Assembly (NCBI GenBank): GCA_019747795.1
Contig: JAIEQK010000112.1
Coordinates: 1 to 38,565 of the forward strand
Length of the DNA: 38,565 bases
Direction: 5' to 3'
DNA from: Gammaproteobacteria bacterium
GTDB lineage: Bacteria > Pseudomonadota > Gammaproteobacteria > Ga0077536
Shown: one piece after another, positions 1 through 38,565 of the stretch
How the letters are laid out: every line of letters starts with the position of its first letter
Position numbering within the stretch: the first letter of the stretch is position 1
Made by a program: the position numbers and the translations under genes
Notes under the pieces: model-generated
The model's database searches: none
What the model saw: the letters and a program-made list of their open reading frames with translations, nothing else
What the model was told of the DNA's origin: nothing

Positions 1-18
1 TACTTCGCCCCGCACGTT

Positions 19-77
19 GCGCCCGTAGCTCAGCTGGATAGAGTGCTGCCCTCCGAAGGCAGAGGTCGTGGGTTCGA
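19..77 (+). pseudogene. Partial tRNA-Arg(CCG), cut in the T-loop
   Basis: This is a copy of the first 59 nt of the intact tRNA-Arg at 220-296, without a single difference. It keeps the 5' acceptor strand, D-arm, CCG anticodon arm, variable loop and the T-arm up to TTCGA. At that point a 78-bp hairpin-rich element begins. ATCCCGCCG, the expected continuation, reappears only at 156-164, and the acceptor 3' strand and CCA are lost, so it cannot make a normal tRNA. The identity extends upstream to position 1, so the leader and part of the promoter are duplicated too, with an offset of 201 bp. Confidence 0.9.
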
Positions 78-155
78 CAACATCGCGAAGCGATGTTGGA
101 CGCCGCGCAGCGGCGCCCCGCAGGGGCGAGCATCCGCCCAAGCGGATGCGAGTCC
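78..155 (+). repeat. Four-hairpin element inserted in tRNA-Arg T-loop, copy 1
   Basis: Seventy-eight bases lie exactly between TTCGA (73-77) and ATCCCGCCG (156-164), which are adjacent in the intact tRNA. The insert reads as four consecutive stem-loops: CAACATCGC/GCGATGTTG with loop GAA; GCCGC/GCGGC with loop GCA; GCCCC/GGGGC with loop GCA; and GCATCCGC/GCGGATGC with loop CCAA. It ends in GCGAGTCC. It is too short to code for a protein. A same-length copy lies at 377-454, a shortened one at 1273-1326 and a degraded one near 4279-4332. I do not recognise it as a named family. Confidence 0.85.
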
Positions 156-199
156 ATCCCGCCGCGCGTCTCGACCCGTCGACCCGTGCCGAATCCCGC

Positions 200-205
200 T
201 ATACT
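200..205 (+). promoter_or_regulatory. Candidate -10 box of the tRNA-Arg gene
   Basis: TATACT lies 14 bp upstream of the mature tRNA 5' end. It is followed by a GC-rich stretch (CGCCCCGCACG), the type of discriminator seen at stable-RNA promoters. No convincing -35 box at a 16-18 bp spacing is visible. The equivalent box of the first tRNA copy is cut by the window start. Confidence 0.5.
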
Positions 206-219
206 TCGCCCCGCACGTT

Positions 220-296
220 GCGCCCGTAGCTCAGCTGGATAGAGTGCTGCCCTCCGAAGGCAGAGGTCGTGGGTTCGAATCCCGCCGGGCGCGCCA
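220..296 (+). tRNA. tRNA-Arg (anticodon CCG)
   Basis: This 77-nt cloverleaf has a 7-bp acceptor stem (GCGCCCG with CGGGCGC), a normal D-arm (TAGCTCAGCTGGATA), an anticodon stem CTGCC/GGCAG around loop CTCCGAA (anticodon CCG at positions 34-36, reading CGG), a T-arm GTGGG-TTCGAAT-CCCGC, discriminator G and an encoded CCA. It is the intact member of a tandem pair with the truncated copy at 19-77. Its last 18 nt recur exactly at 4333-4350. A 25-bp perfect hairpin begins inside its 3' end. Confidence 0.97.
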
Positions 297-343
297 TACA
301 AACGACAAGGGGGCCATCGGCCCCCTTGTCGTTTGTATGGCGC
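291..343 (+). terminator. Hairpin terminator of tRNA-Arg, 25-bp perfect stem
   Basis: Positions 291-315 and 319-343 are perfectly complementary around a 3-nt ATC loop. The left arm starts in the tRNA 3' end, including its CCA. There is no long T-run after the stem, but the inner part CAAGGGGGCC/GGCCCCCTTG followed by TCGTTTGT is terminator-like. Derivatives of the right arm (CCCCTTGTC.TTTGTA) follow element copies 2 and 3 at about 464-479 and 1335-1353. Confidence 0.75.
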
Positions 344-371
344 ACTCGGTGACCTTGGTCCTACCCACCGG

Positions 372-463
372 TTCGACAACATCGCGCAGCGATGCTGGAC
401 GCCGCGCAGCGGCCCCCCACAGGGGCGAGCATCCGCCGAAGCGGATGCGAGTCCATCCCGCCG
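372..463 (+). repeat. Four-hairpin tRNA-associated element, copy 2
   Basis: TTCGA (372-376), a 78-bp insert (377-454) and ATCCCGCCG (455-463) reproduce copy 1 with a few substitutions. Hairpin 4 keeps its stem and changes only the loop (CGAA); hairpin 1 has one mismatch. Upstream it has CCCACCGG in place of tRNA sequence. Downstream it runs straight into CCCCTTGTC.TTTGTA, like the 3' half of the tRNA terminator. It lies between the tRNA and the secreted-protein gene at 511-1077. Confidence 0.85.
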
Positions 464-510
464 CCCCTTGTCTTTTGTACCGAGATGCGATCTCAGCGAT
501 GTGAGATTGC

Positions 511-1077
511 TTAATCGAACGATCGGTTGGATATGCCCTGTGACACCCAGCGCGTGCGGCTACTGCAGGCGCCGGCCGAGCAATCGTAGGCCCCGGAAAA
601 CACCTGGATTCTCACCCTATTCAAGTCAGCGTTGGGCGCGTTGACTTGAACCAGGACAGGAACCTCTGCCGCAGTCGAATTGCCGCCTTGGTTGCATGCG
701 TAGTACTGCTGGGTCGCGACGCGTTGTCCGCTCAGGTTGAAGACCCGGACATCAAGTCTCGCGCAGTAGCGCTTCTTGGGATCAAGACCAGTCGCATCCA
801 TGTACAGCTTGCCAATCAGAGCCATCCTGACTCGGCCCTCGGCCCAGCACACTGCGGCCCTGCCAGTCGGTGCGCCATTGACATGAGGGCCACCGCCGAA
901 ATCTGCCGTCCTGCTGTTGATGAGAAGCATGTCTCCAGGTACGGAGTCAGTTACGAACCCACCTGCGTAGCATGCATCAACCGGGGTATAAGCCGTCGCT
1001 GACGAGGAGAAGAAAAGTGCTCCTCCCGCAAAGCAGGCCAGCGTCGCGATAAACGCGTGAAGCTTGGCGTTCATCAT
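511..1077 (-). CDS. Secreted hypothetical protein, 188 aa
   Basis: I do not recognise the family. The product starts with a clear Sec signal peptide (MMNAKLHAFIATLACFAGGA..., cleavage likely after ATA near residue 29), so it should be periplasmic or secreted. The mature part has at least six cysteines (for example VDACYAGG, YCARLDVRV, YYACNQGG, YDCSAGACSS), suggesting a small disulfide-bonded beta-rich domain. AAGGAG sits just upstream of an ATGATG start pair, so either methionine could be used. The gene appears less GC-rich than its neighbours by eye. It is bracketed by two same-orientation copies of the tRNA-associated element (372-463 and 1268-1334), which suggests it arrived as a cassette. 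It stands alone on the minus strand. Confidence 0.8.
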   Translation of the reverse strand: MMNAKLHAFIATLACFAGGALFFSSSATAYTPVDACYAGGFVTDSVPGDMLLINSRTADFGGGPHVNGAPTGRAAVCWAEGRVRMALIGKLYMDATGLDPKKRYCARLDVRVFNLSGQRVATQQYYACNQGGNSTAAEVPVLVQVNAPNADLNRVRIQVFSGAYDCSAGACSSRTRWVSQGISNRSFD

Positions 1078-1696
1078 TCACACTCCTTGTCAGTCCCATC
1101 ACTGGAGGGCAGTCAACTGCCGATGTCGCACCCTCCATTTCCAAGGTCCCAACGCGCGTCGGGGACAAGCAATGGACCGAATGCATTAGTTCTGAGCATA
1201 GCGGGCACCTGTTTTTTTTGCAAAAGCCTTAAAAAAGTCCGGGTTATGGCCTGGTTCGACCCACCGGTTCGACAGCTTGCCCGGCGGCCCCCAGGGGCGG
1301 GCATCCGTCGAAGCGGATGCGAGTCCACCCGCCGCCTGCTTGTTGTTTGTATGACCCACCGCTCCCGGTACCCGATCCGCCCCCCTTTCGCCGACCTCCA
1401 TCAGCGAGATCGAACCCCACGCTAAGCCCTCAACCCATTGCACCCGCATACGACCGCGCGCAACGCAGGTGCGAAGCGCACAGCTGATGCGCGCACGGTG
1501 CATGGCCATCCGATAACCAGCAATAGCAAACCTTTGATTCGCAGCTATTTGCCAGTTTGGCTCGTTCGTTGCTCCCGCCTTCTCTCAACCGTCGCAACCC
1601 GACGGCAGGCAGTCGATCCGTAACACAGCGGTGCGACTCGACCGTCTCGCGCCATTCGAGCGTGCGGACGCCAGAGTTCATGCGCCAAAGGAGAGA
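1078..1696. other. Long intergenic region holding element copy 3
   Basis: Apart from the element remnant at 1268-1334 I see no coding sequence. Positions 1211-1236 contain an oligo-T run and an A-rich stretch unusual for this GC-rich window. The open frames here have no ribosome-binding site or recognisable similarity and overlap each other. The region presumably carries the promoters of the divergent genes at 1077 and 1697, but no convincing -35/-10 pair is visible. Confidence 0.5.
1268..1334 (+). repeat. tRNA-associated element, copy 3 (shortened)
   Basis: TTCGA (1268-1272) is followed by 54 bp instead of 78. Hairpin 1 and part of hairpin 2 are missing, while hairpin 4 (GCATCCGT/GCGGATGC, loop CGAA) and GAGTCC are kept, then ACCCGCCG. 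As in copy 2, a CTTGTTGTTTGTATG string like the tRNA terminator's 3' arm follows. It is preceded by GGTTCGACCCACC, so CACCGGTTCGA upstream is shared with copy 2. Confidence 0.8.
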
Positions 1697-2959
1697 ATGA
1701 TGAGCTTCCAGATTCGAACCACGCAGGAAGCCGACCGGGTGAACCGCTGGGGAAGCGGTCTGCTCGTGGTCGCGCTGAGCGTAGCCATGTCCTGCGGGCC
1801 GGCTGTCGCTGGTGACCCACCGAAGAGCAAACCTTTCATCCATCATCTGAAGTCCACGCCCGAGACGACCAACCTGGGCGGCTTCATCATCGATTCGCCC
1901 TCGGTACTCGACATCAAGTCGGGTGACATCGTGCGAGTGGATGTCATCAACCAGTCCGGCGCCACGAGCGCAACGGTCGATCCGGTTGCCTTCTTCGGCG
2001 CGTTCGGCGTCAAGCCCGAAGAGGTGCTTCCCGATGCGATCAACTTCTGGAACAGCCTGCCCTCCAAGGTCCGCTACGGACCCCATATCCTGACCGGCCC
2101 GATCTACATCGAGGGCGCCGAGCCGGGCGACACGATCGAGCTCCAGATCCTGGACGTGTACCAGCGTGTTCCGTACGGCGTGAACAACACGGCGCCGCAG
2201 GGCGGCGTGTTGAGCACGACCTATCCGGGCTTCCGCGCGGGTGACGAGCCTCTCGACATCGCGCCGGCTCCCCCCGGCGCGCCGGGCGGGCTGTTCCCGG
2301 ACGTTCGGCAGCACGTCTACCGCACCGCGAAGGTGAAAGGCGAGGACGTGGCGCTGTTCTCGGACAACATACGAGTGCCGCTGCGGCCCTTCTTCGGGGT
2401 CATGGGCGTGGCGCCGCCGACCGGCCAGTTCATCGGCAACACCGAGGACTCGCCCCCGCCGGCCACCGGCGTCCAGAGCTCGACACAGCCCTGGAATTTC
2501 GGCGGAAACATCGACAGCCACGTGCTGCGCAAGGGGGCCAAGGTGTACTTCCCGGTGTTCCAGTCGGGCGCGCAGTTCTTCTTCGGCGACACTCACTCGG
2601 TGCAGGGCGACGGCGAGGTCAGCGGCACCGCGCTCGAGCATTCGCTCGCGGGCGTCTTCCGCTTCGTGCTCCACAAGAACACGGGCCAGGAGTGGCCGTG
2701 GGCCGAGAACAAGGACCACTACATCCTGATGGGCTTCCACTGGGATCTCGACCGGGCGATGCGCAACGCCACCATCGAAACCATCAAGTTCCTGACGGAA
2801 AAGATGGGCTTGACCGACGCGAAGGCGTTCTCGCTCGCGAGCATCGGCGTCGACTACGTCAACAGCGAAGTCGTGGACCGGACCCAGGTCGTCTCGGCCT
2901 TCATTCCGAAGCGGTACTTCCTGAAGAAGCCGGATTCGGTGGTGGGCGTGCCTGACTAG
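1697..2959 (+). CDS. Exported acetamidase/formamidase (FmdA/AmdA) family protein
   Basis: The 420-aa product has an N-terminal signal peptide ending near PAVAGDPP, then a full-length FmdA/AmdA-type domain. Family landmarks visible are GPIYIEGAEPGDTIELQILD, a PWNFGGNIDSH segment and GDTHSVQGDGEVSGTALEH. Characterised members hydrolyse formamide or short aliphatic amides to ammonia and the acid, and are usually cytoplasmic. A signal peptide here implies a periplasmic enzyme, and the natural substrate is unknown. GGAG at 1690-1693 supports the ATGATG start pair at 1697/1700; the longer open frame from 1631 lacks such support. A 17-bp stem-loop follows at 2983-3021. The gene lies inside the tRNA-bounded segment but its GC content looks typical of the window. 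Confidence 0.88.
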   Translation: MMSFQIRTTQEADRVNRWGSGLLVVALSVAMSCGPAVAGDPPKSKPFIHHLKSTPETTNLGGFIIDSPSVLDIKSGDIVRVDVINQSGATSATVDPVAFFGAFGVKPEEVLPDAINFWNSLPSKVRYGPHILTGPIYIEGAEPGDTIELQILDVYQRVPYGVNNTAPQGGVLSTTYPGFRAGDEPLDIAPAPPGAPGGLFPDVRQHVYRTAKVKGEDVALFSDNIRVPLRPFFGVMGVAPPTGQFIGNTEDSPPPATGVQSSTQPWNFGGNIDSHVLRKGAKVYFPVFQSGAQFFFGDTHSVQGDGEVSGTALEHSLAGVFRFVLHKNTGQEWPWAENKDHYILMGFHWDLDRAMRNATIETIKFLTEKMGLTDAKAFSLASIGVDYVNSEVVDRTQVVSAFIPKRYFLKKPDSVVGVPD

Positions 2960-2982
2960 GCCGCTCGGTACAGCAACCAATG

Positions 2983-3021
2983 GCGCAGATCGGGGCTGGC
3001 GCTTCCAGCCCCGACCTGCGC
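2983..3021 (+). terminator. Stem-loop after the amidase gene
   Basis: GCGCAGATCGGGGCTGG (2983-2999) pairs with CCAGCCCCGACCTGCGC (3005-3021) with a single mismatch and a short CGCTT loop. It lies between the amidase stop (2959) and the lipoprotein start (3036). No T-tract follows, so it may be a rho-independent-like terminator, an attenuator or an mRNA-stabilising hairpin. Confidence 0.6.
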
Positions 3022-3035
3022 GTCAGGAGCGAATC

Positions 3036-3605
3036 GTGAAGCGCCCCGAACTCGAAAAGCACCTGCTCCTCTGTGTCCTGTCCGTGCTGATGACGGCCTG
3101 CGGCAAGGCCCCGTCCGGCCCGGCTGCCGCGCTTACGAGCGCACCCGAGGTCGACCGGTCGATCGAGGTCGCCGTGGTCCCCTTCGGGCTCGCCGCGGGG
3201 ACCAGCCCGCCGCCCTACGACGTCGCCGAGATCATCCGCACCGATCTCGAGGCGCGCGGCGATCTCGCGACGACCGGACTCGCCGATCTGCCGGCCAGGC
3301 CAACGCGCCTGCGCGAGGTTGATTTCGCGACCTGGCGTGGCTCGAAGGCGGATTACCTCGTCGTCGGTCTCGTCGCGGGCGCGCACGACGGCGGGCACGA
3401 AGTCGAGTTCCGTCTGATCGATCCGCGCAAGGAGACGACGGTTGTCGGCTACATGATGCCGAGCGCGCCCGATGCGCTCGCGGTGACGTCCCACCAGATC
3501 GCGGATCTCATCCTCGAGAAGCTGCAACCGCGCGATGCCATGGGCGCGTCCCCGGGCGCGCAAGCGTCGTACGCGGCGGGCGACGCGCGATCTCGGAACC
3601 CGTGA
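3036..3605 (+). CDS. Lipoprotein with only a TolB N-terminal domain
   Basis: The 189-aa product has a signal peptide with a probable lipobox (LMTAC, Cys22) and then a TolB N-terminal-like domain at about residues 40-165: IEVAVVPFG, AEIIRTDLEARGDL, FATWRGSKADYLVVGLV, RLIDPRKETTVVGYMM and SHQIADLILEKL. In TolB, which works with Pal at the outer membrane, this domain is followed by a six-bladed beta-propeller. Here the frame stops about 20 residues after the domain and the propeller is absent. A minus-strand pseudogene begins 9 bp later, so the gene may have been truncated by rearrangement. It could also be a stand-alone domain of the kind used in other envelope lipoproteins. GGAG lies upstream of the start (CAGGAGCGAATCGTG). 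Confidence 0.75.
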   Translation: MKRPELEKHLLLCVLSVLMTACGKAPSGPAAALTSAPEVDRSIEVAVVPFGLAAGTSPPPYDVAEIIRTDLEARGDLATTGLADLPARPTRLREVDFATWRGSKADYLVVGLVAGAHDGGHEVEFRLIDPRKETTVVGYMMPSAPDALAVTSHQIADLILEKLQPRDAMGASPGAQASYAAGDARSRNP

Positions 3606-3614
3606 ACGGTTGGA

Positions 3615-3894
3615 CTAGAACCCGTCCACCTGACGCAGCGCATCCACGAGCTGCGCCCGCATTCGCCACCGCGTGCCGGCGCCGAGGCTCTGGTCGCGAT
3701 CCGGCAGGGCGATCATGGACAGCCACATCGACGAGCCCTGCACGCGATCGAAAGGCTGGCTGAGCCTGGCCTCGGCCAGCGTGCGGCCAGGCAGGGCGTG
3801 CCGGCGCGCGCCGGAGGGCCGCCAGACTCAGCCGGTTCTTGGCGCCCACCTGCTCCTCGAGCGAGAGATAGCGATGCGGGCCATTGCGATGCAA
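3615..3894 (-). pseudogene. Degraded paralogue of the 192-aa gene at 7370-7948
   Basis: Read on the minus strand, the last 54 codons before TAG (3615-3617) give LAEARLSQPFDRVQGSSMWL, then SMIALPDRDQSLGAGTRWRM and a matching tail ending QVDGF. This is nearly the same as the C-terminus of the intact protein encoded at 7370-7948. Upstream, VGAKNRL is recognisable (about 3830-3850) but in a different frame. About 35 residues between the two blocks are missing, and no intact N-terminus is present. So this is a copy broken by an internal deletion and frameshift, lying in the same orientation as its intact relative. Confidence 0.85.
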
Positions 3895-3948
3895 AGAAGC
3901 CGCTGTCGGCCGAGATCGAATCGCTGGCGCTTGCAGCGCGGGCTCAGT

Positions 3949-4182
3949 TCAGCGGGGCGTGAGCGCGAGGTCTCCGATCGCGAGCCGACGTCCCGGCCCG
4001 CTGTAGCATGCATCCGGCATGGCGGTCATAACGACCGTGATGGTGCATTCGTCGAGCGGCTTGGGGCGCGCGTGAAACGGCAGGTCGTCGTAGTGAGCCC
4101 ACTGTTAGGGCGTGTCGTAGCCCTGGGCCGCGTAATACACACGCGAGCGCTCCATGTAGTCGACGGCTGTGCGGTTTGTCAT
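3949..4182 (-). pseudogene. N-terminal fragment of a GrdB-like reductase-family protein
   Basis: From ATG at 4182 the minus strand reads MTNRTAVDYMERSRVYYAAQ, then GYDTP, a TAA stop, and continues in frame with QWAHYDDLPFHARPKPLDEC and TITVVMTAMPDACYSGPG until TGA at 3949. The coherent reading across the stop resembles, from memory, the beginning of proteobacterial proteins annotated as the glycine/sarcosine/betaine reductase selenoprotein B family (PF07355), where a tyrosine is expected at the stop position. Most of the family's length is missing. I see no basis for recoding, as TAA is not a selenocysteine codon. Family assignment is moderate; pseudogene status is stronger. Confidence 0.65.
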
Positions 4183-4274
4183 GCGCCGTCCTCCGCATCC
4201 AGACCTCGATGCATGGCGCGAGCTTCCGAGCCTCGCATTGCCGGGCACGCGCCTGAACTATCCGTCCGACCGAC

Positions 4275-4350
4275 TTCGCGCGCAGGGCGCTGGCCCGCAG
4301 GGGCGAGCATCCGCTCGAGCGCACGCGCGTCCATCCCGCCGGGCGCGCCA
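4275..4350 (+). repeat. Element copy 4 with an exact tRNA-Arg 3' end (attR-like)
   Basis: TTCG at 4275-4278 is followed by degraded hairpins. GGCCCGCAGGGGCGAGCATCC is still clear, and GCGTCC precedes ATCCCGCCGGGCGCGCCA at 4333-4350. Those last 18 nt are identical to positions 279-296 of the tRNA-Arg gene, including the CCA. No tRNA 5' portion precedes them. This is what the distal attachment site of an island integrated in the tRNA 3' end would look like. Confidence 0.8.
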
Positions 4351-4415
4351 TCCGACGCCGCACGTGTTTCCAGGCGACGCGGCACCCCGTCACGTTCGAC
4401 CCGATACCGGCTTGC

Positions 4416-7124
4416 TCAGCCTGCGTTCGCGGCCAGCGCCATGCCCACCGCCTGCAGCAGCGCGTGGGCCTCTATTGGTTTCTGCAAGTAGGCAAAGGCG
4501 CCGGAGTCGCGGGCTGGCGTGCCATCCAGGAATGGGCTGTAGCCGGACATGATGATGGCGGGCAGGTGCGGGCGGGCCTCGTGCAACCGGGTGACGAACT
4601 CCATGCCGCTCATGTCCGGCATGGTCTGATCGGTGATGACCAGGTCCACTTCGCGTTCACCGGCCAGGAGCTCGGTGAGCGCGCGTTGCGGTTCATGGAA
4701 GGTGTGGACACGGTAACCCTCGAGATCGAGCAGCTCCGCGACAAACAGCGCCACCGTGGGCTCATCGTCGACGACCAGGATGGTGCCACCCGCGGCCGGC
4801 GGTCGCGCTGTCGCCGGCGGAGGCTGGTATTCGCGAACGGGTTCGGCCGCCAGGGGCAGGAGGATCTCGAAGACCGAGCCCTGGCCGGGCGCGCTGTCCA
4901 GCCTCACGTGTCCGCTCAGCCGATGCGCGATGCCGTGGACCATCGACAGGCCCATGCCGGTGCCCTCGCCCAGCGCCTTGGTCGTGTAGAACGGTTCGAA
5001 GATGCGCGCCTGGATTTCGGGCGCGATGCCCGGGCCGTCATCCCGCAGGGCGATGACGACAAAATCTCCATCGAAGTCCTGCTGGCAGGACGCGCAGCGT
5101 GCCGCGTGCACTCTGCGACGTTCGAGTTCGAGGGTGAGATGGCCGGTGCCCGCCATCGCGTCCCGCGCATTGATGCAGAGATTCATGATGACCTGCTGCA
5201 GCTGGACTGGATCGGCCATCACCAGGGGCAGGTAGCTGTCCGCCCGGAGCTCGACGTTGATACTGGCGGGCAGGGTCGGGCGAAGCAGTTTGATCGACTG
5301 CGCAGCGACCTGCTCGACGGAGGTCGCGGACAGTTCGCTTTCCTCCTGGCGGCTGAAGGCGAGCAGTTGCTGCACCAGGTCCCGCGCCCGCTGACCGCCC
5401 GACTGGATCTCGCGAATATAGCCGGCGAGCCTGTCGCCCATGTCGTGGCCGAAGCGCATGAGCGCCAGATCGGCATAACCGAGGATGCCGGCCAGGATGT
5501 TGTTGAAGTCGTGCGCGACGCCGCCGGTGAGCTGACCGATGGCTTCCATCTTCTGCGCTTGCTGGAGCTGACGGCGAAGCAGTTCCGTGGCAGCTTCGCC
5601 CTCTTTGCGTGTGGTTATGTCAGCGGTGACACCGATGATGGTCGACCCCGTACGACGGGCGCGCGCCTCGAACCACCGGATGCCCTCGACGGGGTGCGAA
5701 ATCCTGAATTCAGCGCTGCGCATGTGGGACGCGGGGGAATAGACCAGCATTTCGTGCAGCGCCAGGGCCACGGCATCGCGGTCTTCGGCGTAAATCAGCG
5801 CGAGGACCTCTTCGAGACGCCATGGGCCCATGCCCGGCAGGCCGACGAGACTTGCGAACACGTCGTGGGACTGGAACATCGACGTTTCGACACTCATTTC
5901 CCAGGTCGCCATGCGCGCGACGTCCAGCGCCAGGAGCAGGCGTGAACGCGCCGCGCGGAGTTCGTCCGCGGCCATCTGCATGCTGTTCACATCGAAGACG
6001 AGGCCGCTGACCTTGCCGCCTCCCTTGCCGTCCAAACGCGTCGCATAGCGTACTTCGGTCCAATGCCAGCGGCCGTCCGCCTGTCGGACACGGTAGCGGA
6101 AGGTATTGGACGGTCCGTCACCGGGAACGCCGTTCAGCGCGTGGCTCATTGCGCGCAGGCTGTCGGGATAGGCGGAATGGCGCTGGAGATCCTCGGGGTG
6201 TACGCGAGCCGCCAGGGTTTCGAAATAGATCGGCTGCTCGCTGGGCTCGATGCCGTAGAGACGCCACAGGGAGCGCGAGCCACTGACCTCTGTGGAGTTG
6301 ATATCACGTTCGAACCAGGCCACACCGGCCTGGTCCATTGCGAGTTCGAATTTCGCTCCCCGTGCCTTGGTCGAGGTGACGTCGGAGATCAGGCCGTAGG
6401 TGCGCACCGGATCGGTGACACGCTCGACGCGGTAGCGGATCTCGATCTCGAGCGGCTGACCGTCCCGGCGCATGATCCGATAACTGGCGACATGCGTCGC
6501 GGTCAGGGCATCCTCGGCGGCCGTGACGGCCTGCACGTCTTGCCGGCGACGCTCGCGCTCCAGCGGTTCGAGGCGCTCCATGAACGTCTCGTAGTCCCAG
6601 GGACCAACCGGGTCATCGAGGTCGTACATTTGCGCGAGCACCGGCGACCCATGGACCGTCGTGCCCTCGCGCTCGTACCAGGCGATGCGCGCATGGTCGA
6701 GGGCATCGAAGATGCGCTCCTCGCGCTGACGCAGCTTGCGCGAGGTGTGCTCGAAGTCGTCGACCTCGGTCAGCGTGCCGACGATCCGGCCCGGCCGACC
6801 GTCAGCGTCGAAATCGTGCGCCTGGGCGCGGGCCAGAATCCAGGTTTCATCCCGCGGCGTCGAGCGGGCGATGCGCAGCGTGCATTCGCATCGCGGTTCG
6901 CCTCCCTGGCGCAGCGATTCGCCGAGTGCCATGACCTTTGCGCGGTCGTCGGGATGCACGTGCGCCCACCAGGTCGCGTCGTCCATGAACTCCGGGCCAT
7001 TCGACAAGCCCAGCAGCGCACGACCGGCGTCGGTCGATCGCCAGCCGCGGCTGACGTCCCACTCGAACACGAAATGACCGAGCGCTTCCAGGTCCCGGGA
7101 GGCAAGTTCGATGTTGAAGGGCAT
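4416..7124 (-). CDS. Cytoplasmic hybrid sensor histidine kinase, 4 PAS + REC
   Basis: The 902-aa product has no signal or membrane segment. Four PAS-like domains occupy about residues 10-125, 135-255, 258-383 and 395-508. They are followed by a HisKA domain with the phospho-acceptor His538 in GGVAHDFNNILAGILGYADL. The HATPase has its N-box (QVIMNLCINARDAM), G1 (DDGPGIA), F-box (FEPFYTT) and G2 (GTGMGLSMVHG). A C-terminal receiver domain has acidic pocket VVDDEP, phospho-Asp832 in ITDQTMPD and Lys882. Family members pass phosphate from His to the fused Asp and often onward to a separate regulator, but none is adjacent. Cys677 and Cys680 lie within the ATPase domain. The ATG at 7124 with GGAAGA upstream is preferred over TTG at 7151. 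The sensed signal is unknown. Confidence 0.93.
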   Translation of the reverse strand: MPFNIELASRDLEALGHFVFEWDVSRGWRSTDAGRALLGLSNGPEFMDDATWWAHVHPDDRAKVMALGESLRQGGEPRCECTLRIARSTPRDETWILARAQAHDFDADGRPGRIVGTLTEVDDFEHTSRKLRQREERIFDALDHARIAWYEREGTTVHGSPVLAQMYDLDDPVGPWDYETFMERLEPLERERRRQDVQAVTAAEDALTATHVASYRIMRRDGQPLEIEIRYRVERVTDPVRTYGLISDVTSTKARGAKFELAMDQAGVAWFERDINSTEVSGSRSLWRLYGIEPSEQPIYFETLAARVHPEDLQRHSAYPDSLRAMSHALNGVPGDGPSNTFRYRVRQADGRWHWTEVRYATRLDGKGGGKVSGLVFDVNSMQMAADELRAARSRLLLALDVARMATWEMSVETSMFQSHDVFASLVGLPGMGPWRLEEVLALIYAEDRDAVALALHEMLVYSPASHMRSAEFRISHPVEGIRWFEARARRTGSTIIGVTADITTRKEGEAATELLRRQLQQAQKMEAIGQLTGGVAHDFNNILAGILGYADLALMRFGHDMGDRLAGYIREIQSGGQRARDLVQQLLAFSRQEESELSATSVEQVAAQSIKLLRPTLPASINVELRADSYLPLVMADPVQLQQVIMNLCINARDAMAGTGHLTLELERRRVHAARCASCQQDFDGDFVVIALRDDGPGIAPEIQARIFEPFYTTKALGEGTGMGLSMVHGIAHRLSGHVRLDSAPGQGSVFEILLPLAAEPVREYQPPPATARPPAAGGTILVVDDEPTVALFVAELLDLEGYRVHTFHEPQRALTELLAGEREVDLVITDQTMPDMSGMEFVTRLHEARPHLPAIIMSGYSPFLDGTPARDSGAFAYLQKPIEAHALLQAVGMALAANAG

Positions 7125-7369
7125 GACTCGGTCTTCCGGGCAACGCGTCAATGTATCGTCGATGCCCGACTGGACTTAACCCCATTCCCTCGAGCCTGAG
7201 CCGCGACTCTACTATGTATCCAAGGCGTTGCAGAGGACCGCGCGCTCCAATTCGCGCGCGCAGCCGGGCTGCGGCGTCCGGGTTTTCGTCGTTTACAGCG
7301 TTGCCATCGAATCCCCGCCACCGGCCGCTGCGTGCCGTGCCGTGACGGGCGAAGCGGGGCGCCTTCGGA

Positions 7370-7948
7370 TCAGAACCCCCCCACCTGTACCAACGCCGCT
7401 GCCAGCTGCGGTCGCATCTGCCAGCGCGTGTCGGCGCCGAGGCTCTGCTCGCGATCCGGCACGGCCAGCATGGACAGCCACATCGGCGAGCCCTGCACGC
7501 GATCGAAGGGCTGGAACAGCATGGCTTCGGCGAGCATGCGTCCGAGCAGCGAGTACTGGGTGCGCGCGCTGGCCCAGGAACGGCAGCCGGACACTTCGGC
7601 CAGGGCTTCGCCCGAGAGGGTGCAGGCCGGCGCCTTGCGATGGGCGGTCAGCATCAGCCGGTTCTTGGCGCCCACGGATTTCGCATGCCAGGCGAGCGCG
7701 CGACCGTAGGCCTGCTGATCGGGATAGGGCACGGCATCGCGTTCGACTTCGAGCGTGATCGAGGCATCGACGCGCGCGCACAGCAGTTCCAGCACGCTGT
7801 CCTCCGAGGTCCCCGTGAGCGAGGCGATTTCGCGGCCATCGCTCCAGGCCTTGCCGAGCGCGCCGCTGACCGTTCGGCAGACGATCAGGGATGCGCCGCG
7901 ATAGGCCTCGCGCCGACGCTCGTACTTGGTGGCTTCTGGTTTCTTCAT
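7370..7948 (-). CDS. Conserved-looking hypothetical protein, 192 aa
   Basis: I do not recognise the family. The start is supported by AGGAG seven bases upstream of ATG. The product is a soluble protein beginning with a basic segment (MKKPEATKYERRREAY) and ending in LAEAMLFQPFDRVQGSPMWL plus a basic tail. There is no signal peptide or membrane segment. A degraded copy with a very similar C-terminus lies at 3615-3894, so the gene has been duplicated and one copy lost. The histidine kinase gene lies between the two. The upstream gene at 7988-8365 ends 39 bp before the start on the same strand, so they probably form one transcript. The preserved C-terminal block in the dead copy is the best handle for a homology search. 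Confidence 0.75.
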   Translation of the reverse strand: MKKPEATKYERRREAYRGASLIVCRTVSGALGKAWSDGREIASLTGTSEDSVLELLCARVDASITLEVERDAVPYPDQQAYGRALAWHAKSVGAKNRLMLTAHRKAPACTLSGEALAEVSGCRSWASARTQYSLLGRMLAEAMLFQPFDRVQGSPMWLSMLAVPDREQSLGADTRWQMRPQLAAALVQVGGF

Positions 7949-7987
7949 GACACGGCTCCTGTTGAACGTCGACGGGGGGAACGGCGC

Positions 7988-8365
7988 CTAGCGTGAGCGC
8001 GCCGCGAGTACGGCCTTGCCCACGGAGACGCGGGCGGTGTTGGTGAGAATGGTCTCGCTGCGCAGCAGCGGCGCGATCACGTCGTGCTCGAGCGCGCTGA
8101 CCGACACGTCGCGCGCCATTGCACGGGCGATGCTGCGGCCGAGTTCCGTTTCCGCGCTCGCGAGCGCGTGGCGTAGCCGATCGTCATGGGCGGTGGGGTC
8201 GACCTGGGGCGCGGCGCCCGGCCAGTCGACCATCTCGACGTTGTTGGCCAGTCGCACCACCGTCCGCAGCGCAGCGCGCAGGCCGTCCAGCGCCTGGGCG
8301 TGACCCGCCCGGGCAGCGGCGGGCTGCCACCAGTCTCGCAACCAGTGCGGTCGCGGGAATCTCAT
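7988..8365 (-). CDS. Hypothetical protein, 125 aa
   Basis: I do not recognise the family. The ATG at 8365 overlaps the TGA of a possible 14-codon reading frame (ATGA), which would couple its translation to that frame. The product begins MRFPRPHWLRDWWQPAAARA and continues with a predicted mostly helical, alanine-rich domain (ALDGLRAALRTVVRLANNVE, DDRLRHALASAETELGRSIA). There is no signal peptide. A longer frame starting further upstream lacks a ribosome-binding site. It is followed 39 bp later by the 192-aa gene, and the two probably work together. Confidence 0.65.
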   Translation of the reverse strand: MRFPRPHWLRDWWQPAAARAGHAQALDGLRAALRTVVRLANNVEMVDWPGAAPQVDPTAHDDRLRHALASAETELGRSIARAMARDVSVSALEHDVIAPLLRSETILTNTARVSVGKAVLAARSR

Positions 8366-8406
8366 GCCGCGGCGCGGGCGGTGGGCGGGATGACGAAGCG
8401 CGGCAT
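8362..8406 (-). CDS. Possible 14-aa peptide overlapping the next start
   Basis: A short frame MPRFVIPPTARAAA has a good ribosome-binding site (GGAGG five bases before ATG). Its TGA shares bases with the ATG of the 125-aa gene. The downstream gene has no independent ribosome-binding site of similar quality, so translation probably enters here and re-initiates. It may be a leader peptide whose only role is coupling. A sequencing frameshift fusing it to the next gene is the main alternative. Confidence 0.5.
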   Translation of the reverse strand: MPRFVIPPTARAAA

Positions 8407-8830
8407 CGTGGCCTCCAATGGGCAATGGGGCGCGGCGTGCCGCGCGTGCGTCCTGGATGACGCCTGGCTGTTGGGCTCTCGAACCGGCGACGGCCGACGA
8501 TCGACGCGGTCGGCGTGGCGCTCGGTGTCACGGCGCGATGGGCTGTGAAACCCCGGGCTGGTCGCGCGTGGCAGCGCGGCGCGGAGACGAGGGTGATGGA
8601 TGGGCGCGCGAGGCAGGCGGTCGAGACACGCGGCGATCGGGCGATGCCGACTCCCGGCACCCTCGCACGATACCACGCCCGGCGTATGTCGCGTGGAAGT
8701 CGTTGCTCGGCGTAGGTCCTGCGTTCGACCGCGGGTCCGCGCGCGGGACATGCTTTCGACCTGGACCGGGTATACGCTTCCGCGATGCACGGCCGCCGCC
8801 TGGGGCCGCGGGGTGTCGAGGGGAGGAAAC
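8407..8830. other. Divergent intergenic region
   Basis: This separates the minus-strand hypothetical genes from the plus-strand propeller gene. I find no protein with start signals, no clear repeat and no strong palindrome. TATACG at 8771-8776 could be a -10 box for the plus-strand gene, but no -35 box at proper spacing is visible. Several overlapping open frames are GC-driven. Confidence 0.4.
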
Positions 8831-10951
8831 ATGCGCAAAAACGATGGGGGCCGCGCGCGGCATCGCGCCGCGCTGGCCGGCGCGCTGCTGTGTGGCGCGG
8901 GCAGTGCGATGGCGGCCGATTTCATCAGCGGCTCGGTGCGTAACGCCGCCCACGCGCCGGAAGCCGGGGTGTGGGTCATCGCCGAGACCGCCGACCTGCC
9001 CACGCCCTACCGCAAGATCGTCGTCACCGACGACGCTGGCCGCTTCGTGCTGCCGGAACTGCCCGCGGCGAAGTACAAGGTCTGGGTACGCGGCTACGGG
9101 CTCGCAGACTCGACGCCGGTCGAGGCCGAGCCCGGGGCGGACGTCGCACTTACCGCCACAATCGCGAGCGATCCCCTCGAGGCAGCGCTGGTCTACCCCG
9201 CCAACGCCTGGTTCTCGCTCTTCACACCGCCGCCGGCCGCCGCCTTCGGCGGCAAGGCCGAGAGCAGCGCGGCGGCCGGGCTCTTCGCCGCGCCGGGCGC
9301 GGGCGCCGGGGACGATCCCTTCAAGACCCCCGCCGCGTGGTTCGCGCAGATGAAGCTGAACTGCGTGCTGTGCCACCAGGTCGGCAGCGCGCCGACGCGG
9401 CTCGGCGAGGCGAGCGCCTTCGACCACGGCTTCCTGAAGGCCGGCGGCATGAACTACTTCGCCGAGGTCATGGGGCGCAAGCGGCTGACCGGCGCGCTCG
9501 CCGAGTGGGGCAAGCTTATCGGCGAGGGCGCGGTGCCGCCGGCGCCGCCGCGGCCGATGGGCGTGGAGCGCAACATCGTCATCAGGCAGTGGGCCTGGGG
9601 CGATCGCTACACCTACGCCCACGATGAGGTCGCGACCGACAAGCGCGATCCGCGCGTGAACGCCGGCGGCCCGGTGTACGGCGTCGATCTCGCCAACGAC
9701 TACCTGTTGGTGGTCGATCCGCGCACCCACACCGCCGATCGCATCAAGGTGCCGACCCGCAACGGCTTCGCCACACCCTGGGCCGAGCAGACCTACAAGC
9801 CGCTCGGCGGCGGCGCGGAGCGGCCTTTCGGCTTCGGCTCGATGGGCGATCCCTGGCCCGGCGGCCAGTCCAGCGCGCCCGGCGCCTACAAGAACCCGGC
9901 GAACCCGCACAACCCGATGATGGATGCCCAAGGGCGCGTGTGGCTCACCACCCAGATCCGCCGCCAGTGGGCGGAGGACACGCCGGCCTGGTGCAAGCAG
10001 GACGCGGTGATCATCGAGAAGTCTCACCATCGCCAGCTCGGCTACTACGAACCGAAGGCGAAGCGCTGGCAGCTGCTCGACACCTGCTACGGCACGCATC
10101 ACCTGCAGTTCGACGCCGACGGCGTGCTGTGGACCAGCGGCGACGACTTCGTGATCGGCGGCTTCGACCCGCGCAAGTTCGACCCGGCGAAGCCGGAGAG
10201 TGAAGGCGCCGCACAGCGCCACTCCGAGGTGCGCATCGACAGCGACGGCGACGGCAAGGCGGACCAGTCCATCGTCGGCTTCCATTACGGCGTGATCCCG
10301 AACCCGAAGGATCGCTCGGTGTGGAGCGCGGTGCCGCCCGGCATCTCGAGCGCGCCCGGCACGCCGGGCTGGCTGTTGCGTTACGACCCCGCGACCGACC
10401 GCCACGAAGCGTTCTCGCCGCCCGCGCCCGGCACGGGACCGCGCGGCGTGGACGTCGATACGCAGGGACGCGTGTGGACCGCGCTCGCCGGCAGCGGCCA
10501 GCTCGCGATGTTCGACCGCGCGAAGTGCAAGCAGACCTGGGGCACGGGCGCGCAATGCCCGGAAGGCTGGACCACCTGGGAGGTGCCGGGACCGCGGGTC
10601 GCGGTGTTGGCGGATGCCGGCCCGGTGGCGAGCGCCGACATGTTCTATTACCTGTGGGTGGACCAGTTCGATACGCTGGGTCTCGGGCCGGACACGGTGA
10701 TCGTGAACGGCACCAACTCCGATGCGCTGATCGCCTTCCAGCCGGCGACCGAGCGCTTCGTCACGCTGCGCGTGCCCTACCCGTTGAACACCTACACGCG
10801 TGGCCTCGATGGCCGCATCGACGACGAGAAGCTTGGGTGGAAGGGCCGCGGCCTGTGGTACACCAACGGCCTCGATCCCATGATCCACTCCGAAGTGCAG
10901 CAGTCCTACGTGGCGAAGATGCAGCTTCGGCCCGACCCGCTCGCCCATTGA
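8831..10951 (+). CDS. Exported heme-motif protein with beta-propeller
   Basis: The 706-aa product has a signal peptide (cleavage likely after AMA, residue 28). A carboxypeptidase-regulatory/transthyretin-like domain follows at about 31-112 (SGSVRNAAHAPEAGVWVIAE, TDDAGRFVLPELPAAKYKVW). A single cytochrome c-type CVLCH motif lies at residues 178-182, in a region with the conserved-looking NPANPHNPMMD segment. The rest is a propeller with Vgb/NHL-like blades (DAQGRVWLTT, DADGVLWTSG, DTQGRVWTAL). This points to a periplasmic c-heme protein that binds or oxidises an organic ligand, but the substrate is unknown and no distal heme ligand can be named. GGGAGGAAAC precedes the start. It overlaps the next frame and is likely co-translated with the epoxide hydrolase gene. 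Confidence 0.82.
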   Translation: MRKNDGGRARHRAALAGALLCGAGSAMAADFISGSVRNAAHAPEAGVWVIAETADLPTPYRKIVVTDDAGRFVLPELPAAKYKVWVRGYGLADSTPVEAEPGADVALTATIASDPLEAALVYPANAWFSLFTPPPAAAFGGKAESSAAAGLFAAPGAGAGDDPFKTPAAWFAQMKLNCVLCHQVGSAPTRLGEASAFDHGFLKAGGMNYFAEVMGRKRLTGALAEWGKLIGEGAVPPAPPRPMGVERNIVIRQWAWGDRYTYAHDEVATDKRDPRVNAGGPVYGVDLANDYLLVVDPRTHTADRIKVPTRNGFATPWAEQTYKPLGGGAERPFGFGSMGDPWPGGQSSAPGAYKNPANPHNPMMDAQGRVWLTTQIRRQWAEDTPAWCKQDAVIIEKSHHRQLGYYEPKAKRWQLLDTCYGTHHLQFDADGVLWTSGDDFVIGGFDPRKFDPAKPESEGAAQRHSEVRIDSDGDGKADQSIVGFHYGVIPNPKDRSVWSAVPPGISSAPGTPGWLLRYDPATDRHEAFSPPAPGTGPRGVDVDTQGRVWTALAGSGQLAMFDRAKCKQTWGTGAQCPEGWTTWEVPGPRVAVLADAGPVASADMFYYLWVDQFDTLGLGPDTVIVNGTNSDALIAFQPATERFVTLRVPYPLNTYTRGLDGRIDDEKLGWKGRGLWYTNGLDPMIHSEVQQSYVAKMQLRPDPLAH

Positions 10952-10965
10952 TGAGGAGCCCTGCC

Positions 10966-11925
10966 ATGCAGCCGCGCGCGATGAGAACGGTGGAGACCAA
11001 CGGCGTGCGCCTGCGCTGCGTGGTCGAAGGTGAAGGCCCGCTGGTCATCCTGCTGCACGGCTTTCCGCAGTGCTGGTACCTGTGGCGTCACCAGATCGAC
11101 CCCATCGTCGCCGCCGGTTACCAGGTCGCCGTGCCCGATCAGCGCGGCTACGGCGAGAGCGACAGTCCGCCGAACATCGAAGACTTCAACATCCGTGCGC
11201 TGTGTGGCGATGTCGCGGGGCTCGCGCGCGCGCTCGGCCACGAGCGCTTCATCGTGGTCGGCCACGACTGGGGCTGCATCGTCGCGTGGAACACCGCGCT
11301 CCTGCATGAGGATACCTGCCGTGCCGTGATGGGACTCTCGGTGCCCGGCTGGCGTTTCGGCGTGGAGGCGCTGAACCCGCCCGGCATGGACGACCGCTTC
11401 TGGTACATGCGCCACTTCCAGACGCCAGGTCTCGCCGAGCGCGAGATGGAAGCCGATCTCCGCACCAACCTGCTCAGGCTCTACTACAGCGCCTCGGCCG
11501 ACGCGCCGCGCGGCGCGTTTCTCGCGCAACTGGGTTTCCCCAAGGGCACGCCGATGCCCGACGTCCTGCCGCCCGCGCCCACGCTGCCGCTCGCCTGGAT
11601 GAGCGAGGCGGACATGGACTACTACGTGCAGGAATACACCGCGAGCGGCCTGCGCGGCCCGATCAACTGGTACCGCAACATTCCGACCAACAGTGCGCTG
11701 ACACCGGAGCTCGAACGCAAGCCGGTGTCCCAGCCCGCGGCCTTCGTCGCCGGCAGCGTGGACCCGGTGCTCGAGTTCTCACCCGGCTGGCGCGAGAAGC
11801 TCGAGCAGCGCGTGACGGACCTGCGCTTCGTCGAACTCATCGAGGGCGCGGGCCACTGGCTGCAGGTCGAACAGCCGGAAGCGACGACCGCGCAGATCCT
11901 GCGGTTCCTGGGCGAGGTGCGTTAG
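10966..11925 (+). CDS. Epoxide hydrolase-like alpha/beta-hydrolase
   Basis: This 319-aa soluble protein has the epoxide hydrolase signature. The oxyanion motif HGFP is at 31-34, nucleophile Asp101 in GHDWG, acid Asp266 in GSVDPV and base His297 in GAGHW. A cap tyrosine candidate is Tyr236 (NWYRN), which in this family activates the epoxide ring. The expected reaction is epoxide plus water to vicinal diol. ATG at 10966 is chosen because GAGGAG lies eight bases upstream. An in-frame ATG at 10951 overlaps the TGA of the previous gene. The tight junction indicates an operon with the heme/propeller protein, which could produce or sense its substrate. Confidence 0.9.
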   Translation: MQPRAMRTVETNGVRLRCVVEGEGPLVILLHGFPQCWYLWRHQIDPIVAAGYQVAVPDQRGYGESDSPPNIEDFNIRALCGDVAGLARALGHERFIVVGHDWGCIVAWNTALLHEDTCRAVMGLSVPGWRFGVEALNPPGMDDRFWYMRHFQTPGLAEREMEADLRTNLLRLYYSASADAPRGAFLAQLGFPKGTPMPDVLPPAPTLPLAWMSEADMDYYVQEYTASGLRGPINWYRNIPTNSALTPELERKPVSQPAAFVAGSVDPVLEFSPGWREKLEQRVTDLRFVELIEGAGHWLQVEQPEATTAQILRFLGEVR

Positions 11926-11937
11926 CATCCGTGCCTG

Positions 11938-12024
11938 GCGGGTTGAAACCCCGGCCTGCACAGAGATTTCGGGTCGCAACCCGAACGACGGGCTCATCCC
12001 CTGTAGGGCCGATTTCAATCGGCC
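11938..12024. repeat. Run of small hairpins ending in a REP-like unit
   Basis: Three short palindromes lie in a row: GGGTTGAAACCC, TTCGGGT-CGCA-ACCCGAA, and TGTAGG followed by GGCCGATT-TC-AATCGGCC (12007-12024). The last has the same design as the REP-like units at 37225-37324: TGTAGG, an 8-bp stem and a 2-nt loop. It lies between the epoxide hydrolase and SET genes. Confidence 0.6.
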
Positions 12025-12165
12025 ATGCACGGCGCTCGAACGTGCAGCCGAGACCGACACGACCCACCGCCATCTACGAGCGCGACAGTACCAGGAGACA
12101 AGATCTGCCATTCGCGCGCGGCACGGCCTGCCCAGTGCGCCGCACAGTCAACATGGAGTCGCGCC

Positions 12166-12543
12166 ATGCTGCTCGTTCCCACCTTGCTTGTACCCAGCGT
12201 CCGCCATGGGCTCGGCCTGTTCGCGCGCGCGCCCATCGCGCGCGGCACGCCGATCTGGCGCTTCACGCCGCACTTCGATCTAGATCTGCCGGTTGCGCTG
12301 CTCGATGCCCAGCCCGCGCTCGCACAGCAGGCGCTGCGCCATTACGGCTACATCGACGCGCGCCTCGGCCGCTTCATCCTGTGCGCGGACGACTACCGCT
12401 TCGTGAATCACGACGCGACGCCCAACATCGAGTCCGACTTCACGGTGGACGAGCATGGCGTGGACCGCGCGGCGCGGGACATCGCCGCCGGCGAGGAACT
12501 GACGGTCGACTATCTCTCGGTGGAAGGTGCGCGGCCCGCCTGA
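12166..12543 (+). CDS. Small stand-alone SET-domain protein
   Basis: The 125-aa product is almost only a SET core: VRHGLGLFARAPIARGTPIW at the start, the RFVNHDATPNIES motif (family NHxxxPN) in the middle, and a final ARDIAAGEELTVDYLS, matching the I..GEELTxDY signature. SET proteins transfer methyl groups from S-adenosylmethionine to lysines. Bacterial single-domain members are common but their substrates are mostly unknown. The start at 12166 follows GGAG by eight bases. The longer open frame upstream has no such support. It precedes the M20 hydrolase by 61 bp and could be co-transcribed. Confidence 0.88.
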   Translation: MLLVPTLLVPSVRHGLGLFARAPIARGTPIWRFTPHFDLDLPVALLDAQPALAQQALRHYGYIDARLGRFILCADDYRFVNHDATPNIESDFTVDEHGVDRAARDIAAGEELTVDYLSVEGARPA

Positions 12544-12604
12544 ATTTCCGCGTGAAATAATCCGCGGCGACGCCATCCATTCACTCGACGTGAGGAGACT
12601 CGCC

Positions 12605-13927
12605 ATGCGCCGCGCCCTGGCCCTGTTCACCGCGCTCTGTCCCCTGCTCGCCGCGGCCGCCGACGACGGCGACGCGGCCCTCGCCGCTGCGCTCGCTCAG
12701 GATCACGCCTACCTGCGCGCGCTCTACGAAGATCTCCATCGTCATCCGGAACTCCACGACCAGGAGCAATGGACCGGCGCGCGCATGGCGGACGAGCTCG
12801 GCAAGGCGGGCTTCAAGGTGATCGACGGTCTCGGTGGCCACGGCAGGGTCGGCGTGCTCGAGAACGGCGCCGGCCCGGTGCTGATGATTCGCACCATCAT
12901 GGATGCGTTGCCCATCGCCGAGAACACCGGTCTGCCCTTTGCCAGCAAGGCCACCGCCAAGGCCGACGACGGCACGGCGGTGCCGGTCTCCCACGTGTGC
13001 GGCCATGACGCGATCATGACCGCCGGCCTGGGCGCGGCGCGTTATCTCGCCGCGCATCGCAACGCGTGGCGCGGCACGCTCATGGTGGTCACGCAGCCGG
13101 CCGACGAGAGCATCCTCGGCGCGCGCAAGATGCTCAAGGACGGCTTCGTCAAAGCCGTACCCAAGCCGGACTTCATCCTCGCCTACCACGTGCTGCCGGA
13201 CTACCGGAGCGACCAGGTGGCGTGGGTGAAGGGCGATGTTCTCGCCGGCTCGGAGACCGCCGAAATCGTGGTGAGGGGCGTGCCGGGGCACGCGTCCTTT
13301 CCGTCGGATGCGAAGGACCCGGTGCCGCTCGCGGCCGAGACGGTCCTTGCGCTGCAGACCTTCATGGCGCGCGAGATCCCGCCGCTCGAGGACGCGACGC
13401 TCAACATCGGTTCGATCCACGGCGGGCAGGAGGTGAGCGCGATCCCTGCCGAAGTGAAGCTCGGGCTCAGCATGAGCTTCTACGGCGAGACGGTCCGTGA
13501 TCTCCTGCGCACGCGCATTCCGCAGATTGCGGAACACCTGGCGCGCGCCCACGGCATGCCGGACGATCGTCTGCCGCTGGTCCGCTTCGCGCCCAACGGC
13601 ACGAGTTCCACCTACAACGACTCCGCGCTCACCACGCGGGCCGCGGCTGGCTTCACCCGCGCGCTGGGTGCGGCGCACGTGATCGAGGGCAAGCCGCTCA
13701 TCGGCACCGACGAGACGGTGGAGTTCTCCAAGGCCTACACGCCGGCGGTGCCGATGATGTTCTTCTACGTCGGCAGCAGCGCGCCGAAGGCGCTCGACGC
13801 CGCGCGTGCCGGCGGCGCGGCCCTGCCCAGCCTGCACGCGCCGGAGTACGCGCCCGACGCCGACGCGAGTCTGCGCACCGGCGCGCTCGCGCTCATCGGC
13901 GCGGCGCGCGAGCTGCTGCCGCCCTGA
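12605..13927 (+). CDS. Exported M20-family amidohydrolase/peptidase
   Basis: The 440-aa product has a signal peptide (MRRALALFTALCPLLAAAA) and an M20D-type fold: DLHRHPELHDQE, metal-binding HVCGHD (His130, Cys132, His134, Asp135), the QPADE segment at 164-168, AYHV (His195) and SLHAPEY near the end. Members hydrolyse N-acyl or amide bonds of amino-acid conjugates using two metal ions. Two motif positions differ from the common form: QPADE instead of QPAEE, where the first Glu is the usual general base, and IRTIMDALP instead of LRADMDALP. GAGGAG lies before ATG 12605. The signal peptide places it in the periplasm, unlike most M20D enzymes. Confidence 0.87.
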   Translation: MRRALALFTALCPLLAAAADDGDAALAAALAQDHAYLRALYEDLHRHPELHDQEQWTGARMADELGKAGFKVIDGLGGHGRVGVLENGAGPVLMIRTIMDALPIAENTGLPFASKATAKADDGTAVPVSHVCGHDAIMTAGLGAARYLAAHRNAWRGTLMVVTQPADESILGARKMLKDGFVKAVPKPDFILAYHVLPDYRSDQVAWVKGDVLAGSETAEIVVRGVPGHASFPSDAKDPVPLAAETVLALQTFMAREIPPLEDATLNIGSIHGGQEVSAIPAEVKLGLSMSFYGETVRDLLRTRIPQIAEHLARAHGMPDDRLPLVRFAPNGTSSTYNDSALTTRAAAGFTRALGAAHVIEGKPLIGTDETVEFSKAYTPAVPMMFFYVGSSAPKALDAARAGGAALPSLHAPEYAPDADASLRTGALALIGAARELLPP

Positions 13928-13945
13928 GAGGCGGCGTCATTCCGG

Positions 13946-16525
13946 TCACACGGCGCGGATGAAGTCGACCACCGCCTGACGCACCGCTTCGTCGTCGTCC
14001 AGGCCGCCGTGGGTGGTGGCGCGGGTCGCGGCGGAGGATCCATCCCAACGCCCGCCCGGGCAATGCAGCTGGCGCACGCGCTGACTCCACTCGCTGGTGG
14101 CGAGCGCCGGCACCAGGTGCTTCTCCATGCCGAGCAGCGGCGTCTCCTCGTGGTCTTCGAAGGAGCGTGACACCAGGTAGAGCAGGGAGTGTCCGTAGGG
14201 CCGGCAGGTGTCGTCGTTGCGCTCGGCGGCGTCCGTGAGGTTGGCTATCAGCATCGGGATCTGTCGCGCAGAAAGCTGATCACCCAGCAGCCGCTGGAAC
14301 AGGTCGATGCGCACCGCCGGCGCGAGCAGCGCCAGCGACGCGAGGTCGAGGCCCTGGTCGAGCGCGCGCTTGCCGAGATAGGCATGCGCGATGGAGCCGG
14401 CCGAATGGCCGATGAGATGCAGGCGCACCGCCGGCAGCGCGCGTTTGACCGTGGCGTCCTTGAACAGCTTGAAGAGCTTCACCATGCCGGCCTCGTTGTG
14501 GCCGGAGAGCGCGTTCGCGTTCTGCTTCATCTCGCCCCACATCTTGCCGCCCGGCAGTCGGGCGATGCCCTCCAGGCGCTGGTCCTTCCAGTCGTCGAAC
14601 CGATCCTTGAGTCGCGCCCAGCGGCCGCCCGCGGCGGTGAGTTCCGCCTCACCCCGGATAACGTCGCTGAACATGTTGGCGAGCGTGCCGCCGGCGCCGG
14701 TCTCCCACATGAGGAAGATGGGAAAGATCTGGTGAGAGTAGAGATGGGGCACCCAGGCGCGCGCGGTCTCGGCCGCGGCGTCCTCGTCGGTGAGCCCGCC
14801 GTGCGCGTAGATGGCGACGTCGAGCGGCGCGTTCGGCTTGAGCTTCCAGGCCTTGCGCGCTTCGACGACGTGATTGGTGAGCAGCGCCGCGAGATCGTCC
14901 TCGCTGGTGCGGAAGCGCCCGCGACGGCTGAGCCGGCCTTCGTTCTCGACATTGACGATGAAGGGCGAGATCTCGTGATCCGCCAGCGTCTCGTTGCTGG
15001 ACAGGAGCGCGCGCCCGCTCTTGGCGTCGATCCGGAGCGAAGGCGCGGAGGCGACCTTTTCGTTCTCCGCCGTCACCACGCCGAGCTGCACCACCCAGCA
15101 GTCCATGGCATTGCGCAGCCAGTCGCCGTAGCGCAGTACCGCGAAACCCCCGCGCCCCCACTCCGGGCCCCAGGAGTTGTGCACGATGAAGCCGTCGCGG
15201 GTGTAGCCGACGATGGCGAAGGCATGGCCCTGGTCCGCCGCGCCGCGTCGATCCTCGATCACCGGGAACTGGTCGACCGCGGTGGCGGAGGGCTCGGCGC
15301 GGGTGCCGAGCAGCGCGTCCCAGCCGGCGTGGGTGAAGGCGCTGGCGTAAACCACGCCCACTTCGTTCAAGGCCACGTGGATGTCGCGCACGTTCTCCGG
15401 CGCGATGCGGTAGTAGGCGCCCATGGGCCGCCGCACCGCGTCCAGCCACCAGTCCTCACCGGGCGTGTTGGTCGCCGGCGGCATGGCGAGCTTTTTCCAC
15501 AGTCGGGACGCGCAGGCGCCGTGGCGCGACCAGCCCTTCAGCGCGCCGCGCAGCGAGGAACCGCTGTCCTCGGTCTCGTCCTCCGACCATTCATCGTAAC
15601 GACGGGCCATGCTGTAGAGCATGTAGCCCGAGATCTCCTCGGCCGGTCGCGCCGAGCGCTCGAGCAGGTATTCGATCACCGTCGCCAGCGCAAAGCCGGT
15701 GCAGGCGTTGGTGTCGGCCTGCTGCTTCATGCGCCGCGGATCCAGGGGCATCAGCGCATCGCGCGGTGACAGGGCGATACTCGGGCGGTACTCCCAGTCG
15801 CGCAGGTCGACCGCGTCGGGCCGCACGTTGCGCTTGTGCTGGGTGCGCCGCGTGACCGCCGGCAGCGGCTCGAAACGCGGGCGGCCCGGCGGCAGGGTCC
15901 TGTCGGGCGCGGTCTTGCGCGCCTTGCCGCGCGCGGCGCGCGCCGGCGCCGCACCGTCCGCGAACTGCGCGTAGGCCGCGGCCATCTTCTCCGCGTAGCG
16001 GTTCTGCGCGTAGGCCGGACCGTTGTAGGCGGCCGCGAACTTGTCCCAGTTCTTCGCGCGCAGCGCGGCCAGGAACGGCGGCCGTGCGATGAAGCGCGCG
16101 AACAGCGCGAGCTGGCCCTCGGCGCCCGCGTACTGCTGCGCGACGAAGGCTTCGACGTCGGCGCAGCCGCAGTAGACGTAGTTGAAGCCCATGATCTGGA
16201 AGAGCCCCCAGCTGGCCGACTGGAGCGCGGCGGCGCGGTCGAGTTGGCAGGCGGCCTCGAGCCGTTTCCATTCGCCCTTGAGACTCCCGGAATACTGCTT
16301 TCGGTCCCACTTGGGATGACTGAGATTGGGCGCCTGCGCGGCGAAGCGCCCGCCGGTCAGGCGATGAAAGACGTGGCCCTCGAACAGCACCTTGGGGCGC
16401 GGGTCATTGGGCAGGAAGCCCTGGCCCGACGCCTCGACCGCCGCCACGGCTTTCAGCGCCGGCACTTCGACGTCCAGCGTCTTGGCGAGCGCTGTCCAGG
16501 CTTCATCGGACACGGTGGTGCTCAT
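13946..16525 (-). CDS. Muramidase + papain-like peptidase + alpha/beta-hydrolase fusion
   Basis: The 859-aa product holds three hydrolase domains. Residues 1-190 match the N-acetylmuramidase family (PF11860): KAVAAVEASGQGFLPNDPRP with candidate catalytic Glu31, KVLFEGHVFHRL, SASWGLFQIMGFNY and AAYNGPAYAQNRY. Residues 190-235 are a basic linker. Residues 240-485 are a C1A papain-like peptidase with Cys275 (TNACTGFAL), His434 (DQGHAFAIVGY) and Asn450 (HNSWGPEWGRGGFAVL). Residues 530-859 are an alpha/beta-hydrolase with Ser708 (LIGHSAGS) and possible His778 or His839. All three catalytic sets look intact. No signal peptide or membrane segment is present. AGGAGG lies five bases before ATG 16525. 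It might cleave cell walls, proteins and esters or lipids of a target; the release route and target are unknown. Confidence 0.88.
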   Translation of the reverse strand: MSTTVSDEAWTALAKTLDVEVPALKAVAAVEASGQGFLPNDPRPKVLFEGHVFHRLTGGRFAAQAPNLSHPKWDRKQYSGSLKGEWKRLEAACQLDRAAALQSASWGLFQIMGFNYVYCGCADVEAFVAQQYAGAEGQLALFARFIARPPFLAALRAKNWDKFAAAYNGPAYAQNRYAEKMAAAYAQFADGAAPARAARGKARKTAPDRTLPPGRPRFEPLPAVTRRTQHKRNVRPDAVDLRDWEYRPSIALSPRDALMPLDPRRMKQQADTNACTGFALATVIEYLLERSARPAEEISGYMLYSMARRYDEWSEDETEDSGSSLRGALKGWSRHGACASRLWKKLAMPPATNTPGEDWWLDAVRRPMGAYYRIAPENVRDIHVALNEVGVVYASAFTHAGWDALLGTRAEPSATAVDQFPVIEDRRGAADQGHAFAIVGYTRDGFIVHNSWGPEWGRGGFAVLRYGDWLRNAMDCWVVQLGVVTAENEKVASAPSLRIDAKSGRALLSSNETLADHEISPFIVNVENEGRLSRRGRFRTSEDDLAALLTNHVVEARKAWKLKPNAPLDVAIYAHGGLTDEDAAAETARAWVPHLYSHQIFPIFLMWETGAGGTLANMFSDVIRGEAELTAAGGRWARLKDRFDDWKDQRLEGIARLPGGKMWGEMKQNANALSGHNEAGMVKLFKLFKDATVKRALPAVRLHLIGHSAGSIAHAYLGKRALDQGLDLASLALLAPAVRIDLFQRLLGDQLSARQIPMLIANLTDAAERNDDTCRPYGHSLLYLVSRSFEDHEETPLLGMEKHLVPALATSEWSQRVRQLHCPGGRWDGSSAATRATTHGGLDDDEAVRQAVVDFIRAV

Positions 16526-16850
16526 GATCTCCTCCTTGCCAGGGCGTGATGCCCGACGTGTGGCTGTGGCGCTGAACCGCATCGCGCGCGTCGCTTGGAA
16601 CGAGGTCGCGGTTGCGAAGCGAGGGCGAAGCTAGCACCACACCCTGGGAGTCGCGATGTACTTTGCCGCAGTTCGCGAATCGCTACCCCGATTGCGGGAC
16701 GCGCTGCGCGGCAGATGCGAAGAGGGGCCGCGCGTGATGAGCCCGTAGACCGCTCAGAGATGCATTGAGAGAGGAGACGAAGAGGGCCCGACGGGCCCTC
16801 TTCGTTGCGTGGAGACGGGTGGTCTCCGACGTGGCGCGCGTCTTGTCGCC
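16526..16850. other. Intergenic region with one terminator hairpin
   Basis: This lies between two minus-strand genes. It contains the hairpin at 16777-16805, which ends the PhoX-like gene, and presumably the promoter of the fusion gene. I see no further gene or repeat. Confidence 0.45.
16777..16805 (-). terminator. Hairpin after the PhoX-like gene
   Basis: ACGAAGAGGGCCC (16777-16789) and GGGCCCTCTTCGT (16793-16805) form a perfect 13-bp stem with a GAC loop, 45 bp past the stop of the minus-strand gene ending at 16851. No T-run follows on the minus strand, so efficiency is uncertain. Confidence 0.65.
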
Positions 16851-18284
16851 TCAGGCGCGCTTGCGGCGCTGCACGGTCGCGAGGCCGGCGAGCGCCGAGC
16901 CGAGCATCCACACCGCGGAGGGCACCGGCACGGGGGCCGGGGTCGCGGTGATTTCGATCATGCGATCGTTGCCGCTCGCAGGATGCTGGATGTTGACCCA
17001 CGCGCGGTTGGCGTTGAAGGGATCGAAGTACAGGCCGGTGAACTCAGAGCCCTGGGTGCCGTTCGAGGCCCAGCGCGCCAGGCCCTCGCCGGCATCCTTC
17101 AGATCGCCATCGCGGTTCAGATCCAGGGCCATCCAGATGTCGTCGTCCACGCCGCCATTGCGGTCTTCGACGATGTAGATGTTGCCGGCGGCGTCACGCG
17201 CGAGATTGTCGGGATTGGCCAACGCAGAACCGACGGCCAGGCCGGTGGCGAGATCGATGGTGCTGCGGTCGGCGAATAGGGACATCTCGTTCGTCGCGAC
17301 GTCGAGCGTGTAGATCTGGTGCAGCGTGGTGGTCGCCATGTACAGCAGTTCGCGCCCGTCACTGGTCGTGCCGATCTGCAGGTCTTCCGGACGCTGGTAA
17401 TCGGTGCCCTTGAACTGCGTCAGGTTGACGGTATTGCGACCGTCGACCGAGACCACGCCGTTGACGTCTTCGATGGTGATGGCGCCGGCCAGGCCGGCGC
17501 CGGTGTTGTCGGTGAAAGCGACCCACGAGCCCGCGCCGACGGCATTCGGCGTATTGCCGTCACCGATGCGGAAGACTTCGTTCACGCCGCCGTCGAAGTA
17601 GCTGTCACCAAGACCGGCGGTGGACGTGTAGCGGTAGAGCGCGCCGCCGTTCAATTCGTCGATGAAGTACATGCGTCCGGCGGAATCGAACTGCAGGCCT
17701 TCATGCGACACGCGCGCGATGGCATTGCGATGCACGGTGTCGACGGTGCCGGTCGGCTTCAAGGGATTGGTCACTTCGAACAGACGGCCGTAGGGGCTGG
17801 TCGAGCCCGCCGCGTTGGTTTCCCAACTCTCTTCCGCGGTGATGAACGTGCCCCAGGGCGTCCAGTAGGAGGCGTCGAACGCGACATGCGAGGCGTTGGA
17901 TGGCGCCGCGGCCGGGCTGCGCCAGATGGTGCTGGTCGCGCCGGTCTGCAGGTCATGGCGCATGATGCCGGCCTGGCCGGTCTCGAACACGGTGAACAGG
18001 TAGCGGCCGGCGTCAGGACCATTCTCGTTGGTCGTGATCATGTCGAAGTTGCCGCTGTTGAACTGGCCGAGGCCGAGCTGCACGTTGCGCTCGACGATGG
18101 TCCGCTGCGAGAACTGCGGGCTCGAGAGCGTGATGGGGGTGGCTTCGCCCGCGCCGCCCACCGGGATCGGACCCGCCGAGCTGGACAGCGGAGTGAAGTT
18201 GTCGAATTCGGTGTCCACGGCAAGCGCGTGGGACGAGATCAGTGCGAGCGCGACAGCGAGAGCCAACTTGTTTGGCCGGATCAT
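16851..18284 (-). CDS. Exported PhoX/DUF839-like protein with PEP-CTERM anchor
   Basis: The 477-aa product has a signal peptide (MIRPNKLALAVALALISSHA) and a propeller-like domain resembling the DUF839/PhoX family: YLFTVFETGQAGIMRHDLQT, WGTFITAEESWETN, RVSHEGLQFDSAGRMYFIDE and LARDAAGNIYIVEDRNGG. PhoX enzymes are calcium/iron alkaline phosphatases, but related proteins vary, and phosphatase activity is not shown here. The C-terminus is VPVPSAVWMLGSALAGL followed by QRRKRA, a PEP-CTERM-type tripartite signal used by exosortase. The protein is therefore probably processed at the membrane and released or attached to surface polymer. ATG 18284 follows GGAGG by eight bases; GTG 18299 is less likely. 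Confidence 0.85.
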   Translation of the reverse strand: MIRPNKLALAVALALISSHALAVDTEFDNFTPLSSSAGPIPVGGAGEATPITLSSPQFSQRTIVERNVQLGLGQFNSGNFDMITTNENGPDAGRYLFTVFETGQAGIMRHDLQTGATSTIWRSPAAAPSNASHVAFDASYWTPWGTFITAEESWETNAAGSTSPYGRLFEVTNPLKPTGTVDTVHRNAIARVSHEGLQFDSAGRMYFIDELNGGALYRYTSTAGLGDSYFDGGVNEVFRIGDGNTPNAVGAGSWVAFTDNTGAGLAGAITIEDVNGVVSVDGRNTVNLTQFKGTDYQRPEDLQIGTTSDGRELLYMATTTLHQIYTLDVATNEMSLFADRSTIDLATGLAVGSALANPDNLARDAAGNIYIVEDRNGGVDDDIWMALDLNRDGDLKDAGEGLARWASNGTQGSEFTGLYFDPFNANRAWVNIQHPASGNDRMIEITATPAPVPVPSAVWMLGSALAGLATVQRRKRA

Positions 18285-18572
18285 GGGAAAGTCCTCCACT
18301 AGGATCGCAAGGGTTCAGAGTTGCGTCGCCGTGGAGCGCGCGCGCCGCGCCCGGCGTCTGGCGTCCGGGTCCGGGTGCGCGTGGGATGCCACAACGAACG
18401 GAGGGCATCTTGCGGAGGGCTTGTTGCACGAGGCCTACGGGCCCGTGACGGTTGCGATGCGTGGATGTGACAGCCGCGCGGCAACGCGCGACTTGCGGCG
18501 CGCGCCGCAGGCGGCGTGCCTCACCACGCTCATGGGTCGTCGCAGGTGTTGCGACGGCGCGCGATCCGCGTG

Positions 18573-19016
18573 TCAGCGGTCCACGGTCAATTCATGCGCC
18601 GCGGCCACCGCGCCGATCACCGCCACGTCCATCTCGCCCTGCGGGAGCGCCGCGTCGACGCCGGTGAAGAAGGCCGCGGCCTTGCTGCCCGCGCCGGTCA
18701 GCGACAGCATCCTGCCGCCCGCGGGTCCGAAGCGGAACCAGTGGCTGGTGCCGGCCGGCAGGTGCACGAAGGTGCCGGTGCTGGCGGTGAGCTGGCGCTC
18801 ACCCACACCGAAGTCCACCTCGCCCTCGAGCACGAAGAACGCTTCGTCCCAAGTGTGATGGTGAGGCGGCGGGCCGCTGCCCGCCGGTCCTTCCTGCAGG
18901 AACACTTCGTAGCCCTGGGTGGCGGATTGCTCGGCCAGCACGGTCAGTCGTTCGCCGACGATGTTGAGCGCGCGTGGCCGCGCGGCGGGTGGCATCACGA
19001 TGGCTTCTCGGGTCAT
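18573..19016 (-). CDS. Cupin-domain protein
   Basis: This 147-aa soluble protein is a single conserved-barrel cupin. Motif 1 is GSGPPPHHHTWDEAFFVLEGEVDFGVG, carrying metal-ligand histidines and the Glu. Motif 2 is GTFVHLPAGTSHWFRF, with the last histidine. Such proteins bind a divalent metal and act as dioxygenases, isomerases or small-molecule sensors; the ligand cannot be told. ATG 19016 follows GAGGA by seven bases. The longer open frame to 19136 overlaps the divergent sulfotransferase promoter and is unlikely. It is divergent from the sulfotransferase gene with 138 bp between starts. Confidence 0.88.
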   Translation of the reverse strand: MTREAIVMPPAARPRALNIVGERLTVLAEQSATQGYEVFLQEGPAGSGPPPHHHTWDEAFFVLEGEVDFGVGERQLTASTGTFVHLPAGTSHWFRFGPAGGRMLSLTGAGSKAAAFFTGVDAALPQGEMDVAVIGAVAAAHELTVDR

Positions 19017-19154
19017 GCGGGCTTCCTCGAAGATGGAGACGACGACAGCGAGCCGCGGCGCCGTTACGGCGTGCCGCTTGCCGGCCAATGCTACTATCGC
19101 CAGCCCACGCGGTCCCGCGTAGCGCCCCACCACCACCCCTGGAGGTCGCTTTTC

Positions 19155-20063
19155 ATGTCAGCACCGAATGCCGCCGGCGGACCACCGCCGTGGATCGATC
19201 CCACCATGCAGACTCATCTCGCGTGGCGGGACGACGATATCCTCATCGCCGTGCCGCCGAAGAGCGGCACGACCTGGACGATGAACATCGTCCATCAGCT
19301 CCTCACCGGCGGCGACGGCGACTTCGTCGACATCTACGCCGAGGTGCCGTGGATAGAATTCGTCACGCGCCCCGGCATGCCGCGCGCCGAACTCGAAGCG
19401 CGCATCGCCGCCATGCCGACCATGCGCCCGCGCGCCTTCAAGACCCACGGCGCGCCGCCGGAATTGCCCTATGTCGCGCCCGGCGCCGGGCCGCGCGTGC
19501 GCTACCTGGTCGTGATGCGCAATCCCGAGGAGGCGCTGGTGTCGATGCGGCCCTTCCTCGAGGCGCACAGTGACGAACTGCTCGCCGCCTGGCAGGTGCC
19601 GCGCGCGGCGCTCTCCTTTCCGGACTTCGCGAGCTTCTATGCCGGCATGGGCAAGCACGCGCTCGCGCCGCGCATCTTCGGTTTCCTCGCGGCCTGGTGG
19701 CCACTGCGCCACGCGTCGAACGTGCTGTGCCTGCACTACAACGATATGAAGCGCGATCACGCGGGCGCGCTCAGCCGCATCGCCGCCTTTCTCGGCGTGA
19801 CGCCGAGCGCCGACGCCTGGCCGCGCATCCTCGAGTACACCTCGTTCGCGTGGATGAAGCAGCACAGCGAGCGCTTCGACGGACTGTCGGCCGAGATCCC
19901 ACCGATCAAGCCGGGCGGCATGGTGCGCAAGGGCGAGGCCGGACGCGCGCACGAGGACGGCATGACCGCGGCGCTCGCCGCCGACCTGCGCGCGGCGGCG
20001 CGCGAGTGGTGCGCGGATGAAAGGGCTCTCGAGTGGCTGTACGTGGGAGGGCCGTTGCCCTGA
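19155..20063 (+). CDS. Sulfotransferase
   Basis: The 302-aa product has the 5'-phosphosulfate loop PKSGTTWTMNIVHQL (Lys36), the 3'-phosphate motif VRYLVVMRNPEEALVSM and a C-terminal KPGGMVRKGEAG segment like the RKGxxG PAPS-binding motif. It thus probably transfers a sulfo group from PAPS to a hydroxyl or amine of a small molecule, as in cytosolic sulfotransferases. The catalytic His candidate is His94 in FKTHGAPPEL. GGAGG precedes ATG 19155 by nine bases. It stands alone, so the acceptor cannot be inferred from context. Confidence 0.9.
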   Translation: MSAPNAAGGPPPWIDPTMQTHLAWRDDDILIAVPPKSGTTWTMNIVHQLLTGGDGDFVDIYAEVPWIEFVTRPGMPRAELEARIAAMPTMRPRAFKTHGAPPELPYVAPGAGPRVRYLVVMRNPEEALVSMRPFLEAHSDELLAAWQVPRAALSFPDFASFYAGMGKHALAPRIFGFLAAWWPLRHASNVLCLHYNDMKRDHAGALSRIAAFLGVTPSADAWPRILEYTSFAWMKQHSERFDGLSAEIPPIKPGGMVRKGEAGRAHEDGMTAALAADLRAAAREWCADERALEWLYVGGPLP

Positions 20064-20091
20064 CGTGGTCGGGCGGCGAACGGCTGCGGCG

Positions 20092-20931
20092 TCAGCCGTT
20101 CACGCAGGCCTCGCTCACCTCCCACAGCCGCGCCGCGAGCGCCATGTCCCGCGAGCGCGCCGAGCCGGGCTTCACCTTGCAGTACTCGTCGAAGTAAGCG
20201 CCGTTGTGCGCTTCGAGCCCGGCGGCCTGGGCCAGGTGGATGCTGGTACGGGCGCCGCGTCGCGGGCTCATGTAGGCGCCCACCAGTCGGTAGAGCGTAC
20301 GCCGCAGCCAGCTTCGACCCATGATGTTGGTGCCCACCGGGCCCGGGTGCAGGCTGAAGGCGAGCAGCCCCTCGTCGCCGTGGCGCCGCGCGAGTTCGCG
20401 CGCGAACAGCACGTTGCAGAGCTTCGACTGGGCGTAGGCCTTCATCGCGCCGTAGGGCTGCTCGCCGCGCAGACTGCCGAAATCCAGCTGTCCCAGGTGG
20501 TGCATCATCGACGCCACGTTCAGCACCCGCGCCTGGCCCGCCGCGCGAAGCTGCGGCATGAGCAGCCGGGTGAGCAGGAAATGGCCGAGGTGGTTGACGC
20601 CGAACTGCATCTCGAAGCCGTCGGCGGTGAGCTGGCGTGAGAAGGGGAACAGCCCCGCGTTGTTGATCAGCACGTCGATGCGCGGATGACGGGCGGCGAG
20701 CTCGGCGGCGGCGCGGCGCACGTCCGCGAGGGAGGCGAGATCGAGGGTCAGCAGTTCGAGCGCGGCGCCCGGCAGACTCGCGGCCAGCGCATCACGTGCT
20801 TCGGCGGCGCGCGACGGGTCGCGGCACGCCATCACCACCCGGGCGCCGTCGGCGGCGAGGGCGCGCGCGGTCTCGAGACCGATGCCACTGTTGGCACCGG
20901 TGATGACGACGGTCTTGCCGGCGAGCGTCAT
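20092..20931 (-). CDS. Short-chain dehydrogenase/reductase, retinol dehydrogenase-like
   Basis: This 279-aa Rossmann-fold enzyme has TGANSGIG at residues 11-18, NNAG at 90-93, a catalytic serine around 141 (NVASMMHH) and YAQSK (Tyr166, Lys170). The segments VNHLGHFLLTRLL and SLHPGPVGTNI fit the retinol dehydrogenase/WW-oxidoreductase-like branch. The expected reaction is NAD(P)-dependent oxidation or reduction of an alcohol/carbonyl. ACRDPSR after strand 2 suggests NADP preference. It is convergent with the sulfotransferase gene and divergent from the luciferase-like gene, with 150 bp between starts. Confidence 0.92.
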   Translation of the reverse strand: MTLAGKTVVITGANSGIGLETARALAADGARVVMACRDPSRAAEARDALAASLPGAALELLTLDLASLADVRRAAAELAARHPRIDVLINNAGLFPFSRQLTADGFEMQFGVNHLGHFLLTRLLMPQLRAAGQARVLNVASMMHHLGQLDFGSLRGEQPYGAMKAYAQSKLCNVLFARELARRHGDEGLLAFSLHPGPVGTNIMGRSWLRRTLYRLVGAYMSPRRGARTSIHLAQAAGLEAHNGAYFDEYCKVKPGSARSRDMALAARLWEVSEACVNG

Positions 20932-21081
20932 GGGCGCGTCCTGGTTGCGGCTCGAGAGCCATCATCGAGCATTTCGCGGCGCTTGCCGAGCCCCGCGAGG
21001 GCTGAGTGTCGTCGCTTGGGGTATCGCGGGGGCGGGGCGCCGCGGCTAACATCGGTCGGTCCCGTCGAGGAGCGTCGCGCC

Positions 21082-22134
21082 GTGAAGTACGCCATCTTCT
21101 ACAGCCTGCAGGCCCCAGCCGAGTTCGGCGTCACCCCGCAACAGGTCTACGCCGAGGCGCTCGAGCAGATTGCTCACGCCGACGCGCTCGGCATCCACCA
21201 GGTGTGGCTGACCGAGCATCACTTCATGGACGACGCCTATTGCCCGTCGCCGATGATCGCCGCGGCCGCCATCGCCGGCCGCACCAAGCAGATCCGCATC
21301 GGCCAGGGCGTGGTGCTGCTGCCGTTCTACGGCCACCCGCTGCGCCTCGCGGAGGACGCCGCGGTGCTGGACGTGGTATCCGGCGGACGTTTCGAACTCG
21401 GCGTCGGGCGCGGCTACCGGCCCCACGAGTTCGAGGGCTTCGGCATGGACATCAAGAAGCGCATGGGGATGACCAACGAGGGCATCGAGATCCTGCGCCG
21501 TGCCTGGACGGGTGAGCGCTTCAGCTTCGATGGCAAGCACTACCAGGTGCGGGACGCGCGCCTCACGCCGACACCGGTGCAGAACCCCATGCCACTCTGG
21601 TCCGGCGCCGGCGTCGCCGCCGCGCGGCGCAACGTCGCGGCGCTCGGCATGCCGCTGCTCGTCTCCCTGATCACCGACCTCGAAGAGACCAAGGCCGAGT
21701 TCGCCGACTACACCGCGGCGCTCATCGAACATGGTCGCGATCCGAAGCAGTTCCCGCGCGCGCTCATTCGCGAGTTCTACGTGGCGCCCGATCACGAACA
21801 GGCGTGGCGCGAGGTCAAGTCGCATTTCCTGCACATCTACCGCAAGGTCTATTGCCCGCCCTTCCTGGTGTTCCACGACGTCAATCCGGACGGCTCACGA
21901 CGCCGCGTCACCGATCCCGCGGACCCTTACTTCGAATCCGAGAACTACCGGCGCGATCGCCACATCATCGGTGACCCCGAGCATTGCGCGCGCGAACTGA
22001 AGCGCTTCAAGGACGAAGCAGGCATCGACATCATGATCCTGCGCATGCAGTTCCCCGGGCAGTCCCACGCGCAGGTGATGCGCAGCCTGGAACTCCTGGT
22101 GCGCGAAGTGATCCCGCGGGTGGAGGCGGGCTGA
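21082..22134 (+). CDS. Luciferase-like FMN/F420-type monooxygenase
   Basis: The 350-aa product starts with a GTG preceded by GAGGAG. It has the LLM TIM-barrel pattern: VWLTEHHFMDDAYCPSPMI, IRIGQGVVLLPFYGHPLRLA, EDAAVLDVVSGGRFELGVGR and MTNEGIEILRRAWTGERFSF. Bacterial members use reduced flavin to hydroxylate or cleave small organic molecules, with reduced FMN supplied by a separate reductase that is not adjacent. A shared intergenic region suggests co-regulation with the divergent SDR. The nitronate monooxygenase gene, another flavoenzyme, is convergent 14 bp downstream. Confidence 0.9.
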   Translation: MKYAIFYSLQAPAEFGVTPQQVYAEALEQIAHADALGIHQVWLTEHHFMDDAYCPSPMIAAAAIAGRTKQIRIGQGVVLLPFYGHPLRLAEDAAVLDVVSGGRFELGVGRGYRPHEFEGFGMDIKKRMGMTNEGIEILRRAWTGERFSFDGKHYQVRDARLTPTPVQNPMPLWSGAGVAAARRNVAALGMPLLVSLITDLEETKAEFADYTAALIEHGRDPKQFPRALIREFYVAPDHEQAWREVKSHFLHIYRKVYCPPFLVFHDVNPDGSRRRVTDPADPYFESENYRRDRHIIGDPEHCARELKRFKDEAGIDIMILRMQFPGQSHAQVMRSLELLVREVIPRVEAG

Positions 22135-22148
22135 GCGCGGCGCGAACG

Positions 22149-23261
22149 TCAGTCGAACATGTCGTTCAGGCGTTCGCGGGCGCCGAGCAGCTCTTCCATC
22201 ATGCCGTAGACGATGTCGCGCACGCTGCTGGTGGCGGTCAGCGAACCGACCACCTGCCCGACCGGGTAGGTCAGCCACTCGCGCGCCCGCACCCGTTCGA
22301 CGCGGGTGCGCCCTTCGGCCCACCACAGCAGGTTCTGCAGCGGTGCCGGCAGCGGGGTGGGCGCCCCGGGCCGTTCGTAGGCGTCGGTGAAGGCCGAACG
22401 CAGCGTGCGGCAGGGTTTGCCGGTCACAGCGCGGGTATGCACCGAGTCCTCGGCGGATGCTTCGATGAGTCGCTGCTTGATCTCCGGCATCAGCTCGCTC
22501 TGCGCGCTCGGCAACCACACCGAGCCGCACCACACGCCCTCGCAGCCGAGCGCAAGTGCAGCAGCCACCTGCCGTCCGCGCGCCACGCCGCCCGCGCCGA
22601 GCACCGGCAGCGGCGCGACGGCGTCGACGATCTCCGGCCACAGCACCATGGAACTGATGGTGCCGGTGTGGCCGCCCGCTTCGCCACCGACGGCGATGAC
22701 GAAGTCGCAGCCGCGGTCCCGATGCCTCTGCGCATGCTTTGCCTTGCCTGCCATGGCCGCGACCTTGATGCCGCGCGCGTGCGCCGCTTCCACCAGCGCG
22801 GGCGGCGGTGAACCGAGCGCATTGACGATGAGCTTGATCGGATGCTCCATGGCGATGTCGACCATCGCCATGCTCTCCGCGGGCGTGAAGGACAGCTCGG
22901 AGAGCAGGTTGTGCACGATCTCGTCCCGTTCCTCCTGTGGCAGCGGTGGGATACCGGCCGCATCGAGCAGTCCGCGCACGAACTCCACGTGCTCGTGCGG
23001 CACGAGACGCTCCATGTCGAACTTGAGCTCGCCCGCCTCGCTGTAGGTGCTCGGCATCAGCACGTCGATGCCATAGGGGCGGCCGTCGATGTGCGCGTCT
23101 ATCCAGCGCAGTTCCTCGCGCAGGCGGCGCGGGCTCATGCGCGCCATGCCGAGTACGCCCATGCCGCCGGCGCGCGACACTTCCACCACCACGTCGCGGC
23201 AATGGGAAAAGGCGAAGATCGGCACGTCGATGCCGAACATCTCGCACAGTCGGTTGTTCAT
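22149..23261 (-). CDS. Nitronate monooxygenase-family flavoprotein
   Basis: This 370-aa TIM-barrel FMN protein has the NMO/2-nitropropane dioxygenase markers: MFGIDVPIFAFS at the start, CDFVIAVGGEAGGHTG with the catalytic-type histidine, VLGAGGVARGRQVAAALALG and GCEGVWCGSVWLPSAQSEL for phosphate binding. Family enzymes oxidise propionate 3-nitronate or alkyl nitronates, but many paralogues have unknown substrates. ATG 23261 follows GGGGAG at good spacing; the frame extending to 23573 lacks support. Its stop lies 14 bp from that of the convergent luciferase-like gene. Confidence 0.9.
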   Translation of the reverse strand: MNNRLCEMFGIDVPIFAFSHCRDVVVEVSRAGGMGVLGMARMSPRRLREELRWIDAHIDGRPYGIDVLMPSTYSEAGELKFDMERLVPHEHVEFVRGLLDAAGIPPLPQEERDEIVHNLLSELSFTPAESMAMVDIAMEHPIKLIVNALGSPPPALVEAAHARGIKVAAMAGKAKHAQRHRDRGCDFVIAVGGEAGGHTGTISSMVLWPEIVDAVAPLPVLGAGGVARGRQVAAALALGCEGVWCGSVWLPSAQSELMPEIKQRLIEASAEDSVHTRAVTGKPCRTLRSAFTDAYERPGAPTPLPAPLQNLLWWAEGRTRVERVRAREWLTYPVGQVVGSLTATSSVRDIVYGMMEELLGARERLNDMFD

Positions 23262-23619
23262 CGCACGCTCCCCTTCAGGTGTCCCGCGCATCATCGTGCA
23301 GGCGACGCGCCCGGGAAAGAGGCGGGTTGATCGCATGGCGCGCGAGATCGCACCTGCAACGCGCGCGATGCGCTGCCCGGTTCCGGGTAGGTGGACAGGG
23401 GATGCGCCCGGTACCTGCTCGCGCCTTATTGCAAACCGCGTCGCCCTTTCACCGCTCGCCGCTGTGCGAAACCACCACTCGTGACCTGCCCTGCATTTCG
23501 CGATCGCCGCATGACCTGACATGAGCACCGCGCACGCCCTCGTCACACCGCGCCTTCGGCGTGAGTGCGGCAAGGCTGGAAGCGCGTCATCGAGGGATCA
23601 AGACCAGAGGAGGTCCACC
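23262..23619. other. Divergent intergenic region
   Basis: This lies between the divergent starts of the nitronate monooxygenase and the 735-aa protein. Open frames cross it on both strands but none has a ribosome-binding site. I see no repeat or clear operator. Confidence 0.4.
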
Positions 23620-25827
23620 ATGCCCACCAAGTCCGACAACACCACCGTCTCACTGCGCGTCGCGCTCGTCGGCGCGACGCCTGAGGACAAGCTCGAACTG
23701 CTGCAGGCCGCGCTGTTCGATCGCCACGGCGCGCTGGTCGCGCGCGCGCAGCTCAAGCTCAGCCAGGAAGGCGCGGAACTCAACGCGCGCGGCCAGCTGA
23801 AGGCCGCGCCTGAACAGCTGCAGTCCGGCCGCCTGGTGATCGCGCCCGCGGTCGACGTGGGCGGCGGCGAGACGCCGGACCGCCGCGTGCTCGAGAAGCA
23901 GCTCGGCGGCTACACCGTGCCGGTGCAGCTCGACCCGCGCGAACCGCGGCTCGACGTGAAGATACCGCGTCCCTACTGGGAACCTTGGCCGCGGCTGTGC
24001 ATCTGCTGGATACGCGGCCGCCTGGTGAAGCGGGTCGCGCTGCCCGACGGCCAGGTGCTCGACCTGCCGGTGTGCCACGCGCGCGTGACCGTGTGCGAAG
24101 TCGATCGCTGGTGGCTGATCCTGGAACGACTGCCATCGCGCGAGCTGCTGCGCCTGCGCGACGATTTGCTCGATCTCATCGAGTTCGTGCCGCCGCTTCC
24201 GGAGCCGGAGCCCGATCCCTTTCCCCATGCGCTGGACGGCCTGCTGCTGCGCCAGCAGGCGCCGCGGCCCGACACCGTGCGCGCGAGCAAGGCCAGCGAC
24301 GCGCAGTTCCGCGGCGCCGTGACCGGATTGCGCGCGGGCAGCGCCGCGCTGCTGCGCGCCGATCTGCTGGCGCACCTCGACGTGCTGCGTCCCTACTTCT
24401 GCTGGCTGCCCTGGCTGGAGCCGTGGTTCGTCTACACCAAGCAGTGCTTCGGCCCGGTCGCGACAGACGAGCAGGGGCGCTTCAGCTTCCTCTACGTGCA
24501 CGACTGCTTCGACCGCGATCAACCGGACATCTACGTGTCGGCCGAACAGTTCCTCGGCGGCAGTTGGACCACCATCCACGCGCCGCCGGTGCGCTGCCAC
24601 ACGATCTGGAACTATCACTGCGGCGACGAGATCACGGTGGTGGTCACGGATCCGCGCGCGCAGCCCTGCATTCCCGACGTGCCCACCGAGCCGCCGCCGG
24701 GCGTCGATCGCTGGGTGATGCCGATGGCCATCGGCGCCACCTGGATTCGTGGCACCGCCGCCAGCGGCGCGAGTCCGGATGGCTGGGTGCGGCCGGACGG
24801 CAAGACGAGCTACGGCACCTATCTGCACGCGCCCTTTGGCGGCACGCTCGGCTTTCGCCAGCAGCACGCGCTCTCCATTCCGAACGTGGGCGCCAATGGC
24901 CAGTACTACTACCGCTGGTCGTTCCGTCGCGGCACCACCGGCGCGTTCACGCGCATGCTCGACCCGGTGAGCCGCACCTACGTGCGCGACGTGCCCGGCC
25001 CCGGCGTGCAGTTTCCTGCCGTGCAGCTCGGCCCGCTGCCCGGAGAACTGTTCCGCTTCAAGCCCGCGCTGTTCTCACCGGCCGACTGGAGCGTGCCGAC
25101 CGCCGGCGATCCGCTCGGCACGCAGTACTACTGGCCGGTCGACAACAGCATCGGCGATCTCTACGCCGCGCGCTGGACCACGCCGGGGGCCGCCAATGCC
25201 GCCGCGGCGCCGGGTCTCGCCGACGACTACCAGGTCAAGCTCGAAGTATTCGACAGCCTGGGCAACCTGGTGATGCCGGGGCCGGCGACCTTCAGTTTCG
25301 TGGTGCCCGAGAGCTTCGTCGGCGACACGCTGCTGACGCGGCAGGCCGCGCCGAGCGAACTCGACGGCGCGGGCTTCGTGTTCACCGTGTATGTCGACAA
25401 CTCGCGTTGCACGGCCAACATTCAGGCGCCGAGCCTGTCGAGCGGTGTCGACGTCGACGACTGCGGCTTCCTGCGCTACGGCGCCGGCACCAGTCTCACG
25501 CTGGCCTTCGACGCGCTGCATCCGCACAACCACGCCACCTACAGCTTCTCGCTCACCCGTGGCGCGCTGGCCGTGCCGGCGGCGGGCGCGGGCGGTGAGG
25601 TGGGCGCGGCGAGCAGCGGCGCCTATACCAGCGCGGGCAACGGCGAGTTCAGTCACGCGTTCCCGGTCGGTGTGCTGCTGGGGCCGGTGCCGGGCCATCC
25701 CGGCAGCTGCGCCAACGCCGCCTTCGCCGCGACCCTGGATCTGGACGCCAAGGCGACCGATGGCACCACGCGCCTGAGTCAGTACGACGCCGGCTTCGTG
25801 CGCGCCTTCGCCCTCGCCGAGGAATAG
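23620..25827 (+). CDS. Large protein of unknown function with beta-sandwich segments
   Basis: The 735-aa product has no signal peptide or membrane segment. AGAGGAGGTCCACC, a very strong ribosome-binding site, fixes the start. Residues 10-80 look like an immunoglobulin- or transthyretin-like strand pattern. Residues 123-185 carry a distinctive block (PWPRLCICWIRGRLVKR, LPVCHARVTVCEVDRWWLIL, LPSRELLRLRDDLLDLIE). Residues 256-345 contain FCWLPWL and a carboxypeptidase-regulatory-like TDEQGRFSFLYVHDC. The C-terminal half (about 360-735) is rich in Gly, Ser and aromatic residues. From memory, the CHARVTVCEVD block resembles uncharacterised transthyretin-like proteins in scattered bacterial genomes. 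Several cysteine pairs could bind metal. I assign no function. Confidence 0.72.
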   Translation: MPTKSDNTTVSLRVALVGATPEDKLELLQAALFDRHGALVARAQLKLSQEGAELNARGQLKAAPEQLQSGRLVIAPAVDVGGGETPDRRVLEKQLGGYTVPVQLDPREPRLDVKIPRPYWEPWPRLCICWIRGRLVKRVALPDGQVLDLPVCHARVTVCEVDRWWLILERLPSRELLRLRDDLLDLIEFVPPLPEPEPDPFPHALDGLLLRQQAPRPDTVRASKASDAQFRGAVTGLRAGSAALLRADLLAHLDVLRPYFCWLPWLEPWFVYTKQCFGPVATDEQGRFSFLYVHDCFDRDQPDIYVSAEQFLGGSWTTIHAPPVRCHTIWNYHCGDEITVVVTDPRAQPCIPDVPTEPPPGVDRWVMPMAIGATWIRGTAASGASPDGWVRPDGKTSYGTYLHAPFGGTLGFRQQHALSIPNVGANGQYYYRWSFRRGTTGAFTRMLDPVSRTYVRDVPGPGVQFPAVQLGPLPGELFRFKPALFSPADWSVPTAGDPLGTQYYWPVDNSIGDLYAARWTTPGAANAAAAPGLADDYQVKLEVFDSLGNLVMPGPATFSFVVPESFVGDTLLTRQAAPSELDGAGFVFTVYVDNSRCTANIQAPSLSSGVDVDDCGFLRYGAGTSLTLAFDALHPHNHATYSFSLTRGALAVPAAGAGGEVGAASSGAYTSAGNGEFSHAFPVGVLLGPVPGHPGSCANAAFAATLDLDAKATDGTTRLSQYDAGFVRAFALAEE

Positions 25828-25835
25828 CCGCCGAT

Positions 25836-25946
25836 TAAATGGGGACATCTCACGTTTGCATCTGCCTCATGCTGCGACGACGTTCGGGGTGAGCCCGGCG
25901 CCACGCAGCAGCATCAGAGACTTGCCAATGTGGGATGTCCTCTTTT
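25836..25946. mobile_element. MITE-like 111-bp imperfect inverted repeat
   Basis: GGGGACATCTCACGTTTGCA (25841-25860) is matched on the other strand by TTGCCAATGTGGGATGTCC (25923-25941). Inside, CTCATGCTGCG (25867-25877) faces GCAGCAGCATCAGAG, so the whole element is nearly palindromic. The ATTAAATGGGGACA end is reminiscent, from memory, of repeats found next to REP-associated tyrosine transposases; no transposase is in this window. It fills the gap between two convergent genes and could also act as a bidirectional terminator. Confidence 0.6.
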
Positions 25947-25948
25947 TC

Positions 25949-26824
25949 TCAGATGCTTTCGGCCAGCGCGATCAGTTCGCGGGCGGTCGCGACCATCGCG
26001 TAGTCCACCATGTCGCCTTCGTAGATGACCGCCGCGCGGCCTTCCGCCTCGGCCGCTGCCATCGCCGCCAATACACCGCGCGCGTGCGCCAGTTCGTCGG
26101 CCGAGGGGCTGAAGATCTCGTTCACGATGGGCACGTGGGTCGGATGCATGACGCACATGCCGCGCATGCCGAGACGACGGTTGCGCAGCGCATCGGCGCG
26201 CAGGCCCTCCAGATCGCGAATGTCCCACCAGGAACTCGTCATCGGGTAGGGAATGCCTGCGGCGCGCGCGTCCAGCACCGCGTGAGATCGCAGGAACAAG
26301 GTCTCCTCACCGCCCTTGGTCCACTGGTAGCCGACCGCGCGGGCGGCATCGCCGCCGGGGCCCGCGGCCAGCACCAGCTGGTGCACCCGCGGATTAGCCA
26401 CGGCGATGTGGTAGGCGTTGCGCATCGCGCCGGCGGTCTCGAGCAGGAGCGTGGTCTTGACCGTGCCGAGCGGCACGCCGTGACGCTGTTCGAGCTGGCC
26501 GAGCATGCCGTCCAGGATCTGCAGATCCTGCACCTTCTCCACCTTGGGCAGCATCACCGCGCGCAGCTCCGCGCACATGATGCCGTCCAGGTCGTCCAGC
26601 GTGCGGCCGGTGGCATAGCCGTTGATGCGCACCGAGCAGTACTGGCCGGCGGCGGCCAGCTGCCTGACGCTCTCACGCACCAGCGGCCGCGCGGCAGTCT
26701 TGTGTGAGTCCGGCACCGCGTCCTCGAGATCGAGGATCAGCTCGTCGGCGCCCGCGGCCTGCGCCTTGGGCACCCATTCGGGCTTGTGTCCGGGTACGAA
26801 AAGCGATGAGCGGACGAGATGCAT
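25949..26824 (-). CDS. CitE-like HpcH/HpaI-family lyase
   Basis: This 291-aa protein matches the citrate lyase beta-subunit-like branch of the HpcH/HpaI TIM-barrels: RSSLFVPGHKPEWVPKAQAA, GADELILDLEDAVPDSHK, MLPKVEKVQDL, TTLLLETAGAMRNAYHIAVA with the metal-ligand Glu, and GMCVMHPTHVPIVNEIFSPS. Stand-alone CitE-like enzymes split or hydrolyse CoA thioesters such as malyl-CoA or citramalyl-CoA with Mg2+. No CitD/CitF partner is present, so it is not a citrate lyase complex subunit. Its exact CoA substrate is unknown. It is convergent with the 735-aa gene. Confidence 0.9.
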   Translation of the reverse strand: MHLVRSSLFVPGHKPEWVPKAQAAGADELILDLEDAVPDSHKTAARPLVRESVRQLAAAGQYCSVRINGYATGRTLDDLDGIMCAELRAVMLPKVEKVQDLQILDGMLGQLEQRHGVPLGTVKTTLLLETAGAMRNAYHIAVANPRVHQLVLAAGPGGDAARAVGYQWTKGGEETLFLRSHAVLDARAAGIPYPMTSSWWDIRDLEGLRADALRNRRLGMRGMCVMHPTHVPIVNEIFSPSADELAHARGVLAAMAAAEAEGRAAVIYEGDMVDYAMVATARELIALAESI

Positions 26825-26913
26825 GGTGGAGGACTCCCGGGTAGTCAGTCGGCTGAGAGGCGCATGATAGCGCCGCGCCCCGCGGCGCCGTGATGTCCGC
26901 GCAGGCCGGGGAT

Positions 26914-26962
26914 GACATGGGCTTCTGCGAGCGCCGATGGACCCCCGCTTTCGCGGGGGTGA
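26914..26962 (-). repeat. Inverted single unit of the GTCATTCCTGCG repeat type
   Basis: On the minus strand it reads GTCACCCCCGCGAAAGCGGG, then GGTCCATCGGCGCTCGCAGA. This is the same architecture as the array units downstream (GTCAT, a short hairpin around GCGNAAGCG, then TCCATGGGCTC), but diverged and in opposite orientation. Confidence 0.65.
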
Positions 26963-27017
26963 CGGTGTAGTGGGTGGCGGGACAGATCGTCATGCGCCCA
27001 CCGACCCATGAGACCCC

Positions 27018-27570
27018 GTCATTCCTGGGCAGGCAGGAATCCATGGGCTCCGCCGATCGTCGATGGCTCCTCACTTGCGCGAGGATGATGGGGTCGTGGA
27101 TGGTGGCGAAGGGCTTTACGCATCCGCACCCGCCTCGCCTCGCCCCGTCATGCCTGCGCAAGCAGGAATCCATGGGCTCCGCCGAGCGTCGATGGATATT
27201 CACTTGCGCGAGGATTATGGGGTCGTGGGTGGTGGCGAAGGACTTCACGCATCCACACCCGCCTCAACCCGTCATTCCTGCGCAAGCAGGAATCCATGGG
27301 CTCCGCCGATCGTCGATGGATATTCACTTGCGCGAGGACGATGGGAACTGGGTGGGGGCGACGGACTTCACGCATCCACACCCGCCTCGCCCCGTCATGC
27401 CTGCGCAAGCAGGAATCCACGGGCTCCGCCGAGCGTCGATGGCTCCTCTCTTGCGCGAGGACGATGGGAAGTGGGTGGGGGCGAAGGACTTTACGCATCC
27501 ACCCCCGCCTCAACCCGTCATTCCTGCGCAAGCAGGAATCCATGGGCCTTGCCGAACGCCCATGAGCTCT
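27018..27570 (+). repeat. Tandem array of about 123-129-bp units
   Basis: Units begin with GTCATNCCTG at 27018, 27147, 27271, 27394 and 27517; the fifth is cut after about 55 bp. Spacings are 129, 124, 123 and 123 bp. Each unit has the hairpin CCTGCGCAAGCAGG followed by AATCCATGGGCTCCGCCGA, a GTCGATGG block, TTGCGCGAGGA and a TTCACGCATCCACACCCGCCT end. Units differ by a few substitutions, so the array is fairly young. The core is a well-known dispersed repeat of proteobacteria whose translation gives PVIPAQAGIH. It is not CRISPR, as there are no unique spacers. It lies directly upstream of the dioxygenase gene. Confidence 0.9.
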
Positions 27571-27669
27571 CGCCATCGCCCGCGTGTCGGTGTAGAACGG
27601 GGTCGCGCCGCGTCTGGCGATGACTGGTCCGAGCGGCGAGCAGCGAGCGTAGAACGTAAGGGGGAGCGA

Positions 27670-28515
27670 ATGGATACGGCACAGCAGGCACAGCACGCGG
27701 CACGCATCGCCGAGCAGGGCTACACGGTCATCGAAGGCGCGGTATCGTCCGTGCTGGTCGGTGAACTGCGCGCGGCGCTCGACCGCGTCGAGCGCGAGCA
27801 CGCGCTCGGCTATGCCGCGTCGCGCTTCGAGGGCTACCAGACGGTGCGCATCTACAACCTGCTGGCCTACGGCGAACCGTTCTGGCAGGTGCCGCTGCAC
27901 GCGGCCGTGCTGCCGATAGCCGAGCAAGTGCTGGACCCGGAATTGCTGCTGTCCTCGCTGTCCGCGATCACGCTCGGGCCCGGACAGGAAGGCCAGCCGC
28001 TGCACGAGGACACCCAGCAGATCCCCCTCGCGCGGCCGCGTCCGCCGATTGCGCTGAACGCGATGTGGGCGCTGTCCGATTTCACCGTGGCGAACGGCGC
28101 GACCCGCATCATTCCCGGCAGCCACCGCTACGACGGACCGCCGCCCTTCGGCGCCGAACTGCCGACCGTCGCCGCCGAGATGCCGGCCGGCAGCGTGATG
28201 CTGTTCGACAGTCAGCTGTGGCATGCGGGGGGCACCAACACCACGGCCGAGCGCCGCTACGCGATCTCCTGCTACTACTGCGTGGGCTGGATGCGCCAGC
28301 AGGAGAACCAGCAGCTCGGCGTGCCCATGGAACTCGCGGCGCGCATGCCGCGGCGACTGCAGGAGCTGATGGGCTACAGCGTGTGGCGCGGTCAGTACGG
28401 CCACATCGCGAACCGCGATCCCATCGAGCTGCTCGGCCGCGAGCGGACCACGCAGATGATCTGGGATGACCGCCGCGTGGCCGCCCTCGCGTCACCGTCA
28501 GCCGCGGAGCCATGA
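27670..28515 (+). CDS. Phytanoyl-CoA dioxygenase-family protein
   Basis: The 281-aa product has the PhyH fold with Fe(II) ligands His112 and Asp114 (LHEDTQ) and His185 (LWHAGGTN), plus Arg195 or Arg196 as 2-oxoglutarate anchor. These enzymes hydroxylate unactivated carbons, using 2-oxoglutarate and O2. The substrate here is unknown. ATG 27670 follows GGGGGAGCGA. The open frame continues upstream through the repeat array to 26974, but that part translates repeats and is not counted. The stop overlaps the start of the SOUL gene (ATGA), so the two are co-translated. Confidence 0.88.
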   Translation: MDTAQQAQHAARIAEQGYTVIEGAVSSVLVGELRAALDRVEREHALGYAASRFEGYQTVRIYNLLAYGEPFWQVPLHAAVLPIAEQVLDPELLLSSLSAITLGPGQEGQPLHEDTQQIPLARPRPPIALNAMWALSDFTVANGATRIIPGSHRYDGPPPFGAELPTVAAEMPAGSVMLFDSQLWHAGGTNTTAERRYAISCYYCVGWMRQQENQQLGVPMELAARMPRRLQELMGYSVWRGQYGHIANRDPIELLGRERTTQMIWDDRRVAALASPSAAEP

Positions 28516-29159
28516 ATGCCGCGCGGCGCCTGCGCACGCTGCTCGCCGCGCTCGCGCTGTGGGCCGTGAGCCTCGCCTGCGTGGCGATTGAAGAACCGCG
28601 CTTCGACGTGGTCGGCCAGGTGGGCGACGTGGAACTGCGCGCCTACGCGCCCTACGTGGTGGCCGAGGTCACGCTCACGGGTTCGGCGGAGGACACCGGC
28701 AACCAGGGCTTTCGCATCCTGGCGGGCTACATCTTCGGCAAGAACCAGGGTGAGCAGCGCCTCGCCATGACCGCGCCGGTGGCGCAAGTACGAGCGCCGG
28801 TCAAACTCGAGATGACCGCGCCCGTGATCCAGCAGGCCGAGGCTGGCAGCTACGTCGTGCAGTTTGTGCTGCCCGCCGATGTCACGCTCGCCACCGCGCC
28901 CAGGCCGCAGGACCCGCGCATCGTGCTGCGCGAGAACCCTGCGAAGCGCGTGGCGGTGATCCGCTACTCGGGCACCTGGTCCAAGGCCAACTACGATGAG
29001 CACCTGGCCAAGCTCCGCCAGGCGCTCGAGAGCGCGCGGCTCGTGTGGACCGGCGAGCCTGTCTACGCGCGCTACGATCCGCCGTTCAAGCCCTGGTTCC
29101 TGAGACGCAACGAGATCTGGCTCGAACTGGCCGGCGAGACGGCGCCCGCCGCCCACTGA
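28512..29159 (+). CDS. Exported SOUL-family heme-binding protein
   Basis: The 215-aa product has a hydrophobic signal sequence (LRTLLAALALWAVSLACVA) followed by a SOUL domain: FDVVGQVGDVELRAYAPYVV, GFRILAGYIFGKNQGEQRLA, MTAPV twice, the VAVIRYSGTWSKANYDEHLA stretch and YDPPFKPWFLRRNEIWLEL at the end. All of these are typical of the SOUL/HBP family. Members bind heme or porphyrins, and bacterial exported ones have no settled role. The start ATG overlaps the dioxygenase stop by ATGA. The transporter gene begins 48 bp downstream, so the three may form one operon. Confidence 0.92.
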   Translation: MNAARRLRTLLAALALWAVSLACVAIEEPRFDVVGQVGDVELRAYAPYVVAEVTLTGSAEDTGNQGFRILAGYIFGKNQGEQRLAMTAPVAQVRAPVKLEMTAPVIQQAEAGSYVVQFVLPADVTLATAPRPQDPRIVLRENPAKRVAVIRYSGTWSKANYDEHLAKLRQALESARLVWTGEPVYARYDPPFKPWFLRRNEIWLELAGETAPAAH

Positions 29160-29207
29160 TCTCTCCACGCCCCTGGCGGCCGGCCGGGCTGCTACCCTGT
29201 CGCGCCC

Positions 29208-30476
29208 ATGACTCCCGCCCGCAGACTGAAGAACATCCTCGGTGCCTCGGCCGGCAACTTCGTCGAATGGTTCGACTGGTTCGCCTACGCGTCCTTCGCG
29301 CTGTACTTCTCCCGCGCCTTCTTTCCTGCCGGTGACCAGACCGCGCAGCTTCTGAACACCGCCTTCGTGTTCGCCGGCGGCTTCATCGCGCGACCCATCG
29401 GCGCGCTCTTGTTCGGCATGTACGCCGATCGCGCCGGTCGCCGCGCGGCGCTGACGCTCTCGGTCGGCATGATGTGCGGCGGCGCGCTCCTGATCGCGCT
29501 CACACCGACCGGGCTCGGCGTGCTGTCGCCGCTCCTGCTGGTGGCGGCGCGACTGCTGCAGGGCCTCGCGGTCGGCGGCGAGTACGGCGCGTCCGCGACC
29601 TACGTGAGCGAGATGGCGAGCACGCGCCACCGCGGCTTCTGGTCGGGCTTCCTCTACGTCACGCTGGTGGGCGGACAGCTCGCGGCCATGAGTCTGCAGG
29701 TGCTCTTGCAGCGCCTGCTCGGCGAGGACGCGCTCTATGCCTGGGGCTGGCGCATTCCCTTCGTGGTCGGCGCGGCGCTCGCGGTGGTGGTGTTCTTCAT
29801 CCGGCGCGGCATCGAGGAGACCGGGGTCTTCACTCACGAGGCCGGCGCGCCCGCTGCGCGCGGCCGGCCGCTCGCGCTGCTCAGCGACTACCCGCGCGAG
29901 ACCGCCATCGTGCTCGGCCTGACCGCGGGTGGCGCCATCGGCTTCTACACCTACGCGGTCTACATGCAGAAGCTCCTGGTCAACAGCGCGGGCTTCGCCA
30001 AGCCGGTCGCGGCCCAGGTCATGACCTGGGTGCTCGCGACCCTGCTGTTCCTGCCGCCGCTGGTCGGCGCGCTGGCCGACGTGGTGGGGCGCAAGCGCAC
30101 CATGGTCGCGGCCTTCGGCGCGAGCGCGCTGCTCGCCGTGCCGGTGCTGGGCGCGCTGCGCACGGCGAGCGATCCGCTCACGGTCTACCTGCTGTGCCTG
30201 CTGCCGCTCTTCTGCCTGTGCGGCTACTACGCGCTGTCGGCCATCATCAAGGCCGAGCTCTATCCGACCCACGTGCGCGCGCTCGGCGTGTCGTTGTCCT
30301 ACGCGGTCGCGCTCGCGATCTTCGGCGGCAATGCCGAGACCGTCGCGCTGGCGATGAAGCGCGCGGGCATGGAAGCGGGCTACGACTGGGTCGTGACGGG
30401 CGTGTTCGGCATCGCGCTGCTGGCCGCGCTGTGCCTGCCACCGGACCAGGCGCGTCAGCGACTGGCCGGCGGATGA
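29208..30476 (+). CDS. MFS transporter, metabolite:H+ symporter (MHS) type
   Basis: This 422-aa integral membrane protein has 12 predicted helices. Signature segments are GNFVEWFDWFAYASFALYFS in helix 1, DRAGRRAALTLS in the loop after helix 2, and LQGLAVGGEYGASATYVSEM leading into RGFWSGFLYVTLVGGQ. These are characteristic of the alpha-ketoglutarate/shikimate/dicarboxylate permease group. It probably imports an organic acid with protons; the substrate cannot be specified. A 2-oxoglutarate-type permease beside a putative 2-oxoglutarate-dependent dioxygenase gene is suggestive only. Convergent with the PEP-CTERM gene, with 34 bp between stops. Confidence 0.9.
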   Translation: MTPARRLKNILGASAGNFVEWFDWFAYASFALYFSRAFFPAGDQTAQLLNTAFVFAGGFIARPIGALLFGMYADRAGRRAALTLSVGMMCGGALLIALTPTGLGVLSPLLLVAARLLQGLAVGGEYGASATYVSEMASTRHRGFWSGFLYVTLVGGQLAAMSLQVLLQRLLGEDALYAWGWRIPFVVGAALAVVVFFIRRGIEETGVFTHEAGAPAARGRPLALLSDYPRETAIVLGLTAGGAIGFYTYAVYMQKLLVNSAGFAKPVAAQVMTWVLATLLFLPPLVGALADVVGRKRTMVAAFGASALLAVPVLGALRTASDPLTVYLLCLLPLFCLCGYYALSAIIKAELYPTHVRALGVSLSYAVALAIFGGNAETVALAMKRAGMEAGYDWVVTGVFGIALLAALCLPPDQARQRLAGG

Positions 30477-30510
30477 GCGGTGAGGCGCGGCAGCGAGCCT
30501 CACTCGGCCA

Positions 30511-31701
30511 TCAGTCGCGCGCGCCGCGCAGGCGCCTGCGGGTCGCGACCGCCGCCACGCCGCTCAGCAGGAACACCCACGGCGCGGGTACGGGTACAGG
30601 CGTCACTTCGAAGGCGATGAACTGCGTCACCTGGGTGCCTGAGAAGTTGTTGTCTGCCACCAGCAACAAGGTGCGGTTGCCGTTCGCCAGCGTATGCCCC
30701 CAAGTCGCGCCCTCGATGTTGTCCATCGTGACGCCTTGGAAGCTGATCGCCATGTCGAGCAGCACTTCACGACTCATAGGCGTATAGCTCGCGCCCACCA
30801 GGCTCGCGATGCCGCTCACGTCGGTCGTACCTGGCTCGATGTGCGATTCGACCAGCCGAATGGTGTTGCCGACCCCGAAAGCGAACGCGCGCTCGACGGC
30901 AAGAAAACTCGTGTCCGACAGGGCAAGCAGTTCGGGCAGGCCGTTGTCCGGGCCGAAGGGCGCGCCCGACACGGCATTCACAGGGATCGGCGGCAGCGCA
31001 TAGGCGTACTGCGCACCTGCCGCACCGGTCACCGGATCGAGCGCGGTGACGCGCACCACGCTGCCGCTGCTCAGCGTCGTGATGTTGCCATCCTGCACCA
31101 GCGCGTCCTCGTTCGCAGTGTAGACCGTGCCGTTCGGCGTCACTGTCAACGCCTCGAACAGCTTGTTGCTGCGTCCGCCGGTGGAGGCGCTGTCGACGTA
31201 GTTGAACATGGCCGGCGTGGCGAATTCGCGCACGAAGCTGCCGTCGGTGCCCATTTCACGCACGAAAGGCTGGAAGCGCAGCGCCGGGTTGGTGTTGAAG
31301 TTACCTTCGCTCGACCAGTACAGGTTGCCGTTGGGCGCGACCCGCAGGCCTTCAGGATCGACCGTGCGACTGGTGGCGGGAAACGTGCTTCCGTCCGGCC
31401 GTTTCATGTTGACCTGGCTGTTGATGGTGACGCCGTGAAAGCCGTCGCCGTCGTAGTCGAGGCTCAGGTTGTAGAAGCGCGGCGTGCCGCGCTCGCCACC
31501 ACGATCGTCGGAGATCGCGTAGTAGCTGCCGTCGGACGCGCGATCGATGGCGGAGATGCCGCCGAATTCCACGCCCTCGAACAAGGTGCCGGTGGGCAGC
31601 GCGTGGGCGCCGATCAGGGACAGGCCAAAGGACGCTGCCTGGGCGGCACCGGTACTCGCCGCGAGAGCAACAGTGAACAGGGTTACGAGTGTGGGTTGCA
31701 T
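30511..31701 (-). CDS. Exported esterase-like phytase-domain protein with PEP-CTERM anchor
   Basis: The 396-aa product has a signal peptide (MQPTLVTLFTVALAASTGAA) and a domain like the esterase-like activity of phytase family (PF13449): FEGVEFGGISAIDRASDGSY, YAISDDRGG, VDPEGLRVAPNGNLYWSSEG, LFEALTVTPNGTVYTANEDA and DNIEGATWGH. These are propeller-type calcium-binding repeats. Phosphate-ester hydrolysis is plausible but not proved. The C-terminus VPVPAPWVFLLSGVAAVA followed by TRRRLRGARD is a second PEP-CTERM-type signal in this window. ATG 31701 is preferred since the signal peptide begins there. An upstream ATG at 31779 lacks a ribosome-binding site. Confidence 0.85.
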   Translation of the reverse strand: MQPTLVTLFTVALAASTGAAQAASFGLSLIGAHALPTGTLFEGVEFGGISAIDRASDGSYYAISDDRGGERGTPRFYNLSLDYDGDGFHGVTINSQVNMKRPDGSTFPATSRTVDPEGLRVAPNGNLYWSSEGNFNTNPALRFQPFVREMGTDGSFVREFATPAMFNYVDSASTGGRSNKLFEALTVTPNGTVYTANEDALVQDGNITTLSSGSVVRVTALDPVTGAAGAQYAYALPPIPVNAVSGAPFGPDNGLPELLALSDTSFLAVERAFAFGVGNTIRLVESHIEPGTTDVSGIASLVGASYTPMSREVLLDMAISFQGVTMDNIEGATWGHTLANGNRTLLLVADNNFSGTQVTQFIAFEVTPVPVPAPWVFLLSGVAAVATRRRLRGARD

Positions 31702-32305
31702 CACTGAAGGCCTCGCGCTTTGCTCTTTGGTGGTTCCCACGGAGTGCCCGCGGGTGGCGCTCAGATGATCGGTGGCCATTGTTATGGTGGCGTGAAGGAT
31801 GTACGGCCGTTGTCGTGGCAGGTGAACGGGAGCGGCACGCGCCTCGTCGCGGTCACGGTCGCGACATCTCGATGTAACACGGTGCGCACTACCATCCGGC
31901 ATACCGACAAGGCATGTGGCACGAAGATTCGGGTCAGGTCGGCCGAACCCGCCGGCCTCGCTGAACGGGTCGGCGCCGCAGCGCGGGAGCGGCCTATGCA
32001 TCCCGTCTACGTGCGGCGTGCGGCGGGGCGAACGCTGGCGACGTGGCGCTTCGGCTCGCGCGGAAGCAGGGGAGATTTGCGAGCGCTGGTGCCGGCCCGT
32101 CGTTGGGTGGGCCATCGCGCGCAAGGCGCCCGTCGCTGTCCGCGAATGGTGAAGGTCGAAACTCGCTCGATTCTTTCCGGTTCGATGGCCCGACCCTGGT
32201 TGGCGTAGAACCGCCCGACGCAGTCTCGCGCCCGACAACGCTGGCATCGAGAACTGGCATCGAGAACACGAAGCGAATTCTCGCGCGCCGCCCAGGGAGA
32301 TCAGG
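31702..32305. other. Long divergent intergenic region
   Basis: I find no gene here. The open frames on both strands lack start signals. A perfect 13-bp tandem duplication, CTGGCATCGAGAA twice (32241-32266), lies 40 bp before the DUF2147 start. Base composition is uneven in the middle (GATGTAACACGG, CATACCGACAAGGCATGTGG). The region could hold a decayed gene, but nothing is recognisable. Confidence 0.45.
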
Positions 32306-32791
32306 TTGCGCTCACGGACATTCTCCGCTCGCAGTTTCACTCTCGCGCTGCTCGCCAGCGCAGCCTGCAACGCCACCGCCGGCGAAGTAGTCGGCATCTG
32401 GCGCGAACCCGGCGCAGGAATCGACGTCGAACTCCATCCCTGCCCGCTAGCGCCGGAAGATCTTTGCGGACGCATCGTGCGCGTACCGCCGGAATCGCCA
32501 CAGGTCGATAAGCACAACGCCGACCCGGCCCTGCGCGAGCGGCCGTTGCTCGGGCTCGAGATCGTGTCCGGGTTCAAGCGCATCGCGTCGGACCGGTGGG
32601 AAGGCGGGGGCGAATTCGGCCAACGCGCCGGTCGCATCTACCTGCCGTCCAACGGCGATACTCTGGGTGACCACCGCAATCGCTACGAAATCCGTCTGCA
32701 GGGCGATCGACTCGTCATCCGCATCGCGAATTGCGCGCTTCTTTCCTGCCTTGCCACGAGTGTCTGGGAGCGAGTGGCGGTCATGCAGTGA
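32306..32791 (+). CDS. Exported DUF2147-family protein
   Basis: The 161-aa product has a signal peptide (ending near NATAGEVVG) and a DUF2147 domain: GIWREPGAGIDVELHPCPLA, DLCGRIVRVPPESPQVDKHN, DPALRERPLLGLEIVSGFKR and AGRIYLPSNGDTLGDHRNRY. It has the usual two cysteines of the first half (PCPL, LCGR) plus a further pair near the C-terminus (NCALLSCLA). The family is periplasmic, about 120-150 residues, with no known function. The start appears to be TTG 32306, placed six bases after GGGAG; no ATG is available before the signal peptide. Confidence 0.85.
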   Translation: MRSRTFSARSFTLALLASAACNATAGEVVGIWREPGAGIDVELHPCPLAPEDLCGRIVRVPPESPQVDKHNADPALRERPLLGLEIVSGFKRIASDRWEGGGEFGQRAGRIYLPSNGDTLGDHRNRYEIRLQGDRLVIRIANCALLSCLATSVWERVAVMQ

Positions 32792-32963
32792 GTGACCTGG
32801 CCGAGTCGAAGGATGCCGAGACGCCGCGCAATCTCGGGCCCGCGTGCCTGGTCGTTCGCCGGTGATGCATGCACCGGCAGGCCGGTGGTCCGTGGCACCG
32901 AGGGGCGTGTGGCCGCCAGGCGCGCCAGCGTCGGGCCGGCAACCGAGTCCCGCGCCCGGCCAA

Positions 32964-32981
32964 TGGCAGGCATGCCTGCCA
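32964..32981. promoter_or_regulatory. 18-bp perfect palindrome upstream of alcohol dehydrogenase
   Basis: TGGCAGGCATGCCTGCCA is a perfect palindrome 57 bp before the dehydrogenase start at 33039, a position suited to an operator. No regulator gene is adjacent. A second partial palindrome CACCGG-CAGG-CCGGTG lies nearby at about 32873-32888. Confidence 0.4.
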
Positions 32982-33038
32982 CGTGCTAGCGTGCCGGCCA
33001 GCGCGCTCACGTCGGCGCGCGTGCCCGGGAGGTCCAGC

Positions 33039-34142
33039 ATGAAGATCACCGCCGCCGTGGCCCGCGCCGCGGCCCAACCGTTCAGCGTCGAAACCCTGGA
33101 ACTCGACGCGCCGCGCGCCGACGAGGTGCTGGTGCGCATCGCCGGCGCGGGCGTCTGTCACACCGATCTCGTGGCCCGTGACCAGGCCCTGCCGGTACCG
33201 CTGCCCATTGTGCTCGGCCACGAGGGCGCGGGCGTGGTGGAGGCGGTCGGCGCCGAGGTGCGCGAACTCGCGCCCGGGGACCACGCGGTGCTGTCCTTTG
33301 CCTCCTGCGGCCACTGCCACGACTGCGGGCGCCACGCGCCCGGCTACTGCGCGGAATTCTTTCCGCGCAACTTCGGCGGCGCGCGGCCCGATGGCAGCAG
33401 TGCGCTGGCCGCGACGGGCGGACGCGTGGCGAGCAATTTCTTCGGCCAGTCGTCCTTTGCCAGCCACGCCCTGGTCCAGGCGCGGAACGCCATCAAGGTG
33501 CGCGGCGACGCGCCGCTCGATCTGCTGGGCCCGCTCGGCTGCGGCGTGCAGACCGGCGCCGGCAGCATCATGCAGGCGTTCGCCTGCCGCGCCGGCAGCA
33601 GCGTGTTGGTGACGGGCGGTGGCTCGGTCGGCCTGTCGGCGGTGCTGGGCGCGGTGGTGCAGGGCTGCGCCACCATCATCGTGCTCGAACCGAACGCCGC
33701 GCGCCGAGATATGGCGCTGGCCCTGGGCGCGACCCACGCGTTGGACCCCGCTGCCGGCGAACTGCCGGCTCAGGTGCGTGCCATCCTGCCCCGCGGGGTC
33801 GACTACGTGCTGGACACCACCGGACGCGCAGACGTGATCCTGGCGTCCGTGGGCGCGGTCGCGCCGCTCGCGACGCTCGGTATCGTCGGTGTGCCGGCGA
33901 GCGCCGCCGATGCCACCCTCGGTTTCGACGTCATCGCGCTGCTCGGGCTCGGCCTGACGGTCAAGGGCATCACCGAGGGGGACGTCGATCCGGCGCGTTT
34001 CATTCCGCGGCTGGTGGATCTCTTCATGGCCGGACGCTTTCCCTTCGAACGCCTGGTGACGCGCTACCCGCTGGCCGAGATCAACCGGGCCATCGAGGAC
34101 CAGCACCGCGGGCTGTGCATCAAGCCCGTGCTCGTGCCCTGA
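33039..34142 (+). CDS. Zn-dependent alcohol dehydrogenase, aryl-alcohol type
   Basis: The 367-aa MDR protein has catalytic zinc ligands Cys40 and His61 (GVCHTD, LGHEGAGVVE) and Cys173 or nearby (LGPLGCGVQTGAG). The structural zinc lobe is CGHCHDCGRHAPGYC (Cys90, 93, 96, 104), and the nucleotide loop is VTGGGSVGLSAVLG. VLEPNAAR after strand 2 replaces the usual acidic residue region, with Glu suggesting NAD. The sequence pattern is close to benzyl-alcohol or other aryl-alcohol dehydrogenases. GGGAGGTCCAGC precedes ATG 33039. It stands alone, preceded by a palindrome. Confidence 0.93.
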   Translation: MKITAAVARAAAQPFSVETLELDAPRADEVLVRIAGAGVCHTDLVARDQALPVPLPIVLGHEGAGVVEAVGAEVRELAPGDHAVLSFASCGHCHDCGRHAPGYCAEFFPRNFGGARPDGSSALAATGGRVASNFFGQSSFASHALVQARNAIKVRGDAPLDLLGPLGCGVQTGAGSIMQAFACRAGSSVLVTGGGSVGLSAVLGAVVQGCATIIVLEPNAARRDMALALGATHALDPAAGELPAQVRAILPRGVDYVLDTTGRADVILASVGAVAPLATLGIVGVPASAADATLGFDVIALLGLGLTVKGITEGDVDPARFIPRLVDLFMAGRFPFERLVTRYPLAEINRAIEDQHRGLCIKPVLVP

Positions 34143-34245
34143 GCGGCGGGGCGCTGTCATTCGCGACCGCAGCGTCTACGCTTCCAGGATACAGCGGCGC
34201 GCGGTCGCGCCGCTGCCCGTCGCCGGGCGAGGAGCAGCAGCGACC

Positions 34246-34743
34246 ATGGCCATGTCGTTCGTCGGGCGCCTTCCGCAGTGCGTCGCGCTGTGCACCGCAC
34301 TGCTGCAGAGCGCCGCGGTCGCGGCGCGCGACCGCCCGCAGTGTTCCATCGAACTGCAGGCCGCCGAGAACATCGTCTACTACCGCGATCATGGCCGGCC
34401 CAAGGAATTCCTGACCGATCTCCTGCCGCCGCGGCCGGGCACGCCGGGCGCCGCGCCGCGCCACAGGCATCCATCGCTGACCGGGCAGATGTACATGATC
34501 ATCGACGAGGTCTACGCCAATCCGGCGATCGGCGTGCGCGCCTACCTCGAGTACCGCAACCTCGAGTGCCTGGATCGTGCCGATCGGATCCCCACGCCGC
34601 CGTCGCTGTCCGAGGTCGCGCTGTTCGTCGAGCGTTGCCAGACACGCCACGACAAGCCGCGCAGCGGCAAGCTCGGTGACTGCGTGGCGCGCGTGCTGAA
34701 CGACTACCGCGCGCGCCGCGCGCCCACCACCATCGCCGATTGA
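34246..34743 (+). CDS. Small secreted protein of unknown function
   Basis: The 165-aa product has a signal peptide (FVGRLPQCVALCTALLQSAA, cleavage near VAARD). The mature part contains cysteines (PQCSIEL, NLECLD, VERCQTR, GDCVARV) that could pair into two disulfides, and a helical C-terminus. No family is recognised. AGGAG lies upstream of two in-frame ATGs (34246 and 34252), with a slightly long spacing. It follows the dehydrogenase gene by 103 bp. Confidence 0.65.
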   Translation: MAMSFVGRLPQCVALCTALLQSAAVAARDRPQCSIELQAAENIVYYRDHGRPKEFLTDLLPPRPGTPGAAPRHRHPSLTGQMYMIIDEVYANPAIGVRAYLEYRNLECLDRADRIPTPPSLSEVALFVERCQTRHDKPRSGKLGDCVARVLNDYRARRAPTTIAD

Positions 34744-34751
34744 AGTCCGCG

Positions 34752-36173
34752 TCAGCGGAGCGGCAGGGGGAGGGTCTCGCCGCGCGCGGCGATGTGCACC
34801 CGCGCGCCGAAGTCCTGCGCGAGGCGCGCCACGAGCGCGGCCAGCGCGCCGTCCTCGCCGTGCACCAGGGTCACCGGCGGCCGGCCGGTGAAGTGCTCGT
34901 ACCAGCCGAGCAGCTCGCGCCGATCGGCGTGGGCAGAGAAGCCGCCCAGCGTGTGCACGCGCGCATTGACGCGAATGGTCTCGCCCCACAGCCGAATGTG
35001 CCGCGCGCCGTCGACCAGCTGGCGGCCGAGAGTCCCGCGCCCCTGGTAGCCGACGATCACAACGTGGCATTCGCGTCGCCACACGTTGTGCTTCAAGTGA
35101 TGCTTGATGCGTCCGCCGTTGCACATGCCGCTGCCGGCGATGATCAGCGTGCCGCCGCCGCGCCTGTTCAAGGCCATGGACTGCGCGGGCGTGGCGCAGA
35201 ACTCGAGGTTGGGCAGCAGCGGCAGGCGGCGATGGCTCGCGAACAGCGCGCGCGCGTCGTCGTCGAACAGCTCGTGGTGGGAGAGGTAGATGCGCGTTGC
35301 CTCGATGGCGAGCGGGCTGTCGAGCGCGATCTTCCAGCGCTCGAGATTCCAACGCGCGAAGTTGCGCCCGAGGTGATAGAGCAGCTCCTGGGTGCGGCCG
35401 ACCGCGAAGGCCGGGATCAGCACGTTGCCGCCCGCCGCGTGGGCCTCGCGCAGCACCGCTTCCATCTCGCCGAGCGTGTCGTCGTGGCTGCGGTGTTCGC
35501 GATCGCCGTAGGTGCTCTCCAGGATCACGTGGTCCGCCTCGCGCAGCCGCGCGGGGTCGCGCAGGATGGCCGCGCCGGCGTGACCGAGGTCGCCCGAGTA
35601 CACCAGGCGCGCACGGCGTCCGGCATGAGCGAGCACGAGTTCGACGATCGACGAGCCCAGAATGTGGCCGGCGTCGTGCAGGGTGAGCGTCATCCCCGGC
35701 AGGATCTCGTGGGCGGTGCCGTAGTCGAGCGGCACGAAATGCTTCATCGCGCGTTCGGCGTCGCGCCGCGTGTAGAGCGGCAGGAGCGGACCGAGACCCT
35801 TGCGCTCGCGCTTGCGGTTCTCCCACTCGCATTCCTTCTCGGCGATGAAGGCCGCGTCGCGCAGCATCACCGCGCAGAGGTCGCGGGTCGCCGCCTGTGC
35901 GTAGATGGGGCCGCGGTAGCCGGCCTTGACCAGCAGCGGCAGGCGGCCGGCGTGATCGATATGCGCGTGGCTCAGCACCACCGCGTCGATGCCGGCCACG
36001 TCGAAGGGCAGGGGCTCGGCATTGCGCGCCTCGTCTCGCCGGCTGCCCTGGATGAGGCCGCAGTCGAGCAGCACGCGGCGCCCGTCGAAGTGCAGCAGAT
36101 GGCAGGAGCCCGTGACCTCGCCGGCGGCGCCGAGATGCTCGAGCGCCGCCGTGCCGTGACCCGCGCCGCTCAC
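34752..36173 (-). CDS. Metallo-beta-lactamase/beta-CASP hydrolase
   Basis: The 473-aa protein has the MBL zinc motif SHAHIDHAGRLP (His69, His71, Asp73, His74), GHILGSSIVEL, YSGDLGH and ESTYGDREH. A beta-CASP insert follows (GRTQELLYHLGR, DSPLAIEATRIYLSHHELFD), then the C-terminal RNA-metabolising segment TLGGFSAHADRRELLGWYEH. This domain set is that of CPSF73/RNase-type proteins and their bacterial YSH1-like relatives; RNA processing is likely but unproved. Start is GTG 36173, which overlaps the TGA of the upstream amidohydrolase (GTGA), so translation is coupled. The open frame further upstream is a shadow of that gene. Confidence 0.92.
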   Translation of the reverse strand: MSGAGHGTAALEHLGAAGEVTGSCHLLHFDGRRVLLDCGLIQGSRRDEARNAEPLPFDVAGIDAVVLSHAHIDHAGRLPLLVKAGYRGPIYAQAATRDLCAVMLRDAAFIAEKECEWENRKRERKGLGPLLPLYTRRDAERAMKHFVPLDYGTAHEILPGMTLTLHDAGHILGSSIVELVLAHAGRRARLVYSGDLGHAGAAILRDPARLREADHVILESTYGDREHRSHDDTLGEMEAVLREAHAAGGNVLIPAFAVGRTQELLYHLGRNFARWNLERWKIALDSPLAIEATRIYLSHHELFDDDARALFASHRRLPLLPNLEFCATPAQSMALNRRGGGTLIIAGSGMCNGGRIKHHLKHNVWRRECHVVIVGYQGRGTLGRQLVDGARHIRLWGETIRVNARVHTLGGFSAHADRRELLGWYEHFTGRPPVTLVHGEDGALAALVARLAQDFGARVHIAARGETLPLPLR

Positions 36174-37195
36174 GGCGTGAGCTTGTAGACGTCGACCGCG
36201 GTGTCGTGGAACAGGCGATCGCGCTCGGCCTGCGCGTAGGGCTCGGCGATGCGCTTGAACGCGTTCCACAGCGTGCGGTAGTTGCACGAACGGCGGTCGG
36301 GCGGAAAGTTCGATTCGAACATCGCGCGCGCCGGGCCGAAGGTGTCGATGCACCAGCGCATGTGATCGGACCACACCTCCGCGAGTTCCGCGGAGTTCGG
36401 CGGCACCTCGCGGCGATGCCAGCGGTTGCCGAACACCGTCATGCCGATGCCGCCGAGCTTCAGCCGCAGGTTGGGCAGTTCGGCGAGTGTCGCGAGCTGT
36501 TCGCGGCAGAAGGCCAGCACCTCCTCGCGCTTGCCGGCGTAGGGGCCGATGCCGAGCGGCGCGCCGAGGTGATCGAGCACGATGGTGGTGTCGGGTGCCG
36601 CCTTGGCCAAGGTCACCAGCTCGGTCATCTGCGGGTGGTAGAGCCACACGTCGTAGGCCACGCCGTGGCGGCCGAGGGTGCGGACGCCCTCCTGGAAGGT
36701 CTTGTCCAGCAGGAGGCCCGCGGGCGGGCTCTTCTGATGGGCGACGATGTCCGGGCTGCCGTCCCAGGCGACCGCGTGGCGCACACCGCAGAAGCGGCCG
36801 CCGCCGGCCGCGGCATGGGCCTCGAGGGTGTCGGCGCAGGCCGCGCCGCGCAGCATGTCGGCGAAGGCGATGATGCCGCGCACGAGCGAGCGTCCCGCCA
36901 GCCGCTGGATCTCCTCGTCCTCGCGCACCACGAACTCGGTCTCGGCGACCGGCGCCAGCGCCGGTCCGCGGGCCTCGTCGTAGCTCCAGCCGCACTCGAC
37001 ATAGATGGTGGACCGGACATCGTGGCCGTCCCGCGCGTCGGCCAGCAGGTCGGCGGCGAAGTAGTGATCGCCGTCGTGGCCCCACAGGTGATGATGGGCG
37101 TCGCAGATGCGCTGCGTCGGCCACAGGACCTCTTCCCGCACCTGCGCGCGCCAGGCGGCGCGCTCCGCGGCGTGGGCGCTCTTCGGATCGTGCAT
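36170..37195 (-). CDS. Amidohydrolase 2-family protein (TIM-barrel hydrolase)
   Basis: The 341-aa protein belongs to the amidohydrolase 2 (PF04909) superfamily: CDAHHHLWG near the N-terminus, STIYVECGWSYD, GVRHAVAWDGSPD, TTIVLDHLGAPLGIGPYAGK and a conserved-looking FESNFPPDRRSCNYRTLWNA. Relatives act as lactonases or as decarboxylases/hydrolases of 2-pyrone-type acids. GGGAGGAGAGG precedes ATG 37195. Its stop overlaps the GTG start of the beta-CASP gene. It is divergent from another amidohydrolase, with a REP-like pair in the spacer. Confidence 0.9.
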   Translation of the reverse strand: MHDPKSAHAAERAAWRAQVREEVLWPTQRICDAHHHLWGHDGDHYFAADLLADARDGHDVRSTIYVECGWSYDEARGPALAPVAETEFVVREDEEIQRLAGRSLVRGIIAFADMLRGAACADTLEAHAAAGGGRFCGVRHAVAWDGSPDIVAHQKSPPAGLLLDKTFQEGVRTLGRHGVAYDVWLYHPQMTELVTLAKAAPDTTIVLDHLGAPLGIGPYAGKREEVLAFCREQLATLAELPNLRLKLGGIGMTVFGNRWHRREVPPNSAELAEVWSDHMRWCIDTFGPARAMFESNFPPDRRSCNYRTLWNAFKRIAEPYAQAERDRLFHDTAVDVYKLTP

Positions 37196-37224
37196 CGGAA
37201 CCTCTCCTCCCTTACCCGATGCGC

Positions 37225-37324
37225 ATTGTAGGTCGGACTGAAGTCCGACATTCCTTTCTGCGCATTATCGGCGGCGATCCCCCCTGAAACGGGGGGAATG
37301 TCGGACTGAAGTCCGACCTACAAT
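37225..37324. repeat. REP-like inverted pair (BIME-like)
   Basis: Two 30-nt arms (37225-37254 and 37295-37324) are inverted copies, differing only in the 2-nt loop. Each arm is itself a palindrome: TGTAGGTCGGACT-GA-AGTCCGACA. Between them lies CCCCCC-TGAAAC-GGGGGG (about 37279-37296), a third hairpin. A related single unit is at 12007-12024. The pair sits in the divergent spacer between two amidohydrolase genes, 30 bp before one start and 30 bp before the other. Confidence 0.88.
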
Positions 37325-37353
37325 TCTCCACCCGCCTCGTCAGGAGAACCCCA

Positions 37354-38565
<1,212 letters not shown>

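Follow-up and report, generated by a model that had tools for sequence, protein, structure and literature searches.

The repeats of the E. coli tyrT locus are old and unexplained, with primary papers dating from the 1970s-90s; a search of the open literature for tyrT/rtT repeats yielded mentions only. The tyrT/tyrV locus has the order tRNA, unit, tRNA, and three further units, each unit ending in nucleotides (nt) 59-76 of tRNA-Tyr; the Rfam family RtT (RF00391) covers these units. Strains carry from zero to about five units per locus. Strain E7-1N7 has zero units, and its tRNA end runs straight into the flank found after the last K-12 tail; some other strains retain one unit, and the joins in strains with 0, 1, or 4 units are precise at the 18-mer formed by nt 59-76. 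These precise joins in E7-1N7 and the one-unit strains thus identify the units as cassettes bounded by the 18-nt repeat. The variation in unit number could reflect homologous loss or gain between the repeats instead of movement. The ST131 strain 2017_APHA (locus L189) has no RtT unit adjacent to tRNA-Tyr, and genes of the fatty-acid and sterol desaturase families follow the tRNA end there.

IS200/IS605-type elements insert on the 3' side of a short motif and do not duplicate their target. CGTC-tagged REPs, including the Rickettsia palindromic elements (RPEs; RPE-4 and RPE-6), occur as in-frame gene inserts and have no known transposase; they are palindromes of 20-40 nt, folded as a single stem-loop or a dimer, with GACG (=CGTC) adjoining the unbranched stem (PMC3733652).

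The window analysed here is a 38,565-nt stretch that makes up one whole contig (C294). Its intact tRNA-Arg(CCG) ends in the 18-mer ATCCCGCCGGGCGCGCCA, which recurs exactly about 4 kb downstream without a tRNA 5' half. The initial annotation took this pair for the bounds of a relic island that had lost its recombinase. Both copies lie where it placed them. It had also raised the prospect that the match might be frequent by chance, which is ruled out because the 5.94-Mb genome holds these two exact copies of the 18-mer and no further one, even when one mismatch is allowed. The features of this part of the window are as follows, with scores in bits from two models, R1 and R2, that are described below.

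1-77, plus strand: second copy of tRNA-Arg(CCG) nt 1-58 (19-77), preceded by a duplicate of the 18 nt upstream of the tRNA (1-18); all 77 nt repeat 202-278 exactly
78-155, plus strand: E1, a hairpin element within the T-loop of this broken tRNA (R1 102.7 bits, R2 70.9 bits)
156-164, plus strand: tail of E1, ATCCCGCCG
220-296, plus strand: intact tRNA-Arg(CCG), found by ARAGORN and Rfam tRNA; nt 59-76 at 279-296
285-349, plus strand: terminator-like hairpin; its 3' arm continues into sequence complementary to the tRNA acceptor end (inverted repeat I1, 31-nt arms, 94%)
354-463, plus strand: trailing unit, with a leader containing GGTTCGA (354-376), E2 (377-454), and tail ATCCCGCCG (455-463) (R1 92.4 bits, R2 58.5 bits)
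511-1077, minus strand: 188-aa ORF without a Pfam match and of lower GC (0.587 versus 0.686 for the window)
about 1250-1335, plus strand: E3, a shortened copy with stems B and C largely lost and a degenerate tail (R1 37.0 bits)
1700-2959, plus strand: acetamidase/formamidase family gene FmdA_AmdA (PF03069)
3036-3605, plus strand: TolB N-terminal-domain protein (TolB_N), 189 aa (PF04052)
3612-3849: degenerate second copy of 7367-7675 (about 80% identity)
4247 to about 4332-4336, plus strand: E4, a degenerate distal copy (R1 27.7 bits)
4333-4350, plus strand: tail of E4, an exact copy (18/18) of tRNA-Arg(CCG) nt 59-76

A multi-hairpin element of ~80 nt, here called E, thus occurs four times in the window, always on the plus strand, which confirms the several copies of one structured element that had been noticed earlier. 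At E1 the order is tRNA nt 1-58, E, and then ATCCCGCCG, so that the tRNA copy is broken by E immediately after the T-loop TTCGA. E4 consists of a leader (GAACTATCCGTCCGA), degenerate hairpins, and then the 18-mer; the tails of E1-E3 are degenerate. The break in the tRNA copy at 19-77 and the E element immediately ahead of 4333 had escaped the initial annotation. An Rfam search of the window returned no family at gathering score besides tRNA. The RtT model had no match in window positions 1-4500 even at E values up to 10, and its gathering score of 45 bits is not reached by the window elements. The repeated stretch 1-77 lies at the contig start and has the length of a k-mer that assemblers commonly use, so the contig edge may conceal further 201-bp units. 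An assembly artefact is an unlikely source of E1 itself, since a congener (G002, locus L104) has the same broken tRNA copy upstream of its intact tRNA-Arg(CCG).

E is widespread, and most copies follow tRNA genes. A pattern for the first hairpin matched 31 contigs in GTDB species genomes, among them Woeseiaceae, Microbulbifer, Nevskiales, and Burkholderiales; one of these (L060) looks like a chance match in a gene, and a reversed control pattern had zero matches in 96 genomes. Of 229 genomes from the class, 74 contain E according to model R1, which was built from 24 elements with E. coli left out. R1 also recovered all four E. coli tyrT/RtT units in register, at 24.4 to 16.7 bits (E values of 7e-5 to 7e-3 in 40 kb). 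Model R2, built from 42 cores without flanks, was run on 299 genomes from the phylum and found E in 47, the majority of them outside the class; one E. coli unit went into R2, which therefore gives no independent check on the E. coli link. No DNA match to consensus-like E was found in plasmids and phages.

A tRNA is present at 25 of the 29 best class loci, mostly just upstream and on the same strand, and three of the remaining four loci start near a contig edge. The tRNAs that precede E include those for Ser, Arg, Gln, Glu, Asp, and Tyr. Further broken tRNA copies stand upstream of the intact gene at L129 (Arg TCG), L067 (Ser GCT), L201 (Gln TTG), and L196 (Ser CGA), and the broken copies carry E between TTCGA or CTCGA and the next A. 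At L196 the element sits in the anticodon loop (ACTCGA, then E, then A), behind the TCGA that also precedes E in the T-loop sites. The tails provide a second line of evidence. Their identity to the tRNA begins at A59 and often ends at the CCA end; 12 of 47 tails match their own tRNA at all 18 positions, as do the tails behind tRNA-Ser at two loci from the R2 phylum search (L263 and L264, 18/18). With the shared ATCCC set aside, tails agree with their own tRNA at 7.83 of 13 positions, compared with 5.23 for shuffled partners (0 of 10000 shuffles). Tandem arrays of about 150-217 bp occur at tRNA loci, and the E leader is able to pair both with the tRNA end and with the tail.

E also occurs away from tRNAs. 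In two genomes, G170 and G159, it lies inside long ORFs. The 16 in-ORF copies examined are about 72 or 75 nt long (model matches of 72-76 nt, with one shared A at the end), nearly all are stop-free within the long frame, and both orientations occur. The BREX-3 locus of G170 (L238, C1:1266500-1284500) encodes BrxF, BrxC, PglX, BrxHI, and PglZ and contains about a dozen copies, in BrxF, BrxC, BrxHI, PglZ, and a neighbouring gene. Several of these correspond to in-frame gaps of 24-25 aa relative to uninterrupted homologues from Leisingera and Roseicitreum plasmids, which are 52-78% identical for most genes. By this comparison the copies look tolerated in otherwise full-length BREX proteins. Further copies are located between genes or form part of a dispersed repeat about 250 bp long. 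When strict T-loop sites are excluded, E has GA as its left flank in 36 of 46 cases and CA in 7 of 46, some of the 46 still being tRNA-linked, and the BrxC and PglZ junctions suggest that the left-flank letters are host sequence. BREX genes with and without E offer a ready insertion set from which the target rule and the mechanism can be read.

A rival account holds that simple tandem duplication, together with template switching at the 3' ends of tRNAs, made these repeats without a mobile element. It would explain arrays of about 150-217 bp, inverted T-arm leaders, and tails equal to the local tRNA. However, one string of hairpins recurs at unrelated tRNAs, in an anticodon loop, at intergenic sites, and in BREX genes, and slippage at tRNA ends would not yield E at such varied sites; this explanation is very improbable.

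The layout of E is stem B, GGACG or GAACG, stem C, CCCC-GNA-GGGG, and stem D, over about 67-90 nt, and the cores, which comprise several stems, span about 63-104 nt. GGACG follows stem B, and GGACGCC is invariant in alignment A1. A GNA triloop is common in stem B and is not a universal rule. Stems B and D covary, as 92.8% of cells are paired and 168 cells are changed on both sides, compared with 43 in shuffles; the covariation score for the two stems is 0.818 versus 0.216, and the signal is lost when partners are slid by one base. G-U pairs make up only 4 of 503 paired cells in E, compared with 141 of 2262 in the tRNA stems of the same loci (p = 1e-8). This combination of strong covariation with a near absence of G-U pairs favours a DNA hairpin over an RNA, the hairpin being maintained either through selection or through the correction of imperfect palindromes. 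The scarcity of G-U pairs could stem from such correction rather than from selection or transposition.

These data also weigh on a possible role for E as a functional trailer RNA of tRNA transcripts, in which the hairpins and an anti-acceptor leader would control termination or 3' processing, the tail would serve as a decoy of the tRNA end, and selection would hold E behind tRNAs. Its position on the same strand behind tRNAs in many genera agrees with such a role, as does the ability of the leader to pair with the tRNA end and tail, and RtT appears as an sRNA in E. coli annotation and as an RNA family in Rfam. Nevertheless, G-U pairs are almost absent, E is also found at intragenic and intergenic sites and in an anticodon loop, and there are E. 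coli strains with zero units. A trailer RNA is consequently a rather improbable account of E.

The genes between the two 18-mers fit part of the island reading. The GC-poorer gene that had been singled out earlier is the ORF at 511-1077, the TolB-domain gene is real, and so is the degenerate duplicate at 3612-3849, whose counterpart (7367-7675) lies on the far side of a histidine kinase gene. FmdA was not found in 22 relatives from the same family; given this absence and the low GC of the ORF at 511-1077, the genes between the two 18-mers look accessory. They are situated between E2, E3, and E4. No orthologous locus was found in relatives by way of the histidine kinase flank or FmdA, and the empty sites observed are those of E. 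coli tyrT.

One explanation is integration of a tyrosine-recombinase element at the 3' end of tRNA-Arg; this element would have brought in the ORF, FmdA, and TolB_N, left 18-nt att repeats, and lost its recombinase, with E as an incidental feature. The exact and unique repeat, the accessory genes, and the presence of islands at other tRNAs of this genome are in keeping with this. On another contig of the same genome (L034, C319), a tRNA-Arg(ACG) has a recombinase-like frame beside it, and on a third (L010, C298) a displaced 3' half of tRNA-Arg(ACG) is followed by its terminator and then by E; the two are the probable ends of a real tRNA island. There the displaced end carries the terminator before E, whereas the distal copy in the window is preceded by E and lacks its own tRNA terminator behind it. 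Furthermore, the 4 kb contains no recombinase gene or remnant (among the ORFs of 1-4400, with Pfam searches of the main ones), the block is divided by E2, E3, and E4, and similar tails occur at dozens of loci that have no island. An integrative origin is therefore unlikely. What stands of the earlier claim is that the repeat is not due to chance and that the genes it encloses look accessory; the precise empty sites that this kind of repeat has in E. coli also fit it. An integrase-made island with a lost recombinase is not supported. On its own, a tRNA 3' end that recurs at a distance does not mark an island boundary.

The best reading of the 4 kb is an E array anchored on tRNA-Arg(CCG) and interrupted by accessory genes. 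A comparable array lies behind tRNA-Ser(GGA) in another genome (L193, G149, C11), where an LRR protein, a MazE-like antitoxin, and a HigB/HTH pair are encoded between the units, much as genes lie between E copies in the window. The distal 18-mer at 4333-4350 is probably the tail of the palindromic element E, as part of this array, with E inserting after nGA.

According to the proposed mechanism, E would be a non-autonomous palindromic mobile element, similar to RtT and to the CGTC-REPs and RPEs, that enters DNA 3' of nGA and leaves no visible target duplication. In tRNA genes it would enter the T-loop after TTCGA, between A58 and A59, or, in one case, the anticodon loop between CTCGA and A. 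Such an insertion would break that tRNA copy, and E would therefore persist only beside an intact one. The survivors would be broken tRNAs upstream or trailing units downstream, the latter composed of the tRNA end, a terminator, an inverted T-arm, GGTTCGA, E, and nt 59-76. Whole units may come and go at the 18-nt repeat as precise cassettes, which is the pattern seen at E. coli tyrT, and the genes of the window may have come into the array later. The candidate mobility may involve single-stranded DNA and perhaps a Y1/HUH transposase supplied in trans. Y1 transposases (PF01797) are present in 10 of 11 E-bearing genomes and were not found in G089, which has E; this absence and the degenerate tails of E1-E3 in the window count against the mechanism.

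A broader proposal is more tentative, with a chance of being right that falls somewhat short of even. The tyrT repeats, their tRNA-trailing relatives in many gammaproteobacteria and other proteobacteria, and the in-frame gene palindromes may form one family of mobile DNA hairpins that targets nGA, above all the universal T-loop site between TTCGA and A, is moved as single strands by some enzyme, and builds tRNA-anchored arrays that can take in genes. This proposal would join things that have been described apart, namely tRNA-trailing repeats (tyrT/RtT), in-frame REP-like palindromes, and small tandem arrays behind tRNAs. It also offers an origin for the tyrT repeats that is testable in laboratory E. 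coli, whose strains range from zero to four units.

Each known system resembles E in some respects. Like integrative elements at tRNA 3' ends, the window has a direct repeat of the tRNA end that starts from the T-loop and leaves the tRNA intact, but the E unit is under 220 bp, has no integrase, and has its repeat preceded by a conserved string of hairpins. IS200/IS605 and RAYT-mobilised elements are likewise hairpin DNA inserted on the 3' side of a short motif with no target duplication, and the GA left flank in 36 of 46 cases and the clean in-frame joins of E agree with Y1/HUH-type insertion; unlike these elements, E is not tied to a cognate transposase. AaHKsRNA22 of Aggregatibacter (RF02902) has the same run of hairpins and matches E1 over its full length, but at 29.2 bits, below the gathering score of 39.8 bits, and E1 was accordingly rejected as a member of that family. 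The 178-bp tyrT repeats and RtT RNA (RF00391; rttR, tpr) share with E tandem units behind a tRNA, the same hairpin order, GGTTCGA ahead of the hairpins, tRNA nt 59-76 behind them, and an R1 match in register. In the window this arrangement is seen as hairpin units behind a tRNA and in the 18/18 tail of E4, but the units follow tRNA-Arg, differ in sequence, are interrupted by genes, and are not matched by the RtT model.

The window also contains REP-like repeats. Five tandem units of about 123-129 bp at 26967-27564, each with CGTCATTCCTGCGCAAGCAGGAATCCA, fit a canonical CGTC-tagged REP with a tag, an 8-bp stem, and a CCA tail, and an inverted pair of GTAGGTCGGACTNNAGTCCGAC palindromes 40 nt apart at 37225-37324 is a GTAG-type REP dimer. 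The nearest published kind to E itself is the CGTC-tagged REPs, including the Rickettsia RPEs. E has the GACG tag (as GGACG) next to stem B and, like the Rickettsia palindromic elements, is inserted in frame in protein genes, in G170 and G159 though not in the window. In contrast to the 20-40-nt REPs, E is longer and composite, with four stems, and its sites in tRNA loops and its tRNA-end tails are features of E not reported for CGTC-tagged REPs in PMC3733652.

Follow-up and report, generated by a model that had tools for sequence, protein, structure and literature searches.

A four-hairpin element in the T-loop of a broken tRNA-Arg(CCG) copy, probably a tRNA-linked repeat of the rtT/RrB kind

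Why does the T-loop of a tRNA gene contain a row of four hairpins, and what is this element? The window, which is the whole 38,565-nt stretch of gammaproteobacterial DNA analysed here, is one whole contig of genome G000 and starts at the contig end. Close to that end, TTCGA (73-77) and ATCCCGCCG (156-164) are kept apart by 78 nt, and the same two segments are contiguous in the intact tRNA-Arg(CCG) at 220-296. The earlier note had described a 78-nt insert placed exactly in the T-loop and folding into four stem-loops, and this was confirmed by the window sequence and by the fold, which gave a z-score of -4.2 as RNA and -4.7 as DNA, with none of 200 shuffles equally stable. Copies in the window were scored with R1, a covariance model built from eight copies of G000 only. 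The features of the locus are listed below, with the element labelled as a tRNA-linked repeat (TLR), the identity argued for in what follows.

19-77, plus strand: broken tRNA-Arg(CCG), 5' portion covering residues 1-59 of 77 up to TTCGA in the T-loop; 100% identity to positions 1-59 of the intact gene
78-155, plus strand: TLR core of copy 1, four hairpins (R1 94.6 bits at 71-159; fold z-score; covariation in related copies)
78-86/90-98, 101-106/110-115, 116-119/123-126 and 130-137/142-149, plus strand: the hairpins of copy 1, from the fold
156-164, plus strand: first 9 nt of the tRNA 3' part, ATCCCGCCG, from the window sequence
220-296, plus strand: intact tRNA-Arg(CCG) (ARAGORN; Rfam RF00005, 67.5 bits)
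285-349, plus strand: palindrome of the tRNA 3' end, a terminator-like hairpin and the reverse complement of the tRNA 3' end (arms 285-315/319-349, 94% complementary)
about 370-464, plus strand: TLR copy 2, with GGTTCGA, core 377-454 and ATCCCGCCG at 455-463 (R1 86.1 bits)
about 1253-1335, plus strand: TLR copy 3, degenerate, hairpins 1-2 mostly gone and 3-4 retained (R1 27.7 bits)
4263-4350, plus strand: TLR copy 4, degenerate core with the full 18-nt tRNA-Arg(CCG) 3' end ATCCCGCCGGGCGCGCCA at 4333-4350 (R1 23.6 bits)

After ATCCCGCCG (156-164) the broken copy has neither the remaining acceptor strand nor CCA, and copy 1 with its borders (73-164) looks like a tRNA-TLR recombinant. Positions 1-77 are an exact repeat of 202-278; since the contig starts with this 77-base repeat, more units may lie upstream and may have caused the contig break. 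The palindrome at 285-349 contains a terminator-like site at 308-327 and is bordered on both sides by GGTTCGA repeats. The recurrence reported earlier at further sites in the window was upheld for the copies at 370 and 1253, and the additional copy at 4263 had been missed. Copy 2 is 95% identical to copy 1 and begins 73 nt past the intact tRNA-Arg(CCG). Copy 4 matches the 3' end of this tRNA at 18/18 nt, an end reduced to about 9 nt in copies 1 and 2. The idea that copies 2 and 4 enclose a short island was rejected: a Pfam scan returned FmdA/AmdA and TolB_N domains, with a sensor kinase beyond copy 4 and no integrase. Another, REP-like repeat, GTCGGACTGAAGTCCGACCTACA, occurs in the window at 37229-37323 and at L008 1640-1800 and L009 1640-1683; it adjoins some TLRs and is present elsewhere too. 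At L003 1441-1520 and L008 1400-1510, as at 285-349 in the window, the tRNA terminator hairpin is prolonged into the complement of the tRNA 3' end, which might let a read-through RNA capture the acceptor strand of the tRNA.

TLRs beside E. coli tRNA genes have been known since 1978. R1 finds the E. coli rrnB T1-T2 spacer RNA RrB (41.3 bits, E=5e-11) and all four E. coli tyrT rtT repeats (17-22 bits). The Rfam RtT model (RF00391) reached at best 31.1 bits (E=6e-4) against the G000 units, below its gathering cut-off of 45 bits, and at gathering cut-offs Rfam reported tRNA only, and no RtT, in the window; the G000 element is related to RF00391 yet falls short of membership. The view that no named family has this layout therefore had to be given up, since the element matches the E. 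coli TLRs (rtT/RttR, RrB) in sequence and structure, in position and in its tRNA 3'-end repeat (PMC8144298). E. coli has 22 TLRs at ten loci, each ending in 18-19 bp identical to the 3' end of its upstream RNA (PMC8144298). The same three features were found here: location beside a stable RNA gene (copy 1, joined to the broken gene, precedes the intact one), 18-19 nt shared with the tRNA 3' end (copy 4, and 52 of 60 copies with intact ends), and sequence-structure similarity to E. coli TLRs (R1 on RrB and on the four tyrT units). The four-hairpin element is accordingly read as a TLR of the E. coli rtT/RrB kind, with a split T-loop, processing as a tRNA end and a recombination-made fusion at 73-164, and a probability of roughly 75% is assigned to this reading. 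Two further Rfam families gave sub-threshold matches. That of sX4 (RF02223) runs from tRNA-Ser through to the TLR at L095 1329-1489 and L115 1303-1478, and sX4 could likewise represent a trailer of this type at tRNA 3' ends. AaHKsRNA22 (RF02902) matched each TLR unit of L072 2545-2993 at 26-29 bits, and TLR identity is possible for this Aggregatibacter sRNA as well.

The anatomy of the element was analysed in a collection of 226 distinct copies. Of these, 141 follow a tRNA or tmRNA gene at a distance of up to 900 nt, the first copies starting a median of 71 nt after the gene, and the genes concerned are Ser, Arg, Gln, Glu, Tyr, Asp, Lys, Pro and Val tRNAs and tmRNA. Counted back from CCA, identity to the copy's own tRNA extends over 18 or 19 nt in the 52 intact-end copies mentioned above, which is the part of the tRNA that follows T-loop residue 58. 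Residues 54-58 correspond to the left border, TTCGA, seen in 190 of the 226 copies. The left arm is complementary to the 3' end of its own tRNA more than to those of other tRNAs (p=3e-26), a clear result in the comparison with the own tRNA 3' end, whereas setting the right flank against the left arm alone showed only a modest difference. GAACC or a variant pairs with GGTTC immediately 5' of the core in most copies. The complementary arm and the matching right end indicate that a TLR is made up of two copies of the tRNA 3' end, one inverted and one direct, and that in the direct one the T-loop is interrupted by the core at 58/59. This fixed split, present in every tRNA type tested, appears to be a new point, and it supplies a fixed border rule, as the R2 model supplies a means of finding all TLRs. 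With R2, copies were detected in 150/369 genomes of the class and in 61/299 genomes drawn from the phylum, some of them outside the class.

Selection on structure had been suggested from a conserved stem 4 with a variable loop. The remark is correct, but within the window it is weak evidence, and the real covariation comes from other loci: compensatory double changes were found in 25 of the 28 core pairs in an alignment of 85 copies, an alignment that was fitted to the model and so biased toward the structure, with an unfitted MAFFT alignment of eight G000 copies in agreement. The covariation score was 0.53, against 0.12 in shuffled alignments, and 0 of 500 shuffles reached the observed level; shifting the pair partners abolished the signal. 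The covariation-backed core is shared by the rrn operons of E. coli and by tRNA and tmRNA loci across many families. The core helices vary by double substitution nearly without G.U (alignments A3, A5 and A6). The G.U share of core pairs is 1.2%, a value uncommon in helices under selection as RNA alone; the tRNAs of the same loci have 3.3% in their acceptor and T stems. This low share, together with a fold z-score that is strong as DNA too and tandem arrays of differing copy number, is what would be expected if the hairpins were maintained by DNA-level processes such as replication slippage and quasi-palindrome correction, with no RNA function. As a full account this is quite improbable, given that the order of four helices and the tRNA 3'-end mimic are retained across many families, and that E. 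coli makes and processes TLR RNAs (PMC8144298). Given the rare G.U pairs and the one locus with a core in an anticodon loop (see below), there may be a DNA-level contribution to the core.

The covariance-model search also found copies beside other tRNAs in G000 and its relatives, a check that the earlier note had proposed. G000 has fewer than 20 copies in total, the majority at stable-RNA genes or 3'-end fragments of them. Copies lie 77-81 nt past tRNA-Ser(GGA) and tRNA-Ser(GCT), contig C325 carries three tandem units of about 172-175 nt each, and there are additional copies on C298 and at least four on C315 (L082). The arrays on C325, C298 and C315 are preceded by 3'-end fragments of tRNA-Gln(CTG), tRNA-Arg(ACG) and tmRNA, and the intact genes for these RNAs adjoin integrases on C311, C319 and C323. 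The simplest reading would be that three islands integrated at these genes and displaced the TLR arrays to the attR side. The intact tmRNA at C323:39815-40177 lies roughly 0.9 kb from an integrase, and the TLRs of C315 stand behind a tmRNA 3' fragment; from this spacing, an island probably separated the tmRNA gene from its TLRs. Mobilisation of the element as folded single-stranded DNA, or a role as an attC-like site, had been proposed in the earlier note. Copies at several tRNAs, the tandem arrays and borders within a classical integration target would all suit a non-autonomous mobile element or an integron-attC-like recombination site. However, no match to Phage_integrase (PF00589) was obtained on any TLR contig of G000, nor to the Y1 transposase (PF01797), whose two matches in G000 are confined to C134 and C64. 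The copies are few and bound to tRNA, tmRNA and 5S 3' ends, their borders are accounted for by the tRNA 3'-end repeat of a TLR, and the core is four small hairpins, not one bulged hairpin with attC boxes. For the putative islands at tRNA-Gln, tRNA-Arg(ACG) and tmRNA the site used is an ordinary tRNA 3' end, and on their attR side the TLR arrays seem to play no active part. Neither proposal was sustained, and a mobile or attC-like element is regarded as highly improbable.

The reported arrangement is not confined to this window. In 21 of the 226 copies, the reported one included, the 5' part of a tRNA stands directly before the core. Nearly all T-loop fusions break off 18 nt before the tRNA 3' end, and in most fusions an intact tRNA of matching type follows 35-76 nt downstream; some fusions form arrays. 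At L219 the order is three fusions, intact tRNA-Ser(GGA) and then TLRs; a matching arrangement at tRNA-Arg(CCG) is present at L145, in a second species of the genus. At L107, L135, L142 and L147 the core is joined to tRNA fragments starting near the anticodon arm, as after island attachment. An assembly artefact as the sole source of such fusions was rejected, as comparable ones occur in the single-contig genomes G344 (L178) and G054 (L150). No description of a TLR fused within a tRNA loop was found in a search limited to open-licence PMC papers, so that an earlier account is possible; the fusion of the core to a tRNA 5' part appears to be a new point. These natural fusions can be used for testing TLR processing and origin.

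The fusion at 73-164 probably arose when a duplicated tRNA-Arg(CCG) and its own TLR recombined through the GGTTCGA present in each, an event that would drop the intervening terminator palindrome. Palindromes flanked by short direct repeats are deletion hot spots, and the T-loop fusions can be explained by GGTTCGA recombination. This deletion route fails for L150 (G054:C1:457400-459800, minus strand), where three tandem 217-nt copies carry the core in the anticodon loop of broken tRNA-Ser(CGA) genes upstream of the intact gene, and where the anticodon-arm sequence resumes to the right of the cores. Nor does it easily cover L131, at which a fusion is present and the intact tRNA has no TLR behind it. 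Because of the poor fit of these two loci, the possibility is retained, as an unlikely one, that the core is an insertable module for which TCGA^A in tRNA loops is the point of entry, through template switching or a site-specific recombinase, the downstream TLRs being older products. The core has an identical position in the T-loops and in the L150 anticodon loop, behind TCGA and with five of the 7 loop nucleotides to its left, fusions recur across several genera and tRNA types, and fusion cores are paired as well as others (90.4% versus 92.3%, p=0.14). Set against this are the lack of Phage_integrase and Y1 matches on the TLR contigs of G000, the confinement of copies to stable-RNA genes, the count of a single anticodon-loop locus and the ease with which simple GGTTCGA recombination suits the T-loop cases. 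It is similarly doubtful that an inserting core takes the tRNA 3' end along with it, which would make TLRs and tRNA fusions two states of one tRNA-bound element.

For the preferred TLR reading, the anatomy and the E. coli work together suggest a route to a small RNA. Read-through of the tRNA terminator would transcribe the TLR, the core would fold on a stem imitating the tRNA 3' end, and the tRNA 3'-trimming enzymes would release the TLR. A TLR-type RNA released by tRNA 3'-end processing is most likely what the element specifies. In E. coli, TLR RNAs are transcribed and processed (PMC8144298), RrB giving rise to an RNA of about 170 nt, and RtT RNAs near tRNAs have been detected on Northern blots in Actinobacillus (PMC4986893). 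An early claim of a role for TLRs in the stringent response was withdrawn and there is no agreed function (PMC8144298). The only published lead to a function that was found is regulator binding, RrA, RrB and RrF interacting with CsrA and Hfq in vitro (PMC8144298).

Among known systems, the E. coli tyrT TLRs (rtT, RttR, RF00391) share with the element tandem units of about 178 nt downstream of a tRNA, the order GGTTCGA, hairpins and ATCC...CCA, 18 nt of the tRNA 3' end and a complementary left arm. They differ in that the G000 copies stand behind Arg, Ser and Gln tRNAs and tmRNA, have longer hairpins 1 and 4, score below the RF00391 cut-off and include one copy joined to a tRNA 5' part. RrA, RrB and RrF, the TLRs of the rrn T1-T2 spacers, have the four-hairpin core, the site after a terminator and the copied 3' end of the upstream RNA; that RNA is 5S rRNA, and they therefore have no T-loop border. 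Integron attC sites are likewise short imperfect palindromes, whereas the core is four separate short covarying hairpins lacking R and L boxes and an integron integrase. REP elements are also short imperfect palindromes, but unlike REP/RAYT or IS200/IS605 derivatives the core has no RAYT or Y1 link and its copies are not dispersed. Integrative islands at tRNA 3' ends similarly leave a copy of the tRNA 3' end as a direct repeat, but they bear integrases and kilobases of genes, and the TLR core is 78 nt long and gene-free.

Follow-up and report, generated by a model that had tools for sequence, protein, structure and literature searches.

A predicted fusion of muramidase, papain-like peptidase, and alpha/beta-hydrolase, tentatively read as a bacterial lysis enzyme

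We describe a bacterial gene whose 859-amino-acid product appears to join three hydrolases in one polypeptide: a muramidase, a C1A papain-like peptidase, and an alpha/beta-hydrolase. The gene spans positions 13946 to 16525 on the minus strand of the window (the whole 38,565-nucleotide stretch of DNA that we analyzed), as delimited by the open reading frame, Pfam, the alignment of relatives, and a predicted model. In other bacteria, relatives put the trio together from other components, a pattern that points to a device for destroying cells more than to chance. We tentatively read the window protein as a cytosolic lysis or cell-execution enzyme, with a confidence that falls a little short of even. 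That these three predicted activities have been brought together independently more than once is evidence that they act jointly, and what papain- and caspase-type proteases of bacteria do in cell death therefore becomes testable with one gene.

Domain architecture and active sites

The source is a 38.6-kb contig from a genome of 5.94 Mb in 331 contigs with a completeness rating of 99%. The open reading frame is unbroken, from an ATG at 16525 to a stop at 13946 to 13948. A second in-frame ATG lies upstream at 16582; we favor the start at 16525 because the alignment of relatives begins at residue 1. An earlier note on this DNA had proposed three hydrolases in one chain, and both sequence matches and the predicted fold (mean pLDDT of 79.7 for the whole protein) bear it out. 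All of the catalytic residues that it named (Glu31; Cys275, His434, and Asn450; Ser708) are present, and we add Glu49. Conservation is counted below over an alignment of 34 rows (18 muramidase rows and 33 rows of the core, by which we mean the peptidase plus the alpha/beta-hydrolase).

Residues 1 to 190 (15956 to 16525, minus strand) form the PF11860 muramidase domain, recognized from Pfam, the fold of the endolysin Pae87, and the conserved E31. The Pfam match covers residues 20 to 188 (E 2.9e-60; 203.9 bits versus a curated cut-off of 22.3), and Pae87 (7q4t) aligns with the predicted model over 181 residues (amino acids 2 to 189) with a Z of 23.2, an rmsd of 1.7, and 42% identity. Mutants established Glu29 and Glu46 as the catalytic residues of Pae87 (PMC8972805, in the portion cited here); their counterparts are E31 (codon 16433 to 16435), conserved in 18 of 18 muramidase rows, and E49 (codon 16379 to 16381), kept in the aligned rows. 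By sequence and modeled fold, the domain is a phage-lysin-type muramidase with both catalytic glutamates intact and a predicted activity. The fold and both glutamates are common to the PF11860 phage endolysins Pae87 and AP3gp15; those enzymes, however, are single-domain or carry a wall-binding domain, whereas the muramidase of the window protein is fused to two more hydrolases and lies on a cellular contig. A disordered linker follows at residues 191 to 235 (15821 to 15955, minus strand), with pLDDT below 50 at residues 192 to 241.

The peptidase domain comprises residues 236 to 483 (15077 to 15820, minus strand) and is assigned from the xylellain fold, phmmer (E 6.6e-10), and conserved residues. 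PF00112 matches residues 430 to 467 barely above its cut-off (E 3.7e-4). The nearest solved fold is that of xylellain (3ois), a bacterial C1A peptidase, which aligns with the model over 221 residues (amino acids 236 to 483; Z 25.9, rmsd 2.1); identity over these residues is 24%, and the window domain differs in being the middle of a fusion. Q269, C275, H434, and N450 are conserved in 33 of 33 core rows, and this Gln, Cys, His, and Asn active site on a predicted papain fold places the domain among the C1A papain-like peptidases.

The alpha/beta-hydrolase domain, residues 495 to 859 (13949 to 15043, minus strand), is assigned from the order of strands and helices in the model and from invariant motifs. 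Strands are modeled at residues 568 to 574, 601 to 607, 700 to 707 (followed by S708), 728 to 734, 758 to 763, and 817 to 822 (followed by H839). The motifs, invariant across 21 family members, are an oxyanion-type HGG at 575, a GHSAG nucleophile at S708, the candidate acid E768, and the late histidine H839; H575, S708, E768, D771, H839, and D843 are conserved in all 33 core rows. Pfam and NCBIfam yielded no family above cut-off over this domain (a Hydrolase_4 match at residues 693 to 743, E 0.033, is below its own cut-off), and a profile search for solved relatives reached a best E of 0.015. The fold-comparison list for the whole model consists mainly of matches to the papain part, and the alpha/beta domain folded alone from its single sequence has a pLDDT of 38. 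Strand and helix order, nucleophile elbow, candidate acid, and histidine are all present in sequence and model, and the domain is by prediction a member of the alpha/beta-hydrolase superfamily.

Distribution among bacterial genomes

Of 77 loci retained from a scan of genome contigs, 17 match the query nearly end to end (L008 to L016, L018 to L022, L036, L038, and L044; the match length of L038 is not divisible by three), another two (L017 and L041) run off contig ends, 17 match the peptidase and alpha/beta domains only, and 41 match the muramidase only. The earlier note had proposed a search for three-domain chains and had raised the idea of an assembly error; the 17 near-complete loci, all outside the source genome, supply the former and refute the latter. 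They come from Lysobacter, Pseudoxanthomonas, and others, mostly from these two genera, and many are from isolates.

With its own genome counted, the window protein has matches in 3 of 36 genomes of its order and in 7 of 58 relatives, where only the window and one other genome (G047) match from the N terminus. The core profile matches 31 of 369 genomes across the class (15 over nearly the whole length) and 25 of 398 in a phylum sample; the alpha/beta profile matches 9 of 337 genomes in another class and, within one order, 8 of 293 genomes, with strong matches in 4. The distribution is patchy and accessory. Judged by sequence, the peptidase and alpha/beta-hydrolase constitute a wider family that occurs also without the muramidase.

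Wall hydrolases joined to a constant core

Among the core genes that we examined with local models, 52 have two domains and 16 include a fused wall hydrolase (12 PF11860, 2 GH19, and 2 GH24-like), which always precedes the core. Nine loci (L011, L012, L019, L020, L021, L024, L035, L038, and L041) lie outside the in-chain, adjacency, and neighbor counts, and seven of these entered the core tree through the alignment. One GH19 fusion (L105) is over the Pfam cut-off and the other (L107) below it; among the GH24-like fusions, L152 is below the cut-off and L153 has no Pfam match, nor did its N-terminal domain match any solved chain searched. A GH19 lysin has been shown to possess muramidase activity (PMC12329726, in the part cited). 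In a tree of 75 cores, built by a quick method with SH-aLRT only, an arbitrary root, and L119 left out, the PF11860 rows have one origin, GH19 two, and GH24-like one.

Caspase-linked versions also exist. Three proteins (L113, L115, and L147) combine Amidase_2, alpha/beta-hydrolase, and caspase, with the alpha/beta domain in the middle and Kovacikia minuta among the carriers; in L103, the alpha/beta domain follows Amidase_2 and is interrupted by a frame break. The window protein (P0001) recovers L113 and L115 by blastp, and L113 recovers papain-linked alpha/beta domains by tblastn with E down to 6e-23. Homology of the papain-linked and caspase-linked alpha/beta sets is thus supported by these cross-matches as well as by our own profile.

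In other loci the wall hydrolase is a separate gene. In L096, a GH108 gene begins 13 bp downstream of the core; in L114, the core adjoins a gene for a protein with GDSL, caspase, and M15 domains. On three rhizobial plasmids the adjoining gene encodes Amidase_2 with PG_binding_1 (R. etli), DUF2272 with SH3_3 (R. gallicum), or PG_binding_1 with a CHAP-like domain below the cut-off (S. fredii). Around the 52 two-domain cores, wall-hydrolase matches number 5 in 100 adjacent genes versus 3 in 434 genes at distance 2 to 6 (one-sided Fisher p 0.007), a figure biased upward in that some of these adjacent genes had served to build the wall-hydrolase models. With these models, 47 of the 52 have no wall hydrolase next door, and the core therefore also works without one. 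Two further observations belong here: a gene at 5023 to 6246 of L088 is DUF2272-like by the local model and has no family by Pfam, and Pseudomonas vancouverensis (L031, 10775 to 12085) has a two-domain core and, two genes away, a separate lysin gene with PG_binding_1 and PF11860. As predicted from sequence, the peptidase and alpha/beta-hydrolase are the constant core, to which unrelated wall-hydrolase families are joined time and again, either by fusion or as a neighboring gene.

That it is the wall domain which is exchanged, and that it always comes first when fused, is also what would be expected if it were a sensor of peptidoglycan or lysin products, for example from phage lysis, that switches on the peptidase and alpha/beta-hydrolase. 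We consider a sensor distinctly unlikely: the catalytic E31 persists in every muramidase row and E49 in those aligned, and the separate wall-hydrolase genes that adjoin other cores include wall-binding domains.

Phage, secretion, and defense contexts

The window protein matches 645 phage records, and the best of those listed fall in the PF11860 domain. When 50,697 phage records were searched for the core, 9 matched, all weakly and over at most 36% of the query. Among 80 IMG/VR loci kept, most of the core is found in L162 only, and the others contain at best the peptidase stretch and little beyond. By sequence, then, phages almost entirely lack the core. The L162 contig, which encodes most of the peptidase and alpha/beta core at 5001 to 6908, may be cellular DNA. 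We recognized neither phage nor holin genes around the window gene, and its Pfam-matched neighbors are cellular. The chance fusion of a housekeeping hydrolase with a lysin domesticated from a prophage would account for the phage-lysin-like PF11860 domain, but one fusion kept in at least two genera, alongside three more independent wall-hydrolase fusions, is hard to call chance, and with no phage genes in the surroundings we find this origin very improbable. PADLOC returned no match for the window protein to a known antiphage defense system at E 0.01.

Muramidase, protease, and lipase are classic activities of antibacterial effectors, and each domain of the window protein could have its own target in a rival into which, or onto which, the protein is injected or released. 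The DUF2272 family, which adjoins the R. gallicum core, includes the Tse1 amidase (PMC10318531, cited in part). The type VI secretion marker TssK (PF05936), however, is absent from the nearly complete source genome (G000) and present in 8 of the 40 genomes searched; the earlier proposal of a contractile-system effector is thus not supported as far as type VI secretion goes. No segment of the protein is hydrophobic enough for a transmembrane helix (the highest Kyte-Doolittle mean over 19 residues is 1.43, by a heuristic that is not a signal-peptide predictor), and no export signal was recognized, in agreement with the earlier note. Nor did we recognize an immunity or secretion gene among the window neighbors, again as that note had it, and many core members have no wall hydrolase at all. 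We judge an effector quite unlikely.

A proposed mechanism and its precedents

A lysis protein, one of the roles proposed earlier, is the most economical reading, supported by the several independent occasions on which a wall hydrolase was added to this core. Of the earlier ideas as a whole, the three hydrolases are supported, the lysis role is favored, the contractile-system effector is unsupported by the type VI marker, the assembly error is refuted, and a predatory enzyme released by lysis is a less probable alternative. The protein would be kept inactive in the cytosol until a stress or invader signal, perhaps proteolytic, activates it. The hardest step to explain is how a muramidase made in the cytosol would get past the inner membrane, and we propose the alpha/beta domain as the opener: a lipase or esterase acting on the inner membrane, it would let the muramidase reach the peptidoglycan, while the peptidase would cleave cell proteins or process its own chain. 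Lysis would follow, benefiting kin or serving as abortive defense. If true, this would be lysis without a holin.

A broader proposal, possible but rather doubtful, is that these proteins belong to a modular bacterial self-destruct family of which the window protein is the fully fused, holin-free form. The peptidase slot would be filled by a papain or a caspase, the membrane-opening slot by an unclassified alpha/beta-hydrolase family, and the swappable wall slot by PF11860, GH19, GH24-like, GH108, amidase, or M15 domains, so that protein, membrane, and wall might all be dismantled by one chain. The comparison also identifies the constant part as an alpha/beta-hydrolase domain to which no Pfam family corresponds.

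The trio with a caspase as its protease, and pairs of caspase and alpha/beta-hydrolase, are already in print, as far as the cited portions of two papers go (PMC3501461 and PMC7159879). Prokaryotic metacaspases with Amidase_2, one of which, in Chitinophaga pinensis, adds a GDSL lipase and was called "a highly destructive weapon," resemble the window protein in uniting a protease and a wall hydrolase, with or without a lipase, in one chain, and the authors who described them suggest that they take part in lysis or cell death (PMC3501461). Those proteins pair a caspase with an amidase, whereas the window protein pairs a papain-like peptidase with a muramidase; section 8 of that paper mentions no alpha/beta domain for them, whereas three similar proteins here carry one. 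The caspase and amidase proteins described in 2012 may contain the same unrecognized domain.

The caspases of VMAP ternary conflict systems always adjoin an alpha/beta-hydrolase gene, according to the cited part of PMC7159879, and thus couple a thiol peptidase to an alpha/beta-hydrolase as the window protein does. In the latter, papain replaces caspase, the coupling is in a single chain, and MoxR ATPase, vWA, and VMAP genes are absent from the ten window neighbors scanned; the alpha/beta families of the two are likened by type alone. The wider VMAP network includes FGS (FGE-sulfatase type) domains, and FGE-sulfatase genes also lie by some cores. For the papain form, the exchange of wall hydrolases, and the alpha/beta domain common to both versions, we found no paper in a literature search that was thin on subscription journals, which agrees, within that coverage, with the earlier statement that this exact domain order was not known as described.

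Gene neighborhoods

The neighbors of the window gene encode a SET-domain protein, an M20 peptidase, a PhoX-like protein, a cupin, and a sulfotransferase, none of conflict type. Around the relatives, where Pfam was run on selected neighbors, CHAT-domain genes and a PAS/GAF gene follow the core in four Achromobacter loci, and FGE-sulfatase genes, a type common alongside metacaspases (PMC3501461, cited in part), are adjacent to it in three loci. Annotated caspase-family, trypsin-like, and YEATS-associated genes lie near the core in R. leguminosarum. PF00656 occurs in 16 of the 33 genomes searched, all of which have the core or at least the alpha/beta domain; most of these occurrences are at a distance from it. 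The neighbors of some core members are of conflict or cell-death type.

Lysobacter and its relatives are lytic soil bacteria, and the three-domain form occurs mostly in Lysobacter and Pseudoxanthomonas, where the Pseudoxanthomonas neighbors, judged from the gene list, are of housekeeping type. Together with the failure to find a secretion signal, this would suit a digestive enzyme freed when cells lyse by other means, feeding kin or degrading debris or prey. Such an enzyme, which we consider unlikely, leaves unexplained both the CHAT, caspase, and FGE-sulfatase pairings of other members and the presence of three activities in one chain with no export signal.

Several minor features accompany these loci. 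In one Achromobacter locus (L023, 8004 to 15901), four consecutive genes on one strand encode the core, a PAS/GAF protein, a CHAT protein, and a 445-amino-acid protein that Pfam does not match. Animal-haem-peroxidase genes occur near rhizobial cores and one other (L148, 11558 to 14475; L151, 10750 to 13652; L111, 7016 to 8917), and cytochrome P450 genes are also close to the rhizobial cores; we take the pair to be reminiscent of oxylipin synthesis. In the window itself, a promoter scan found none, and an inverted repeat with ten-base arms and a 3-base loop (16780 to 16802), terminator-like and absent from the scan's list, separates the trio gene from the PhoX-like gene. The latter (16851 to 18299) encodes a PhoX-domain protein whose C terminus resembles a PEP-CTERM-type sorting tail.
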